NCBI GenBank assembly: GCA_019654055.1
Contig: BPDA01000005.1
Span: 1 to 59,460 of the forward strand
Source of the DNA: Methanobacteriota archaeon
GTDB taxonomy: Archaea; Thermoplasmatota; Poseidoniia; Poseidoniales; Thalassarchaeaceae
DNA length: 59,460 nucleotides
Direction: 5' to 3'
Below, piece by piece: positions 1 through 59,460 of the stretch. Both the position numbers and the translations under genes were made by a program. The notes below the pieces were generated by a model. That model was given only the letters and a program-made list of their open reading frames with translations, did no database searches and was not told where the DNA came from. Within the stretch, counting starts at the first letter, position 1. The number at the start of each line of letters is the position of its first letter.

Positions 1-295
1 AGATAGCGATAGTGGGCACTACCGAATTCACCCTTGGATTCCACTAGCGGGCATAATGCGCCTGCACAACCCACACGGCGACGAGGAGATGCGCGACACT
101 CTCAGTTCGTTGCTCGATGAGAAGGAGGTCGGTATCATCGTAGTCGATTCAGCCGACCTCACGCGTATGCCGGACAAGCTCAGACAGCGAATGTCCGACA
201 GCATTTCGCCCACAGTGTTGGGCATAGGGACAGAGGAGGACAATACCCTCCGTGAGTCCATCAAGTCGGCGCTCGGCGTCGACCTTTGGAAGTAG
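1..295 (+). CDS. atpF: A-type ATP synthase subunit F (5' partial, frameshifted)
   Basis: This is the small subunit F of the archaeal A1Ao ATP synthase, which sits in the central stalk with subunit D. The N-terminal part is in another frame from base 3 (IAIVGTTEFTLGF, the Rossmann-like start of the family). The rest, from about base 47 (LAGIMRL... to DLWK), is in the frame that ends with the stop at 293-295. One base is out of register near 42-47, which I attribute to sequence error. The start codon lies at or just before the window edge. The gene directly precedes atpA, as expected in the archaeal order F-A-B-D. Identity rests on the N-terminal motif, the size and the neighbours. Confidence 0.82.
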   Translation, partial: DSDSGHYRIHPWIPLAGIMRLHNPHGDEEMRDTLSSLLDEKEVGIIVVDSADLTRMPDKLRQRMSDSISPTVLGIGTEEDNTLRESIKSALGVDLWK

Positions 296-328
296 ATTCC
301 TCGAATACAAGGATAAGGAAGTGAAGAA

Positions 329-2023
329 ATGAGTGAAGAAAATGGATTGATTTACAGAATCTCAGGACCGGTCGTCACGGCCGTCGGCATCTCGCCGAGA
401 ATGTACGAAGTGGTACGAGTCGGCGACGAGGGACTGATGGGAGAAGTGATTGAGTTGCACGGTGATCAGTCGGTCATCCAGGTCTATGAGGAGACCTCGG
501 GCGTCAGGCCGGGCGAGCCGGTGGTCAGGACAGGTCAGACCTTGTCCGTGAAGTTGGGCCCCGGTCTGCTGACCCAGATTTACGACGGGATACAGCGGCC
601 TCTGGAAGACCTCGAGGAGACCATGGGCGTGTTCATCACGCGTGGTGTCGATGCTGATGGCCTTGACCTCACGAAGAAGTGGGAGTTCAACGCCACCGCC
701 TCGGTCGGTGACGAGGTCTCGGGCGGCTCCATAATCGGATTCGTCCAAGAGACCGAGACTGTCGAGCACAGAATCATGGTCCCCCCTGGGCCTGCTGGCA
801 AGATTGCCAGCATCGAGTCCGGCGAGTTCGACATCACGACCACGGTGTGCACTCTCGAAGACGGCACCGAGGTTGCGATGATGCAGGAGTGGCCGGTCAG
901 GACCCCGCGCCCGTTCATCCAGAAGAACGCCCCGGACGTGCCGTTGGTAACCGGCCAGAGGATTCTAGACTTCCTGTTTCCACTGGCCAAGGGCGGAACC
1001 GCTGGCATTCCCGGACCGTTCGGTGCTGGAAAGACAGTGACCCAACAGCAGCTGGCTAGGTGGTCGGACGCTCAGATTGTTGTCTACATCGGCTGCGGTG
1101 AGCGTGGCAACGAGATGACAGAAGTCCTCACAGAGTTCCCTCATCTGATGGATCCCAACACTGGCAAACCGCTGATGAACAGGACCACGATGATAGCAAA
1201 CACCTCCAACATGCCGGTCGCCGCGCGTGAGGCATCCGTGTACACCGGCATTACAATCGCCGAGTACTTCAGGGACATGGGATACGATGTCGCCCTCATG
1301 GCCGACTCCACCAGCAGGTGGGCCGAGGCCATGCGAGAGATCTCCCCCCGTCTCGAGGAGATGCCGGGAGAAGAGGGATACCCTGCCTATTTGTCAAGCC
1401 GACTGGCCGAGTTCTACGAGCGCGCAGGACGAGTCCAGACTCGGGGCGGAGGCGACGGTTCGGTCTCGGTCATCGGTGCTGTTTCCCCTCCAGGAGGGGA
1501 TATCTCGGAACCGGTCAGCCAAGGTACCTTGAGAATCGTCAAGGTGTTCTGGGGCCTTGATGCGCCTCTGGCGAGGCAGCGACACTTCCCCGCAATCAAC
1601 TGGCTGAGTTCCTACAGCCTATATCCGCAGGCGCTGGACCAGTGGTACCGGGACAACATCGCTAGCGACTTCCCTGAGGTCAGGACGAAAATCAGCAGCC
1701 TGCTGCAAGTCGAGGCCGAGCTTCAGGAGATTGTGCAACTGGTCGGCTCCGACGCACTCCCTATGGACCAACAGCTTACCCTAGAGGTCGCACGGATGAT
1801 TCGCGAGTTCTTCCTGCAGCAGAACGCATTCCACGATGTCGACACGTTCAGTCAGTTGGACCTACAGTATGAGATGGCCAAGGCCATCCTGACCTTCCAA
1901 GAGGAATCCGAGAAGGCGATGGCCGGCGGAGCCGGTCTGGAGGACGTTGTCAACGTCCCTGCACGTACCGACCTGATGAGAGGTCGATTGAGGAGGGCTA
2001 TGCTGAGCGCATTGGGAAATTAA
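329..2023 (+). CDS. atpA: A-type ATP synthase catalytic subunit A
   Basis: This is the catalytic nucleotide-binding subunit of the A1 head, which couples ATP synthesis or hydrolysis to ion flow. At 564 aa it is close to the family's usual length of about 580. The N-terminal beta-barrel is followed by the non-homologous insert characteristic of A/V-type catalytic subunits (about residues 110-190). The P-loop [12 protein letters not shown] and the downstream [13 protein letters not shown] and [11 protein letters not shown] motifs are intact. A short purine-rich stretch (ggataaggaagtg) precedes the ATG. It lies 33 bases after atpF and 60 bases before atpB, in one operon. The frame is unbroken, unlike both neighbours. 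Confidence 0.97.
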
Positions 2024-2083
2024 ACGGTGAGATGTCTAAGCAGATTGCTGGGACTATGGAGGACAACTAAGGGGGTGCCATGA

Positions 2084-3463
2084 ATGAGCGGAAAGGAATA
2101 CAGAACAATTACTGATGTCAAAGGGCCATTGGTCTTCCTCGAGAAGACGGAGCCCGTATCCTACGGCGAGATTGTGCAGTTGCGACTCTCCGACGGGTCG
2201 ATGAAGAACGGACAGGTGCTCGATACCAGCGATGACCAAGTCATCGTACAGGTCTTCGAGGGAACCGCGTCCGTAGACAGGCAGACCGGGGTCAAGTTCC
2301 TCGGGGACGTCTTCAAGCTCCCTGTCAGCAAGGGACTAAACGGACGTATCCTAGACGGTGCAGGGAAGCCAAGGGACGGCGGACCTGAGATCGTTGCTGA
2401 GGACATGGCGGACATCATCGGCGCCGCCATCAACCCCTATAGCCGCGAGAGCCCGGAGCAGTTCATCCAGACTGGAATCTCGGCAATCGACGCCTGCACG
2501 AGTCTTGTGCGCGGGCAGAAGCTGCCAATCTTCTCGGCATCTGGCCTGCCCCACAACGACATAGCCTTACAAATCGCGAGACAAGCTAAGTTGGTCGGCA
2601 GCGACGACGACTTCGTCGTCGTCTTCTGTGCAATGGGGATTACAGCCGAGGAGTACAACTTCTTCGTACACGATTTAGAGAGGACGGGCGCACTGGAGAA
2701 CGCCGCGCTGTTCGTCAACCTAGCGGACGACCCCGCCGTCGAGCGCCTATACTCCGAGACTGGCCTTGACGGCTGCCGAGTACTTGGCGTTCGAGCACGA
2801 TTACCACGTGCTTGTTATCTACACTGACATGACCAACTACTGCGAATCCCTGCGTCAGATTGGGGCTGCCCGTGAGGAAGTCCCCGGAAGGCGTGGGTAC
2901 CCCGGATACTGTACACCGATCTGGCGATGCTGTACGAGAGGGCAGGTATGGTCAAGGGCAAGAAGGGAAGCATCACCCAGTTCCCTATTCTTACTATGCC
3001 AGGAGACGACATCACGCATCCGATCCCGACCTATCTGGATACATCACCGAGGGGCAAATCGTGATTTCCAAGAGCTGCATCAGAAGGGGATATACCCTCC
3101 GATTTAAAGTACTGCCGTCCCTGTCAAGACTGATGAACGCAGGAATCGGCGAGGGCAAGACACGAGAGGACCACAAGTCAGTCTCCGACCAACTTATGCC
3201 GCCTATGCAGGGGGGAGGGAACTCAGAGGATTGGTGGCAAACGTCGGAGAGGACGCGCTCAACGAGCGAGATCTACAGCTGCTGAAGTTCGCGGACATAT
3301 TCGAGGGCCAGTTCCTCAGGCAGAGCCGAGACGAGGACCGCTCGATATCAGAGGGCACTCTCGACCTAGCGTGGGACCTGCTCACCAACATCGACACAAG
3401 TATCTGGTCAGACTGGATCAGAAGTGGATAGACAAGTACCACCCCACTGAGAGCAAGTCGTGA
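2084..3463 (+). CDS. atpB: A-type ATP synthase subunit B (multiply frameshifted)
   Basis: This is the non-catalytic nucleotide-binding subunit B of the A1 head. The first 225 codons read cleanly ([20 protein letters not shown]; the family stretch [20 protein letters not shown]). Recognisable B-subunit sequence then hops between frames: [19 protein letters not shown] near 2757, [39 protein letters not shown] near 2905, and GIYPPI near 3090. A final tail, [19 protein letters not shown], stops at 3461-3463. At least six frame changes are needed, yet almost the whole protein is recoverable. That argues for sequence error in an essential gene, not decay. Confidence 0.9.
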
Positions 3464-3493
3464 AACAGCCAGAGGGCACTTAGGAGGTAGAAC

Positions 3494-4112
3494 ATGGCTC
3501 TTGATATCAAGCCAACGAGGTCCGAACTAATCAAACCCCAAGCGGCGCATCAAGCAGACCCAGAACGGCTACAACCTTCTCAAGATGAAGCGAGACGGGC
3601 TGTTCCACGAGTTCAGGACACTGCTGTCGGAGATGATAGAGGCCCGCGAGGCACTGGTCGGAACCTACCGCGAGGCCGTTCAGTCAATCAGTCTGGCCAG
3701 TGCCATCGAGGGAGGACTGGCCGTAAAGAGCGCCGCCATAGCCATCTCTCGCCACCCGGAGGTCACGGTCACGCGACGCAACATCATGGGAGTGGTGGTC
3801 CCTAGCGTGGTCGGCACCAACCTGACCACCTCAATAGATGAGAGGGGAACAGGACTGATAGGTGGCTCGGCGTACATTGACGAGGCATCCGACGCATACT
3901 CCAATCTGGTCGAGAAGATCGTCAAGGCTGCCGAGATGGAAGCGACGCTGAAACGACTCCTCGTCGAGATTGAGGCCACTAAGCGTCGAGTCAACGCGCT
4001 GGAGTACGTCGTAATCCCTCAGATGGAGGAGGCACGGAACTTCATCCAGCTCCGTCTAGAGGAGATGGAACGCGAGGAGACGTTCCGCCTGAAGCGCTTC
4101 AAGAACAAGTGA
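3494..4112 (+). CDS. atpD: A-type ATP synthase subunit D (one frameshift)
   Basis: Subunit D forms the central rotor stalk of the A1Ao ATPase. The start MALDIKPTRSELI at 3494 follows an aggaggt ribosome-binding site (3480-3487). One base is out of register in the run aaaccccaag near 3537-3542. The downstream frame then gives KRRIKQTQNGYNLLKMKRDG and continues intact to RLKRFKNK at 4112. The long N- and C-terminal helices of a coiled coil are evident. The protein would be about 205 aa, normal for the family. It closes the ATPase operon and is followed immediately by a perfect stem-loop (4115-4133). Confidence 0.92.
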
Positions 4113-4114
4113 AT

Positions 4115-4133
4115 CGGCGAACTCCGTTCGCCG
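4115..4133 (+). terminator. Stem-loop directly after atpD
   Basis: A perfect 8-bp inverted repeat (CGGCGAAC / GTTCGCCG) with loop TCC begins three bases after the atpD stop codon. It could mark the 3' end of the ATPase operon transcript or act as an RNA processing or stability element. There is no following T-run, so it is not a classical bacterial terminator. Similar three-base-loop hairpins follow other genes in this window. Confidence 0.5.
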
Positions 4134-4140
4134 TGCGTAC

Positions 4141-5397
4141 GTGCGAGGGGTCAAAACCCACCTCCCCGGCCCAATATCGGGAGGAGTCAACCTGACCGAG
4201 GCCGAAACCCATCTACTCGACACCGAGACGTGGGGCGAGCACGAACTGCTCGAGGTAATCTGCTCGAGGTACTTCGTCCTCGGAAGTCAGGGCTTAGCCG
4301 AACACTCATGGGAGGTCAACGGCAGGGACGGCAGAAGCCCCAGTGCCTGCCTCCGCTCACTGAACAGGCACCTCAAGAACCTCAGTCTGATTGCGGTACT
4401 CGACGAGGGCGATCCGCCTCTGCTCAGCGTTGGCGCCCTGCCGGCCCAGATGATGGTGATGCCGGCTTGGCAGCAGGCTCTGGTATGGGCATTGGTAACT
4501 GGGTTCGTGACCATGGCAGGAGCCCTCTGGATCACTCATCTTGACCCTTCTCTAGCTGTCCTAGAAACAACGGTCCTGCAGACCGCCTTCGCCTTCTTCG
4601 CTCTCCCAGTGGTCGGCTCCGTGCTCCTCGCGAGCTACACCCGAATCTTCGTCTCGGAAGCATTGGAAGTCGAGTCGAGCCACCTGATCCCGCTCGCCTT
4701 CCCGGTGATGTCAGCGGAATGGCCGTTCAGCCTAATCTCGGCGATTGGCCAGTTGAGGCCCGACCTGCACCCGATACCTAACCGACGCGCCCTCGGGCTG
4801 ATTGAGCTGACCACACCGACGGTGATGTTCGTCAGTGGCTCCATCCTGACCATACTGGGACTAGGCATGACCCCTGAGCAGCCACCTGCGTTTGAGACGG
4901 CTCCGATAGTCGTCGACACCAACTTCTTGGTGGACATACTCAGCACATTGATGCTGCATTCGGACGTAGCACTGAAGCTGCAGTGGATACACCCGACCGG
5001 ACTAGCCGGCATCGCCCTCTCTCTGGCCGGTTGGGCTCTGCTATTGCCGGTCCCCGGATTTCCTGGGGACCGGATACTGCACGCTCTTATCGGTCCGGAG
5101 GACATGGAGGAGGGAAGCAACCAGACATCAATCTTCATTGTCACACTCGGCTTCACCCTACTAGTCTTCATGAGCACCGACTACTGGCCATGGCTGCTTC
5201 TGGTGGCAATAGCCGCGTGGCGCAGGTTCAGCCCCGAGCAGATGCCCTCGCCATACGTCGTCGACGAGTACGCGGGACTCGACGAGATCCCTATGCGGCA
5301 GATCGCATCGCTGACCCTGGCGATCCTCCTGCTGGGTTACCCAGGACTTGAGCCCAGCTACGAGATGGAGGAATGGGACGCTGGCCTGTCGACCTGA
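4141..5397 (+). CDS. Site-2-protease-like membrane protein, predicted inactive (N-terminal part)
   Basis: The protein has a soluble N-terminal stretch of about 100 residues followed by several membrane segments (about 104-130, 140-165, 225-245, 275-300, 330-350). The segment layout and two conserved landmarks resemble M50 site-2 proteases. One is HPIPNRRALGLIEL, matching the family's SPIPNRKALFDIG-type loop. The other is GWALLLPVPGFPGDRILHAL, matching LNLLPxxxLDGG. The HExxH zinc motif expected after the second membrane segment is absent (SYTRIFVSEALEV stands in its place), and the second motif is PGFPGD rather than LDGGH. I infer a pseudoprotease. The start is a GTG at 4141 with no clear ribosome-binding site. 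The frame breaks near 5360-5393. Confidence 0.55.
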   Translation: MRGVKTHLPGPISGGVNLTEAETHLLDTETWGEHELLEVICSRYFVLGSQGLAEHSWEVNGRDGRSPSACLRSLNRHLKNLSLIAVLDEGDPPLLSVGALPAQMMVMPAWQQALVWALVTGFVTMAGALWITHLDPSLAVLETTVLQTAFAFFALPVVGSVLLASYTRIFVSEALEVESSHLIPLAFPVMSAEWPFSLISAIGQLRPDLHPIPNRRALGLIELTTPTVMFVSGSILTILGLGMTPEQPPAFETAPIVVDTNFLVDILSTLMLHSDVALKLQWIHPTGLAGIALSLAGWALLLPVPGFPGDRILHALIGPEDMEEGSNQTSIFIVTLGFTLLVFMSTDYWPWLLLVAIAAWRRFSPEQMPSPYVVDEYAGLDEIPMRQIASLTLAILLLGYPGLEPSYEMEEWDAGLST

Positions 5398-6605
5398 ATC
5401 GTGGCCGGAGTTCGTGGCCTTCGAGGATGGGCAAGCCTCAGTCGAGCTGGTGCTAGAACCAGCCGGAGTTATGCCGGTCTCCGGCTGGTTGCAGATGCGT
5501 GTCGAAGGAGCTCCGTTCGGGGATTGGAAGATTGATTCGGAATGCTTCGACGAGAGAGAAACGTGTCGTTTCGACGACATCACCCAGGCCTCTCCGGGCA
5601 ACGTGTCGATTAGCCTGTCTAGGGAACAAATGGAGGCCACTGAGCAGACTTTCAGGCTGGTTGTCCTAGTCGATGTGGCTAATCACGTGACCGAGCACGC
5701 AATCGTGTTCCAGCCGACCGGGACGACCACGCCGATAGACCCTCTCTGGGTATTGGTCGAGGACACGAGCACCCCAAGGATTTGCGTAGATTTCCTAGTA
5801 GTCAAGGACGACCACGTCAACCTGTCCAACAACGACCCGTTCTGGTCGTTCGAGGACGAGACCTCGCTGGGTCCAGACCGCACAAACTATGCATGCGCGG
5901 TCACGATGGTGCGATACACTCCCTGTCGCTGCAGGACGAGCAGTTCCTGAGGATAGGCCCCTCTATCGTGGTGTCCAGAGAGAACCTGACCAATGACGTA
6001 CTGTTCATGCCGATCGAGGGCACTCAGCCGAAGATCCAGGTCTCTGAGAGCGAGTGGCTGATCCCCGAGTGGTTCGAAAAGGGCTCCGAGTACGTCATCG
6101 CCCGAGGTGACTCCGGCTCGGCGTTCTGCCCGTCCTCCGAGGCAATCGCAGAGGTCAACGCGACCGGCGACTGGCAGAGGGACCTCTCTGACCGCTCAGC
6201 GATTCTCGTCCCAGCCGGGCAGACGGGCAATGCTACCCTGAGGTTCCCGCCTTCGGGCTGGCTGGCTCTGTGCGAGGGCACCACTATGTTCGCCTCATAC
6301 AAGGTAGTCGAAGGTCCGGATGTCATGGTCGACCCGGGGACACTCGAATCGAGGATGCCCGGTGGCGAGTTCAGCATTGTGAACCGCGAGAACGCGTCGA
6401 TACCAATCTCCTTGGATTGGACCGGGGATGCGGTCGCGTGGGACAACTGGAAGTCTTGGGCGCCGGCCGAAGTGCCCGCGATGTCCTCAGTCACAGCCAA
6501 TGCTTCCGTTCATGGGGACCCGCCTGCTTTGTGGGCAGCCTGGGTCACGGCTGACGAGGACGGCATCACCCTGCACTTCGCGGCTCGTTCTTGGGGGAGG
6601 CATGA
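5398..6605 (+). CDS. C-terminal extracytoplasmic part of the site-2-protease-like protein (frameshifted)
   Basis: Reading continues from the preceding membrane protein in a second frame (WPEFVAFEDGQASVELVLEP onward). It moves to a third frame near 5900-5915 (IHSLSLQDEQFLRIGPSIVV) and runs to about 6600. With the first part it would make a protein of about 820 aa. This part has no obvious membrane segment and consists of beta-rich, Asp/Glu/Ser-rich sequence with several Cys residues, as expected for an extracytoplasmic domain. The end overlaps the panE start in the sequence gcATGATG. I do not recognise a named domain. The single-gene reading is inferred from the absence of a fresh start or signal peptide. 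Confidence 0.5.
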
Positions 6606-7555
6606 TGCAGATAGCCATCCTCGGCATCGGCTCAATCGGAGGGGTGCTCCTAGGCGCCCTCTCGGACACTGACGCAGAACTGGTGGCTGTCGCTCGTGGC
6701 GAGAGTTCGAGGATGCTGTCTCAAGCCGGACTGGTCCTGCATACGCCGGAGGGATCCATAGAGGTAATCCCTCCCGAGCGCTTTGTCACGGTGGACAGCG
6801 AAGCGGGCCCACTGCCCGCAGGACTCCGTGGCTCGTGCGCCGCCGCCCTCGTCTGCGGCAAGGCGAACTCGACGCCAATACTCGCTCAGATAGTGGAGGA
6901 GTTGCTGAGCGAGGACGGAGTCGCCGCCAGCCTGCAGAACGGCATGGGTCACGCCGAGATACTCGCAAACAGGCTGGGCAAGGAGAGGGTGCTCGGCGGG
7001 ACTACTACCCATGGAGCATGGCGAGGCGAGGATGGGACTCACTGGGTCGGCCGAGGCAACATCAGATTGGGCAGGCTCGACGGCGCCGACGCCGAGGGTG
7101 CTGCAGCTGCTCTGATGACCAAGCTCCACGAGGCGAATCTGGGTCCGGAGTGGAGCGCGGACATCCAACGCACCATCTGGGTCAAGATACTCCTCAACGT
7201 GGCAATCAACCCGGTCTGCGCCATCGCCGGGGTCAGGAACGGAGCGCTGCTGGAGGTGTCCGAGCTGTGGGAGCAGGCACACTCCGCCATGCTGGAGGCA
7301 GCGATGGTCGCAGAGGCCAGTGGCGCAGACCTCTCCGAACTCGATTTGGAAGGCACCCTGCGTAAGGTGGCAGGGGCGACTGCGCAGAACCGCTGCTCGA
7401 TGCTCCAGGACGTGATGGCGGGACGACAGACCGAGATCGATGAGCTGTGTGGGGCGGTGGTCTCTCTGGGGGAGTCTCTGGGCGTTGCAACCCCGAGGAA
7501 TGAAATGCTCCATGCACTGGTTCGGGGTATTCACATCTCGTCCAGTCTGGAGTGA
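6602..7555 (+). CDS. panE: 2-dehydropantoate 2-reductase
   Basis: The enzyme reduces ketopantoate to pantoate with NAD(P)H in coenzyme A biosynthesis. The 317-aa protein begins with a Rossmann motif GIGSIGG at about residues 8-14. Its C-terminal ApbA domain includes IWVKILLNVAINPVCA, the family stretch that holds the catalytic Lys and substrate-binding Asn. The QNGMGH segment after the nucleotide-binding domain also fits. I start it at ATG 6602 (MMQIAIL) rather than the in-frame ATG at 6428, because the family N-terminus begins at the Rossmann strand. The start overlaps the end of the upstream membrane protein. Confidence 0.93.
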   Translation: MMQIAILGIGSIGGVLLGALSDTDAELVAVARGESSRMLSQAGLVLHTPEGSIEVIPPERFVTVDSEAGPLPAGLRGSCAAALVCGKANSTPILAQIVEELLSEDGVAASLQNGMGHAEILANRLGKERVLGGTTTHGAWRGEDGTHWVGRGNIRLGRLDGADAEGAAAALMTKLHEANLGPEWSADIQRTIWVKILLNVAINPVCAIAGVRNGALLEVSELWEQAHSAMLEAAMVAEASGADLSELDLEGTLRKVAGATAQNRCSMLQDVMAGRQTEIDELCGAVVSLGESLGVATPRNEMLHALVRGIHISSSLE

Positions 7556-7560
7556 TTCCC

Positions 7561-7667
7561 CGGCGATTTTTCGCCCCATTCGTAATCGTTGTGCTGCGCC
7601 TATGGAAGCCTCAACATTCATTAGCAGACAGGAGGGGAGGGCGCGAATGTCGTCGGCGATTTTTCGC
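7561..7667. repeat. 14-bp direct repeat upstream of smc
   Basis: CGGCGATTTTTCGC occurs at 7561-7574 and again at 7654-7667, in the 131-base gap before smc. The first copy, with one more base, forms a small hairpin (GGCGA, loop TTTT, TCGCC). Nearby CCCATTCG (after the first copy) and CGAATGGG (after the second) are inverted copies of each other. The gap could hold smc promoter or operator elements, or the 3' end of the panE transcript. Confidence 0.5.
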
Positions 7668-7686
7668 TCGGCGAATGGGTGAGGGG

Positions 7687-10600
7687 ATGCATCTACTTCG
7701 AATGGAACTCGAAAATTTCAAATCGTTCGGAGGCGAAGTCACCATTCCCCTCGAAGAGGGTTTCACGGCGATAACCGGACCAAATGGCTCGGGCAAGTCG
7801 AACACCTTGGACGCTCTGGAGTTCGTCCTCGGACCGAAGTCTACCAAGTCCCTCAGGGCGGCCAACGTCACTCAGCTGATCTTCAACGGCGGCAAGCGGG
7901 GCAGGCCGGCCAAGCACATGTCAGCCAGTCTTGTATTCGACAACACGCCTGATGTCGGCAGCCGGAGGAGGCTGAGGGTCGAGACCGACGAGGTGCGATT
8001 CACCAGAACGGTCAAGTTGGGTAGGAAGGGAGACCCGATCTCATCGTACCGGATCAACGACGAACCCTCCTCGGCCACCGAGATGCGCAGAGTCCTGGCC
8101 GAGGCCGGTCTCCGGGCTGGCGGCTACAACATCGTGAAGCAGGGCGATGTCACCACGCTCGCCACGATGACCCCTCACAAGAGGAGAGGTGTCCTCGAGG
8201 AGGTCGCAGGAGTCACTGCCTACGACGACGAGATTCGCCGGGCCGGCACCCAGCGCAAGCACGTCGAGTCCAACATCGAGACAATCGACCTGTTCGAGAT
8301 CGAGCAGAAGAAGCGGCTCAAGGACCTCGGCAAGGAGCGCGAGCAGGCCCTCAAGTTTAAGCAGCTCAAGGACGAACTTGACACCGCTAGGGTATCGCTG
8401 CACCAGTCGAGGCACAGGAACCGCTCCGACGAGGTGCGGCTGCTGGGCGAGGAGCGCTCGCGCTACCTAGGGGAGATTGACGATATAGGAGAGAAGATTA
8501 CCGATGGCAAGAAGGGAGTCTTGGCGCTTGACGAGGAACTGGTCAAGGTCGACTCCGACATCAACGAAATCACAAGCGGGGAGGCCCGGGGGCTGTTCGA
8601 GCAGATTCGCCAGTACCAGATCGACATCGAGACAGGCGGAGACAGAATCGGCGACCAGCGTAGCATCATTGAGGAGGCCGAGGAGGAGGCCGAGGTTTTC
8701 CGTACTGAGCTGCAGGGGGCACAATCCGCGCATGAGGACGTGCAGGGCGTCCTCGACAACGCCAGCCAAGCACTGGAGGATGCGAAGGCGACACTCAAGA
8801 GCGCATCAGCCGAGGAGCTCGAAGCCAGGGACGCAATCGAGTCAGGTGACAAGGCCGGTAGGGACCTCAAGCGAATCCTAGGCCGGACCTCGGAAGCCGT
8901 GGACGAGGCACAAACCACTCACGCAGAGGCCAGCCTGAAGGCCGATCTCGCAGACCAGAAGGCTCAGATCGCCTCAAGCAAGCTGGCCGACCTAGAGGGC
9001 GAGTTCGAGGAGGCCACCATGGTCCGCGACGACCTCGAACTGGTCGGCGAGGATCTACAGGGAGACCAACCCGAGAAGGACCGCGGCTCGCTTGCCGAAG
9101 AGTTGCGAAGGCTGCAGAAGCAGGAGGCTGAGCTGGTCGGCGACAGGGATCGCTCGGAGCTCAGGGTCAGAGACGCCGAGAGGGAGTTGAACAAGGCCCG
9201 AGCCCGTCAGGAGGGCCGCTCTGGAACACCTGGGTCAGCAGTTACCCTAGCAGCGCTCACCAAACTCCGCCAGAGTGGTGACGTGAAAGGTATCCTCGGC
9301 TCGCTGGGCGAACTCACAGCTCCGAAGGACCCAGCTCACGAAGAAGCGCTCGCGAACGCCCTAGGGGCGGGACTGAGGAGCATCGTGGTCACCGACGACG
9401 ACGTCGCGGCCAAGTGCATAGCATGGCTCAGGCAGAACGGAGGCGGTAGGGCCACTTTCCTACCCCTCAACAAGCTGTCCACCAGCCGCCCCGGGGGTCG
9501 CTCCCTGATCGTCGCAAACAATCCCGGGGTCATCGGCTTCGCCCACGACCTGCTGGACTACGACTCAGAGATTGAGACCGCCGTGAGGTACGCAGGACGT
9601 AACACCCTAGTCGTGGAGACCATGGAAGTCGCCCGGCGCAACATGGGTGGTGTACGACTCGTGACCCTAGACGGGTCCGTCATCGAAAGCTCAGGCGCCA
9701 TGACCGGAGGTTCCGCGGCAACATCGACTCGCAACGCCTTCGGTGGCGGCTCGGTCTCATCCAGCCTCGACAGGTTGGAGACAGCCGTCGAGGAGGCAAA
9801 CCTCCTCTACTCAACCGTCGAGGCCGCTCTCAGGGAACTGCGAGCCAACCAGCAGAGCCTACGCGACAGCATACACGGCCTCGACGGGGACGACCACTCA
9901 GTCAGGCTACGCAACTGGAAAGCTGATATCGAGCGGGCCCAGAAGAACGTCGACGAGACCCGCAATAAGGTCGTCGCAGCTACTCGGGAGTTCGAGCGCT
10001 GCGAGGAGGCGCAGGCCACCGTAAGGGCCGACGCCGACGAGGCCAGCGGGGATTACGAGTCCGCAGCCGCCGCCAGGGCCGCAGCCGCCCAGGCCCTCCA
10101 GGACCACGCTCCAGACCATCTATCGCAGAAGCTTAGGGAGGCCGAGAGGCAGATGACCGAGGCAGAACGCACCAAGCTGGCTTCGGAATCTGCGATCTCC
10201 AGCAGTAATGAGCGCTTGCAGATTCTATCCGGGCGAGTCGTGGAGATACAGAGACAGATCGACAAGAAGCTCGAGGCCATATCAACCGCGGAGTCGCGAA
10301 TCTCCGATTTGGAGAAGGCGATTGCAGAGGCCAACGACAACCTCGAGGACCTCAGGGTACAGGCCTCCCAGTTCGACGAGGAGCAGCAGGCCCTCAAGGA
10401 CAGGAGGGACGAGATAGTCGACGAGAGAGCGAGCCTGAGAGCCTCGGTCGAGACCATGTCGCAGAAGAGGGAGACCTTAGCGGCCCGCATAGAGGACCTG
10501 AATGTACAAATCCAGCAGAAGCGCGAGACTGTCGACGAAATCGCAGCCGAGTTGGGGGAAGCGGGAATCCCGATTCCGACAGCCGAGGCGCAGCTGCCGA

Positions 10601-11604
10601 CCGTGGCCGAGGCGGAGAAGAGCGTGCAGGGGCTCGAGCGCCGCCTCGGTCATCTCGGCAATGTGAACATGCTAGCCATAGAGCAGTACGACAGCACGGC
10701 CGAGCGCATCGACGGGCTGGTCGAGGACGGCAAGCTGCTGCGCAGCCGGCGCGAGCAGCTAGTTTCGCTGGTGGATCAGTTGGAGAGTGAGCGCAAGACT
10801 AGGCTGATGACCGTGTTCGATCACGTCAACAAGAACTTCTCGAGGGTCTACGAGGTACTGCAGCCAGGGGGGAGCGGTAAACTGCGCATGGAGAACCTCA
10901 GGAATCCCTTCGATGGGGGCTTGGAAATGGACTGCGTACCTCCGGGCAAGAGCAAGAACACCCGCCGAAACCAGCTTTCCGGCGGCGAGAAGTCGATGGC
11001 CGCGCTGGCCCTAATCTTCTCGATCCAAGATTACGAGCCGAGCCCGTTCTACTACCTCGACGAGGTCGACCAGAATCTTGACCCATTCAACGCCGAGCGC
11101 ATTGCCACGCTATGCAGAATACGCAGCCAACAAGCACAGTTCCTCATGGTGACCCTGCGCAAGATCAGTCTGACCCTAGCCGACCACCACGTCGGCGTCA
11201 CCCACGCTGGTGATGGCCGTAGCCGACTCATCACTGACTTCGACAGGGCGGCCGCCATTGAGATGGGCGAGAAGTTCGAGGCCGAGCGGAAGGCCCAGAC
11301 TCAGACCAAGGCAGATCGACAGGCTATGCCCGAACTGCCTGAACCCAGAGACATGCCACGGACCCCTGAACCCCTAGGCACTCCGAAGAGCCTAGGCGGG
11401 CTAGCCGAGCGAGCCGGGGCGGAAATCGAAACCGGTGAGGTGGAAGATGAGGTCGAGGCGGAAGGAGGAACCATCGAGTCATTGCGCGATCGCACCGAGG
11501 ACTGGACCGAGGACATGGGCGAGCGTGAGGAGATTGAACAGGTCCTCGAAGAATCAGAAGAAGACGAGGTCGACTCCGAGGTCGGGCAGAAGGAGGCTGA
11601 ATGA
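7687..11604 (+). CDS. smc: Chromosome segregation ATPase SMC
   Basis: SMC is the core ATPase of the condensin-like complex that organises and segregates the chromosome. The 1305-aa protein starts at MHLLRMELENFKSFG, the canonical family start; an in-frame ATG at 7675 would add four residues. The P-loop GPNGSGKS is at residues 31-38. Two long coiled coils flank a hinge at about residues 530-690. The C-terminal signature LSGGEKS is at about residue 1097, with Walker B YYLDEVDQNLD soon after. After the ATPase head comes an unusual tail of about 120 residues rich in Glu and Pro (from about residue 1182). It overlaps scpA by four bases. Confidence 0.97.
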   Translation: MHLLRMELENFKSFGGEVTIPLEEGFTAITGPNGSGKSNTLDALEFVLGPKSTKSLRAANVTQLIFNGGKRGRPAKHMSASLVFDNTPDVGSRRRLRVETDEVRFTRTVKLGRKGDPISSYRINDEPSSATEMRRVLAEAGLRAGGYNIVKQGDVTTLATMTPHKRRGVLEEVAGVTAYDDEIRRAGTQRKHVESNIETIDLFEIEQKKRLKDLGKEREQALKFKQLKDELDTARVSLHQSRHRNRSDEVRLLGEERSRYLGEIDDIGEKITDGKKGVLALDEELVKVDSDINEITSGEARGLFEQIRQYQIDIETGGDRIGDQRSIIEEAEEEAEVFRTELQGAQSAHEDVQGVLDNASQALEDAKATLKSASAEELEARDAIESGDKAGRDLKRILGRTSEAVDEAQTTHAEASLKADLADQKAQIASSKLADLEGEFEEATMVRDDLELVGEDLQGDQPEKDRGSLAEELRRLQKQEAELVGDRDRSELRVRDAERELNKARARQEGRSGTPGSAVTLAALTKLRQSGDVKGILGSLGELTAPKDPAHEEALANALGAGLRSIVVTDDDVAAKCIAWLRQNGGGRATFLPLNKLSTSRPGGRSLIVANNPGVIGFAHDLLDYDSEIETAVRYAGRNTLVVETMEVARRNMGGVRLVTLDGSVIESSGAMTGGSAATSTRNAFGGGSVSSSLDRLETAVEEANLLYSTVEAALRELRANQQSLRDSIHGLDGDDHSVRLRNWKADIERAQKNVDETRNKVVAATREFERCEEAQATVRADADEASGDYESAAAARAAAAQALQDHAPDHLSQKLREAERQMTEAERTKLASESAISSSNERLQILSGRVVEIQRQIDKKLEAISTAESRISDLEKAIAEANDNLEDLRVQASQFDEEQQALKDRRDEIVDERASLRASVETMSQKRETLAARIEDLNVQIQQKRETVDEIAAELGEAGIPIPTAEAQLPTVAEAEKSVQGLERRLGHLGNVNMLAIEQYDSTAERIDGLVEDGKLLRSRREQLVSLVDQLESERKTRLMTVFDHVNKNFSRVYEVLQPGGSGKLRMENLRNPFDGGLEMDCVPPGKSKNTRRNQLSGGEKSMAALALIFSIQDYEPSPFYYLDEVDQNLDPFNAERIATLCRIRSQQAQFLMVTLRKISLTLADHHVGVTHAGDGRSRLITDFDRAAAIEMGEKFEAERKAQTQTKADRQAMPELPEPRDMPRTPEPLGTPKSLGGLAERAGAEIETGEVEDEVEAEGGTIESLRDRTEDWTEDMGEREEIEQVLEESEEDEVDSEVGQKEAE

Positions 11605-12611
11605 TGGCGGTGTTCGACGGCAAGGCACTGCGTGACGACATCGTCGAGACTATGCTCGGTGGCGAAACCGACCTCGAGACCAGTAGGTACCTAGACAGGC
11701 TCGTCGAGCTGGCCACCCTCGAGCAGGCCGAGCACCAGTTCCTTATCGACCCGTTCGACCGCTCGGTGGCTTTGGTACTGCAGCTCTTCCAGTCCAGCGA
11801 TCTAGACCCTTGGGATGTCGACCTCAGCTCCTTCCTCGTCATGTTCAATGAGAGGATAAAGGAGTCCGAGAACATCGACCTGCCGACCTGCGGCAGGCTG
11901 GTCAGGATGACCTGGTGCATCCTACGAGGCCAGGCATCCACCTTGCTAGAGAGGCAGGAGCGCGCCTTTGACTTCGAGGAGGAGGATGTGTGGGAATTCG
12001 ATGGCGGCTGGGAGTCCGAGTTCGACGATGCCGACTACAACTTCTCCGTGGGAGTCCTGACCGGTGCTGCCGACGAGGCCCTGCCGCAGATGTTCGAAGG
12101 CAGAATCCACCGCGACGAGAGTCGTCCAGTCACCCTCGGCGAGCTTCTGCTGGGGCTTCAGGACGCAGGTAGACTCGCAGCCGAGCAGCGGCTGCGCGAA
12201 GAGATAGCCAAGGAGCGCCGTGAAGCCAACGCCCGTGCTAGGGAGAGATTTAGCGGCAGCCTCCATGTGGAAGACCTCGAGGGAGATCTGCAGCGAACTT
12301 GGGAATCGCTCAAGGCCCGTTCGAAGGGAGCCGGAAAACCCATCGTTTTGCAGGATTTGGTGCACGACATCTCGTCGAAGTCAATGGAGTCCGGCATTGA
12401 CAAGGAGGAAGCAGAGGCCGAGGCGCAAGTCACGGCCTTGGTTTCCGCTCTGTTCCTGACAAACAGAGGCTACGTCGACCTGAAGCAGGAGAAGGGCCGC
12501 AATGGAAAGATTACTCTCAAGGACCTGTGGACCAAGGAGGATGACTTCTCGTTACTCTCCGAAAAGCTCCACCCCAAAACGATGACCATGGAGGCAGTCA
12601 AGGATGTCTGA
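11601..12611 (+). CDS. scpA: Segregation and condensation protein A
   Basis: ScpA is the kleisin that bridges the SMC heads. The 336-aa protein has the family N-terminal pattern FDRSVALVLQLFQSSDLDPW (SMC-neck binding region), followed by a polar, variable middle and a C-terminal winged-helix-like end. Its ATG overlaps the smc stop (ATGA), indicating translational coupling. Its own 3' end overlaps scpB by eight bases. It is longer than typical bacterial ScpA (about 250 aa), mostly because of the charged middle segment. Confidence 0.92.
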   Translation: MMAVFDGKALRDDIVETMLGGETDLETSRYLDRLVELATLEQAEHQFLIDPFDRSVALVLQLFQSSDLDPWDVDLSSFLVMFNERIKESENIDLPTCGRLVRMTWCILRGQASTLLERQERAFDFEEEDVWEFDGGWESEFDDADYNFSVGVLTGAADEALPQMFEGRIHRDESRPVTLGELLLGLQDAGRLAAEQRLREEIAKERREANARARERFSGSLHVEDLEGDLQRTWESLKARSKGAGKPIVLQDLVHDISSKSMESGIDKEEAEAEAQVTALVSALFLTNRGYVDLKQEKGRNGKITLKDLWTKEDDFSLLSEKLHPKTMTMEAVKDV

Positions 12612-13227
12612 CCCCCGCCTTTCCACGGTGCTTGAGGCGATACTCTTCGGGGCAGGCCGCTCTATGTCGGTCGAAGAGCTCTCCGAGCTCCTAGAGAGGC
12701 CACAGGGAGAGGTCCATTCGGCCCTGCGCGACCTCCAGGCCACCATCCGCCGGCGCCGTGATTCTGCCCTCCAACTCGCCGACGTCGCCGGCCGTTGGAT
12801 ATTCGAGGTTCGGCCCAGCCTATCTCCGCATCTGCCCGAGTCATTCCGAGCCGACATCCCGCAGAGGCTGCTGCCGGCTGCCGCGCTGATCGCATATCAC
12901 CAGCCTATGGCCCAGTCGCAATTGGTTGACATGCTCGGGCAGAGGGCTTACGACCACGTGCGGGACCTCGCCAAGATGGGACTGATTGATCGCAGGAGAG
13001 ACGGCCTGACCCGCCGGCTGACCACCACTCGGAGGTTCGCCGAGTACTTCGGATGCCCAGAAGTGGAGTACCGAAAAGTCAGGACTTGGTTCAGGGAGGA
13101 AGCCTCGAAGATGGGGCTCACGAGTGCCCAGTTGGCTGCTTCTCTAGCTCCGGAGGAGCAACTCACCATCAACGAGTTCTCCGATGACTCCGAAACATCC
13201 GAAGAGCCCTTGGAAGCCGAGGAGTAG
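12604..13227 (+). CDS. scpB: Segregation and condensation protein B
   Basis: ScpB is the kite-type winged-helix dimer that completes the Smc-ScpA-ScpB complex. The 207-aa protein shows VLEAILFGAGRSMSVEELSE (first winged helix), then LIAYHQPMAQSQLVDMLGQ and LAKMGLIDRRRDG-type sequence (second winged helix), plus an acidic C-terminal tail. Its start lies inside the scpA 3' end. It stops one base before the convergent HMG-CoA reductase gene. Confidence 0.92.
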   Translation: MSDPRLSTVLEAILFGAGRSMSVEELSELLERPQGEVHSALRDLQATIRRRRDSALQLADVAGRWIFEVRPSLSPHLPESFRADIPQRLLPAAALIAYHQPMAQSQLVDMLGQRAYDHVRDLAKMGLIDRRRDGLTRRLTTTRRFAEYFGCPEVEYRKVRTWFREEASKMGLTSAQLAASLAPEEQLTINEFSDDSETSEEPLEAEE

Positions 13228-13228
13228 G

Positions 13229-14524
13229 TTACTCCTCTCTCAGCCTCTCAAGCTCTTCTTCGACTGCTTTCTGGGTGATTCTGCCGCCCCCCTCTCTCAT
13301 ACGGGCTGCAACGATGTCCACCTCAGGTCCCTCAGCACCTGCGGTCACGGCCATGTTCCTGACGTGCAGTTTCATGTGGCCGGCTTGGATTCCCACTGTG
13401 GCCAGTGCCTTCAGAGCCCCTAGGTTCTGGGCCAGTCCAGCCGCTGCCATCACCTTGGCGAGGTCGTCGGCGGAAGTGATTCCGAGCAGGGCCACATTGG
13501 CTTGGGCCGCAGGGTGGACCCTCACAGCTCCTCCGACGAGGCCCACGGCCATCGGCAGTTCGATCGATCCCACCAGATTGCCACCATCATCCTTCTCCCA
13601 GTGAGTAAGCGAGCCATAGACCCTCTCGTGGGCAGCGTAGCTGTGGGCCCCCGACTCTACTGCTCGCCAGTCCTGTCCACATGCGATTGCTATGGGGGAG
13701 ATTGCATTCATGATTCCCTTGTTGTGAGTGGTTGCGCGGAACGGGTCGGCCTTGGCGAAGTGATAGGCCTGCAGCACCCCATCAATTACCTCGGAGCCTT
13801 GGGTAGCATCGCCCTTATCGGACATCTCCTCAGGAGTGAAAACCGCACTCACCCTAGCGAGCCTGTGCACAGCCAGATTGCTGATTATACGCAGTATCAC
13901 GGTCCCGCCGGTCAATCCTTCCACTTTCGGTGCGATTGTCTCGGCCATGGTGTTGACAGCGTTGGCGCCCATGGCGTCTCTGCAGTCTACGAGGATGTGT
14001 ACTATCACCATCGGGCCGGATTCGGTTTCGATGATTCTGGCATGGATGTCCCTGCAGCCACCGCCGAACTTGACAAGAATTGGGTCCACGGAGTTGCATG
14101 ATTCCATCAGTTCTGCACTATTCTGCAGAATTGACGCCCTAGCGGCTTCCGGGTCCTCACAACCCACCACCTGAATCTGCCCAATCATCACCGGATCGTC
14201 GTTGTCGGACATGAATCCTCCCTTGGAGTGGCACCGCTTCGCCATGTTGCTGGCCGCAGCAACCACGCTAGGCTCCTCGAGCACGAAGGGAATCAGGTAG
14301 TGCTCACCATCTATGATGAAGTTGGTAGCGACACCTATTGGAAGCGAGTAGGTCCCAATCACATTCTCTATCATCCGATCGGCCGAATCCTCCGAGAGTT
14401 CTCCCGAGGACGACCACGCCTCGACCTGTTCGGGGGTGAGTCCGGCTATGCCAGCCAGCATCTCCCTTCGCTCTGAAACCGAGAGCTTGTAGAATCCCTC
14501 TAGCCGGCTGCTGTCGACTGGCAT
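13229..14524 (-). CDS. mvaA: Hydroxymethylglutaryl-CoA reductase, class II type
   Basis: The enzyme interconverts HMG-CoA and mevalonate, feeding archaeal isoprenoid lipid synthesis. The 431-aa protein matches the class II (Pseudomonas-type) form. It has MIENVIGTYSLPIGVATNF, catalytic Glu in VLEEPSVVAAAS (about residue 83), catalytic Lys in HNKGIMNAI, Asp in GQDWRAVESGAHSYAA, and the late His segment GHMKLHVRN. I start at ATG 14524 (MPVDSSRLEGFYKLSV), where the family begins. The frame is open 40 codons further up to 14644, but that stretch contains the GCGTTAA motif cluster. Confidence 0.93.
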   Translation of the reverse strand: MPVDSSRLEGFYKLSVSERREMLAGIAGLTPEQVEAWSSSGELSEDSADRMIENVIGTYSLPIGVATNFIIDGEHYLIPFVLEEPSVVAAASNMAKRCHSKGGFMSDNDDPVMIGQIQVVGCEDPEAARASILQNSAELMESCNSVDPILVKFGGGCRDIHARIIETESGPMVIVHILVDCRDAMGANAVNTMAETIAPKVEGLTGGTVILRIISNLAVHRLARVSAVFTPEEMSDKGDATQGSEVIDGVLQAYHFAKADPFRATTHNKGIMNAISPIAIACGQDWRAVESGAHSYAAHERVYGSLTHWEKDDGGNLVGSIELPMAVGLVGGAVRVHPAAQANVALLGITSADDLAKVMAAAGLAQNLGALKALATVGIQAGHMKLHVRNMAVTAGAEGPEVDIVAARMREGGGRITQKAVEEELERLREE

Positions 14525-14625
14525 CCGTATCGGTTGAAGCCCGGTGGAATTGGCTTCTAACTGTTTGCGAGTGGCTCCGATATTCTCCCGAATCCGGGCG
14601 AAGGTCATGCGGAGCGTGCAGGAAG

Positions 14626-14770
14626 AACGCGTTAATCCAGCCATTAACGGGTCATTAACGCATCAATAAAGCGTTAGTGAAGCGTTAACGCCTAGGAATC
14701 ACATTCGATTTACTGAGCGGAAGCACCCTGCCTAGTACGCTTCGGAAATTCGCCAGAACGCGTTAAATCG
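14626..14770. repeat. Cluster of GCGTTAA-type motifs between mvaA and the Orc-like gene
   Basis: Six related motifs lie within about 145 bases: AACGCGTTAA (14626-14635), ATTAACGG (14643-14650), ATTAACGC (14654-14661), GCGTTAGT (14671-14678), the palindrome GCGTTAACGC (14682-14691) and AACGCGTTAAAT (14757-14768). They occur in both orientations in the divergent gap between HMG-CoA reductase and an AAA/winged-helix protein. This is the arrangement of an operator array or an origin-recognition element; the sequence alone does not say which. Confidence 0.6.
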
Positions 14771-14806
14771 GCCTCTAGGAAGCGTGAGGATGCGTGAATA
14801 TTAAGA

Positions 14807-16609
14807 ATGATAGAAATCGCTGCTCGGGCAATGATTGGAGAGGCAGTCTCGCTACTGGACCTACCTCCACTAAGGGGCAACCCATTCGATCACAGACCGA
14901 TTGAGTCCGCACGCGCTCAGGATTTGGTGGGACGCGATTCGCTGATGACCCGAATCAGGGAACACATCATCTCGGAATCTCCTAGGATGATCCTCTTGGT
15001 AGGAGAGGGAGGCAGCGGTAGGACCTCTCTAGTGAATGCACTCTCATCACAGGTCAACAAGAGGTTCGTCGGCAAGATATGGCCTCAGGACGAGCCAGTA
15101 ATCTCGATTATCAGCGAAATCGCAGTCGGGCTAACGGGGAGTTTCGACGTTCCAGCCTCGACCGAGCAGATGTGCGAGAGGCTGATTGACACCCTCGAAC
15201 AAGGCACCGGACCACTTCCCCTGATAGCCCTCGATTACCCAGATACAGTGCCGATGAACGACTTCTTGGCGCGAATGTCGCCTGTGTTGCAGAGTCTGAG
15301 GGCCTTGATCATCGTGACGCTGACACCCGGGCAACTCGCCTCACTCGATGAGGAGGTGCTTGAGGCGTTCGATCCCTCCGAGAACCTCGAGGGGCTATCA
15401 GAGAGTCAGATACAGCGACTAGTGGACAACCTCATGCGCAGGAAGGCGCGCGAGCGTTGGATAGTCAACTCCGATCTGCTGTCTGCCATCTATGACAACA
15501 CCGGGGGCAATCCCCGGGCGGTCGTTCGCACGTGCAGGGACCTAGTGGACGAGAGGAGGGGCGTCGGCTCGGAGGGGACCCTTGAGAGGCTGGTTGGGTG
15601 GCAGAGGATTGTTGAGGAGACGGACGACCCGCCCGAAGAGACCCCTGAGCCCAGAACCGAGCCGGAGCAGACCCCCGGGCCCGAGGCAGAGGATGACCAA
15701 GAGGACTGGGACACCGAGCCAGAGGACCTATGGGAGGACGAACCGGAGCCCGTGGAAGAGTCCGAGGAGTTTGATTGGGACGAGGAAATCCCGAATCCAG
15801 AGGAGATATGGGAAGACGAGTCCGAGCCGTCGGCCCCAGCCCCACAGCAAGGCCAAGAGACACTCGACTCCTTCGTCGTCGCGGAAGAAGCGACCGGGCC
15901 GGTGCCACAGCATCACCGTGCCGGAGGACTCAGTGGTCTGGCCGACAGGTCGCAGAGGGTCAGCGCGGCCCTGCCTAAGGGCCCCGATAAGACCCCAATC
16001 ACCGTGGCTGAGAACCGACCACAGCTCACGCCTGCGCCAATCAGGCCACCCCTCAGTCCAGACCCCGAGTCGGCCTTCGTCACCGAGGCCAAGCCAGACA
16101 CATCGGTCCCACCCACCGAGGACCAGCCTGTGATGGCCGCTGAGGGCGCACTCTGGACCGTGGATCCGAGCCTCGGCTCGACCCTCCCTAATCTCGATGA
16201 GGAGACTAAGGGCGCCCCGGAACCAGTCTTCGACATCGAGCATTCTCCCCCTCCTCCGGCCCCGGAGCCCGAGCCTGTGTTCGAGGAGCCGGAGCCCGAA
16301 CCCTCGCCCCCCCTCCCGCCCCGTATCCCAATTCCCCTAGGTCCCTCTTGGGACTCCGACGAGCCCCTAGACAGATCTAGGGCCGCAAACGTCTCTGAGA
16401 CCGAGCGAATAGTGCTGGCCGAGGCTAGGGAGCGCGAGGTATCGCCCTCCGACCCCGCCCTCCAGGCTGTCCTCGAGGTTGGCCGGACCAGGCTCTCCCA
16501 GATCTTCAACGGACTGCGCAAGGCTGGACTGCTCTCGGTCAGGAAGCAGGGCCGTACGAGGCTGTTCAAACTGAGCAGGGCAGCCTCGCTGGAACTCGAG
16601 ATGACCTAG
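14807..16609 (+). CDS. Orc1/Cdc6-like AAA protein with degenerate ATPase site and C-terminal winged helix
   Basis: The 600-aa protein has an Orc-like N-terminus (GNPFDHRP, then DLVGRDSLMTRI). The P-loop-like motif GEGGSGRTSL at residues 66-75 has Arg where the catalytic Lys should be. The Walker B position reads LIALDYPDTV, with no DE pair. About residues 280-525 are acidic and Pro-rich, probably disordered. The last 70 residues form a winged helix (LSQIFNGLRKAGLLSVRKQG). I infer a DNA-binding protein that has lost ATP hydrolysis. It could be a transcription regulator or an accessory origin factor. The motif cluster just upstream may be its binding site. Confidence 0.6.
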   Translation: MIEIAARAMIGEAVSLLDLPPLRGNPFDHRPIESARAQDLVGRDSLMTRIREHIISESPRMILLVGEGGSGRTSLVNALSSQVNKRFVGKIWPQDEPVISIISEIAVGLTGSFDVPASTEQMCERLIDTLEQGTGPLPLIALDYPDTVPMNDFLARMSPVLQSLRALIIVTLTPGQLASLDEEVLEAFDPSENLEGLSESQIQRLVDNLMRRKARERWIVNSDLLSAIYDNTGGNPRAVVRTCRDLVDERRGVGSEGTLERLVGWQRIVEETDDPPEETPEPRTEPEQTPGPEAEDDQEDWDTEPEDLWEDEPEPVEESEEFDWDEEIPNPEEIWEDESEPSAPAPQQGQETLDSFVVAEEATGPVPQHHRAGGLSGLADRSQRVSAALPKGPDKTPITVAENRPQLTPAPIRPPLSPDPESAFVTEAKPDTSVPPTEDQPVMAAEGALWTVDPSLGSTLPNLDEETKGAPEPVFDIEHSPPPPAPEPEPVFEEPEPEPSPPLPPRIPIPLGPSWDSDEPLDRSRAANVSETERIVLAEAREREVSPSDPALQAVLEVGRTRLSQIFNGLRKAGLLSVRKQGRTRLFKLSRAASLELEMT

Positions 16610-16617
16610 GTGCTGGA

Positions 16618-16908
16618 ATGTCGGGGTCGATAGTCACTAGGGACAGGGTCGAAGAGTACCTAGCTCTGACCTCGGAGGCTAGGTCGAAGGCGACCCCATG
16701 CGCCGAGGGCGATACCGACGAGGCCCGGTTGACTTCGATGCTCAGGATGTGTGATGATTACGCCTCTGATGCGAGGCACTTCATGGAGGAAGGGGATTTA
16801 GTCAGAGCCTTCGGAGCAATCAACTATTCACACGCCTGGTTGGACGCAGCGGTCCGAATCGGGCTACTAGACGGGCACGGCGACGACCGCCTGTTTACAC
16901 TGCCTTAG
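16618..16908 (+). CDS. DUF357 family protein
   Basis: This 96-aa protein resembles the archaeal DUF357 family. It is all-helical and ends with the family pattern of a Gly-Asp turn (MEEGDLVRAFGAINYSHAWL) followed by DAAVRIGLLD. No function is established. It lies eight bases after the Orc-like gene on the same strand and may be co-transcribed with it. Its stop codon overlaps the stop codon of the convergent PIN gene in the sequence TTAG. Confidence 0.75.
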   Translation: MSGSIVTRDRVEEYLALTSEARSKATPCAEGDTDEARLTSMLRMCDDYASDARHFMEEGDLVRAFGAINYSHAWLDAAVRIGLLDGHGDDRLFTLP

Positions 16909-17273
16909 GTCTCCACCAGTCGTAGGAAGCGGCCGGAGGTGACCTCGATGTACGAGCCACCGGAGGATACCAAACTCTCCTTTAGAACCCGGTCCACCGT
17001 CAGCACAGGCCACCCCCTCGAACCAGACAACGCAATCAGCATCTCGTCCGGGTGGGACAAGCCATCTAGATCCGAAATCATCTCGCAACGACTCTCTAGC
17101 AGGCTGAGCAGGAACCCCTTCCTGCTCTGTGAAAGTTGCGACAGCTCGAGGTGGACGCATTCGAGCAGTTTCAGGTCCGCTTTCCCGACGACCCCACTCA
17201 TCGCATCATCGAGATTGAGCTCCGCATCCATCAACGCGACCCAACCGCAGGCGTCTACTAGGACGCCGACCAA
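16905..17273 (-). CDS. PIN-domain ribonuclease-like protein
   Basis: This 122-aa protein is a single PIN domain, an Mg-dependent RNase fold. The acidic residues expected of the active site are present: Asp in VLVDACGWV near residue 7, Glu in LLECVHLELS, and Asp residues in HPDEML and LTVDRVL. It lies four bases downstream of aIF2-gamma on the same strand, an association common in archaea. I favour a role in RNA or ribosome metabolism over a toxin, since no antitoxin-like ORF adjoins it. Confidence 0.8.
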   Translation of the reverse strand: MVGVLVDACGWVALMDAELNLDDAMSGVVGKADLKLLECVHLELSQLSQSRKGFLLSLLESRCEMISDLDGLSHPDEMLIALSGSRGWPVLTVDRVLKESLVSSGGSYIEVTSGRFLRLVET

Positions 17274-17277
17274 CCTA

Positions 17278-18507
17278 TCACCCCGCTATCGAACCGTGGC
17301 CGATGAGTCGCCAGCGTGATCCGATTCGTCGTGACAGCGTGATTCGACTGCCCCGCTTGGCGCAGATCGGCAGCCTGAGTTGTAGCGTCGCCGACGCCCC
17401 CTTAATCGACGAGACGGTGCCCACGCTAGTGGCTGTGGCTGAGTTCACCATCAGCATCTCGTTGGGCTGCAGAGGGCGGATCTCCCCAGCATCGTCCTCG
17501 TCGGCCGAGACCATTTTCTCAAGCAGTTTGAGATCGAGGTCGAGAGACTCCCAGACCGGCGGCAACTCGCCCTCGCGAGCCATTACCTGCCCGGAGAGCT
17601 CGTCCGCCTTGGTAGAGACCGGGTCCATCGGAGTGGCTATCCCGCACAACCCACCGGCATACACCGTCTTCAGGCCGATTCCACCTCCCTTCACGCTCTC
17701 GATGGTCGTTCGAATGGGCTCCCATGTGGCCCTACCTCCCGACTGTACCCTACGGCCTGGTGCTATCAGTATCGAGTCTCCAACGCTGAAGGACCCCTCT
17801 ACGATACTCCCTCCGACGATGCCGCCCTGGAGCTTGTCCGGGCGAGAGCCCGGGCGATTTACGTCGAACGAGCGGGCCACGTACATCAGCCCCGGTTGAC
17901 TCGAAGACCTGTCAGGAGTGGGAATAATGTCCTCGATAGCCTGAATCAGGACATCGAGGTTGACATCGTGGTGCGCCGATACCGGGATTATGGGCGCGTC
18001 CTCAGCTATGGTCCCCGCAAGGAAGTCCCTAATCTCGGCGTGGGACTCGACAGCCCTCTCGCGACTGACTATGTCGATCTTGTTCTGCACTACGACGATA
18101 TTCTCGATTCCTGCTATCTGCAGTGCCGCCAGATGCTCCCTAGTCTGTGGTTGCGGACACTTCTCGGTGGCAGAGATGAGCAGCATTGCACCATCCATTA
18201 TCGATGCGCCCGATATCATCACCGCCATCAGGGTCTCGTGACCGGGAGCGTCTACGAAGGAGACCACTCGCAACAACTCCTGACCCGAGTCCTCCTTGCC
18301 GTCAGGGTGCTTACCCCTAGCGTAGTACCTGCCATCAGGAGTCTTGTAGAAGGCGGTGTCGGCGTAGCCCAGCTTGATACTGATGCCCCGCTTTCTCTCC
18401 TCTGAGTGGGTGTCCGTCCAGACCCCGGAGAGGGCCTGGGTCAGGGTGGTCTTTCCATGGTCCACGTGGCCGACCATGCCGATGTTGACTACGGGCTGTC
18501 CGGGCAA
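17278..18507 (-). CDS. eif2g: Translation initiation factor aIF2 subunit gamma
   Basis: This is the GTPase subunit of aIF2, which delivers initiator Met-tRNA to the small ribosomal subunit. The 409-aa protein has G1 GHVDHGKT (13-20), G3 DAPGH (86-90) and G4 NKID, then two beta-barrel domains ending in RWRLIGHGSIAG. The segment between switch 1 and G3 (residues about 53-78) normally carries a four-Cys zinc knuckle. Here it reads YKTPDGRYYARGKHPDG and has no Cys. It lies upstream of the PIN gene and downstream of S6e. Confidence 0.96.
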   Translation of the reverse strand: MPGQPVVNIGMVGHVDHGKTTLTQALSGVWTDTHSEERKRGISIKLGYADTAFYKTPDGRYYARGKHPDGKEDSGQELLRVVSFVDAPGHETLMAVMISGASIMDGAMLLISATEKCPQPQTREHLAALQIAGIENIVVVQNKIDIVSRERAVESHAEIRDFLAGTIAEDAPIIPVSAHHDVNLDVLIQAIEDIIPTPDRSSSQPGLMYVARSFDVNRPGSRPDKLQGGIVGGSIVEGSFSVGDSILIAPGRRVQSGGRATWEPIRTTIESVKGGGIGLKTVYAGGLCGIATPMDPVSTKADELSGQVMAREGELPPVWESLDLDLKLLEKMVSADEDDAGEIRPLQPNEMLMVNSATATSVGTVSSIKGASATLQLRLPICAKRGSRITLSRRIGSRWRLIGHGSIAG

Positions 18508-18538
18508 ACTCTCAGCCAGTTCAATCCCTCCCGCCGAT

Positions 18539-19036
18539 TCATTCCTCTTCTCCAGAGGGCTCCTCGACAGGTGCGGCCTCCTCGACGAGGCCGAAGATTG
18601 CGTCGAGGGAGCGATTGCCCGCCTCGGTGATTTTTAGGTTAATCTGGCGAGTGTCCTGGCTGATGACGTTACCCCGCAGCTTTCGACGCCTCCTTAGGCC
18701 GTCGTACTTGTAGCGGTACACCTTCCCCCTCTTCTTGACGTAGCGCTTGCCCTTGTAGCCTACGCCGGCGGTGATGAGTACCGGCTTGATTCCACCGCCG
18801 TCCAGTTCCGGCCTCATGGGACGTCCCGTGAGATCGGAGCCACCGGTGATTTGCAGCTTGTATCCGGACAGGCTCTTGTCCCCTTCGCCGACGAACATTC
18901 CGTCCACCGCGTCACCTATCCTCTTGCCGAGGAAGTGGTTGTAGTTCGAGCCCGTGACCTCGATTCCGAAGCCCCTTCCACCCGATGCGGGATTGGTGTC
19001 GTTGATTACCACCTTGAACGCCTGCTCCGCTGCCAT
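18539..19036 (-). CDS. rps6e: Small ribosomal subunit protein S6e
   Basis: This is an archaeal/eukaryal-type component of the small ribosomal subunit. The 165-aa protein contains the S6e landmarks FKVVINDTNP, GGSDLTGRPMRPELDG, RYVKKRGKVYRYKYDG and RRRRKLRGNVIS. An acidic tail (VEEPSGEEE) follows. The ATG is preceded by a strong GAGGTGA ribosome-binding site four bases upstream (19041-19047) and a TATA-like box at 19071-19080. It is therefore likely transcribed from its own promoter, with aIF2-gamma downstream. Confidence 0.97.
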   Translation of the reverse strand: MAAEQAFKVVINDTNPASGGRGFGIEVTGSNYNHFLGKRIGDAVDGMFVGEGDKSLSGYKLQITGGSDLTGRPMRPELDGGGIKPVLITAGVGYKGKRYVKKRGKVYRYKYDGLRRRRKLRGNVISQDTRQINLKITEAGNRSLDAIFGLVEEAAPVEEPSGEEE

Positions 19037-19040
19037 CTGG

Positions 19041-19080
19041 TCACCTCGGACGGCCTCCCGACTAAAGGCCCCTATAAGAG
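19041..19080 (-). promoter_or_regulatory. Promoter and ribosome-binding site of rps6e
   Basis: On the reverse strand, CTCTTATAGG (19071-19080) lies about 39 bases before the S6e ATG. A start site 26 bases downstream of it would give a leader of about 14 bases. That leader contains GAGGTGA (19041-19047). The same spacing is seen at rpl10e in this window. Confidence 0.55.
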
Positions 19081-19088
19081 CGGTTCGG

Positions 19089-19105
19089 AAGCGCCGTAGG
19101 CGCTT
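19089..19105 (-). terminator. Stem-loop between cdc6 and rps6e
   Basis: A perfect 7-bp stem (AAGCGCC / GGCGCTT) with loop GTA lies seven bases after the cdc6 stop codon, upstream of the rps6e promoter. It may define the cdc6 transcript end. No T-run follows. Confidence 0.5.
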
Positions 19106-19111
19106 GTCGAA

Positions 19112-20314
19112 TCACCCCAATTCCTTCTCGATGCGACTCTCCAGAGCCGCCGGCGAGGTATTGGTCATAGTGATGTGCTGGGTCCTCCCACGACCAACGG
19201 TCGCGTTCGCCGTGCGAGACTCGATTAGTCCGACCCTCTCCAGCTCTTTGAGGTGCTTCCAGAAGGTCGTGTAACTACGCGGACTAACGCCATGCTCCTC
19301 GCACACCAGGTTGTACAGCTTCTGGGTATCGCCGCTGGATATCTCGTCCACCTTCTTCAGGCGCCTACAGATGCCTAGTAGGACGAGCTTCTGGTGCTTG
19401 CCCAACCCATCGATCTGACTGGGCTCGATTGATGACGTCCTCAGGGTACTCGGACTCACGTCCTCGACCAGAACGTCTCCCCTACCGTCCTTCTCGGCAC
19501 GACGGATTGCAGCCTCCAGTAACTCGATGGCCAGACGCGCGTCACCGCTTTCGGCGGCGAACCTGCCAATCTTGGCGAGTACCTCCTCTCCGACCGAGCC
19601 CGGCCTGCAGGCCTCCTCGTAGCGTTGCTCGGCAATCCCGGTGAGCGCGCGCTCGTCGTACCCACTCAGTGACAGCATACTACTCTCGCCGAGGCGAGAT
19701 ATGATGGCCGGCTCGAATAGCCTAATCAGGGAGGCATCCTGGCTCACCAGAATCATCGACAGCGAACCCTGCTGCCCCTGCCCCTCGTCGATGCGCAGAA
19801 GCTTGTAGATCAGGTCTCCCTTGTCATTCCTGATTAGCACGTCGACCTCGTCCAGAACTAGGAGGAGGTGAGCCTGATGAGTCCTGAGGTTGCGACGAAT
19901 CGATTGGATAATCTCGCTCGAACTGAATCCCCTCTCAGGATGTCCAGAGTCGAGTGAGCGGGCGATCTCCTGCAAGACCTGCGAGGCGGTTGGGTGGTTG
20001 CGGCAGTTGACGTGGGCGAGGACTATCTTCCTGCGCCCGTCCAGCATCCTCTGCAGATCTTCGCCGAAGCGACGCGTCATCACCGTCTTGCCCGAGCCCA
20101 CCGGCCCGGTGATGACAGCCCTGCCACTGACTCCGTGACCCTCCATGCCGACGAACATCGAAGCAAGCTCGCCGAGTTCCACATCGCGGCCGACCAGAGT
20201 GGGCGGCGTCCAGTCGAACGAGAACGGCGCCCTGTCAAGCAGAACCTTGCCCGCCCCTATTCTGTCAAGGTAGTCAACCATCATGCGACTCGTGCTCACA
20301 TCGTTATTAGACAT
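19112..20314 (-). CDS. cdc6: Orc1/Cdc6 replication initiator
   Basis: This is an archaeal origin-recognition and helicase-loading AAA+ protein. The 400-aa protein has the Orc signature VGRDVELGELASMF, Walker A GPVGSGKT, Walker B LLLVLDEVDVLI, a sensor region, and a C-terminal winged helix (SYTTFWKHLKELERVGLIES). I start it at ATG 20314 (MSNNDVSTSRMMVDYL). The open frame continues ten codons upstream through a Cys/Pro-rich stretch that does not look coding. It follows dph2 on the same strand after a gap holding a GC-rich palindrome. It is the second Orc-like gene here and the only one with an intact ATPase site. Confidence 0.95.
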   Translation of the reverse strand: MSNNDVSTSRMMVDYLDRIGAGKVLLDRAPFSFDWTPPTLVGRDVELGELASMFVGMEGHGVSGRAVITGPVGSGKTVMTRRFGEDLQRMLDGRRKIVLAHVNCRNHPTASQVLQEIARSLDSGHPERGFSSSEIIQSIRRNLRTHQAHLLLVLDEVDVLIRNDKGDLIYKLLRIDEGQGQQGSLSMILVSQDASLIRLFEPAIISRLGESSMLSLSGYDERALTGIAEQRYEEACRPGSVGEEVLAKIGRFAAESGDARLAIELLEAAIRRAEKDGRGDVLVEDVSPSTLRTSSIEPSQIDGLGKHQKLVLLGICRRLKKVDEISSGDTQKLYNLVCEEHGVSPRSYTTFWKHLKELERVGLIESRTANATVGRGRTQHITMTNTSPAALESRIEKELG

Positions 20315-20328
20315 ATTTGGAGCCACGG

Positions 20329-20358
20329 GCGCGCATGTGCACATCTAGTGGCGCGCGC
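20329..20358. repeat. Palindrome flanked by GCGCGC blocks upstream of cdc6
   Basis: The gap between dph2 and cdc6 holds a perfect 10-bp palindrome, ATGTGCACAT (20335-20344), with GCGCGC before it (20329-20334) and GCGCGCGC after it (20351-20358). It lies 15-45 bases before the cdc6 start. Possible roles are Cdc6 autoregulation or an origin-recognition element; neither is demonstrated by sequence alone. Confidence 0.4.
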
Positions 20359-20361
20359 GAA

Positions 20362-21471
20362 TCAGGGTATCTCGTCGAACTGGTAACCCGTCTCCCACTT
20401 CTTCTCGCCCAGCGCGACCTCAAGTTCGTACGGGGTGATTAGCGGCTTGGCGTATCTTACCGAGTCGTCGATCGCTATCCGTGGGCAGGCCGTGTTCACG
20501 TAGGCGTCCACAGGGTAGAAGTCGATTAGGTCGGGACTGATGTGGTCTAGCGCCAGCAGGTAGCCCTTGCGCCCATGCTTCTCGAGCAAACGCTTCATGC
20601 GTATGGCTAGGTTTCGACGCATCTGCCCGGGCTTCTCACCGATCAGGATGCCGAACGAGGTCGCATCGTCCACGGAGTTGATGAGTCCGAAGCGCTGGCG
20701 AAGGATCCTCTCGATTCGCTCCAGTGACATCTCGGTGGCATCCCCTGAGTAGGGATCGAGCATGGCCAGCGGCTTGCCCGTGTGCAGGACCAGCCCGATG
20801 GGGTGGAAGTCACCCGAGCCTAGGAACAGGTAGTGGCCTATGGAGGGGTCGTCACCCGAGTAGTTGCACCCTAGGACCTGGCCCGGGAAGGTCAGCCTGT
20901 CACCGCCGACGGGAATCTCGACTTCGAACCCGGCTCTCTCCAGCCTGCCCTTGAACTCCTCGAGCAGATGGAGGTGCTGTATCGAGCCGACCAGCCCCAG
21001 CCTAGTCCCGGTAAGGGGGGACACGCGGCCAACGGCGTCCAGAAATCTCTCCTTGGCATCCTTCTCATCGATGTCGGACTGCTCTCCGGCCGACTCGAGC
21101 CGAGACTGCGCAATCGCCCGATGGCTCTCGAGCAGGGGCAGAACCGGAGCCAGCTCCGGGTCTCCGTCATATGTGACCGGGATGAAGTGAGTGGGCATGC
21201 CAGAGTCGATGTTCATCTGGCTGTGGCCCATGTGGGCGACCAGCTCGACACCCATCATCTGCATCTTGTCGTGCACTAGGTCGCACGCCCCGTAGCAGGG
21301 ATCCGCGGCTAGGACGACCTTCGCTCCCGACTCGTCCTCAATCGAGTCCATCATCTCCAGAGCTTGCATCTTCAGCCCCTCAGGGACTTGCAGAGCTACC
21401 AATCGGTTGTCGTTGGCCTTGATTCTCTCGACCAACTCGTCCAACTCGAAGTCGTGACGCTTCATGTCCAT
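20362..21471 (-). CDS. dph2: Diphthamide biosynthesis enzyme Dph2
   Basis: Dph2 carries out the first step of diphthamide formation on elongation factor 2, using a 4Fe-4S cluster to cleave S-adenosylmethionine unconventionally. The 369-aa protein has the three spaced cluster cysteines: ADPCYGACD (Cys59), VLGCNYSGDD in the middle third, and YVNTACPRIAID near residue 320. The N-terminal ALQVPEGLKMQA is also typical. It lies four bases downstream of the phosphoribosyltransferase gene and is probably co-transcribed with it. Confidence 0.95.
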   Translation of the reverse strand: MDMKRHDFELDELVERIKANDNRLVALQVPEGLKMQALEMMDSIEDESGAKVVLAADPCYGACDLVHDKMQMMGVELVAHMGHSQMNIDSGMPTHFIPVTYDGDPELAPVLPLLESHRAIAQSRLESAGEQSDIDEKDAKERFLDAVGRVSPLTGTRLGLVGSIQHLHLLEEFKGRLERAGFEVEIPVGGDRLTFPGQVLGCNYSGDDPSIGHYLFLGSGDFHPIGLVLHTGKPLAMLDPYSGDATEMSLERIERILRQRFGLINSVDDATSFGILIGEKPGQMRRNLAIRMKRLLEKHGRKGYLLALDHISPDLIDFYPVDAYVNTACPRIAIDDSVRYAKPLITPYELEVALGEKKWETGYQFDEIP

Positions 21472-21475
21472 GCTA

Positions 21476-22054
21476 TCACTCGAGAATCTCGACCCTGCCG
21501 TTGATTATGTCTATTCGCGCCAGAGTCCGGATTGGCCACTCCGGCCGCTCCTTGGCGAGCCTTTCTCTCCCCTCACCCTTCTCGATGGCTATCACGATGT
21601 CCTGCAGGATGACTCCCATTTCCTCCAGAGTGTCTAGAATAGGTTCGAGAGTCCCTCCGGTCGAAATCACGTCATCGACAATCAGTATCCTCTCGCCCGG
21701 GGCGATGTCGTTGATGTAGGTGGTAGACTGCGAGTACCCCGTCGCTACATCGACCCGGACCTCGCCCTCCATACCGTACTGGCGCTTACGAATCACTACC
21801 GTCGGTTTGCCAGTGGCATCCCCGACCGTCGCCAAAAGCGGCAGCCCCATGGCCTCCACGCTGACGATCAGGTCGATGTTCGACCAGTCGACCATCTCTA
21901 CAATTAGGTCCCGGGTGGCTCGCAGAACGTCTGCATCCATCCGGGGAATCCCGTCAGATATTGGGTGGATGAAGTAAGGGTACTCGCCCTTCCAAATGAT
22001 CGGTGAGCCACGTAACGAGTCCTGCAGCACCGTCAGCGGGTCAGAGGGCGACAT
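21476..22054 (-). CDS. Adenine/hypoxanthine-type phosphoribosyltransferase
   Basis: This is a purine salvage enzyme that transfers a base onto PRPP. The 192-aa protein has the PRPP loop ILIVDDVISTGGT and an upstream VVIRKRQYG segment, typical of archaeal adenine or hypoxanthine phosphoribosyltransferases. Sequence alone does not settle which purine it prefers. It is not GfcR, since there is no N-terminal winged helix. It sits between rpl10e (12-base gap) and dph2. Confidence 0.88.
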   Translation of the reverse strand: MSPSDPLTVLQDSLRGSPIIWKGEYPYFIHPISDGIPRMDADVLRATRDLIVEMVDWSNIDLIVSVEAMGLPLLATVGDATGKPTVVIRKRQYGMEGEVRVDVATGYSQSTTYINDIAPGERILIVDDVISTGGTLEPILDTLEEMGVILQDIVIAIEKGEGRERLAKERPEWPIRTLARIDIINGRVEILE

Positions 22055-22066
22055 GGCCCTGCAACC

Positions 22067-22606
22067 TCAGACAAGGCCCTTCAAATGCTCGGCGCCCTTG
22101 ATTAGCCTAATTGTGCAAGGGGTCGGGAACTTGCAACCCGCCTTCCTCAGTGCGTCACGGGCCACTAGGTAGTTTTCCGGGTCGGTCTGGATGGAGACCA
22201 GAGTCTGGTCTCGCTGGACGCGGGCAGCGGTGCCGACGTTCTTTCCGAAGGACTGCCTCATTCCCAGAGAGACACGGTCAGCCCCAGCACCGGTAGCCTG
22301 CTTGTTCTCACGTAGGATTTGGTGAGGATAGGTGTGCATGCGGAGAGCGTATCCCATTTCACCAGCGCTCTTCCTGATGGTCGCGTTGGCTGCTTGCCGG
22401 GCCGCCTCCAAGGCCGAGTCCCGAACCTGACAGGGGTTGTCGGCAGTTAGCTCCACGACCACTTCAAACTGACCTGCTTCGGCAGCCTTCCTGTTGCCCA
22501 TGAAGTAGCGCAGGATGCGGTTGTTGGGAACTCCTCCCGAGTACTCCCGGCGGGTGTACGCCTGACCCTTAATCTGGCGATACATCTTCGCTGGCTTGCG
22601 CGCCAT
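22067..22606 (-). CDS. rpl10e: Large ribosomal subunit protein L10e (L16 family)
   Basis: This component of the large subunit binds near the tRNA sites. The 179-aa protein begins MARKPAKMYRQIKGQAYTRR, the usual archaeal start, so I take ATG 22606 rather than the upstream ATG at 22630. GAGGTAG (22611-22617) is a well-placed ribosome-binding site for that start. Further support comes from MGNRKAAEAGQFEVVVEL and MRQSFGKNVGTAARV. Confidence 0.96.
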   Translation of the reverse strand: MARKPAKMYRQIKGQAYTRREYSGGVPNNRILRYFMGNRKAAEAGQFEVVVELTADNPCQVRDSALEAARQAANATIRKSAGEMGYALRMHTYPHQILRENKQATGAGADRVSLGMRQSFGKNVGTAARVQRDQTLVSIQTDPENYLVARDALRKAGCKFPTPCTIRLIKGAEHLKGLV

Positions 22607-22610
22607 TACA

Positions 22611-22650
22611 CTACCTCGTTGGCGGGCCACCGACCCTCTCTATTTAACCA
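22611..22650 (-). promoter_or_regulatory. Promoter and ribosome-binding site of rpl10e
   Basis: On the reverse strand the TATA-like box TGGTTAAATA (22641-22650) lies about 39 bases before ATG 22606, and GAGGTAG is at 22611-22617. The layout matches the rps6e promoter. Confidence 0.55.
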
Positions 22651-22676
22651 TGAGGCAACGCCGAAGGCGTTCCTCA
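22651..22676 (-). terminator. Stem-loop overlapping the EamA stop codon
   Basis: The inverted repeat has outer arms TGAGG / CCTCA and inner arms AACGCC / GGCGTT, with loop GAA and one bulged base. It spans the stop codon of the EamA gene and lies just upstream of the rpl10e TATA box. It may be the transcript end signal of the EamA gene. Confidence 0.5.
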
Positions 22677-23637
22677 ATTGACGGTCAGCCTCTCGCTCTC
22701 CCTCTGGACCTGCCTGACTCCAATCACTATCAGCACGAAGCCGACGAGCATCGATGCCCCGATGCTCTCGCCCAGCAGGACCCATCCGCTCAGGACCCCG
22801 AAAACAGGGACAAGGAAGACGTAGGAGGCCGCTGCAGTGGGGCCAATCCTGTCGATGCCCCTAGCGAACCACACGTAAGTCAGGACGGTCGAGAATAACC
22901 CCCTAGGTAGGTGACCGAGATCCATTCCGCTGAACTGGGACTGGGGATGCCAGAGGCCCAGACCTCGGCCAGCACCCAAAGGGAGTGAGCATAGCCCAAC
23001 CGACTATTGAGTACCAAATCACCAGTTCCTCGGTGGTGCCAACGCCACCCTCTCTCAGAGCCATCTTGGTAAGGTTGCTGTTCGTCGCCCACGCGAGGGC
23101 GGCCAGCACAATCATCGCATCCCCGAGCAGCCGGTGTTCGAACGGGATGCCGGTGTTTGGACTCCAGCCCACAACAGTGCCGCCCTCCGAGCATCCCAAG
23201 CACCAGACCGAGTGCCATCCTCCCGGTCAATCTCTGACCCAGCATCGGTGCGGCCAGAAGGACGGTGAATACCGGATTGATGGGGATGATGAGCGAGCCG
23301 TCTCCAGCTGCGGTCCACCTCATCCCATGCATGAACAGGAGCTGGTACACCATCGTCCCGAGCAGCCCAAGCCAAATCGTATATCGCCATGACCGCGAGT
23401 CATGGGGAAGCAGCCTGGGGTCCTCCACGGTTCCTGTATGTCCCCCACCAGGCAACGAACGCCATTACGGCAACGACGTATCTCAGCCAGGCTGCGGTCG
23501 CCGGCCCAAGATTGGCCCCTGTAGATTCGTCCAGACCGTAGCTGAGAAACCTGCCCACGGCCCATGTTGAGCCCCATATCACGGCGCCCTAGGAGCAGCA
23601 GCAGATGCGTCCCGAGGTTTCCTTCAGATCTAGGCAT
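22674..23637 (-). CDS. EamA/DMT-family transporter (multiply frameshifted)
   Basis: This is a ten-helix drug/metabolite-type transporter whose substrate cannot be told from sequence. Family segments are spread over three frames: IWGSTWAVGRFLSYG at the N-terminus, GLLGTMVYQLLFMHGMRWT with INPVFTVLLAAPMLGQRLTG in the middle, ALAWATNSNLTKMALREGG after the half-way repeat, and AASYVFLVPVFGVLSGWVLL at the end. About four frame changes are needed (near 23585, 23430, 23190 and 22940). Both halves of the protein are recoverable, so sequence error is likelier than decay. Confidence 0.8.
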
Positions 23638-24827
23638 CCCCGCCTCCGATCGTCATCAGCCTCTCGATGAACCCGGGATCGCTGACCGCACACGCCTCGG
23701 ACCCGTTCACGATGCCCCCGCACTTGCTGGCCAGAGCCATCGCGGCCATCGCCAGTCGATGGTCATCCATCGAGTCCACAGGAAGATCGGGCCTGAGAGG
23801 AACCTGCCCTCCCGCTACCTCGACCCCGTCCTCACTCTCGCTGGCTTCCATTCCGAAGCAGCGTAGCAGGCCCACGGTGCTGCTGATTCTGTCCGACTCT
23901 TTACCCCTAGCATGGGCTACCCCGGTGATTCTTCCACCCCTGCCCAGCGCCATCAGGGCTGCAGCGGAGGCAATGATATCACTCTCATCGCGTTTAAAAC
24001 CAGCACCTCGACCCACTCGGCCAACCCCCTCATCGCCACAGACAGCTCTAGGCTTCCTCCCGTGACCACGACCTCGACGCCGTGCAGTTCTGCTAGCAGC
24101 ATCGCGATTGGAAGCAGGCTGAGTTCGACTGGGATATCGACCTCTCTCGGAGTGTCGGGTGGCCATGGTTCCAAGGTCAAGCTGTCATACAGCATCTCGT
24201 TGCTGGAACCGCATTTGGCTGCTAACTCGTATGACAGCTCGGAGTATCCCCTGCTCACCCGGTGCGACGAGGTCTCGAGGCTGATTGCCCCCGAATAGCT
24301 TGGCGATGCGATTAGGAGGGCAGACAGGGGCTGGCTGGAATCGCTGAGGTCTAGTTGGGCATGTTTCCCGGGGCGATTGGCCCGGTCACGGTCAGAGGGA
24401 GCCTGTCCGAAGTGACCTCGCAGCCGAGCTCCCTCAGCACTCCTGCAAGAGCGGACATATCGCGCCGCCTCAGTGACCTGTCCCCATCCAGGATGATGGG
24501 CTCACTCATGCCGGCGGCCATCGCCATCAAGAAGCGGGCCGCAGTGGCCGAGTTGCCGCAGTCGAGGACCTCTTCGGGCACGGAGAACTCATTCCGACCG
24601 ACGCCGCTCACGACCCAACTGGAGTCACCCTCCTCTATCCCAGTCCCGAGTTGCCTAAGGCATCCGGCCATGGAGCGGACATCCTCGCCAACGCTGCCGG
24701 AGAAGCTCAGCACCGTCTCGCCTTCTGCCTGCGCCGCGAGTGCCAGCCAGCGGATCATGTGACTCTTGGATGGCGGCAGTGACCACTCAATGGCCGCTTC
24801 GGGGCGCATCGGCTCGATGCTCAGCAC
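23630..24827 (-). CDS. aroA: 3-phosphoshikimate 1-carboxyvinyltransferase (EPSP synthase, frameshifted)
   Basis: The enzyme joins phosphoenolpyruvate to shikimate-3-phosphate in aromatic amino acid synthesis. The first part (24827-24351) has the substrate motifs PPSKSHMIRWLALAAQ and DCGNSATAARF, and DGDRSLRRRDM. The rest is in two other frames: VDIPVELSLLP-type sequence near 24140, then DESDIIASAAALMALG, AHARGKESDRI and DSMDDHRLAMAAMA. Breaks lie near 24350 and 24000. The start looks like GTG at 24827, or the ATG six codons later. aroD is at 30729 in this same window. Confidence 0.9.
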
Positions 24828-24871
24828 GACAATGCCAAGGCCACCGTTGTGTTGAATCCTCTCATGCTTGG

Positions 24872-25726
24872 CTAAGCCCTTATCCAGTCGCCGAAGTCAC
24901 TCTCTCCGTCCCACTCCACCGACCTCTGGTCTATCAGACTCGACTCGAGGGTCTGCTCGAGCGAGTCATCAATCCTGATCAGGTTGTTGCGCTTCAGCAG
25001 CCCCGGGCTGAGTCCCGGTAGCAGGACTGACATCGCCCTAGGTACTCTACCGGGATAGACCTCGTTGACGTGCCTGACGATGTTGGTGGTGCAAGTATTA
25101 GTGATGCTGTGGTACCACTCGGGACGGTCATGTAGGTCGTTGGTCCTGCGCAGGAACGACTCGAGCAGCCTGCGGTGATTGTCCTCGCCGAGTACTATGC
25201 CCTCGAACAGGTGGGTCTTGGAGTTCCTCCTGCACCTAGCTCTGACTCCTATGGAATCACTCTCAGTGGCCCAGACGTAGAGCAGCTCGTACTGCCTCAG
25301 CATCCCCCTGATGGGGTGGTAAGTCTCACCGACCTCTCTCCTGACCTCAATCGAGCAGGAAAGCCTCCTCCCATCATCGAACTCGAAACTCATCAGCGTG
25401 TGGGCTATCGGCTTTCGCTTTGGGTCGAAGTACTCCAGCACCAGCCAGATCGCAGTCACCTCGCTAGGGCGAAACGTCCAGTCGGTCCAACGCTCGTCGA
25501 AGTCTCTCGTGGTCCTCCAGCGGAAGTCCCTGACATTGCGCAGGGTGACCTCGTCGCCGTCGAAATCGGCGTACGCCATCCTGCGATTCTCGACCACCCA
25601 TTCGCGCTCGTTGGAGGGCTTTAGGCCTAGGTGTCTGAGTGTGATGACCAGTATCACGGCGAGCCCGGCGAGCCATGCGTATTCCGCCGGGTCCACGCCC
25701 CTCCGTGGCGCGGCCGGGCGCATCAA
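24872..25726 (-). CDS. DUF4105 (Lnb-type) membrane-anchored protein
   Basis: The 284-aa protein has one N-terminal membrane segment (about residues 16-33) and then a domain matching the DUF4105 pattern. Landmarks are NVRDFRWRTTRDFDERW, AHTLMSFEFDDGRRLSCSIE, VRREVGETYHPIRGMLRQYE and WYHSITNTCTTNIVRHVN. The Cys of the NTCT segment and the His of AHTLMSF are candidate catalytic residues, as in other papain-like (NlpC-type) folds; that is an inference. The domain is mainly known from bacteria, so transfer is likely. It lies upstream of aroA and next to a tRNA gene. Confidence 0.75.
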   Translation of the reverse strand: MMRPAAPRRGVDPAEYAWLAGLAVILVITLRHLGLKPSNEREWVVENRRMAYADFDGDEVTLRNVRDFRWRTTRDFDERWTDWTFRPSEVTAIWLVLEYFDPKRKPIAHTLMSFEFDDGRRLSCSIEVRREVGETYHPIRGMLRQYELLYVWATESDSIGVRARCRRNSKTHLFEGIVLGEDNHRRLLESFLRRTNDLHDRPEWYHSITNTCTTNIVRHVNEVYPGRVPRAMSVLLPGLSPGLLKRNNLIRIDDSLEQTLESSLIDQRSVEWDGESDFGDWIRA

Positions 25727-25743
25727 ACTGTCCTAGGGTAGGG

Positions 25744-25830
25744 TGGCGCGGCAGGGGAGATTCGAACTCCCGAGGTGAAACACCACTGGATTAGCAATCC
25801 AGCGCAATGGCCAGGCTATGCGACTGCCGC
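25744..25830 (-). tRNA. tRNA-Ser (GCU anticodon), CCA encoded
   Basis: On the reverse strand the acceptor arm GCGGCAG pairs perfectly with CTGCCGC. The anticodon stem-loop CTGGATTGCTAATCCAG gives anticodon GCT, reading AGC/AGU serine codons. A long variable arm (TGGTGTTTCACC) and a T-arm (GGGAGTTCGAATCTCCC) confirm a type II serine tRNA. The discriminator is G and is followed directly by CCA in the genome. No intron is visible. It stands between gyrA and the DUF4105 gene. Confidence 0.96.
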
Positions 25831-25872
25831 AGTGGTTGTTCCACCCGCATCAATCGCTTAAGCCGAGCGGTT

Positions 25873-28569
25873 TCACTCCTCTTCGAGCGTCGGCTCGTCC
25901 GCATCGGAAGAGTCCACTAGGTCAGCCGGAAGCCTAGCGACGAAGATGATTTCGTCAACGTAGCCCGACCGATCGGCGTCGCGTAACTCCATGATTCGAG
26001 TTCCCTTTGTCACCTTGCCCAAGGTCTCCTTGGTCTGTCCGGAAACCATCCTAATCATCATTCCAGTTCCTGTCAGCATGAACAGCTGATCGTCGAGGTC
26101 AGGGATTTGCCGCACGCTGACGATACGGTCGTCGTCGCGCAGCGACATAGTTCGAACTCCCTTCGTTCCCCTGTTCGTGCGCCTGTAACCATCCCTCATC
26201 ATGATGGCTTTACCATCTTCTCCAACCACCTCTTTTCCTTCCTCATCAAGCGCCACAATCATCTCGCCAGAGCCGAGTCTGCTGCGCTTGGCCATGCCGT
26301 ACTTGGAGATCGTCAGTACGCTGGTGTCGAAATCATCGGTTACAATCATCCCGATTACCTTGTCGCCCTTTCGTAGCTTCATTCCCGAGACACCCTGGCT
26401 GACTCTGCCTTGGGCCCGTACCACGTGTGTGGTCATCGTCTCGCCCGAGTTCTGGTCTACTCTCGACTTCTCCTCGGCTGGCATGAACCTGCAGGCGTTG
26501 CCTTGCGAGGACACGAGAACGACGTGATCGGCATCACTCGCCGACCTGACGGTCACCAGCGAGTCCTCCTCTCCCTCAGCAAAGCGGAGGGCGTACTTTC
26601 CGTTGCGGTTAATCTTGACGTACTCGGAGAGGCGACTCTTCTTGATGCGACCGTTGGTGGTTGCGAACATCAGATAGTTGCCTTCTGGATTTTCGATGAG
26701 CTCCCTGCTGAGAGGGAGTATTGAGATTACCTTCTCCTCGTCGCGGATGCCGCCGAGCAGGTTGCGGATGTGTGAGCCCCTGCCGTGGCGACTGGCGGAC
26801 GGCGTCTCCCATGCTCTGAGCCCGTATACGCGACCCATGTCGGTGAATATCAGCAACCTGTCCTTTGAGAAGCACGTTACGATTTTGGAGGGAGCGTCCT
26901 CCTCCTTCGTCGCCACCCCCTTGAGCCCCTTCCCACCTCTGTTCTGTAGTCGGAAGGCCTCTACTGGGAGGTGGCGGATGTAGTTGTCCTGAGTCAACGA
27001 GATCACGAAAGCCTCCTCGGCTACTAGGTCCTCGCGATCCATGGAGAGCGGAGTCGGGTCGATGCTGGAGCGTCGCTCGTCGCCATGCCGCTCGACTACC
27101 TCGTCTAGCTCGGAAATGATGATCTCTAGGCGTTGGATGCGATTCCCGAGGATGCCCTTCAGGTCCTTGATGGCCTGCTTCAGTTTCTCCAACTCGTCAG
27201 AGACCTCCTGTACATTCATCTTGGTGAGTTGGTAGAGGCGTCGCTCTGCGATTGCCTTGGCCTGCTTCTCCGAGAAGTCGAAACGCTTCACCTTGGGGTA
27301 TTTCTCCTCACCCCTGAGGTACTGCTCGAACTGCTCCCGGGAGTTGGAATTCCGACCGACCTCGATAATCTCGGCCATCCTCTTTTGGGCCTTCATCAGA
27401 CCCTCTAGAATGTGCGCCCGAGCCTGTGCCTTGTCGAGGTCGAACTGGGTGCGCCTCTCGATGACCGACTCCCGATGCCTGACGTGCGTGTGCAGGATTG
27501 TGCGCAAGTCGAGCTGGACCGGTTCTTCCTTCAGGATCCCCATCATGTTGGCGGAGTATGACTCCTGCAGCCTGCTCGACTGGTAGAGCTGATTCAGGAC
27601 GGCGTGCGGGTCTGCGTTCTGCTTGATCTCTATGACTACCCTGATGCCTTCCTTGTTGGACTCGTCCCTGATGTCCCTGATTCCCTTGACGGCCTCCTTC
27701 TGGACCAGTTCGGCGATGCCTTGCAGCATCCCGGCCTTCTTGACCTGGTAGGGGATTGAGTGGACGATTAGCCGCTTGCCCGACGAGTCGTCTAGGACCT
27801 CGACGTCAGAGCGGATGTGGAAGCGGCCGTTACCGGTCCTGTACATATCGACGATTCCGTCGATTCCGTGGATTGTAGCACCGGTTGGGAAGTCCGGTCC
27901 CTTGAGAAAATCCATGTACTCCAAGGCATCTATCTTTGGCGGGTTGTCAAGTCCAATCTTCCGATTCTGCTCGATGACCTTCTCTACGTGGAACTTGATG
28001 GCGGCAGCCACTTCGTTGAGGTTGTGCGGAGGTATCTTCGTGGCCATCCCGACGGCAATCCCATCGCTGCCGTTGAGCAGCAGGTTGGGCAGGCGAGACG
28101 GCAGCACAGCCGGCTCGGTCTCAGTATCGTCGAAGTTGGGCTCCATGTCGATTGTGTTCTTGTTGATGTCATCCAGCATGTGCTGTGACATCCGGTCTAG
28201 GCGACTCTCCGTGTAGCGCATCGCAGCAGGGGGATCGCCGTCAATCGAGCCAAAGTTTCCCTGCCCGTCTATCAGTGGGTACCTGAGGGAGAAGTCCTGA
28301 GCCATCCTGACCATGGTGTCGTACAGGGCTTGGTCGCCGTGAGGGTGGTATTTCCCCATCACCTCGCCGACCGATCGTGCCGACTTGCTGTACCCCTTCT
28401 CATGGGTGTGACCAGCTTGGTGCATACCCCAGAGGATACGGCGATGTACGGGCTTGAGCCCATCTCTTACGTCAGGGAGTGCACGCCCGATGATGACGCT
28501 CATGGCGTAGTTGATGTAACTCTCCGTCATCTCGTCGGATACGTACCTACGTCGCATATCCTCAGCCAT
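25873..28569 (-). CDS. gyrA: DNA gyrase subunit A
   Basis: This is the DNA-cleaving subunit of gyrase, which introduces negative supercoils using ATP. The 898-aa protein has the winged-helix core with catalytic Tyr119 in AMRYTESR. The C-terminal pinwheel carries the gyrase box QNRGGKG, marking a true gyrase rather than topoisomerase IV. The helix that forms the quinolone site reads [11 protein letters not shown], with Gln80 where E. coli has Ser83; the acidic residue four positions on is kept. It ends in an acidic tail. It lies nine bases after gyrB on the same strand. Confidence 0.97.
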
Positions 28570-28578
28570 CTAAGCACC

Positions 28579-30728
<2,150 letters not shown>

Positions 30729-31538
30729 ATGCCTCGTCCTCTCATCTGCGTGACGCTGAGTGGGTGCACCGTCGATGAGATGCTCAAGGACGCTGCCATG
30801 GCCACTGCGGCCGGAGCAGACATGGTCGAGGTCCGCTTCGACAAGCTCTGGGTCGTAGAGCAGATGCCTGAACCGGAATCCGAGGGAGAGGGTGATGAAG
30901 GTAGCAGACATCCTAAGTACGTCGAACCAGATTTCATCCCACAGCCACTCGACTCAGTGGACGTTCAAGGAGCACTTGAATCCCTCAAGCAGGGGATAGA
31001 CCTACCTGTGGTGTTTGCATGCCGTCCAGAGCGACAGCAGGGCCACTATCCGGGCGAGGAGGAACAACGTCTCGATATTCTAAGGGCCGCTATCGACAGC
31101 GGAGTAAGTTGGATTGACCTAGAGGTCGACATCGAATCGTCCAGTCGAACCTCGCTGATACAGGGGGCCTCCGGAGGCACGAAGGTCGTGGCTTCGTTCC
31201 ACTCCGCCGAATCCCCTCCCTCAGCTTCTGAGATTATCCAGGACGTCGAGGACGGTTCAGATGATGGCGACATCGTCAAGGTGTGCTACAAATCATCGGG
31301 CCGTGGTGACGGCTTGCGTCTATTCGAGGCGGCGTGGGGCCTCAGAGGAACTGGGTCGAGCTATGCCATAATGGGATCCGGCTGGGGCGGCGACTGGACC
31401 CGGATTCACGCCCCACTTCTTGAGCAGACTCTGGTTTACACCACGACCGACAAGGGCATGCACCTCTCTAGGCAGGGCAGGATAAACGCATCAGACCTGC
31501 AGACAGCATGGCAGTTGCTTGAATACGAGACGAACTAG
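30729..31538 (+). CDS. aroD: 3-dehydroquinate dehydratase, type I
   Basis: The enzyme dehydrates 3-dehydroquinate to 3-dehydroshikimate through a Schiff-base Lys. The 269-aa TIM-barrel protein starts PRPLICVTLSG. It has the early AGADMVEVRFDKL strand, the catalytic His in KVVASFHS, and the Schiff-base Lys in DIVKVCYKSS. An acidic insertion of about 30 residues (PEPESEGEGDEGS onward) follows the first strand-helix unit. Its TAG stop is shared with the convergent gene's TAG in a single CTAG. Together with aroA it supports a complete shikimate route in this organism. Confidence 0.92.
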   Translation: MPRPLICVTLSGCTVDEMLKDAAMATAAGADMVEVRFDKLWVVEQMPEPESEGEGDEGSRHPKYVEPDFIPQPLDSVDVQGALESLKQGIDLPVVFACRPERQQGHYPGEEEQRLDILRAAIDSGVSWIDLEVDIESSSRTSLIQGASGGTKVVASFHSAESPPSASEIIQDVEDGSDDGDIVKVCYKSSGRGDGLRLFEAAWGLRGTGSSYAIMGSGWGGDWTRIHAPLLEQTLVYTTTDKGMHLSRQGRINASDLQTAWQLLEYETN

Positions 31539-32434
31539 TCTTCCCCGCTGCGCTCGTCGCTCTCCTTCTCAAGGTAGGGGACCTGCCGTAGGTCCTCCTC
31601 GTCACCCAGGCCTGCTGACATGTACCTGCTGTGAATCACTAGGGGCCCCACTATGCAGGCTATCGGCAGTGCTGCGATGAGGACGTAGGCGATGAAGACG
31701 GGAAGGGTAGTCCTCTCCTCGACGTCTACTAGAACCTCCACATTCATGACTCCACCAGCAGCCTTCCTGTCCGAGCCCCTCTCGTTATCCCAGCCATCTA
31801 CCACTAGGTAGTACTTCGGATCCCCTCCGCCGAACCAAGGTGTCGAGGACCACGCCGACCCCGTCGAGTCTATGGCCACCGAGAACACCTGGCTGGAAAC
31901 GTCCTCATAGTAATGGACATCTCTGAACGGCAGCCACATGACCATGTCCCTCCATTCCACCGGCAGATCCTCCAACGCCGACCCGAGTTCCCCCTCCTCC
32001 CTGAATTCGTAGCTCGAGACGTAGCGGTCCCAGTTCACCGCGTCCATCAGGTATACATCGCCGACCGCGCCCATGGTGGGGGCCGACTGTGAGTCGGGGC
32101 TGAGGTAGACGCAGAATGTGTACTGGTAACCGGGGACCAGCTCCATCCCGATGGCGTTCGCGCTGTCGTTGTAGACCGTCATGTCGGTGCTGAAGTCACG
32201 ATCCAGGGACCTCAGAGAATCCATGTCGTCCCCCCACCCCCAGAATCCCCCACTGTCAACCGAGGTCTCCTCGAAGTACTGGTCTATTCCCGGGGGATTA
32301 CTGGCGGGTACATCGCAGTCTGCTTCAGCGGACGCGACAGGGGCTGCGATAACAGCATAGAGCATCACTACGGCAGGTAGGACGAGGCAGAGGTTGAGGG
32401 CGCCGGCAACGAGCTTACTGGGGCCGTTATCCAC
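31535..32434 (-). CDS. Signal-peptide membrane protein of unknown function, partner of the PKD metalloprotease
   Basis: I do not recognise the family. The 299-aa protein starts at GTG 32434, two bases after the stop of the upstream metalloprotease gene. It has a signal-like segment (LVLPAVVMLYAVIAAPVASA), an extracellular domain of about 200 residues rich in Asp, Trp and Tyr, and one C-terminal membrane segment (FIAYVLIAALPIACIVGPL) with a short acidic cytoplasmic tail. Tight coupling to the metalloprotease suggests a surface partner or anchor, but that is inference. The open frame further upstream overlaps the metalloprotease gene and is not used. Confidence 0.7.
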   Translation of the reverse strand: MDNGPSKLVAGALNLCLVLPAVVMLYAVIAAPVASAEADCDVPASNPPGIDQYFEETSVDSGGFWGWGDDMDSLRSLDRDFSTDMTVYNDSANAIGMELVPGYQYTFCVYLSPDSQSAPTMGAVGDVYLMDAVNWDRYVSSYEFREEGELGSALEDLPVEWRDMVMWLPFRDVHYYEDVSSQVFSVAIDSTGSAWSSTPWFGGGDPKYYLVVDGWDNERGSDRKAAGGVMNVEVLVDVEERTTLPVFIAYVLIAALPIACIVGPLVIHSRYMSAGLGDEEDLRQVPYLEKESDERSGED

Positions 32435-32436
32435 GC

Positions 32437-33075
32437 TCAGCGCCTCCTTGTCCGAATGGGTCGGACATATCCTGACTCCTTGTTTCTTCGCTCCTGGACC
32501 GTTAGGTACTTCGGCTGTGGAGGGGGATTGTGCTGATCCATACCGGGAAGACCACCTTCGACTTCCACTTCTGTGACGTCGTAGGTCTCCAGCATCTCCT
32601 CGGCATCCACCTCGTCCTCGTCCTTTTCCCGCATGATGAGCCACCCCAGAAGAAGGACGGCAGCGATGAGGGCAAACAGACCAGCGCTCTCCCTGTTGGG
32701 TACGAGGTCCTCCCATGTCAGGTCGGAGAGCGACTTGGGCTTGTCATCCTCCTGCTCGGCAAGGACCGTAATGACGTACTCCTCGGACGAGCAGACTCCC
32801 ACGCCGTCGCACACCTGCATCAGGATTCTGATCTCCCCTGGCTGACTCCAAGTCTGGTTCCCCCAGAGCCAGTCGTTACGCGAGTCACCGTCGAGGTCGG
32901 TGTCCTGCAATGCGTTGAGGTCCCATCTGACTACCAGTGGTCCCGTCAGTGGCCGATCGCGATCATTGGCGGGGTCCCCATCGCCATCGCTGTCGTCAGA
33001 CTGATCTAGGTCCATCCAAGCCTCGATGCCGTCGATGAGGTCAGCATCGTAGGCACTGGAGTTCAGCAAGACCAC
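32437..33075 (-). CDS. C-terminal part of the PKD metalloprotease, with membrane anchor
   Basis: This frame continues the large secreted protease after a one-base break near 33130-33140. Joined across the break, the sequence passes through GPDNHDGRPDLADYVSIDD without interruption. It contributes a last Asp-rich extracellular segment and one membrane helix (SAGLFALIAAVLLLGWLIM). A cytoplasmic tail ends in RPIRTRRR. There is no signal peptide of its own, which supports treating it as part of the upstream gene rather than a separate protein. Confidence 0.7.
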   Translation of the reverse strand: MVLLNSSAYDADLIDGIEAWMDLDQSDDSDGDGDPANDRDRPLTGPLVVRWDLNALQDTDLDGDSRNDWLWGNQTWSQPGEIRILMQVCDGVGVCSSEEYVITVLAEQEDDKPKSLSDLTWEDLVPNRESAGLFALIAAVLLLGWLIMREKDEDEVDAEEMLETYDVTEVEVEGGLPGMDQHNPPPQPKYLTVQERRNKESGYVRPIRTRRR

Positions 33076-36000
33076 GTCGTCAATCGAGACGTAGTCGGCG
33101 AGATCGGGTCTTCCGTCGTGATTATCGGGGCCCTTGAGACGTGTACAGTCAGGGTCGTTCTATTGGTCTCGCCGCCTTCGAATCCGTCGACCACAGTCAG
33201 AGTCACAACGTAGGTCCCGGGTATCTGGTATGAGTGCCACACGACAGGTCCGCTGACTGGTGAGCTGGCATCGCCGAAGTCCCAGATCCAGGAGACGATA
33301 CCATTCCACTCCGATGACTCGGAATCCGTGGAAGTTCTGCCCACGAACAGGGGGTCGGCGTCATAGCTGCCTGAACCATCGAATCTGATGGGGTCTCCCG
33401 GAGCCACGAAGGCAGCCCCAGTCGATGTATGGGGGACCTGCCAGACCACTCCGTCTTCGGTCAAGGGGATTTCTCCCAATACGGTTCCGTTGATGCTCGG
33501 GCAGCTGAATTCGAGTTCGGGCACGGGCAGAGGGTTGGCTATCCTAATCGAGTATGACTTGGTGGCTGAGGAGAGCCCCCTCTCGTCGATTACGGTGAGG
33601 CTGACAGTGTACAGTCCGGGCTCTAGGAATGTATGACTCACTGAGGAGACGTTGTACACTGGTTCGTCGAGATCCGAGATCTCCCAGATTGTCTGCAGCA
33701 GCGCCGTGTCGCCGTCGGGGTCGAACGACTCGCTGACGAACGTGTATGACGTGTCCACCTCTCCATCGAGGGGCCTTGCGAAGACGGCTACAGGTCTCTG
33801 GTTGAGCACCTGAACCTGCAGTATGGCCACCGAGGTGTTTCCATCATCATCAGTGACCTCGAGGGTGACGTTCTTCATTCCAGGCTCGAGCCACCCTACC
33901 TGGGGGTTCTGCTCTATCGACTCCGTCGATGAGAAGTCCGAGGTCAGGGTCATTCCGGAACCGTCCAGATTGACTCCGCCTTCGAAGAACCAGTAGTACT
34001 CGACTATCATCCCGTCGGAGTCCTCGAAGACTGTCGGCATGGTTAGGGGGGTCAGGGTGTCGGTCTGCAATGGCTCGTCGAAGATCTGCTTGGGCAGCCG
34101 ATTCAGGACTTTGATGTAGATTGAATGCTCGACGCTGTGTAATCCGTCGTCGACGGTCAGGGTCAGCGTGTACACGATTCCGTCCGCGCTGCCATCGACC
34201 CAAGAGTGCCCCGCTTCGGCAGCACCGCGGCCGTCCTCGGTCTGCCCGTCACCCCAGTCCCACGTGAAGATTAGCTCATCGAGGGGGACGTTGTCGGTGG
34301 TCCCTCTGGCTGAGAACTGAACCCTTTGGTCCGTGAGCAGAACCAGTTCGTCGGTGATTACGACGCCGTCTACGGAAATTTCTGGCACAGGGTCCGAGTC
34401 ATCACTCACCGAGATGTTCCACGACTGTGGCTCGGAGTAGTACCCACCCTGATCCTGCACCACGAGGACGACTTGGTAGTCCCCCTCGTTGAGGTACGAG
34501 TGGGTCGGGTTTTTCAGCCCGGAGGAGTTGTTGTCACCGAGGTCCCAGACGTAGCCCACTGGAGTGTCATTGTGGCTGAACGTGCCGTTGAGCTGCCCGA
34601 ATCCCCACGAGTCGTACCCCGATCCGAACATATCCACAGGCAACCATGTCTGGGTGACTGAGGTGGAGACCGACCCTGATGCCACAGGCTCCATGTTGGC
34701 CAGAGACATCGGGAGGGAGAACGCTTGGTCAACAATCTCGCCGGTGACGTCGCGGATGCGTATGCCGAAGGACCAGTCGCCCGACGAGGGCGGTGTGAAC
34801 CATACGCTCCTGGGAGAGGGGATGCTATTACCCGCGGTGATGTCGAACACCACCGAGTCGGAGATTGTGTTGTTGACGAAGGCCTCGACAGTCACTTCGA
34901 GGATTTCGAAGAACGCGTTAGACTCCACCTCCATGTCAATCTGCACACTGTCGTCCAGACCGTCACCGTCCCTGTCGAAGGGTGATATCGTGTCTATAGA
35001 GACTTCCGCGGGGTCGGTAATCAGGCCCGCGTGCACAGTCACCGATGCAGTGGGATAAGACCCCGTGGTGATGCCGCATGACACGTAGTTATAGTCGCAG
35101 TCAGAAACCATGGACTCGTACCACGTGAGTAGCCAGACCTCGTCAGTGGTGTTTCCGAAACCGTGCACCAGCCCAGTCCCGGCCCCACTCCCCGAATCGA
35201 TTCTCATGCTGCTCATGGACCAAGTCCCCGTGTCCGCATCACGCGACATGATGGCCCCTTTGAAGCCGAACTGGGTTGGTTGCACCATGAGGTTCAGTGG
35301 GGCACCCGAGCCTTGCGAGAACTTGTACGCCCTCATACCCCAGCCCTCTATGTTCTGACTGGAGCTGTTCCAGTCGTTGACCCACTGGTCGTTGTATCCG
35401 CTCATCTGAGCCTTGCAGATGTAGGCGGCTATGCATCCGGAGGTAAGATCCAGATTTGAGAACCCGAAGGCTCCTTGGGCACTGTCGAGAGAGACCGCCG
35501 CGCTGAAGTTGGCGAATATCTCGCTCATCGTGGTGCCAATGGCGGTCGCACCCGTCTCCGGATTCTGAGCGAGATTCTCCACTGCATCCCCCCCGGTAGC
35601 GGTGTCGGCGACTAGCCTCTGAATCGCTGCCCCTCCGCCGAGCTTGTCTGCGAGGTACATCAGGAACATGAATCCGGCACCATAGTCGGCGATTCTGCCG
35701 TTCCACCACCTGACGCTGAGGCTGCTGTCCTCCGACCACGAGTTGGCGTGCCCGGTCAGGGTGCTGGTGACGCCGAAGCACAGGTATGCCGCCATGTCCG
35801 CCGCACCTTCGTCAATCCACAGGTACTCGTACGGGTCTCTCGAGTTGTGCAGCAGATGCTCAAACTCGTGAGCGAGGATGGTGTTCCTCCAACTCATGTC
35901 ATCGACGTCCACGAAGACCGATTCCCTGACTGAGGAGATTCCCGGTGAGAAGTATCCACCAGTCCCTCCCGCGCCGTCAATCGAGATCAGGACAATCTCA

Positions 36001-36551
36001 ATCTGGCAGTTGTCGTCGAGGTCCGGCGGACTGCCGAAGTAGGTCGTGACCGTCGGGTAGATTGTCGATTCCCATGTCGAGGCGATGTCGTTGAGGGTGG
36101 TCGAGGGGATTATTTGGCCATTTTCGACCAGTATCGCGGAGTTGGCCGAGGTCTTCTGTACAGTGACGGATACGGTGCCTCCGGCCGTGGATATGTTGCC
36201 TGTATCGCCCTGACTCCACTCATTGGTGCAGGAACGGGTAGTGGATTTCGAATTCAGGTAGCCAGAAGAGAACGGCAGCACCAACCCGGGATAGCCAGCT
36301 TCCCTCCATTCCATCTTGAGGTGGCCGGTGGCCGAGAACACTGGTTCGGAATCGTTTGTGAACATGTACCGCTTGCCCTCAATAGAGGGGTCGAACTCCG
36401 ATAGGTCGCCTGACATGACCTCTACCGCGGACGCATCGGAATCCGGCTCAGCCATAGCCAGTGGGGACAGGCTGGCGAACAGCATCGTCAGGACCAGCAT
36501 GACAGAAGCCCTGCGCGACCCGGTCGAATTGATTGCAGACACGTTCAACAC
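33063..36551 (-). CDS. Secreted zinc metalloprotease with PKD domains
   Basis: This is a large cell-surface protease. It begins at GTG 36551, with a signal peptide (VMLVLTMLFASLSPLAMA). About residue 227 carries the zinc motif HEFEHLLH, followed 20 residues on by DEGAADMAAYLCFG, the expected gluzincin-type third ligand. The remaining 800 residues contain four or five PKD-like repeats (for example YVWDLGDNNSS, FTWDWGDGQTE, VSWIWDFGDAS). With the C-terminal fragment it would reach about 1370 aa and be membrane-anchored. The exact peptidase family is uncertain. A TATA-like GTTAAAATAGG lies 40 bases upstream. It probably degrades extracellular protein. Confidence 0.85.
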   Translation of the reverse strand: MLNVSAINSTGSRRASVMLVLTMLFASLSPLAMAEPDSDASAVEVMSGDLSEFDPSIEGKRYMFTNDSEPVFSATGHLKMEWREAGYPGLVLPFSSGYLNSKSTTRSCTNEWSQGDTGNISTAGGTVSVTVQKTSANSAILVENGQIIPSTTLNDIASTWESTIYPTVTTYFGSPPDLDDNCQIEIVLISIDGAGGTGGYFSPGISSVRESVFVDVDDMSWRNTILAHEFEHLLHNSRDPYEYLWIDEGAADMAAYLCFGVTSTLTGHANSWSEDSSLSVRWWNGRIADYGAGFMFLMYLADKLGGGAAIQRLVADTATGGDAVENLAQNPETGATAIGTTMSEIFANFSAAVSLDSAQGAFGFSNLDLTSGCIAAYICKAQMSGYNDQWVNDWNSSSQNIEGWGMRAYKFSQGSGAPLNLMVQPTQFGFKGAIMSRDADTGTWSMSSMRIDSGSGAGTGLVHGFGNTTDEVWLLTWYESMVSDCDYNYVSCGITTGSYPTASVTVHAGLITDPAEVSIDTISPFDRDGDGLDDSVQIDMEVESNAFFEILEVTVEAFVNNTISDSVVFDITAGNSIPSPRSVWFTPPSSGDWSFGIRIRDVTGEIVDQAFSLPMSLANMEPVASGSVSTSVTQTWLPVDMFGSGYDSWGFGQLNGTFSHNDTPVGYVWDLGDNNSSGLKNPTHSYLNEGDYQVVLVVQDQGGYYSEPQSWNISVSDDSDPVPEISVDGVVITDELVLLTDQRVQFSARGTTDNVPLDELIFTWDWGDGQTEDGRGAAEAGHSWVDGSADGIVYTLTLTVDDGLHSVEHSIYIKVLNRLPKQIFDEPLQTDTLTPLTMPTVFEDSDGMIVEYYWFFEGGVNLDGSGMTLTSDFSSTESIEQNPQVGWLEPGMKNVTLEVTDDDGNTSVAILQVQVLNQRPVAVFARPLDGEVDTSYTFVSESFDPDGDTALLQTIWEISDLDEPVYNVSSVSHTFLEPGLYTVSLTVIDERGLSSATKSYSIRIANPLPVPELEFSCPSINGTVLGEIPLTEDGVVWQVPHTSTGAAFVAPGDPIRFDGSGSYDADPLFVGRTSTDSESSEWNGIVSWIWDFGDASSPVSGPVVWHSYQIPGTYVVTLTVVDGFEGGETNRTTLTVHVSRAPIITTEDPISPTTSRLTTWSC

Positions 36552-36600
36552 TCCGTGTTGTTTTCAGCCTCAATCCGCTCAAAGACCTATTTTAACATCG

Positions 36601-37611
36601 ATGGAGCAACGTTCGTACGTGCCTCGTAGCGGCCCGGCCCGTGTTGCGTTCTTCGCAGTGCTGCTCACAGCCCTCGTATGCAGTCACCCGGCGGCTGCCC
36701 AAGATCAGTCGGAAACGGTTGATCTGATTCTGATTTCCTCGCACCAGCATGATTCGCAAGCATTCACCCAGGGGCTTGAGATGCACAATGGCTCACTCTA
36801 CGAGAGCACCGGGTTGTACGGGAACTCCAGTCTCAGGGAGGTGGACCCCACAACTGGAGAGGTGGTCCGACAGGTCGATCTCGACGAGTCGATTTTCGCA
36901 GAGGGTATCACAGTAGTGGGAGAGACCATCGTGATGCTGACATGGAAGGAGGGATTGGCGCTGGTTTTCGACATCGAGTCCCTCGACGTCGTCTCCAACC
37001 ACACCTACTCGGGGGAAGGCTGGGGGCTTTGCTACGACGGCACCCACTTGGTGATGTCCAACGGGACCTCAGAGCTGGCATTCAGAGACCCCGACGACTT
37101 CTCCTTAGTATCGACCCTGCAGGTTACCGACCAACTTGGCGAGGTGGGTCTGCTGAACGAGCTCGAGTGCGTGGGGGACAGGGTGTACGCGAACGTCTGG
37201 GGCAGCGACTCGATTATCGCCATAGACAAGGCCACCGGTGAGGTGAGCCTGACCATCGACGCCTCGATTCTAGCAGAAAACGAGTCAGACGGGTACAACG
37301 ACGTGATGAACGGAATCGCCTACGTCCCGGAGCAGAATGCCTTCCTCATCACAGGCAAGAACTGGACCTCCATGCACCTCGTGGCTTTCGGAGCCACTCA
37401 GGCCCCCCAACAGGAGTCCTCGGAATCAATCCCCCTGTCCATCCTGAAGTCGATTTGGCCCGTGCTGCTGATTGCCGTCATGGTAGTATTCCTGAGTTCG
37501 ATGCGCCTTCTGAGCGCGATTATGCAGTTCCTGATGATGTTGCTGTTCAAGCGGCAGGCTGAACAGCCGCCGCTGCCCAGCGAGGGGGAGCAAGGGGCGG
37601 GTGATGGGTAG
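36601..37611 (+). CDS. Glutaminyl-peptide cyclotransferase, membrane-anchored
   Basis: This beta-propeller enzyme cyclises N-terminal Gln to pyroglutamate on exported proteins. The 336-aa protein has a signal peptide (VAFFAVLLTALVCSHPAAAQ). Family landmarks follow: AFTQGLEMHNGSLYESTGLY, EGITVVGETIVMLTWKEG, GEGWGLCYDGTHLVMSNGTS, LNELECVGDRVYANVW and MNGIAYVPEQNAFLITGKNW. A C-terminal membrane helix (VLLIAVMVVFLSSMRLL) is an addition not found in the plant enzyme. I start at ATG 36601, since the open frame upstream overlaps the divergent protease gene. It is followed by a membrane protein overlapping by one base. Confidence 0.88.
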   Translation: MEQRSYVPRSGPARVAFFAVLLTALVCSHPAAAQDQSETVDLILISSHQHDSQAFTQGLEMHNGSLYESTGLYGNSSLREVDPTTGEVVRQVDLDESIFAEGITVVGETIVMLTWKEGLALVFDIESLDVVSNHTYSGEGWGLCYDGTHLVMSNGTSELAFRDPDDFSLVSTLQVTDQLGEVGLLNELECVGDRVYANVWGSDSIIAIDKATGEVSLTIDASILAENESDGYNDVMNGIAYVPEQNAFLITGKNWTSMHLVAFGATQAPQQESSESIPLSILKSIWPVLLIAVMVVFLSSMRLLSAIMQFLMMLLFKRQAEQPPLPSEGEQGAGDG

Positions 37612-38362
37612 TGAGCGAGGCGGACGACGACGAGTTCGACAATAACAGTGCGATGGAACTGTGGCTTCACGACCTCTCAGTTGACTCAGCCACTAGAGTG
37701 GCTGGCGCACTGATGATTTTCGTCGGCAGCCTTCTTGGAGTCCTTCTCGGGATAGCCCTCATCTCGACGAATGTCGGTGAGATTCTCGCTGGACAGTTGG
37801 ATGGCTCGGATGGCGTTGCGAATGTCGATGGAATCGTCAGCACGGCTCTGGAAAGGACAGCACCACAGGAGGCGAGCCTGCAGAGGGTGTAAGAGTAGGT
37901 ATACTCGATTCTGACGAGCTCGAGATTGGTCACGACTTCACTGACTCGGGAGGGCGCTTCTCGATAGACGACGTTCCCAGACGGTCGTCCACGCTGCTGG
38001 TCGAGCATCCCGGAAACCGAACCGTCAGAATCACTCTGGTCCCTGGGGACCACGCCCAGATCTCAGTCACCCTGACTCCCGGGGAGGGGTTCGACGAGTA
38101 CGACATGTCTGGTGAGAGCCACCTCGGCGAGTCCGTCCTAATCGCCTCGACCATTGCGGCGCTGACTCTGCTGGCCGGGTTGGCCGGCATGGTAGGGGGC
38201 CTCGAGGCATACCGGGGCGACCGCTACCGACGGACATGGTGGCTGTCGTTCTTCGGGCTGTGGAGCCGTGGCATGCTGTTCATCGGCCCCATGTTCATAT
38301 TGCTGGGGATGGGGATGACTCATCTGGCCAGAGACCAGTTCACCGACTACACAGAGGATTGA
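37611..38362 (+). CDS. Membrane protein with carboxypeptidase-regulatory-like domain (one frameshift)
   Basis: The start is GTG 37611, overlapping the stop of the glutaminyl cyclotransferase gene. One membrane helix (ALMIFVGSLLGVLLGIALIS) is followed by a beta-sandwich-like extracytoplasmic segment. That segment is read across a one-base break near 37855 into EGVRVGILDSDELEIGHDFT and GGRFSIDDVPRRSSTLLVEH, a pattern typical of carboxypeptidase-regulatory domains. Two membrane helices at the end (ASTIAALTLLAGLAGMVGG and GMLFIGPMFILLGMGMTHL) complete it. The total is about 250 aa. It probably acts with the preceding enzyme at the cell surface; its specific role is unknown. Confidence 0.7.
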
Positions 38363-38374
38363 CGAGGTTTTCCC

Positions 38375-39715
38375 GTGTACCTGATTACCGTCGAAGGAGG
38401 TGATGGGAGCGGCAAAGGTCTCGCCACCAAGGTCATCTCGGATGTTCTGGAGAGGGAGTTTTCGTTCACCTCCGTTGAGATTACAGGGGAGCCGCGCAGG
38501 GAGCACCCGCTCGGCCGGCTCGCCATAGAGTCGGTGCGCAAGCAAACCATGACTCCCGAGCAGGAGGCCGGGCTCTTCGCGGCCGACAGGGTGGATCACT
38601 CCCATGGTTGGATACTCCCCCGTCTGGAGGAAGGCAGGGCAGTGGTCAGCGAGAGAAATATCCACTCCTCCTTGGTGTACCAAGGCATAGTTGGCGGACT
38701 GGGCGTCGATAGGGTCGCGCACATGAACTCGGCCGCCCTAGTCCCCGACCTATGCGTCTGGGTGGACTGCGACCCCGAGGTGGCGTTGAGGAGGATTAAG
38801 GGAGGCACGCTCAGGGCACTGACCGAAAAGGAAGAGTACTTCGAGACTTCCGAATTGCAACTGAGAATCAGGGAGGGCTACACATCACTGCTCTCAGGGA
38901 GGGAGGAGATGCCGACTCCGTTCGACATGGGCGCGGTGATAGGGCCTATCCTGAATGAGGGCACGGAGGGGGACTTCCGACGCGAATTGACCCGTAGAAT
39001 CAGGAAGTTCGTGCACTCGAGGCCAGAGCCGCTGAACGTGGGAATCGAAGTCGTAGAAAGGCACTTCCTGCGCAGGCTGATGATGGCCTCGAAGGGGCAG
39101 ACCACGCTCTCCGGAATCGGGATGGCGCCTGCCAACGAGGGTTCTGGCCGGCTCGACGGCTCGCCACCGTGGCGAATTCTCAGGGACGCCCAATCAGAGC
39201 ATGAGGTCGCGCTGACAGGCGTGGGAGAAGAGACTAGAGTCGATGTGCCCATCAGCATCCTATCCCACTCCATGTCTTCGATTTGCGGGACCCTGTCGCT
39301 GCTGCCAACAGCCGACGTATCCGAGCTCCGCCAGGCCCTAGGCCCGGTGAGGGCAGTGTCGGAACGCCACACCCAGAGGATAGTCAAGTTCCTCCACGAG
39401 CACACCGATTGGGTGCACAAGCACAAGGCCCTCGTCGGAGGAGATGCCCCAAGGTCCCAATTGAAGCAGGGGTATCGCGCGCTCGGGACGACCCTCCTCA
39501 CGATATGGCCACTCAGGGACGCCATCAGACGTTGGGCCTCTGACAACCAGGATACTCATCTCAGGTTCGCGATGGGACAGATTGTCAGGTCCGGCGAGCA
39601 CCCCTCGGCGGTGAGGGACACCCTAGAGAGAATCGCCTTGCTGGGCTCGGGCAATGCCGACTCCCCGCTACCCTCAGGAGCCAGCGGCCTGGTTTCATGG
39701 TGGCAGGGCAAGTAG
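38375..39715 (+). CDS. tmk: Thymidylate kinase domain fused to a C-terminal domain of unknown function
   Basis: The N-terminal 215 residues match thymidylate kinase, which makes dTDP from dTMP. They carry the P-loop EGGDGSGKG (residues 7-15), GEPRREHPLG, the DRVDHSHGWILPRLEEGRAV segment, and SSLVYQG. The P-loop ends in Gly15 where Ser or Thr is usual, and the DRY-like motif reads ERN. A further 230 residues (from about LNVGIEVVERHFLRRLMMAS) are not part of known dTMP kinases, and I do not recognise them. At 446 aa it is twice the family length. The start is GTG 38375. It is convergent with the DUF2085 gene. Confidence 0.8.
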   Translation: MYLITVEGGDGSGKGLATKVISDVLEREFSFTSVEITGEPRREHPLGRLAIESVRKQTMTPEQEAGLFAADRVDHSHGWILPRLEEGRAVVSERNIHSSLVYQGIVGGLGVDRVAHMNSAALVPDLCVWVDCDPEVALRRIKGGTLRALTEKEEYFETSELQLRIREGYTSLLSGREEMPTPFDMGAVIGPILNEGTEGDFRRELTRRIRKFVHSRPEPLNVGIEVVERHFLRRLMMASKGQTTLSGIGMAPANEGSGRLDGSPPWRILRDAQSEHEVALTGVGEETRVDVPISILSHSMSSICGTLSLLPTADVSELRQALGPVRAVSERHTQRIVKFLHEHTDWVHKHKALVGGDAPRSQLKQGYRALGTTLLTIWPLRDAIRRWASDNQDTHLRFAMGQIVRSGEHPSAVRDTLERIALLGSGNADSPLPSGASGLVSWWQGK

Positions 39716-39718
39716 GAC

Positions 39719-40474
39719 TCACTTCAGCGTCAGCCTTGCGTCCGCTGGCAGCAGGACCGAGGCAGGATCGTCCCCGAAGTACTTCGTCCTAGCACACAAG
39801 GCCGAGCAGAACCACCACCCCATCACCACCCCCGCCGCGATTCCAGTCAAGATTCTCAGTGGATTGTTCGACTCGTAGTCAGTCAGCATCTGGGTGAAGC
39901 CGTCTACCGCCATCGGCCCGAGTCCGATGCCTATCACGACAAGCATTGCAAACATCCTCCTATCTGCTAGGTAAATCGACTCAAGAGCGTGGTCAGGGAA
40001 GACCGAGAGGAAACTATCGCGAATGGTCCATCGGTTCAGTCCACGCCAACCGAAAAGCAACGCCCCCGCGAACAGCCCTAGGAATATCCCGATGTCCCTA
40101 GTGCATACCGGCATCTGGTTGCCGTTGATCTCCCATGACCTCTCGTGCTTCTGATGGCAGTTCAGATCCCCAAAGCCGTAGACAAAGGCCCAGACCGGGT
40201 TGAGTTCGGTCCAGGCGAAAGTGCCCCCGTGAGCCGATTGGTCGTGACCGACGGGAGAATCCTCGCCGTGGTCCTGGTTGCCCCAGCTGCCTTCGGTTGC
40301 GTAGTCCATGGCGTTGGCCCTGCCGGACAACTCAGGGACGCTGCCCTCCGGCATCATCGCGGGGGCGATGAAGCACAGCAGCAGATACCCTCCGGCTATT
40401 GCTGCCACCGTTTTGCATACGCCGACCTCCCTAGTCCTGTCATTCAGCCCATTCGCAAGAGAAGCCACACCCAT
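39719..40474 (-). CDS. DUF2085 membrane protein
   Basis: This 251-aa membrane protein has the DUF2085 signature: GDLNCHQKHERSWEINGNQM and PVCTRDIGIFLGLFAG. The family's CHQ and PVCxRxxGI segments usually occur in small bacterial and archaeal membrane proteins of unknown function. An N-terminal helix (KTVAAIAGGYLLLCFIAPAM), an Asp/His-rich loop (NQDHGEDSPVGHDQSAHGGT) and three or four later helices are visible. The conserved Cys and His residues could bind metal, which is speculative. Confidence 0.8.
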   Translation of the reverse strand: MGVASLANGLNDRTREVGVCKTVAAIAGGYLLLCFIAPAMMPEGSVPELSGRANAMDYATEGSWGNQDHGEDSPVGHDQSAHGGTFAWTELNPVWAFVYGFGDLNCHQKHERSWEINGNQMPVCTRDIGIFLGLFAGALLFGWRGLNRWTIRDSFLSVFPDHALESIYLADRRMFAMLVVIGIGLGPMAVDGFTQMLTDYESNNPLRILTGIAAGVVMGWWFCSALCARTKYFGDDPASVLLPADARLTLK

Positions 40475-40561
40475 AGCAGATGGTGCATACTGATGAACTA
40501 TGCTGTATGCCCCGTCTCAACCCCCTAGTACCCTCTTTAGCCCGCACTCGCTGCGCCCATC

Positions 40562-41344
40562 ATGGGCGACCTGAACTACCGCGACGCCGCATGGCTCGGT
40601 ATCGTGGTCGGCTCCATGGTCGCCGTTATGGCGACGTTCATCGCTATCTTCCTCAGTGGGCTGGACGACCCCGAGGTGGTCGGCTCCGTGCGCTCCGGCA
40701 TCGTGGCCGGCCTCGCGGCAGCTGTGGTCGTCACCACCTTCGCGTACTACAGGCTGCGAGAGACATCTCGGTCCGGCAGGGACCTCGGTGCAATCAGAGA
40801 GGAAGAGGTCAAGAGAGTGAGGGCAATACTTGCTCAGATAGGAGAAAGAGATTCAGTTTGGGCCACTCAGTCTTGGCTGGTTGAGGAGAAGGTTAGGAGA
40901 GACAGAGGGGTCTTGGTGGTCGATCTGCACGGGCTCGATGCAGCCTCCGCGGCTGCTCTGGCTGACAGGCTGCTTGAGCGCAGGTCGGACTTAGGTCGGC
41001 TGAAGCTGATTACGGGCAGAGGGGAGGACACTCGTCCCGGGTCGGCGGACCCCGGTATCCGGCCCGCCGTTTTGCAGCGGCTGAAGGTAGGGGCCCCCGG
41101 TGCCGAGTGGCAGGTCATACAGAAGTCGAGCTCCGTCACCCTCAGACCGATGGGCAGGGCGCCCACCCCTAGGCAGTGGCTAGGCAGATTCGCGGTTTTC
41201 GTCATCCCGATGACAGGCTCCATGACACTCGCATTCAGAGATTTAGCAGGCCCCGGTATGGAGGAGCAGGGCATGACCTTCGGGGCAGCCGCCGGACTGC
41301 TGATGACCGTGCTCCTGTCTGGTTACAGGGATCGCTCGGCCTAG
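40562..41344 (+). CDS. Membrane-anchored Smr-domain protein
   Basis: The 260-aa protein has two N-terminal membrane helices (residues about 11-32 and 44-63), a short helical linker, and an Smr domain. The Smr landmarks VVDLHGLDAASAAALADRLL (DLHG at 121-124) and ITGRGE (151-154), and the later RPAVLQRLK, are present. Two C-terminal membrane helices follow (about 210-226 and 240-253). Smr domains are nucleases, known from MutS2 and ribosome-rescue proteins. Having one bracketed by membrane helices is unusual. Its TAG stop shares CTAG with the convergent small gene. Confidence 0.75.
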   Translation: MGDLNYRDAAWLGIVVGSMVAVMATFIAIFLSGLDDPEVVGSVRSGIVAGLAAAVVVTTFAYYRLRETSRSGRDLGAIREEEVKRVRAILAQIGERDSVWATQSWLVEEKVRRDRGVLVVDLHGLDAASAAALADRLLERRSDLGRLKLITGRGEDTRPGSADPGIRPAVLQRLKVGAPGAEWQVIQKSSSVTLRPMGRAPTPRQWLGRFAVFVIPMTGSMTLAFRDLAGPGMEEQGMTFGAAAGLLMTVLLSGYRDRSA

Positions 41345-41481
41345 GTGTAGTCAGGAACTCCCTCGCAGCACGCCTCGACCACTCTGTAGCATCTGGGACA
41401 CTCCATGTGCTGGCGCATCGGCACCGCCCTGCCCTTGAAACCGCATTGGCACGATATGTCATCGCAGTGGTCCACGTCCAC
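41341..41481 (-). CDS. Small Cys-rich (zinc-ribbon-like) protein downstream of sufD
   Basis: This 46-aa ORF reads from GTG 41481 (or GTG 41475) and contains CDDISCQCGF, ECPRCYRVVEACC and a C-terminal PDYT. Its seven Cys include CxC and CxxC pairs, as in a zinc ribbon or rubredoxin-like knuckle. It lies 41 bases after sufD on the same strand, so it may be the last gene of the suf operon. It ends on a TAG shared with the Smr gene. It could be a metal- or Fe-S-binding accessory protein; no family is recognised. Confidence 0.5.
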   Translation of the reverse strand: MDVDHCDDISCQCGFKGRAVPMRQHMECPRCYRVVEACCEGVPDYT

Positions 41482-41521
41482 GCGCCACGCTTCATAGCGC
41501 GGCTAAAATCCATTGCTGTTC

Positions 41522-42643
41522 TTAGGCGTCCAATTCTCTCAACTCAGAGTTTAGCAGCCCGACCAACCAGTCGTGTAGTGACTCGCTACCCATCTCAGAG
41601 AGAGTCGAGTTGAGGAATGCCGCGATGAGGGCACCTCTGGCCTCGGATGGCTCTAAGCCCCGCGACTCCAGATAGAAAACCTGATCCTCGTCAATCGGCC
41701 CATTTGCAGTCCCGTGCCCGCAACCGACGACCTCGTGTTCGAGGACCTCAAGCTCTGGAATTGAATCCGCTTCTGCGTCTTTCGAAAGAAGCAGGTTGTG
41801 GAACAGTTGCGAGGCATCTGCCCCTGTCGAGCCGTCGGCTACCCTCAGCATGCCGGTCCCGATTGTCCTGCTGTCGCCATCGCAAGCAGAGTGCCAGGAC
41901 AGGCGACTGAAGGTCTCCGGGGCATCGTGGTGGATTTCCACGTGGTGGTCGAGGTGCATTGAGCCGGCAGAGAGGATTGAGCCTAGGACCCTCAGGTTCC
42001 CACCGGTCTCAGCCATCCTGTAGCGAAGGTCCGCCTTGGTCCTATCCGACCCCGAAGACACGGTGCCAGCCCTTACCTGCGCATCCCTGCCCACGTTGAT
42101 CGAATCCACCCTCAGTAGAGTTCCTTTGTCCAGCAGGCTGACTACGACGTCATTGAGCGAGCTCCCATCTCCGACGCCCCCGGTCCTGAGCATCCCGAAC
42201 CACTCGCCCGAGCCCCTGACCCTTGTCACCAGCTCTAACTCAGAGAGTCTCCCCACATCGAGGCATAGGTGTAGCACGGAAGCCGAATCGCCGACGTCGA
42301 CGTCGAGAATAACCGGATGCTCGGAGGAGAATCCCGACTCGACACTCAGAGTCCAACTCGAGCCGGCCGCCACCGCCCTGAGGAAGCTGCCAGTCAATGC
42401 GTCTGACCCTGGCATGATCGTATCGGAAACAATCCCCTGCTGGATTCTGATTCCATCAGGCGCGGGACCACCATCGAAACCGATTAGCCCGACCACGGGC
42501 GAATCCATCTCGGGGATTCCCGAGACGTCCCCAGTGGGATGGACCCTGCGCCAGGGGGTGTAGCGCCAGAGGTGGTTGGACCTGCCGGGCTCATCCAGCG
42601 ATTGGTACTCCGTGGCAGGGTCCATGATACCAGCCTCAGCCAA
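41522..42643 (-). CDS. sufD: Fe-S cluster assembly protein SufD
   Basis: SufD partners SufB in the SufBCD scaffold for Fe-S cluster assembly. The 373-aa protein has a beta-helix-rich body and the C-terminal SufB/D pattern [20 protein letters not shown] followed by [18 protein letters not shown]. SufD residues thought to matter at the SufB interface lie in that stretch (His and Cys of GCGHG). Its start overlaps the sufB end by eight bases, so it is translationally coupled. Confidence 0.9.
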
Positions 42644-44048
42644 TGCTGCCTTCCATCTCCAGCGCCATTAGCTGGTTCAGTTCGACGGCGTACTCCATAG
42701 GCAATTCGCGCGTGAACGGCTCAAAGAACCCGTTCACTATCATGGCTAGCGCCTCCTCCTCCGAGTGACCCCGACTCATCAAGTAGAACAGTTGGTTGTC
42801 ACTAACCTTGGATACGCTGGCCTCGTGCTCACAACGCGCAGTAGGGTTGGCCACCTCCATAGTAGGATATGTGTCCGAGCGACTGCCCTCGTCGAGGATG
42901 AGGGCGTCGCACACAACGTTGAGCTTGCAGTTCTCCGCCTTCGGGGACACCTTGACGAGACCTCGATAGGAGCCTCTGCCGCCGTTCTTGCTGATGCTCT
43001 TGGAGAGAATCTTGCTGGTGGTGTTTGAGGCGAGGTGATGAATCTTGGCACCGGCGTCCTGATGCTGCCCCTCACCTGAGTAGGCCACCGAGATGACCTC
43101 GGCGTGAGAGCCTTCTCCCTTGAGGATGACAGAAGGATACTTCATCGTCAACTTGCTGCCGAGGTTGCCGTCCACCCATTCTATCTTGGAGTTCTCATGG
43201 GCGATGCCCCTCTTGGTGACTAGGTTGTACACGTTGGCACTCCAGTTCTGCACGGTCGAGTAGCGGATGTGCGCTCCGGGGAGGGCTATGAGCTCGACCA
43301 CAGCCGAGTGCAGGGAGTCGGTAGAATAGGTGGGGGCGGTACAGCCTTCGACGTAGTGGATGCTACTGCCCTCGTCGGCGATAATCAGCGTGCGCTCGAA
43401 CTGCCCCATGTTCTTGGCGTTGATGCGGAAGTAGGCCTGGACCGGCATCTCCACGTGCACCCCCTTGGGCACGTAGATGAACGAGCCGCCCGACCAGACC
43501 GCGGTGTTAAGCGCGGCGAACTTGTTGTCTGTGAGAGGGACCACGGAGCAGAACCAATCTCTGACTATCTCCGGGTGCTCACGCAGCCCACTGTCCATGT
43601 CGAGGAAGATGACGCCCTGCTTCTCCAGATCCTCGCGTATGCTATGGTATACTGCTTCCGACTCGTACTGTGCTGTCACTCCTGAAAGCCACTTCTGTTC
43701 GGCCTCAGGTATGCCCAGTTTGTCGAAGGTGTTTCGAATGTCTTCAGGAACATCATCCCAGTCATCCTCCGTGCCTTCACCTGAGCGTAGAAAGTAGCAT
43801 ATGTTGTCGAAATCTATCTCCCCTAGCAGGGGGGTGTTGCCCCAAGTCGGCATGGGGCGCTCGACGAAGTGCCTGTACGCCTTGACGCGTATGTCAGTCA
43901 TCCACTCGGGCTCGTCCTTGAGTGCCGAAATCTCCCGCACCACCTTTTCGGACAGGCCGAAATCGAATCTGATTGTGGAGTTCTCGGGGTCGTGCCAGCC
44001 GGACTTGTAGTCGCCGACCACATCCATGGCCTCTTGATTGGCAGGCAT
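42636..44048 (-). CDS. sufB: Fe-S cluster assembly protein SufB
   Basis: SufB is the scaffold subunit on which Fe-S clusters are built. The 470-aa protein shows typical sequence throughout: [60 protein letters not shown] and [20 protein letters not shown]. The length matches the bacterial and archaeal family. The gene starts exactly where sufC ends (one-base overlap), fixing the operon order sufC-sufB-sufD. Confidence 0.97.
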
Positions 44049-44836
44049 CAGGCAACGCCCTCCGCCTCGGCCCTCTCCTCGATCCAGTCGTAGCCGTTGT
44101 CCTCCAGTTCGGTGGCCAGCTCGGGCCCTCCTGATATGACTATCCTCCCATCAATCAGGACATGCACCTTGTCTGGTTTGACATGCTCCAGTATTCGTGA
44201 GTAGTGAGTGATAATCAGCGCGGCTGACTCGGTCCCTCTGACCGCTGCGTTGACGCCTGCGGCCACTGTCTTGATTCCATCTATGTCAAGGCCGCTGTCC
44301 GTTTCGTCCAATATGGCCAGTCGGGGCTTGAGCAGTAGTAGCTGAAGTATCTCGAAACGCTTCTTCTCGCCCCCGCTGAACCCGTCGTTGACGTATCTCG
44401 AGAGGAAGCTGCGGGGAATGTTGAGTGTGTCCATGGCATCGTTCAACTCGTTCCTGAAGTCCGCGCCCTTGGCGGCCTCCTCTCCTCGTATGCTAGCGAC
44501 AGACTTCCTGAGAAAGTTCCCCACTTGCAGCCCCGGTACGGCCTGAGGGTATTGGAAGGACAGGAACACTCCCTCGCGCGCCCTCTCCCAGGTCTCCAGC
44601 TCCAACAAATCCTCTCCCGAGAGCATGACTCGGCCTGACTCGACCTCAAAATCCGGATGGCCCATGATGATGTTAGCAGCGGTGGTCTTGCCGCTACCGT
44701 TCCGCCCCATGATGGCGTGGATTTCGCCTGGATCTATGCTGAGGTCGATCCCCTTCAGTATCTGCTTGTCTTCGATTCCAGCACGCAAATCGCTAATCTC
44801 CAACAGAGCTCCTCCGCTGGACTCACCGTGTGCCAT
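44048..44836 (-). CDS. sufC: Fe-S cluster assembly ATPase SufC
   Basis: SufC is the ABC-type ATPase of the SufBCD complex. The 262-aa protein has Walker A GRNGSGKT (44-51) and signature [19 protein letters not shown]. Walker [15 protein letters not shown] carries the SufC-specific [10 protein letters not shown]. It is the first gene of the suf operon and is divergent from the nifU-like gene across a gap with back-to-back TATA-like boxes. Confidence 0.97.
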
Positions 44837-44878
44837 GTGTATGTGCCCACTCAGGCCCCTTTTGAATGTCTGCTTTGG

Positions 44879-44896
44879 TTTTAGGTCACCCTAAAA
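44879..44896. promoter_or_regulatory. Palindromic divergent promoter between sufC and the nifU-like gene
   Basis: TTTTAGG and CCTAAAA, seven bases each, flank TCAC. Each arm is a TATA-like box for one direction. The right arm is centred 27 bases before the NifU-like ATG (44920), fitting a leaderless start. The left arm is centred about 46 bases before the sufC ATG, fitting a 20-base leader. The symmetry could also be an operator coordinating both units. Confidence 0.5.
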
Positions 44897-44919
44897 TCCC
44901 AGCCCCTCTACGGGCCTCC

Positions 44920-45417
44920 ATGGTGGATGGCGCAGACCCCACTTCTCCGACCTCTGACAATCTGGAGGAGACCTATCGCGCCCAGATAACCGCGGCGATG
45001 GAAAAGGAGGCACAGAGGAGAGTCACTGAGTCACACGACCCGGAGGAGATCTCACGTCTGGAGGCGCTATCGCTAGTCGAGTTATTCGAGACGGAGGACG
45101 CCGACTTGATCCCTGCGCTGATGGCACGGCTCGGCCCGGTCAGGGCAGCCTTGGATGGGCACGGCGGTGCCCTAGTCGTCGCACTAGCCACGATTGGGGA
45201 GACAAACAGCCGCCGCAGAGCGCTATCGCTTGTCATCGATCTGGACGGAGCCTGCGTGTCCTGCGGGGCAGCACCAGGCACCCTGAAGGGCATCCAGGAC
45301 GACCTCCTGATGGACTCGGAGATTATCGAGGTGCGCTTCAGCTCGGACATGCTGGAGTGGTTCGACGAGTTGCAGCGCGATTTCGTCCTCAAGCACGGTG
45401 GCGTGGTCTTCGTCTAG
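44920..45417 (+). CDS. NifU-like Fe-S scaffold domain protein
   Basis: The C-terminal half matches the NifU C-terminal (Nfu) domain that carries and hands over Fe-S clusters: LGPVRAALDGHGGALVVAL, then the cluster motif GACVSCGAAPGTLKG. The N-terminal 80 residues are a charged helical region seen in no standard Nfu protein (about 165 aa in all). I use ATG 44920, which fits a leaderless start 27 bases after the TATA-like box. The frame is open to 44866, but the added residues overlap that promoter. Divergence from sufCBD indicates joint control of Fe-S assembly. Confidence 0.85.
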   Translation: MVDGADPTSPTSDNLEETYRAQITAAMEKEAQRRVTESHDPEEISRLEALSLVELFETEDADLIPALMARLGPVRAALDGHGGALVVALATIGETNSRRRALSLVIDLDGACVSCGAAPGTLKGIQDDLLMDSEIIEVRFSSDMLEWFDELQRDFVLKHGGVVFV

Positions 45418-46051
45418 CTCAATTCGCCGAGCAGCTCGTCCATGGCCGCAGATGCGAACCCGAGGACTGTAACCTCATGACCCTCGACTAGTGCTGCGTG
45501 GGCGCCAGCCTGTCCGGCTAGGTCGTAGGCCCCTGCCTTGCCGACCCAGGAGTCGCTTAGAATCAGCTCGGCAAGAGCGTCAGCGAGGAGGTCATCGAAC
45601 TCCACGATGGCGGACTCCGTCCAGATGTCAGCACTCCATCCTCCGTGCAGGACCTCAGTGCCCTCTCTGGCTGTTCTAGGTGGCCATAGGACGGCAGTCG
45701 ATGACCAAACTCGATGCCTGCGTCCGGACAGCCTGAGCAGCATGGCAGTGGCAGCGACGACGTCATCCGGCTTACCCATGGCTACGAACGGATCCTCCGG
45801 ATCCTCAACTAGGGTGTCGGCTACGACGACCATATCGTGGTTGGCCCCCGAGATTGCCATTTCGCTCGCCGCCGACTCGGCCTTCGCAATGCAAGTGACC
45901 TCGGTCTGCTGCCCCACGCCCAGCCCTCCGGGAGGTTCGGGCTCGGGTGAGGACAGGCGCGCGACTCCACCTCGCAGTCGCTGCCGTCCAACAGGACACT
46001 CAGCCACAGGTTCCGGCGCTGTGAGGCCGATGCAAGTAGAATCGACGCCAT
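45414..46051 (-). CDS. maf: Maf-like nucleotide pyrophosphatase (one frameshift)
   Basis: Maf proteins hydrolyse non-canonical or modified nucleoside triphosphates. The N-terminus at ATG 46051 reads ASILLASASQRRNLWLSVL, matching the family start with its SxSxRR loop. One base is out of register near 45955-45985. The other frame then continues with VVVADTLVEDPEDPF (catalytic Asp region), GKPDDVVAATAMLLRLSGRR and VGKAGAYDLAGQAG. The total is about 212 aa, normal for the family. It follows the membrane end of the subtilase by eight bases and shares its TAG stop with the nifU-like gene. Confidence 0.85.
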
Positions 46052-46059
46052 CTGGGACC

Positions 46060-47595
46060 TCAGAGGGCGATGTTCTCTCCGCACACAGGGCACTTGGCCG
46101 CATGCACATCCAGCGGGGTTTCGAACCTGCAATCACACCCTGGGCACATCACCGGCTTGTTCAGTTGTGGCTCAGGCGGATCCGGAGGCGCCTCAGGTGC
46201 GTCTGCACTTGGCTCAGGCAGGGGGGCGGGCATAGGGGGCAGCTCCGGGACCGGGACAGCCTGACTCCTCTTCCGGCGGCGGCCCCGACGCAATTCTGCC
46301 CCTCCTTCCAGCTCCACTAACTCAACTAGATTGGAACCCTCGTCTTCGCTGGTACTCACCGCTAAGTCGTCCTCGTCGACCACGTCGACCACGTCCTCCT
46401 CGAGCAGCACGCTGCCCGACGCCTCGACGCTCCTACGTCTCCTCATCCACCTGATTCCCCTAGCGGACATGGTGGCCAGTATGACCGTGCACAGCAGCAG
46501 AATGATGACGGCAATCCCACCTAGGAGGATGTTGAAGTTCTGTTCGTCCAGACCGAGGGCATGCCTGATTTGGTCCAACATTCCGCCCCCGCTGCTGGGA
46601 CCGTGGTCGTCGACGACCGCTCTGATCAGCCAACCGCCGGCCGAGGTGTGTACGAGTAGCGTCTCGCTACTAGCAGGGGAGCGGTCGATGAGGTGCAGAT
46701 TCCCGAGGTTAAGACGGTTGGATAGGCCCAGCCAACCCTCGTCGGCATCGACGATGCCGTATCTGACTTGGGGGCCGCTGGGCCCGACGACGTCGAAGAA
46801 GACCTGCACCCCCCTCTCGACTTCCTTCATCATGATGGAGCTCAGGCCCCTAGAGGGATAGGTACGACTGAGGTTTTCAATCGGTTCGAATGACGAGTCC
46901 GCCACCATCGCAATCATCACCGATTCGTGCCCATCGCCCTCTCTCCAAGCAGCGGTGATTCTTTCCTCTCCATCGATGATATGGACCTTCATAACTGCTA
47001 GGGAGGCCTCGTCCCCCACCGCCTTCTTGTAGGTCCAGGAGGACTGCTCAATGAGACCGTGTGCATACCACAGTCCGTGCCTCTCAATCCCTGTCGAATC
47101 GCTTCTGGTGGACTGGTACAGGAGGTGCGCCCCATCATCCTCCCCGAACTCTACGTCCAGCGAGCTGGCTGTTCCAGGGATGAGATCGATTTCCCCAATC
47201 ACGTTCGGAGTGAGCGTCCAGTCCGAGGACTTGGTGGGGTTGTCTGCGTGCAGCAGAAAGACGCTGGTCTCATCGCCGAACGTGCCTCCGGTGAACATGT
47301 CCCTGTGGTAACCAGAGATTAGGACCTCCTCGTCATCTACGTCGACATCAATTCCCCAGTACTTGCCATCCGACAGCGAGATGGGGTCCATCAGGTCCTG
47401 GATTGGCGACATCTGACAGGTCGCGTCTATCGAGGAGTAGCTCAGGGTCTGTAGGAAGTACCCAGAGGAATCCAGAAACCTCCTAGTCCAAACCAAGTGC
47501 GCCCAGCCATCCTCGGTGCTCCAAGTCGCGATGTCGCCGGACCACATTTCGTCGAGCACGTTGGTGCAGGGCGTGGTACCCTTGTTCGAGTTCAA
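46060..47595 (-). CDS. Membrane and zinc-ribbon C-terminal part of the subtilase (or coupled gene)
   Basis: This 511-aa frame starts with TTG 47595, overlapping the subtilase stop codon. It has no signal peptide. It carries about 340 residues of propeller-like extracellular sequence, one membrane helix (ILLGGIAVIILLLCTVILAT), an acidic and Pro-rich cytoplasmic linker, and a terminal zinc ribbon (MCPGCDCRF and KCPVCGENIAL). An extracellular domain without its own export signal implies that it is the continuation of the upstream subtilase after a frame break near 47592. A separate coupled gene cannot be excluded. Confidence 0.7.
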   Translation of the reverse strand: MNSNKGTTPCTNVLDEMWSGDIATWSTEDGWAHLVWTRRFLDSSGYFLQTLSYSSIDATCQMSPIQDLMDPISLSDGKYWGIDVDVDDEEVLISGYHRDMFTGGTFGDETSVFLLHADNPTKSSDWTLTPNVIGEIDLIPGTASSLDVEFGEDDGAHLLYQSTRSDSTGIERHGLWYAHGLIEQSSWTYKKAVGDEASLAVMKVHIIDGEERITAAWREGDGHESVMIAMVADSSFEPIENLSRTYPSRGLSSIMMKEVERGVQVFFDVVGPSGPQVRYGIVDADEGWLGLSNRLNLGNLHLIDRSPASSETLLVHTSAGGWLIRAVVDDHGPSSGGGMLDQIRHALGLDEQNFNILLGGIAVIILLLCTVILATMSARGIRWMRRRRSVEASGSVLLEEDVVDVVDEDDLAVSTSEDEGSNLVELVELEGGAELRRGRRRKRSQAVPVPELPPMPAPLPEPSADAPEAPPDPPEPQLNKPVMCPGCDCRFETPLDVHAAKCPVCGENIAL

Positions 47596-50500
47596 CCGGT
47601 AAGGGACAGCATCCCGCCCTTCTCAGTGATTACTATGCCCTCGCCGTCGAGGTCAATGACCCTTATTGGCAACTCTCCGGCATCGAAATTAAGCGCACGT
47701 CCGCCAGAGAGGGTCGACTCATCCACTAGGACCGCCGTCTCTACCTGGTTATTGCTCCAGTCTAGGTCGGCCAATCCCGAGCCGCTCAGAGTGATTCTCA
47801 CTTCGAGAGGGCCGGATTGATTGACCCTGTGGGCGAACGAGAGCTGCGATGCACCTTGCCCCACCACGAGCGATATCGCTGTGGATGACACCAACTCCCA
47901 GCCGAGGTCATTGTGAATCTCGAGCGTGGCTTCAACGCTGGTGGCGTCACTGGAGCCGAGGTTGTCCACCCTAGCTGTGATTAGGAACTGCTCGTTGGGG
48001 CGCGGGATGACGGGCTCGGTCCTCACCGCTCCATCACGGAAGGCTAGATCGATGCCCTGAGGTCTCTTGACGACTGGGAAGGTGATTGACTGGTCGTTGT
48101 CGTCCTCGTTTAACTCCTCTATGGAGTTCGATGGGTCGAGGGATACCATCACTGTCTTTTCACCTACGGTAGTCGGATTCCAGTACAGGACCACCTCGAC
48201 GATGTCACCGCTGTCGATGCTGGGCAGGACCATCTCGTCCTTGCGCGAACCGTCTTCGTACAGGGCTATGGCGAGATTCGATGCCGCTAGGTCACCGTCG
48301 TTTCGAATCTCAGTACGAATCTCGAGGAAGGTGTTGACATAGGTCTCGGTGAGCGGGATGCCGTACTCCTCGACAGACAGGCCAGTCCTGAACATCAGAT
48401 TCGCAGCTGGCGGGTAGTTGTCGACCTCGACCGTCCGGCGTATCTCCTCGGAGTAGATCCCGTCCCCGCTGACCATTCTCGAGGAGAGGCGGTAGAACCC
48501 ATCGTCCACTTCCTCGGTGTCCCAAGTGACCGACCAGTCACCGCTGCCACTACCGCTGCCTCCGAAGGTCTGCGCCACTCCCCATGGATCGGTACCCAGC
48601 CTCCACTGCATAGTCCCCCCGTTCACTGATTCCCAGGTGCCGTACACATTGACGTTCCCAGAGACGGGGTTCTGCCCGCTGGGCCCCCCCATCGTGACGG
48701 CGACCAAGCCGACCTCGTGCTTCTGTTCGACCATGTCACTCCACTGATCGAACTCGTTCCTCGCCTGTGCCTCGATGATTACCTCGATGACGTTAATCTC
48801 ATCCTCGGTGAACTCGGGCAGGGTGAACGGAGTCGTCCAGTTGGAAGTCCCCTGAGCGGCGTGCCAGTCGAGCAGGATCACCTCCCTCTTGGGCTCGCCA
48901 TCGGGCCTGTGAGTGTATGAGATTCTGACCGCCACTTCGTCGATCGTGCCGTTGGTCTCGGCATCCTCGTCTATGTGGCCTCTGGCGCTGTAGGTCTCTC
49001 CTTCGACCAGCCACGACCCCTCTTCGGGATTCTCCATTACAACCCAGTCGCCTGAGCCTGGAGGAGGTGGTTCGGTGCTGTTGTTGCCGGGGGTCGGGTC
49101 GACCCCACCCCCTAGCATCGCCTCGAGAATCATGTTTCCGTCGATGATGCCGAATCCGTACTGCTCGTTCCACTTGTCTGTGATGTCGGGCTCCGAGGCC
49201 TGCCCACGCCTCTCCGAGTTGTTCTGTAATAGGTCCTTTATCTCCTGAGGCTCCAAACTGCTGTCTATCTGTAGCATCACCGCGACGAGGCCAGCGACAG
49301 CGGGGCAGGACATGCTGGTTCCAGACATCTGAGTATAACTGTCTTCGGCCAGGGGCTTTGGAGCACCCGGGATGGTACTGCTCGAGGCCGCGTTCTGAGC
49401 TGACATGATGTTGGAACCGGGGGCCACGACCGTGGGCTTGAGTTCGTCCCATTCGTTGTCGTCCCCATCATCCTCTCTAGGGCCGGAGTTTGAGTAGGAT
49501 GCAATCATGTCATCACCCCTCTCAATGGTGTTCTCGTCGTCTATGGCCCCGACGGTGATGGCGCTGTCGGAGGACCCGACCGACGTCACCCTCCTCCTAC
49601 CGTCGTTGCCTATGGCCGCGACGGGAACTATGCCCGCCTCGGCTGCCTCGTCGACCGCCCTCGCCTCTGCACTGGTACCGTTGTCACCCGGATCGTCCCC
49701 CTGCGGGTCCGACCCAGACCCGAATGACATGGACATCACGTCGATGCCCTCGCTCGACTCATTGTTGCCCCAGTCGTGATCGACGTTGTCGACCACCCAC
49801 TGTATTCCTCTGAGCGTCGCAGCCGAGTTCGTCGCACCGGCATCTGTCATGACCTTGACGTCGACGAGGTAGGCGCCTGGGGCATAGCCCTGGTTAATGC
49901 GACGTTCGTCGCCGGTTCCGAGGGCTATTCCGGAGACGTGAGTCCCGTGCCCGTCGCCGTCATCCGGGTCATTGCTGCCATCATCGCAGTCCTGGGAGCT
50001 CCACGAAGTGGCATCGCAACCGCCGAGCCACTTCGGGTCAGCGAGCTCATCGGGCTCCTTCTCGTTGTCGTTGTTCTCGTCCGAGAAGTCGTCTAGGGAG
50101 AAGTGCTCGTTGTCGACGCCGGTGTCGAGGATGGCGATTACGACACCAGAGCCATCGTAGCCGAAGTCCCGCATAGTCTCGTCGAAGATTTCCGAGTCCC
50201 TTACCTTGGAGCCCCGTGTGGCCTTGTCGAGGAGCGGCACTATCACGGTCTGCTCTTCGATCATCACCACCCCGTCCAACGACCAGATGTCAATCAGCGA
50301 GCTGACTGGCACGTGGTCGATGACTATTGAATCGAGAATCCTCAGGGGGTCGAACCACGAACTCTGGTCCTGCCAACCGTGCTCGTATAGCACTGTTCTG
50401 ATGGCATCGATGTCACTGGCTCCGGGATGCCACGAGTAGTCGACGACTATGGCGACGGTAGGCAGGCCATCGGCTCCCGTAATCGAGGTCGTAGAGACGG

Positions 50501-50831
50501 AGGTCCTCTGGCCGGCGATAATCCTCTGCAGCCTGTCGTCCATCCCGTCCGAGTCCAGATCGTACCAGTACCCGAACCACCATCCAGGCTCCTCGACGGG
50601 TGGATCCGAATCCGCTGGACGGAAGCCCGGCATGCGATTCTTTTCAGGGCATTCGAAATCTCCGCACATCAATGGAGGCGGCATGTTCGGCAATGGAGCA
50701 ACGAGTTCCTCGCCGCTATCTCCCGTATCCTCTGGAACTTGCACCAAAGCGTTGGCAGCGAGCGAGAAGTCGGTCACGAGGAGCAGTGCTGCGACAATGA
50801 GAGGAAGTCTCAGATTCCCGCTGCTGCCCAT
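47592..50831 (-). CDS. Secreted subtilisin-like serine protease (S8)
   Basis: This is an exported protease for extracellular protein degradation. The 1079-aa protein has a signal peptide (LPLIVAALLLVTDFSLAANA) and a propeptide-like region of about 200 residues. The S8 triad is intact: Asp in VVIAILDTGVDNEHF, His in DGDGHGTHVSGIALG, Ser in MSGTSMSCPAVAGLVAVML. After the catalytic domain come beta-sandwich repeats, including two CARDB-like segments (EIRTEIRNDGDLAASNLAI; ITARVDNLGSSDATSVEATL). Acidic, Asp-rich loops fit a marine surface protein. It reads directly into the downstream membrane/zinc-ribbon frame, and the rhomboid gene lies 70 bases upstream. Confidence 0.93.
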   Translation of the reverse strand: MGSSGNLRLPLIVAALLLVTDFSLAANALVQVPEDTGDSGEELVAPLPNMPPPLMCGDFECPEKNRMPGFRPADSDPPVEEPGWWFGYWYDLDSDGMDDRLQRIIAGQRTSVSTTSITGADGLPTVAIVVDYSWHPGASDIDAIRTVLYEHGWQDQSSWFDPLRILDSIVIDHVPVSSLIDIWSLDGVVMIEEQTVIVPLLDKATRGSKVRDSEIFDETMRDFGYDGSGVVIAILDTGVDNEHFSLDDFSDENNDNEKEPDELADPKWLGGCDATSWSSQDCDDGSNDPDDGDGHGTHVSGIALGTGDERRINQGYAPGAYLVDVKVMTDAGATNSAATLRGIQWVVDNVDHDWGNNESSEGIDVMSMSFGSGSDPQGDDPGDNGTSAEARAVDEAAEAGIVPVAAIGNDGRRRVTSVGSSDSAITVGAIDDENTIERGDDMIASYSNSGPREDDGDDNEWDELKPTVVAPGSNIMSAQNAASSSTIPGAPKPLAEDSYTQMSGTSMSCPAVAGLVAVMLQIDSSLEPQEIKDLLQNNSERRGQASEPDITDKWNEQYGFGIIDGNMILEAMLGGGVDPTPGNNSTEPPPPGSGDWVVMENPEEGSWLVEGETYSARGHIDEDAETNGTIDEVAVRISYTHRPDGEPKREVILLDWHAAQGTSNWTTPFTLPEFTEDEINVIEVIIEAQARNEFDQWSDMVEQKHEVGLVAVTMGGPSGQNPVSGNVNVYGTWESVNGGTMQWRLGTDPWGVAQTFGGSGSGSGDWSVTWDTEEVDDGFYRLSSRMVSGDGIYSEEIRRTVEVDNYPPAANLMFRTGLSVEEYGIPLTETYVNTFLEIRTEIRNDGDLAASNLAIALYEDGSRKDEMVLPSIDSGDIVEVVLYWNPTTVGEKTVMVSLDPSNSIEELNEDDNDQSITFPVVKRPQGIDLAFRDGAVRTEPVIPRPNEQFLITARVDNLGSSDATSVEATLEIHNDLGWELVSSTAISLVVGQGASQLSFAHRVNQSGPLEVRITLSGSGLADLDWSNNQVETAVLVDESTLSGGRALNFDAGELPIRVIDLDGEGIVITEKGGMLSLTG

Positions 50832-50901
50832 GGCTCTCTAGGAGAGCCAAACTCGGATGGGGTTTAATCTCAACCTGTCACGGTTTGCCCTCGAAACCGG
50901 T

Positions 50902-51936
50902 TCATGGCCACTTCACGTGACTACCGGAGACCACGCAACGCATTCGGCAGTTCTCTCCCTTCATCTCGGTTTTCATCTCGCCGTCGCAGACCGGACAGAT
51001 GGTGTGCTCGGACAACTCCTCCAGCCAAGCCCTCCTTGTCTCGAGTTCATCGCCCTCCTCGCGCAACCTCAGGAGAATCCTCGCAGCTTCGCCCTCAAGC
51101 GGCTTGTCGGCTGCGAACCACGGGTCGTCATCAAGGCCCCCCATGCTCTGTTTGGCCTTCGATAGTAGGGCCTGGGTCCGCTGCGATTGGGTAGCATCCC
51201 CATCGATGGAGTCTAGTGAGCTAGGCGCACCTTTGGCAATCGGTCTGGCGAGTACGTAGGCCAGGAAGAATCCGCCTACGTGGGCCATGTGGGCGACATC
51301 CGACTCGCCTGCGGTGCCAGACTGCAAAGAATACATCTGCCACACCTCGAGACCCAGCCTCACGAACACGATTAGCCAGACCGGCCAAGCGCGGATGAAG
51401 AACAGCAGTGGAAACTCAACCTTGTCCTCTGGCCAGCATGCCATATAGGCTCCCAGCAGACCAAAAGCAGCCCCGCTGGCACCTATCGCTGGGTTCAACG
51501 AATCAGGATGGGAGAGGACCCAAGCCAGATTTCCTCCGATGAACCCGAGGAAGTACACTGCTAGCCATCTACGCCCTCCCAGCCTCTGTTCCAGGGGAAT
51601 CCCCACCAGCGCTATCACCAGTATGTTGCTCAGCACGTGGATCCAGTCAGCGTGCAGCCACGCAGCAGACAGCATCCTGTAGGATTCGACGGGATCTCCC
51701 ATGACCCCGGGCTTGATGCCGAGCAGGTCAATCATCCATGAGAATTGCATCGGCACCCCTTGGAGAACTGAGTGCGCGAACTGGACGAACGCCACCAGCA
51801 TCAGGGAGAGCACCGTGGCTAGGGCCAGACTGGTCCCATCGCGGTATGCCGAGACGTACGGGCCCGCGGCTAACGCCAACATGACCCCCAGCACCAGCAG
51901 GTCAGCGCCAGCCAAGTCAGCCCATTCGACGCCCAT
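50902..51936 (-). CDS. Rhomboid intramembrane protease with C-terminal zinc-ribbon-like tail
   Basis: This is an intramembrane serine protease. The 344-aa protein has the rhomboid landmarks LHADWIHVLSNILV (oxyanion His/Asn region, 95-104), GASGAAFGLLGAY with nucleophile Ser154, and HMAHVGGFFLAY with catalytic His219. About 120 cytoplasmic residues follow. They end in a Cys-rich piece, TICPVCDGEMKT and NCRMRCVVSGSHVKW, resembling a zinc ribbon. It lies upstream of the membrane-anchored subtilase on the same strand, which makes that protein a possible substrate. Confidence 0.92.
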   Translation of the reverse strand: MGVEWADLAGADLLVLGVMLALAAGPYVSAYRDGTSLALATVLSLMLVAFVQFAHSVLQGVPMQFSWMIDLLGIKPGVMGDPVESYRMLSAAWLHADWIHVLSNILVIALVGIPLEQRLGGRRWLAVYFLGFIGGNLAWVLSHPDSLNPAIGASGAAFGLLGAYMACWPEDKVEFPLLFFIRAWPVWLIVFVRLGLEVWQMYSLQSGTAGESDVAHMAHVGGFFLAYVLARPIAKGAPSSLDSIDGDATQSQRTQALLSKAKQSMGGLDDDPWFAADKPLEGEAARILLRLREEGDELETRRAWLEELSEHTICPVCDGEMKTEMKGENCRMRCVVSGSHVKWP

Positions 51937-52003
51937 GTCGCCCGACTAGGCCGCGAGGCACCAGCGCATAGGCACTTCGTTGACCGACGGAATTACTCAA
52001 ACG

Positions 52004-52756
52004 ATGGCGCACCCTCGGAATCCCGTGGAGCAAGGCACCTTGATGCATGTCGCGGGCGTGGAAGTGCGACGCGGTCCTCGAACTGTGCTGAGTGATGTCG
52101 ATTTCCGACTTCTAGAGGGGGAGGTCGTGGCTCTCGAGGGACCGAACGGCTCGGGCAAGACCACTCTGCTGGAGAGCTGTGCGGGGATTTTGCCTCTGAC
52201 ATCGGGGAGCGTGACTTGGCGCGATGGCCAGGCGGAGGTGATAGTGCGCGACTCGGAGGGACGCAGGAACGAACCCCCTCCCATGGGCTTGACCTTGCAG
52301 AGCGACGGGATGTGCGGCGAGGAGACTGTCGAGGAGAGGCTGCTTCTCTCGCTAACCGTCTCAGGCCGGGGTCAGAACGCCGGGGCCGTCTCGCAGATGC
52401 TGTCGGAATGGGGCCTCGAGCACCGGCGGGCCGACCGGGTTTCCCATCTTTCGGGAGGCCAGCGCCGCCGTCTGGCGGTTCTGTGCGGACTGGCTCCAGC
52501 AGCCCTCAGCGCTGACTCGATGGTCGTATTGCTGGATGAGCCTTCGGAGGGACTCGACGACGCGGGCAGAGAACTCCTATCCGGCTGGCTGCGAGCACTG
52601 GCCGGAGCCGGTCACGGCGTGGTTCTGGCCACTCATGACGCGGGGATAGCGAGATGCGCGGACAGGATGGTCAGAGTGGGTGACGGCCACCTGGAGGAAA
52701 GTCCACGGGGCCCTGCGAGGGCGAGCCTTCCAAGCTACCAGATCCAAGCCAGTTAG
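52004..52756 (+). CDS. ccmA: Cytochrome c maturation ABC transporter ATPase CcmA
   Basis: CcmA is the ATPase of the CcmABCD system that handles heme for c-type cytochrome maturation. The 250-aa protein has Walker A GPNGSGKTTLLESCAGI, signature HLSGGQRRRLAVLCGLA and Walker B MVVLLDEPSEGLDD. I start at ATG 52004; the upstream TTG at 51980 would add eight residues. As a lone ABC ATPase it could belong to other exporters, but the neighbouring CcmB- and CcmC-like genes decide the assignment. Confidence 0.85.
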   Translation: MAHPRNPVEQGTLMHVAGVEVRRGPRTVLSDVDFRLLEGEVVALEGPNGSGKTTLLESCAGILPLTSGSVTWRDGQAEVIVRDSEGRRNEPPPMGLTLQSDGMCGEETVEERLLLSLTVSGRGQNAGAVSQMLSEWGLEHRRADRVSHLSGGQRRRLAVLCGLAPAALSADSMVVLLDEPSEGLDDAGRELLSGWLRALAGAGHGVVLATHDAGIARCADRMVRVGDGHLEESPRGPARASLPSYQIQAS

Positions 52757-52779
52757 CCAAGCCGAGCACGCACGGCTCA

Positions 52780-53436
52780 TTGGTGCGCTGGGCTATCAAG
52801 ATGGAGATGCGTAACCCGGTAGACACCACCGGCCGTGCGACTCCAGCACTGGTCGCCCTGCTACTCTCATACACGCTTTTGCAGGAGGTCGACATGAGCC
52901 ACGCCGGCAGCGATCTGCTCGCCGCCCTAGTGCTGGTTCCGGCCTTCATCACGGTCGTCGTTTCGCCGGCTCTAATCCGCCGTCTGACCGAAGCAGATTG
53001 CGGCAGGTGGTGGAGCGCTGTCATCGGACCGGGCGCGAGGCCCACTTACTCGATTATAGGCGCCTCTATCATCCTCCCCCTGCCTCTGACTTACCTCTCA
53101 TGGATCGTGCTCGCAGGACCCTCGGACGCCGCCTCCGAGTCAGAGGTCCTGAGTTGGCTATGGCTTCCAGCAGTCGTGATGATCGACGTCGCGGCAGCCG
53201 CAGCTGCCCTGCATCTGCTGGTGGCTGACCTCAGGCGAGCCAGCGCTGCAGCTGCTTCGCTACTTCTGTTGGTACTGGTCTGGCCGTTCCTACAGCTAAC
53301 CGACGCCCTCTCGGTCATCATGACGGAGGGGATGTCATTCGGACTCGGTATGGGCGACCCACTGGTCTCCTGCATCATGGCGAGCCTGATATCCATCCTA
53401 GTCTGGGCCGTCGCGATCTACCTGCCAGACGCGTGA
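52780..53436 (+). CDS. ccmB: Heme exporter subunit CcmB
   Basis: CcmB is the membrane subunit paired with CcmA. The 218-aa protein has about six membrane helices (for example TPALVALLLSYTLL, LLAALVLVPAFITVVVSP, SIIGASIILPLPLTYLSWIV, AAAAAALHLLVADLRRASAA). This fits the family's length of about 220 aa and its helix spacing. The start is TTG 52780 or GTG 52783; a later ATG (52801) is possible. Family identity is supported mainly by position between ccmA and ccmC and by topology. Confidence 0.75.
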   Translation: MVRWAIKMEMRNPVDTTGRATPALVALLLSYTLLQEVDMSHAGSDLLAALVLVPAFITVVVSPALIRRLTEADCGRWWSAVIGPGARPTYSIIGASIILPLPLTYLSWIVLAGPSDAASESEVLSWLWLPAVVMIDVAAAAAALHLLVADLRRASAAAASLLLLVLVWPFLQLTDALSVIMTEGMSFGLGMGDPLVSCIMASLISILVWAVAIYLPDA

Positions 53437-53474
53437 AGACCAGCATTGATGATGAGTAGCAGCGTCGGCGTGCC

Positions 53475-54139
53475 ATGCGGTCACTCAGAGCCACTGGAGT
53501 GACACTCACTGCGCTGGGCCTGTCAGGCGCCGCTGCGACGCTGCTACTGGGTCTGCTCTGGGCGCCATCCGTTGACCCCGAGGCCTGGAACGCCCCCGAG
53601 GCATACCGCATCCTGTTCTGGCACGTCCCGTTCGCCTGGTCCTCGTTCATCGCGTTCAGCGTCCTTTTCATCGGCTCAGTGGCTTGGTACGCACGTCGCT
53701 CGGAGCTTGGATGGAGACTCATCTGCACAGGTTCTGACCTCGGCCTGCTGTTCGGTCTCGGAGTTGTGATTTCGGGGCCGATATGGGGCTCGGCGGAATG
53801 GGGGGTCCCGTGGGACTGGGGCGACTTGAGGTTGAACACCTACGGCCTGCTCACGGCCGTAGCATTGTTCCTTGTCCTCGCTCGCAACTCGCAGCCGGAG
53901 GGTCACGACACCCGCGACACCATCGCATCGGTCGGGTGTTCGGATTCGCTCTGGTCCCGATTACCGCACTGGCCACCACTTGGTACCAAGAGCGTCCCCC
54001 CGGGATTATCATCGTGGAGACCGAGGAGCCGGACTGGCTCCGAGATCCTATGGTCCTCGTCCTGGCTTCTTCGTTCTTCGTGCTGTTCCCCGGCTTCGCC
54101 ATCCTCAGTGACTCGCTGCATCAGATGGAGTCAGGCTGA
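53475..54139 (+). CDS. ccmC: Heme-handling protein CcmC (one frameshift)
   Basis: CcmC presents heme in the cytochrome c maturation pathway. The protein has the heme-ligand His in RILFWHVPFAWSSF and the tryptophan-rich WWD-type segment SAEWGVPWDWGDLRLNTY, which faces the exterior. The second half, in another frame after about 53910, gives VFGFALVPITALATTWYQ and VLVLASSFFVLFPGFAILS. The total is about 220 aa with six membrane helices. One base is out of register near 53900-53935. Confidence 0.82.
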
Positions 54140-54357
54140 GTGGGCTACAGCCCCGGGCTCGACGAGGAGGCGATACACTGCCCGGGGATGCCGAGCTCGC
54201 CATTACATACCTCGCCCTTATCGGGCTGATAGGGCCTACTCTACAGGCTGATGAGCAGGTGGCTGATGTCGAAAGCCGCTTGGAAGCAGGGGAAAAACGC
54301 CGTCTCATCCGAGGAAAGCGACTGAATTCGGCCGTTTTTCCCTTCGGGAACCCTTGA
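54140..54357 (+). CDS. Small membrane protein, CcmD-like (one frameshift)
   Basis: This ORF of about 70 aa was recovered across a one-base break in a G-run near 54184-54187. It begins at GTG 54140 (GYSPGLDEEAIHCPG) and continues in the neighbouring frame as DAELAITYLALIGLIGPTL. That is one membrane helix, followed by a charged helix DVESRLEAGEKRRLIRGKR. Size, a single helix with a basic coiled tail, and position right after ccmC are what CcmD looks like. CcmD has little conserved sequence, so the call is tentative. Confidence 0.4.
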
Positions 54358-54362
54358 AACGG
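54332..54362 (+). terminator. Compound stem-loop at the end of the ccm cluster
   Basis: Outer arms CCGTTT (54332-54337) and AAACGG (54357-54362) enclose an inner hairpin, TTCCC / GGGAA with loop TTC. It overlaps the end of the CcmD-like ORF and precedes the ribosome-binding site of the NMD3-like gene. It may be a transcript-end or processing structure. Confidence 0.4.
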
Positions 54363-54388
54363 AGGGTCGAGCGGAGGTAGGGAGAATC

Positions 54389-55425
54389 ATGTCAGCTGGA
54401 GCCTTCTGCATCGCCTGCGGAGCACGCCTCCGTTGACCTCCGAGAGGATGTGCGAGGACTGTTTGAGGCAGCGCCCCAAAACCTCTCGAGAATCCCGGAG
54501 ACGATTCAGCAGTCGCGTTGCGCCAAGTGGACTCTTTCGAGGTCAGAGGGCGTTGGTCCGAGATGGACCCGGATGCCATCGCTGACCTGCGCACCCGGGA
54601 GAACCTAGTCGCCGAGGAGCGCGCGAAGCAGGTGGACGTAGGAATCTCGGTCCAGTTCATCGACGAAGAACCAGTCGCTCCACATCAAAAGTACTGGCAG
54701 CATAGAGGGTCACGACTTCGAGGACCGGCACGAGGTGCTGCTGCAGACCAGCAACGCCGTATGCCTGCGTGGCCGCAAGGCAGGCTCGTACTTCGAGGCC
54801 ACCGTGCAACTCGCTGGGCCCGGAGAGGTTGGACGACGGCGAGCTGAAGCAACTCCGGCAACCTCGACGACATGCTAGAGAACATGGAGCCGACCCCATG
54901 TTCTTCGTCACCAAAGGGGGCCCCGGTGACCGGTGGTTGGGATCTCCAACTGGGCTCCAAGGCAATGGCCAAGAATTGGGGTGGGAGACTCGTCAGAAGC
55001 TTCGGAGGCACCATCAGGGAGACCTCGACTGTGGTCGGCTCCAACGACGGCATAGAGTGACCAGGCTGACCCTGAGTTACCGCAAGCCCGCTACGGTATT
55101 CGGATGTGATTCGATTTAGGAAGCAGTTGTGGTTGGTCGAGGCTGGCAGAAGGACGGCCCCAACCTGCGTAGTATGGACAGGTTCGAACGAACCGGGGCT
55201 ACATGGAGGGACATGGAGAAGTCACGGTGGGCTGCCCGCTGTCTGAGCAGCATCTCGTCGATGTGATGAACCGCGACAGTTCGGCAGCCGAGGTGATGGA
55301 TCCCACCGACTACAGGATGGTGACCGTCGCGCTGCCCTACGATGACGATGGGCCCGTCCTCACGTCTGCGCATCGGCTTCATAGACGGAGCGTGGCTGGC
55401 GTTGCCGGGAGCAGTAGGAGAGTAG
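54389..55425 (+). CDS. NMD3-like ribosome-associated protein (heavily frameshifted)
   Basis: The N-terminus SAGAFCIACG followed by MCEDCLRQRP gives the two-CxxC zinc ribbon of archaeal NMD3-family proteins, which act with the large ribosomal subunit. Later pieces appear in alternating frames: SIEGHDFEDRHEVLLQTSNA, a second Cys pair, KAGSYFEATVQL, NLDDMLENMEPDPMFFVTKG, and GSKAMAKNWGGRLVRSFGGT. Then come EVTRLTLSYRKPA, EVMDPTDYRMVTVALPYDDD and GFIDGAWLALPGAVGE. At least six breaks occur. A strong GGAGGT ribosome-binding site (54373-54378) supports ATG 54389. Confidence 0.6.
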
Positions 55426-55429
55426 CAGT

Positions 55430-56396
55430 ATGGCCCAGCAGACATCCCCCCTCTGCCGACCGATGCCGGGAATGGCAGGATTTACCCGCCCTTCGTCGAC
55501 GACCCCGACGGCATGGCTGGATGGGATCGAGGCCGATTCCGACTGGAGGGGGTAATCTGCCCCGGCATGGGGGGCTCGGGCGCGGAGGGAGGTTCCTCAA
55601 GTCCCTGCCGACTCGAGGGAGGCCCCCCCTTCGTGGTCTGGAGCGACTACGGACTGCCTAGCTGGTGGGGGCCGGATGGTGGGCCCGGGACCTCTTTTCG
55701 GGAGACACCGAGGGGACCTCGACGGCGTCCGCATGGCACTGAGTCCGGCGGGACCGTCATCGGGTGTCTTCGGGAGGCAGTTGTCCGAGATCTCGAGGAC
55801 GGGACGAGTGCGCCCCCTCCGGTGCCCCCCGGTCAGGCCCCGTTTCCCCTTTCGGCCAATTTCGGGCCAACTGCAGCCAGTTGGGCCCTGGGCTGCTGCC
55901 CCCACCCACCCGACGAGATTTCCGAGATGCTGGGCCGACTTAGGGGGGCTTTGTCCGGCCGATCTGGGCGGAGGGACGCATGTCCGAACTATGGCGAGGT
56001 CCATGCTCGACGGGAGATGGAATCGCTCCCTCCGAGTGGCTCCGCGGTACCGCTTCCCTGCAGGTCAACGAGAACTCGGACGGCTTCGCAAATTCCTCCG
56101 AGTCCCGAGATGAACCACAACGAATTGTCGCATGGGGTCCGAAGGGTCCTCCGCGCGCTGGTGGCACTACTGGAGGGAATGCACCCGCGCACGCATGCGC
56201 GAAAGGCTGGATGCTGGAAACATGAGAGCGAGGGGGTGTGGCGAATCGAGTGCGAGGGGAGAGCCGCTGGAACGCCTCCCCTACGCCGCCCACGTACCGA
56301 CTGGGTCTCGATTGCCCTGGCATTGGCCAAGGGAAAGGGGTCCCTCCGAATGGCGCCATCGACTCCCTCAAGGCGCATCTGGCCAGCATTCAGTAG
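55430..56396 (+). CDS. Bifunctional phosphoglucose/phosphomannose isomerase (SIS domain, heavily frameshifted)
   Basis: Family pieces emerge only when frames are joined: PPFVDDPDGMAGW, then ICPGMGGSGAEGG (the SIS-domain GMGGSG motif), FLKSLPTR, and PFVVWSDYGLPSWWGPDG. These are followed by a SxSGxTEE-like stretch around 55695-55720, RQLSEISR, PTDEISEMLGRLRGALSG, PEMNHNELS (the conserved HNE region of the C-terminal domain), and TDWVSIALALAKG with SLKAHLASIQ at the end. The enzyme interconverts hexose-6-phosphates. Nearly every 100 bases carries a break, so I read this as a real gene in poorly determined sequence. It overlaps the convergent M23 gene. Confidence 0.6.
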
Positions 56397-56972
56397 AGCG
56401 GCCCCCGCACGAGCCTCGGGTCCGGGTAGTCCAGTAGGGCCTCCCTCCCTGTCTTCGGGCGCCACCACTCCTGGGAGGTCATGAGTCTCTGGCTCGACGA
56501 GGGAGAGCTGGAAATGCAGGTGCGGTTCCCAGCCGCCATTCTCGTGCTTGCCCCCCATCCAACATATTACCTCGCCCGCGGATACTGGTTGGCCGACTTG
56601 TTTACCGACAATCGAGGCCGCATCGAGGTGCCCGTATAGAGCCCAGAGCGGAACGCCGTCGAGCAAGTGCTTGGTAATCACCACATTACCATAATCGCCA
56701 TCGGCCGGATTGTAGCCGAAGTGTGAGATTTTTCCATCGGCGAAAGCCATGCACGGCGTGCCGACAGGCGCACCGATGTCAATCCCGACATGGAGGAACC
56801 GACTTCCCTCGAAGAGATCGGTCGAATACATCCCTGGGCGCAGTTCATCGTAACGACCAATGTCATATTCGTATTTCGAAGGTGAGTCGTCGCCTGATGT
56901 GAAGTCTCGCACTTCGTACTCATCGGGTAGGTCTACTACCGGTTGGAACTCATACGAATCCCAGTCAATCAT
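56390..56972 (-). CDS. M23-family metallopeptidase-like protein (frameshift near the end)
   Basis: The protein carries the M23 metal motif HVGID (His61, Asp65), YGHLD (His116) and PHLHFQLS (His152, His154). These lie in a beta-rich domain with GDYGNVVITKH and VSAGEVICWMG. M23 enzymes usually cut peptidoglycan cross-links, which archaea lack. No signal peptide is visible, so an intracellular or non-wall role is likely. After DLPGVV the frame breaks near 56450. The neighbouring frame gives a DYPDPR-type end and GPLY with a stop at 56390-56392, for a total of about 190 aa. Confidence 0.78.
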
Positions 56973-56985
56973 CAGTCTACCTCTA

Positions 56986-58376
56986 TCACAGAAGATCCTC
57001 GGCCTTTGAGAGTTGTTCCTTGACCTTCTTCTCTACTATGTCGAGGTTGTTACGAAGATCTTCTAGAGTAGTGATTGCGCTACTAGCGCCCCCCTTCATC
57101 GATTGGAAGAGGCCGAGTTTGGTCTTGGCCTGAGTAAGATGCTTTCGCAATGCATCTACATCGATTTCATCCTCTCCACTCGAGCGTATCTCCTCTGCGA
57201 TTAGTTGTGCTCGTAGGGTTCGGTAAACTACCTCAAGTGCGAGAAAATCGTCGTTATCCCAGTCGACACCCACGATGAAGTTCTCGTCCTCTTGTCCAAC
57301 GACATGCTGACGCACTCCCATCCACTTTCTCTCCATTAGACCTATTCCGCAGACAGCACCGCGCATCTTCACGCCACCCCTAGTCTGTTTGATGAGCTCT
57401 TTACGGCTGATTGATTTCCCCGATTTTGCTTCGATAGCAATACGAATCTCGGCAATACCAGGTGAAATGATTAAAATTTGACGATATCTCCAATTTTCGA
57501 CCTCGACTTGCCCACGCCTTCGCCGCCAGTGTGCTCTATCCGGTCACCGAACAAATCAGCAATATCTTGCAATGCTCAACAGCATCGTTCTCAAAGTGAA
57601 TTCCCCTTTTCCCCGGGACTTTTTTCCTTGAGTTCGGAAATTTCGTCCTCTTTTGACTGGAGTAGTTCGTCGACTTTGAGGGCTGACTTGATCTGGTCCA
57701 TTTCCGTTTTCAAATCGCTCTTCAATTTGGTGAAGTTGGTACGTTGTTCATTGAGGAAATGTCGCAAGGGAGAGTCTTCGCTAGCCATATCAAGGGCAGA
57801 GGTGATCTCTTTCTCTACGCCCTCAAACTTCGTATCCATCACCGCAGTAACGCGATTAGGTACGCTGCTCGCCTTATCCGGATTTGAAATGTCATCGAAT
57901 ATGCTATCCAACCGCTTTTTCAGATCGCCTCTTTCACCGAATGAGTCACTAAGGCGGTTGGCCAGTTGTGATTCATCTCCTGTCAGTTTCCGGTCGATTA
58001 GGAGAGAGAGTGATTCCTCAAATTCGGCATCGAACTCCCGATACTTGTTGATAGTAGAGTCGATGGCATTCTCAATCCGTTCGGTAGAGAGTGTGAATTC
58101 ACCACCCTCAATCGCGAGTAAACCAATTTTTAGAGCTCGAACCAAGTGACCCCGCAGACGGTCTGGATCGTTCTTGATATCATCAGGAATCTTGTTTAGG
58201 ATATCTATTGGAACAAGCAGATTGTAATCAGAATCACCGAATTCAGAAGGCATATCTCCAGTCACCCACTCCGCTGCAATTAGGAGATATCTTCCGAGGT
58301 ATTTGAACTCTGAGAGTACCAATCCGCACCCCCCCAATCTCCAAATTGATTCATAGGTGTAATCGGACCTTCGCAA
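56986..58376 (-). CDS. Coiled-coil protein with PD-(D/E)XK nuclease-like domain (frameshifted)
   Basis: The first 260 residues (from TTG 58376) form a mostly helical, charged region ending in a coiled coil (DLKTEMDQIKSALKVDELLQ). Across breaks near 57600, 57570 and 57490 follows a nuclease-like core: GIHFENDAVE, FGDRIEHTGGEGVGKS, SKIGDIV (catalytic Asp), and IAEIRIAIEAKSGKS (the ExK pair). It ends with the 128-aa segment to 56986 (VCGIGLMERKWMG; VKEQLSKAEDLL). The layout resembles DUF2130/RmuC-type nucleases. The DNA is visibly AT-richer than its neighbours (many AAA, AAT, ATT and GAT codons), suggesting recent transfer, possibly a defence gene. Confidence 0.62.
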
Positions 58377-58379
58377 ACC

Positions 58380-58992
58380 ATGAGGGTTCGAAGGCTGGCT
58401 ATGTTACTGTCCGGTCTTGTACCACACACTTGCGACTCAGTCGAACTCGAGCAGTACTCCACCGACGGCAATCTAGCGGCCCGCTGGCTAACTGACATCG
58501 CTGCGTTCGGAGACCTCTCTGAGGGATGCACGGTCGCAGACCTTGGAGCGGGCAACGGAGTTCTTGGACTGGGGGCGCTTGCGATGGGCGCTGGAAGGGG
58601 GGATTCTAGTCGAGGCCGACCAAGCAGCATGCGATGTCGCGAAGTCGAACGCCGAGTCGACGGGGTTCGCTGATTTGGTGGAGGTGATTCGGGCCAAATT
58701 TGGTTCGGATTCGGTTGATTTGAGCTCTGCTGATGTGGTAATCAGCAACCCGCCATGGGGTAGGCAGACGCCTAGGGCCGACCGCCCTTTCCTCGAGGCT
58801 ATGATTGCCACAGCGACTCCGACCCATCTGCTACACAGTGCTGAGGCCACTCACATCCAACCTCTGTTTGAGGAGCGGGGTTTGGGCGGCCGAGAGGTAG
58901 GGAGGCCGACTTCGCCCTCCCGGCGTATTCGCACCACAGTCGACAGAGGGGGAAGGGCTAGGGCTGCGTTCTGGCGCCTCACTCCTCCCTGA
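58380..58992 (+). CDS. METTL5-like RNA N6-adenine methyltransferase (frameshifted)
   Basis: The N-terminus VELEQYSTDGNLAARWL is the LEQYxT segment typical of METTL5-type enzymes, which methylate an adenine of small-subunit rRNA in eukaryotes. The SAM motif VADLGAGNGVLGLGAL follows. After a break near 58590-58605 the other frame gives ILVEADQAACDVAKSNAEST and the catalytic SNPPWG motif. A second pair of compensating breaks falls near 58885-58940, before GRARAAFWRLTPP. The total is about 205 aa, the family length. It precedes csl4 on the same strand. Confidence 0.8.
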
Positions 58993-59048
58993 GCCTACGG
59001 CTCATCTCGGCCGGACCGTTCATAGGGGATTGGCCGGTCGGCGGGCCG

Positions 59049-59460
59049 ATGACCGCTGCAGCAGGCGACTTCGTCTCACCCGGATCCTCGGTGGCAATCC
59101 CAGACGGAATCGAAGCCGGTGATGGCATTCAAAGCGATTCGTCTGGCTCGGTCGCAGTGGTTACCGGGACTCTGGTCCAAAGCGACGGAACCATGTCGGT
59201 CGACCCATCGAGGCCATCGGTCAACTCGCCCCAGATAGGGGATGTAATCATCGCAGAGGTCAACCGCCTCAATCCCAAGACGGCCGAGGTCCGCGTACTC
59301 CACATCGAAGGCAAGGACGGTGGTCACAGGGACGTCCCTGCCGGGAAACTGTTCGCAGACATCTTCGTCACCAACTTCGTCGATCGCTTCCTGCCCTCCG
59401 CCGGGGACGCTATGCGCAAGAGGGACGTGGTCCGCGCGCGATAGTGGAACTCGAACCCAT
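59049..59460 (+). CDS. csl4: Exosome RNA-binding subunit Csl4 (3' partial)
   Basis: Csl4 is a cap subunit of the archaeal exosome, which degrades and tails RNA. The N-terminal domain (GDFVSPGSSVAIPDGIEAGD) leads into an S1-type domain (PQIGDVIIAEVNRLNPKTAE; MRKRDVVRA). The frame closes at 59444, but the neighbouring frame continues VRAIVELEP to the window edge. A one-base slip in the cgcgcgcga run near 59435 is therefore likely, and the zinc-ribbon end of Csl4 lies beyond the window. Confidence 0.82.

Follow-up and report, generated by a model that had tools for sequence, protein, structure and literature searches.

The box array between HMG-CoA reductase and the Orc-like gene

Positions 14525-14806 of the window (the whole stretch of 59,460 nucleotides that was analysed) form a gap between two divergent genes, encoding an HMG-CoA reductase on the minus strand and an Orc-like protein on the plus strand (Table 1). 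A box matrix with the consensus ANGCGTTAAY was built from 467 boxes in 72 gaps and used for scoring. Seven good GCGTTAA-type boxes, each of at least 12 bits, and two weak boxes of the GCGTGA type were found in the gap, which holds eight of the 14 matches above 6 bits in the 59-kb window. Boxes 1 to 5 are oriented > < < > >, with 11-base steps (approximately one helical turn) within the pairs pointing in the same direction. The motif array in both orientations that the original prediction had placed in this divergent gap is real and stronger than had been noted. Both copies of AACGCGTTAA in the 1.30-Mb draft genome lie in the gap, as do four of the 20 copies of GCGTTAAY. From the other 16 copies of GCGTTAAY, about 0.0035 would be expected per 282 bases, and the Poisson chance of the observed number is near 6e-12. 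Equal density of the motif elsewhere in the genome is clearly ruled out. In only one other place of the draft genome (G000:C44:2390-2399, locus L172) do two GCGTTAAY sequences overlap as in GCGTTAACGC; this single palindrome, too, separates two divergently oriented reading frames.

Table 1. Features at the locus. Positions in relatives are counted from the ATG of the Orc-like gene; > and < give box orientation.
Feature	Position	Strand	Score (bits)	Remarks
HMG-CoA reductase	13229..14524	-		starts at 14524 with the conserved MPVDSSRL; divergent gene flanking the array
Box 1 GCGTTAAT, within AACGCGTTAA	14629..14636	+	16.2	-204/-202 in most relatives
Box 2 CCGTTAAT	14643..14650	-	14.1	-188< in relatives
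Box 3 GCGTTAAT	14654..14661	-	16.3	11 bases from box 2; -177< in relatives
Box 4 GCGTTAGT	14671..14678	+	13.5	-161> in relatives
Box 5 GCGTTAAC	14682..14689	+	14.8	11 bases from box 4; -150> in relatives
Box 6 GCGTTAAC	14684..14691	-	12.0	overlaps box 5, giving the palindrome GCGTTAACGC; only in some relatives
Box 7 (distal) GCGTTAAA, within the second AACGCGTTAA	14760..14767	+	15.0	78 bases from box 5; -73> in relatives
Weak box GCGTGAGG, GCGTGA type	14782..14789	+		kept in the footprint of 27 non-redundant promoters
Weak box GCGTGAAT, GCGTGA type	14792..14799	+	8.1	abuts the presumed BRE/TATA; -41> in relatives
Presumed TATA-like element AATATTAAG	14798..14806	+		about 31 bases before ATG 14831; sequence kept, role presumed
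Orc-like gene	14831..16609	+		encodes 592 aa with the likely start, 600 aa if read from 14807
Second, divergent Orc1/Cdc6 (Cdc6.2)	19112..20344	-		conserved neighbour

Translation of the Orc-like gene probably begins not at the ATG at 14807 but at the next in-frame ATG, 14831, since the similarity among relatives begins there. An in-frame stop lies at most eight codons upstream of the equivalent start in 14 of 41 relatives. With the start at 14831, the last weak box abuts the presumed TATA element, whose AATATTA is kept across 27 non-redundant promoters. From the sequence, this region would represent the Orc-like promoter with a leaderless start.

Conservation and geometry of the array in Poseidoniales

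Of 60 genomes of the Poseidoniales (marine group II), the order of the window, 57 yielded the Orc-like gene. The box array precedes it in both families of the order, and the box sequence is nearly identical between them. In relatives that keep both genes, the array was clearly conserved. We also fetched an independent named collection of 80 loci with the Orc-like family, consisting of Candidatus Thalassarchaeum, Poseidoniales and marine group II records, some of which are from the same species as in the 60-genome set. Using the box matrix on the 1.17 Mb of these loci, exactly one box cluster was found in 78 of the 80, always upstream of the Orc-like gene, and no second cluster was found. The two exceptions are L197, which is cut by a contig end, and L245, in which the array is degenerate; degenerate arrays occur in a few genomes (L101, L245). 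Locus L184 (PAQG01000020.1) is titled Acidimicrobiaceae bacterium and carries the Poseidoniales locus; it is probably a misassigned contig or comes from a mislabelled bin. The array is undescribed as far as literature searches on origins in these archaea show.

The first box lies at a nearly constant distance from the Orc-like ATG (median -202, 10-90 percentile -204 to -199, SD 7.6), and many members of the family to which the window belongs share the pattern -203> -188< -177< -161> -150> -73> -41>. In a footprint of 27 non-redundant promoters the boxes were near invariant, while the spacer of approximately 70 bases between boxes 5 and 7 was mostly free in sequence and kept in length. A TACTG element, approximately 118 bases before the Orc-like ATG and 25-30 bases after box 5, was also kept in these promoters. 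In having several sites that stand at a constant distance ahead of the Orc-like start and are kept in relatives, the array shows one feature of an autoregulatory operator. It constitutes a very rigidly conserved non-coding element of marine group II archaea. Members of this group are numerous in surface ocean waters but difficult to study, as none is, to our knowledge, in pure culture.

In the complete genome of a relative (G037), the box matrix detected a single cluster in 1.43 Mb; it precedes the Orc-like gene, at 694,895-694,989. Single sites outside the array numbered 147, fewer than the 590 (SD 315) obtained with permuted matrices. Their intergenic share was 0.12 compared with 0.09 (SD 0.02) for permuted matrices, and no regulon-like enrichment of single boxes between genes was evident in this genome. 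A global regulon was considered and rejected, as the secondary box pairs inspected elsewhere fall mostly inside genes and single boxes lack intergenic enrichment.

The Orc-like protein and its gene neighbourhood

The Orc-like protein belongs to an order-specific, unnamed family, in which an Orc/STAND-type AAA+ domain is followed by a disordered linker and a C-terminal winged helix. The AAA+ domain extends from about residue 10 to 255 and the winged helix from about 515 to 588; both are predicted with confidence in the structural model, and the linker between them is acidic, disordered and of low confidence. The Walker A motif GxxGSGRTS is conserved and the Walker B aspartate invariant, and conservation within the protein is highest in the winged helix (SPSD..L...L.V.R.RLSQI.N). 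Among sequence profiles, AAA_16 and AAA_22 gave weak matches to the AAA+ domain. Cdc6_C, Cdc6_lid and TIGR02928 gave none, and all three are matched by the Cdc6 of the window. The nSTAND1 profile was matched by nine of 25 members (best E 4e-4); the window protein reached 17.3 bits against a cut-off of 27.1, and no STAND NTPase profile exceeded its cut-off for this protein. Searching solved structures by sequence returned spurious or generic matches only. Orc1 structures were among the top fold matches of the model (E about 1e-9 to 1e-8, 11-19% identity), followed by NB-ARC, clamp loader, TnsC and MuB ATPases, with E-values that do not separate these from Orc1. Of the features originally ascribed to this neighbour, the Orc-like N-terminus corresponds to the Orc/STAND-type AAA+ domain, and the winged helix was borne out. 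In 14 genomes of a neighbouring order of the class, tested for both, neither the array pattern nor the Orc-like gene was found, the protein searches yielding only P-loop fragments. The box array designates a putative binding site for an AAA+/winged-helix family without a dedicated Pfam model.

Array and Orc-like gene are part of a conserved block, SMC-ScpA-ScpB-HMGR-[array]-Orc-like-DUF357-PIN-eIF2gamma-S6e-Cdc6.2-Dph2. As a rule, two Orc1/Cdc6 genes are present in the Poseidoniales genomes examined: one scores high and lies elsewhere, the other is the divergent Cdc6.2 of this block. Cdc6.2 accompanies the block throughout the order; searches of the neighbouring order did not find it. The nearby gene had been taken for a genuine Cdc6; it does match the Cdc6 profiles and is actually the second, divergent Cdc6, with an order-wide conserved neighbourhood. 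It may be a non-initiator paralogue.

Candidate functions of the array

We favour, with moderate confidence, a function of the array as a cooperative operator by which the Orc-like protein regulates its own promoter. The gap would then be the promoter of the Orc-like gene carrying this operator, and the boxes would be bound by the Orc-like product, in which a long flexible linker connects an ATP-binding AAA+ domain with the C-terminal winged helix. Oligomers, forming in an ATP-dependent and cooperative manner, might load first on the strong upstream boxes (about -204 to -150). As the protein level rises, they might spread to the weak promoter-proximal boxes and so adjust, i.e. limit or boost, their own transcription. 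Repression would be the likelier sign of regulation, since the last box abuts or overlaps the BRE/TATA. The operator model fits the array's constant spacing from a single start codon, its 11-base phasing and the combination of strong upstream boxes with weak boxes abutting the TATA element. On the other hand, a regulator with one target cluster per genome is unusual, and Cdc6.2 shares the distribution of the Orc-like gene, so that distribution alone does not name the binder. Covariation between box and winged helix gave no answer as to the binder, because both hardly vary. Most likely, the array represents the self-regulatory site of an uncharacterised AAA+/winged-helix family. The original prediction of an operator array for this protein holds with respect to a true multi-box array tied to the Orc-like gene, while the proposed control of isoprenoid synthesis is not supported (see below). 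The operator model, with one protein, a 10-base box and one promoter, is testable in vitro with a single purified protein. The locus also suggests that Orc/STAND-type ATPases are used outside replication.

The nearest published precedent is Orc1-2 of Saccharolobus, a non-initiator relative of Orc1 that footprints on its own promoter at the short asymmetric motif ANTTTC (PMC9738581). Orc1-2, a DNA-damage-response regulator of Saccharolobus/Sulfolobus, combines an Orc1-type AAA+ domain with a winged helix and acts as a transcription factor on its own promoter, as the Orc-like protein would do. In contrast to the Orc-like protein, it is orthologous to Orc1 initiators, and many promoters are under its control, whereas the array is a single target cluster per genome. 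The Orc-like protein further differs in its winged helix, which follows a long disordered linker and has no Cdc6_C match, and in its putative motif, GCGTTAA. Activators of the MalT type use several asymmetric boxes near the promoter, and the sites of this family control other operons. MalT and other STAND-type activators (PMC4381067) are ATP-dependent, multimer-forming ATPases with a C-terminal DNA-binding domain, as the Orc-like protein would be. Unlike MalT, the Orc-like protein is archaeal, has no recognised sensor or arm domains and matches STAND profiles weakly. DnaA is an AAA+ protein with a C-terminal DNA-binding domain and has boxes at the dnaA promoter. DnaA boxes also make an origin, in contrast to the array, which shows no origin signal.

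It is unlikely that the array controls the Orc-like gene while being bound by another protein, most plausibly Cdc6.2, with the Orc-like protein acting elsewhere. Cdc6.2 is a close neighbour (4-6.5 kb) throughout the order with the same phylogenetic distribution, and archaeal Orc1/Cdc6 proteins bind asymmetric boxes (PMC9738581; also general background). However, no box cluster was found at the Cdc6.2 gene in loci that contain it, and the Orc-like protein, encoded directly beside the array, possesses a strongly conserved winged helix itself.

The presence of a single array per genome with 11-base phasing would also suit a site of chromosome organisation. We judge it quite unlikely that the order-specific AAA+/winged-helix protein polymerises on a single phased array per chromosome beside SMC-ScpAB, as a centromere-like or anchoring element with self-regulation built in. 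Less likely still is a phased AAA+/winged-helix nucleoprotein patch near SMC-ScpA-ScpB that serves chromosome organisation or segregation and has autoregulation as a mere side effect. The SMC, ScpA and ScpB genes adjoin wherever the contig reaches, and the fold matches include TnsC and MuB, which are DNA-bound, filament-forming ATPases. Yet the adjacency to SMC may reflect gene-order conservation, the fixed promoter distance fits an operator equally well, and no partition protein of a known type was found. In parC and tubC, phased short repeats precede the gene of a self-regulating NTPase system. The locus described here differs from these, as no partition genes were found and the NTPase and winged helix of the Orc-like protein are in one chain.

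The original prediction had also kept a replication-origin element in view. Archaeal origin recognition boxes (ORB) bound by Orc1/Cdc6 similarly form arrays in both orientations beside an Orc-type gene. Their sequence, CTTCCAGTGGAAACGAAAGGGGT (PMC4153887), is unrelated to the GCGTTAA boxes, and allowing up to three mismatches gave no canonical ORB match in the window. In many genomes, including that of the window, canonical boxes are instead found at another locus as inverted pairs approximately 145-165 bases apart. Inverted pairs of this kind, with spacings of about 150-165 bases, were located at G000:C13:23282-23452 (L167 2983-3153), L168 3032-3214, L170 2907-3087 and G037:C1:203746-203929. 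Those in L167, L168 and L170 adjoin a ferredoxin-like frame and a gene of beta-lactamase fold, which we read as aRNase J-like. These canonical inverted pairs are the probable replication origin of Poseidoniales.

Uncorrected GC skew was too noisy for use; strand composition was followed by gene-strand-corrected T/A skew at four-fold sites in one complete genome (G037, 85% sampled) and two long contigs. Over 50 kb to the left and right of the array, the skew was +0.108 and +0.030 in G037 and -0.146 and -0.157 in G022; the values for G020 were -0.046 and -0.038. The sign was kept in all three, and the size of the switch at the array does not stand out within its genome (0.67 quantile). In G042, by contrast, the skew flips sharply from +0.094 to -0.111 at a canonical box pair (C27:45635); leading strands would then be rich in A and C, contrary to the usual rule. 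Given this unusual polarity, the only conclusion drawn from the switches is that none coincides with the array. An origin at the skew minimum of G037 (about 306 kb), where one perfect ORB lies, had been considered; this was dropped since the polarity at the ORB pair of G042 is the opposite and G037 has its sharpest switch, from plus to minus, at 1.22-1.235 Mb. By canonical-box searches and corrected skew, the array was rejected as an active origin. A second or dormant origin recognised by Cdc6.2 and/or the Orc-like protein is highly improbable: the genomes generally have two Cdc6 paralogues, the genes for the Orc-type ATPase and Cdc6.2 lie within 6.5 kb, and repeated boxes beside an initiator-like gene are the classical layout, but neither a composition switch at the array (G037, G022, G020) nor a canonical box in the window was found. 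The array locus leaves the list of likely origins, and the canonical box pair elsewhere is pointed to.

Least probable of all is an operator that acts in both directions, controlling HMG-CoA reductase as well and so linking the regulator to isoprenoid (membrane lipid) synthesis. The reductase gene does lie divergently on the other side in every locus whose contig extends that far, but the distance from the array to its start varies between 20 and 229 bases (SD 37, compared with 7.6 to the Orc-like start); spacing is thus maintained towards the Orc-like gene and not towards the reductase. Distances were used here since no synteny break separating array and reductase was found within the order. 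The reductase itself scores 425 bits with the profile of the degradative class (TIGR00532) and 49 bits with that of the NADPH class (TIGR00533).
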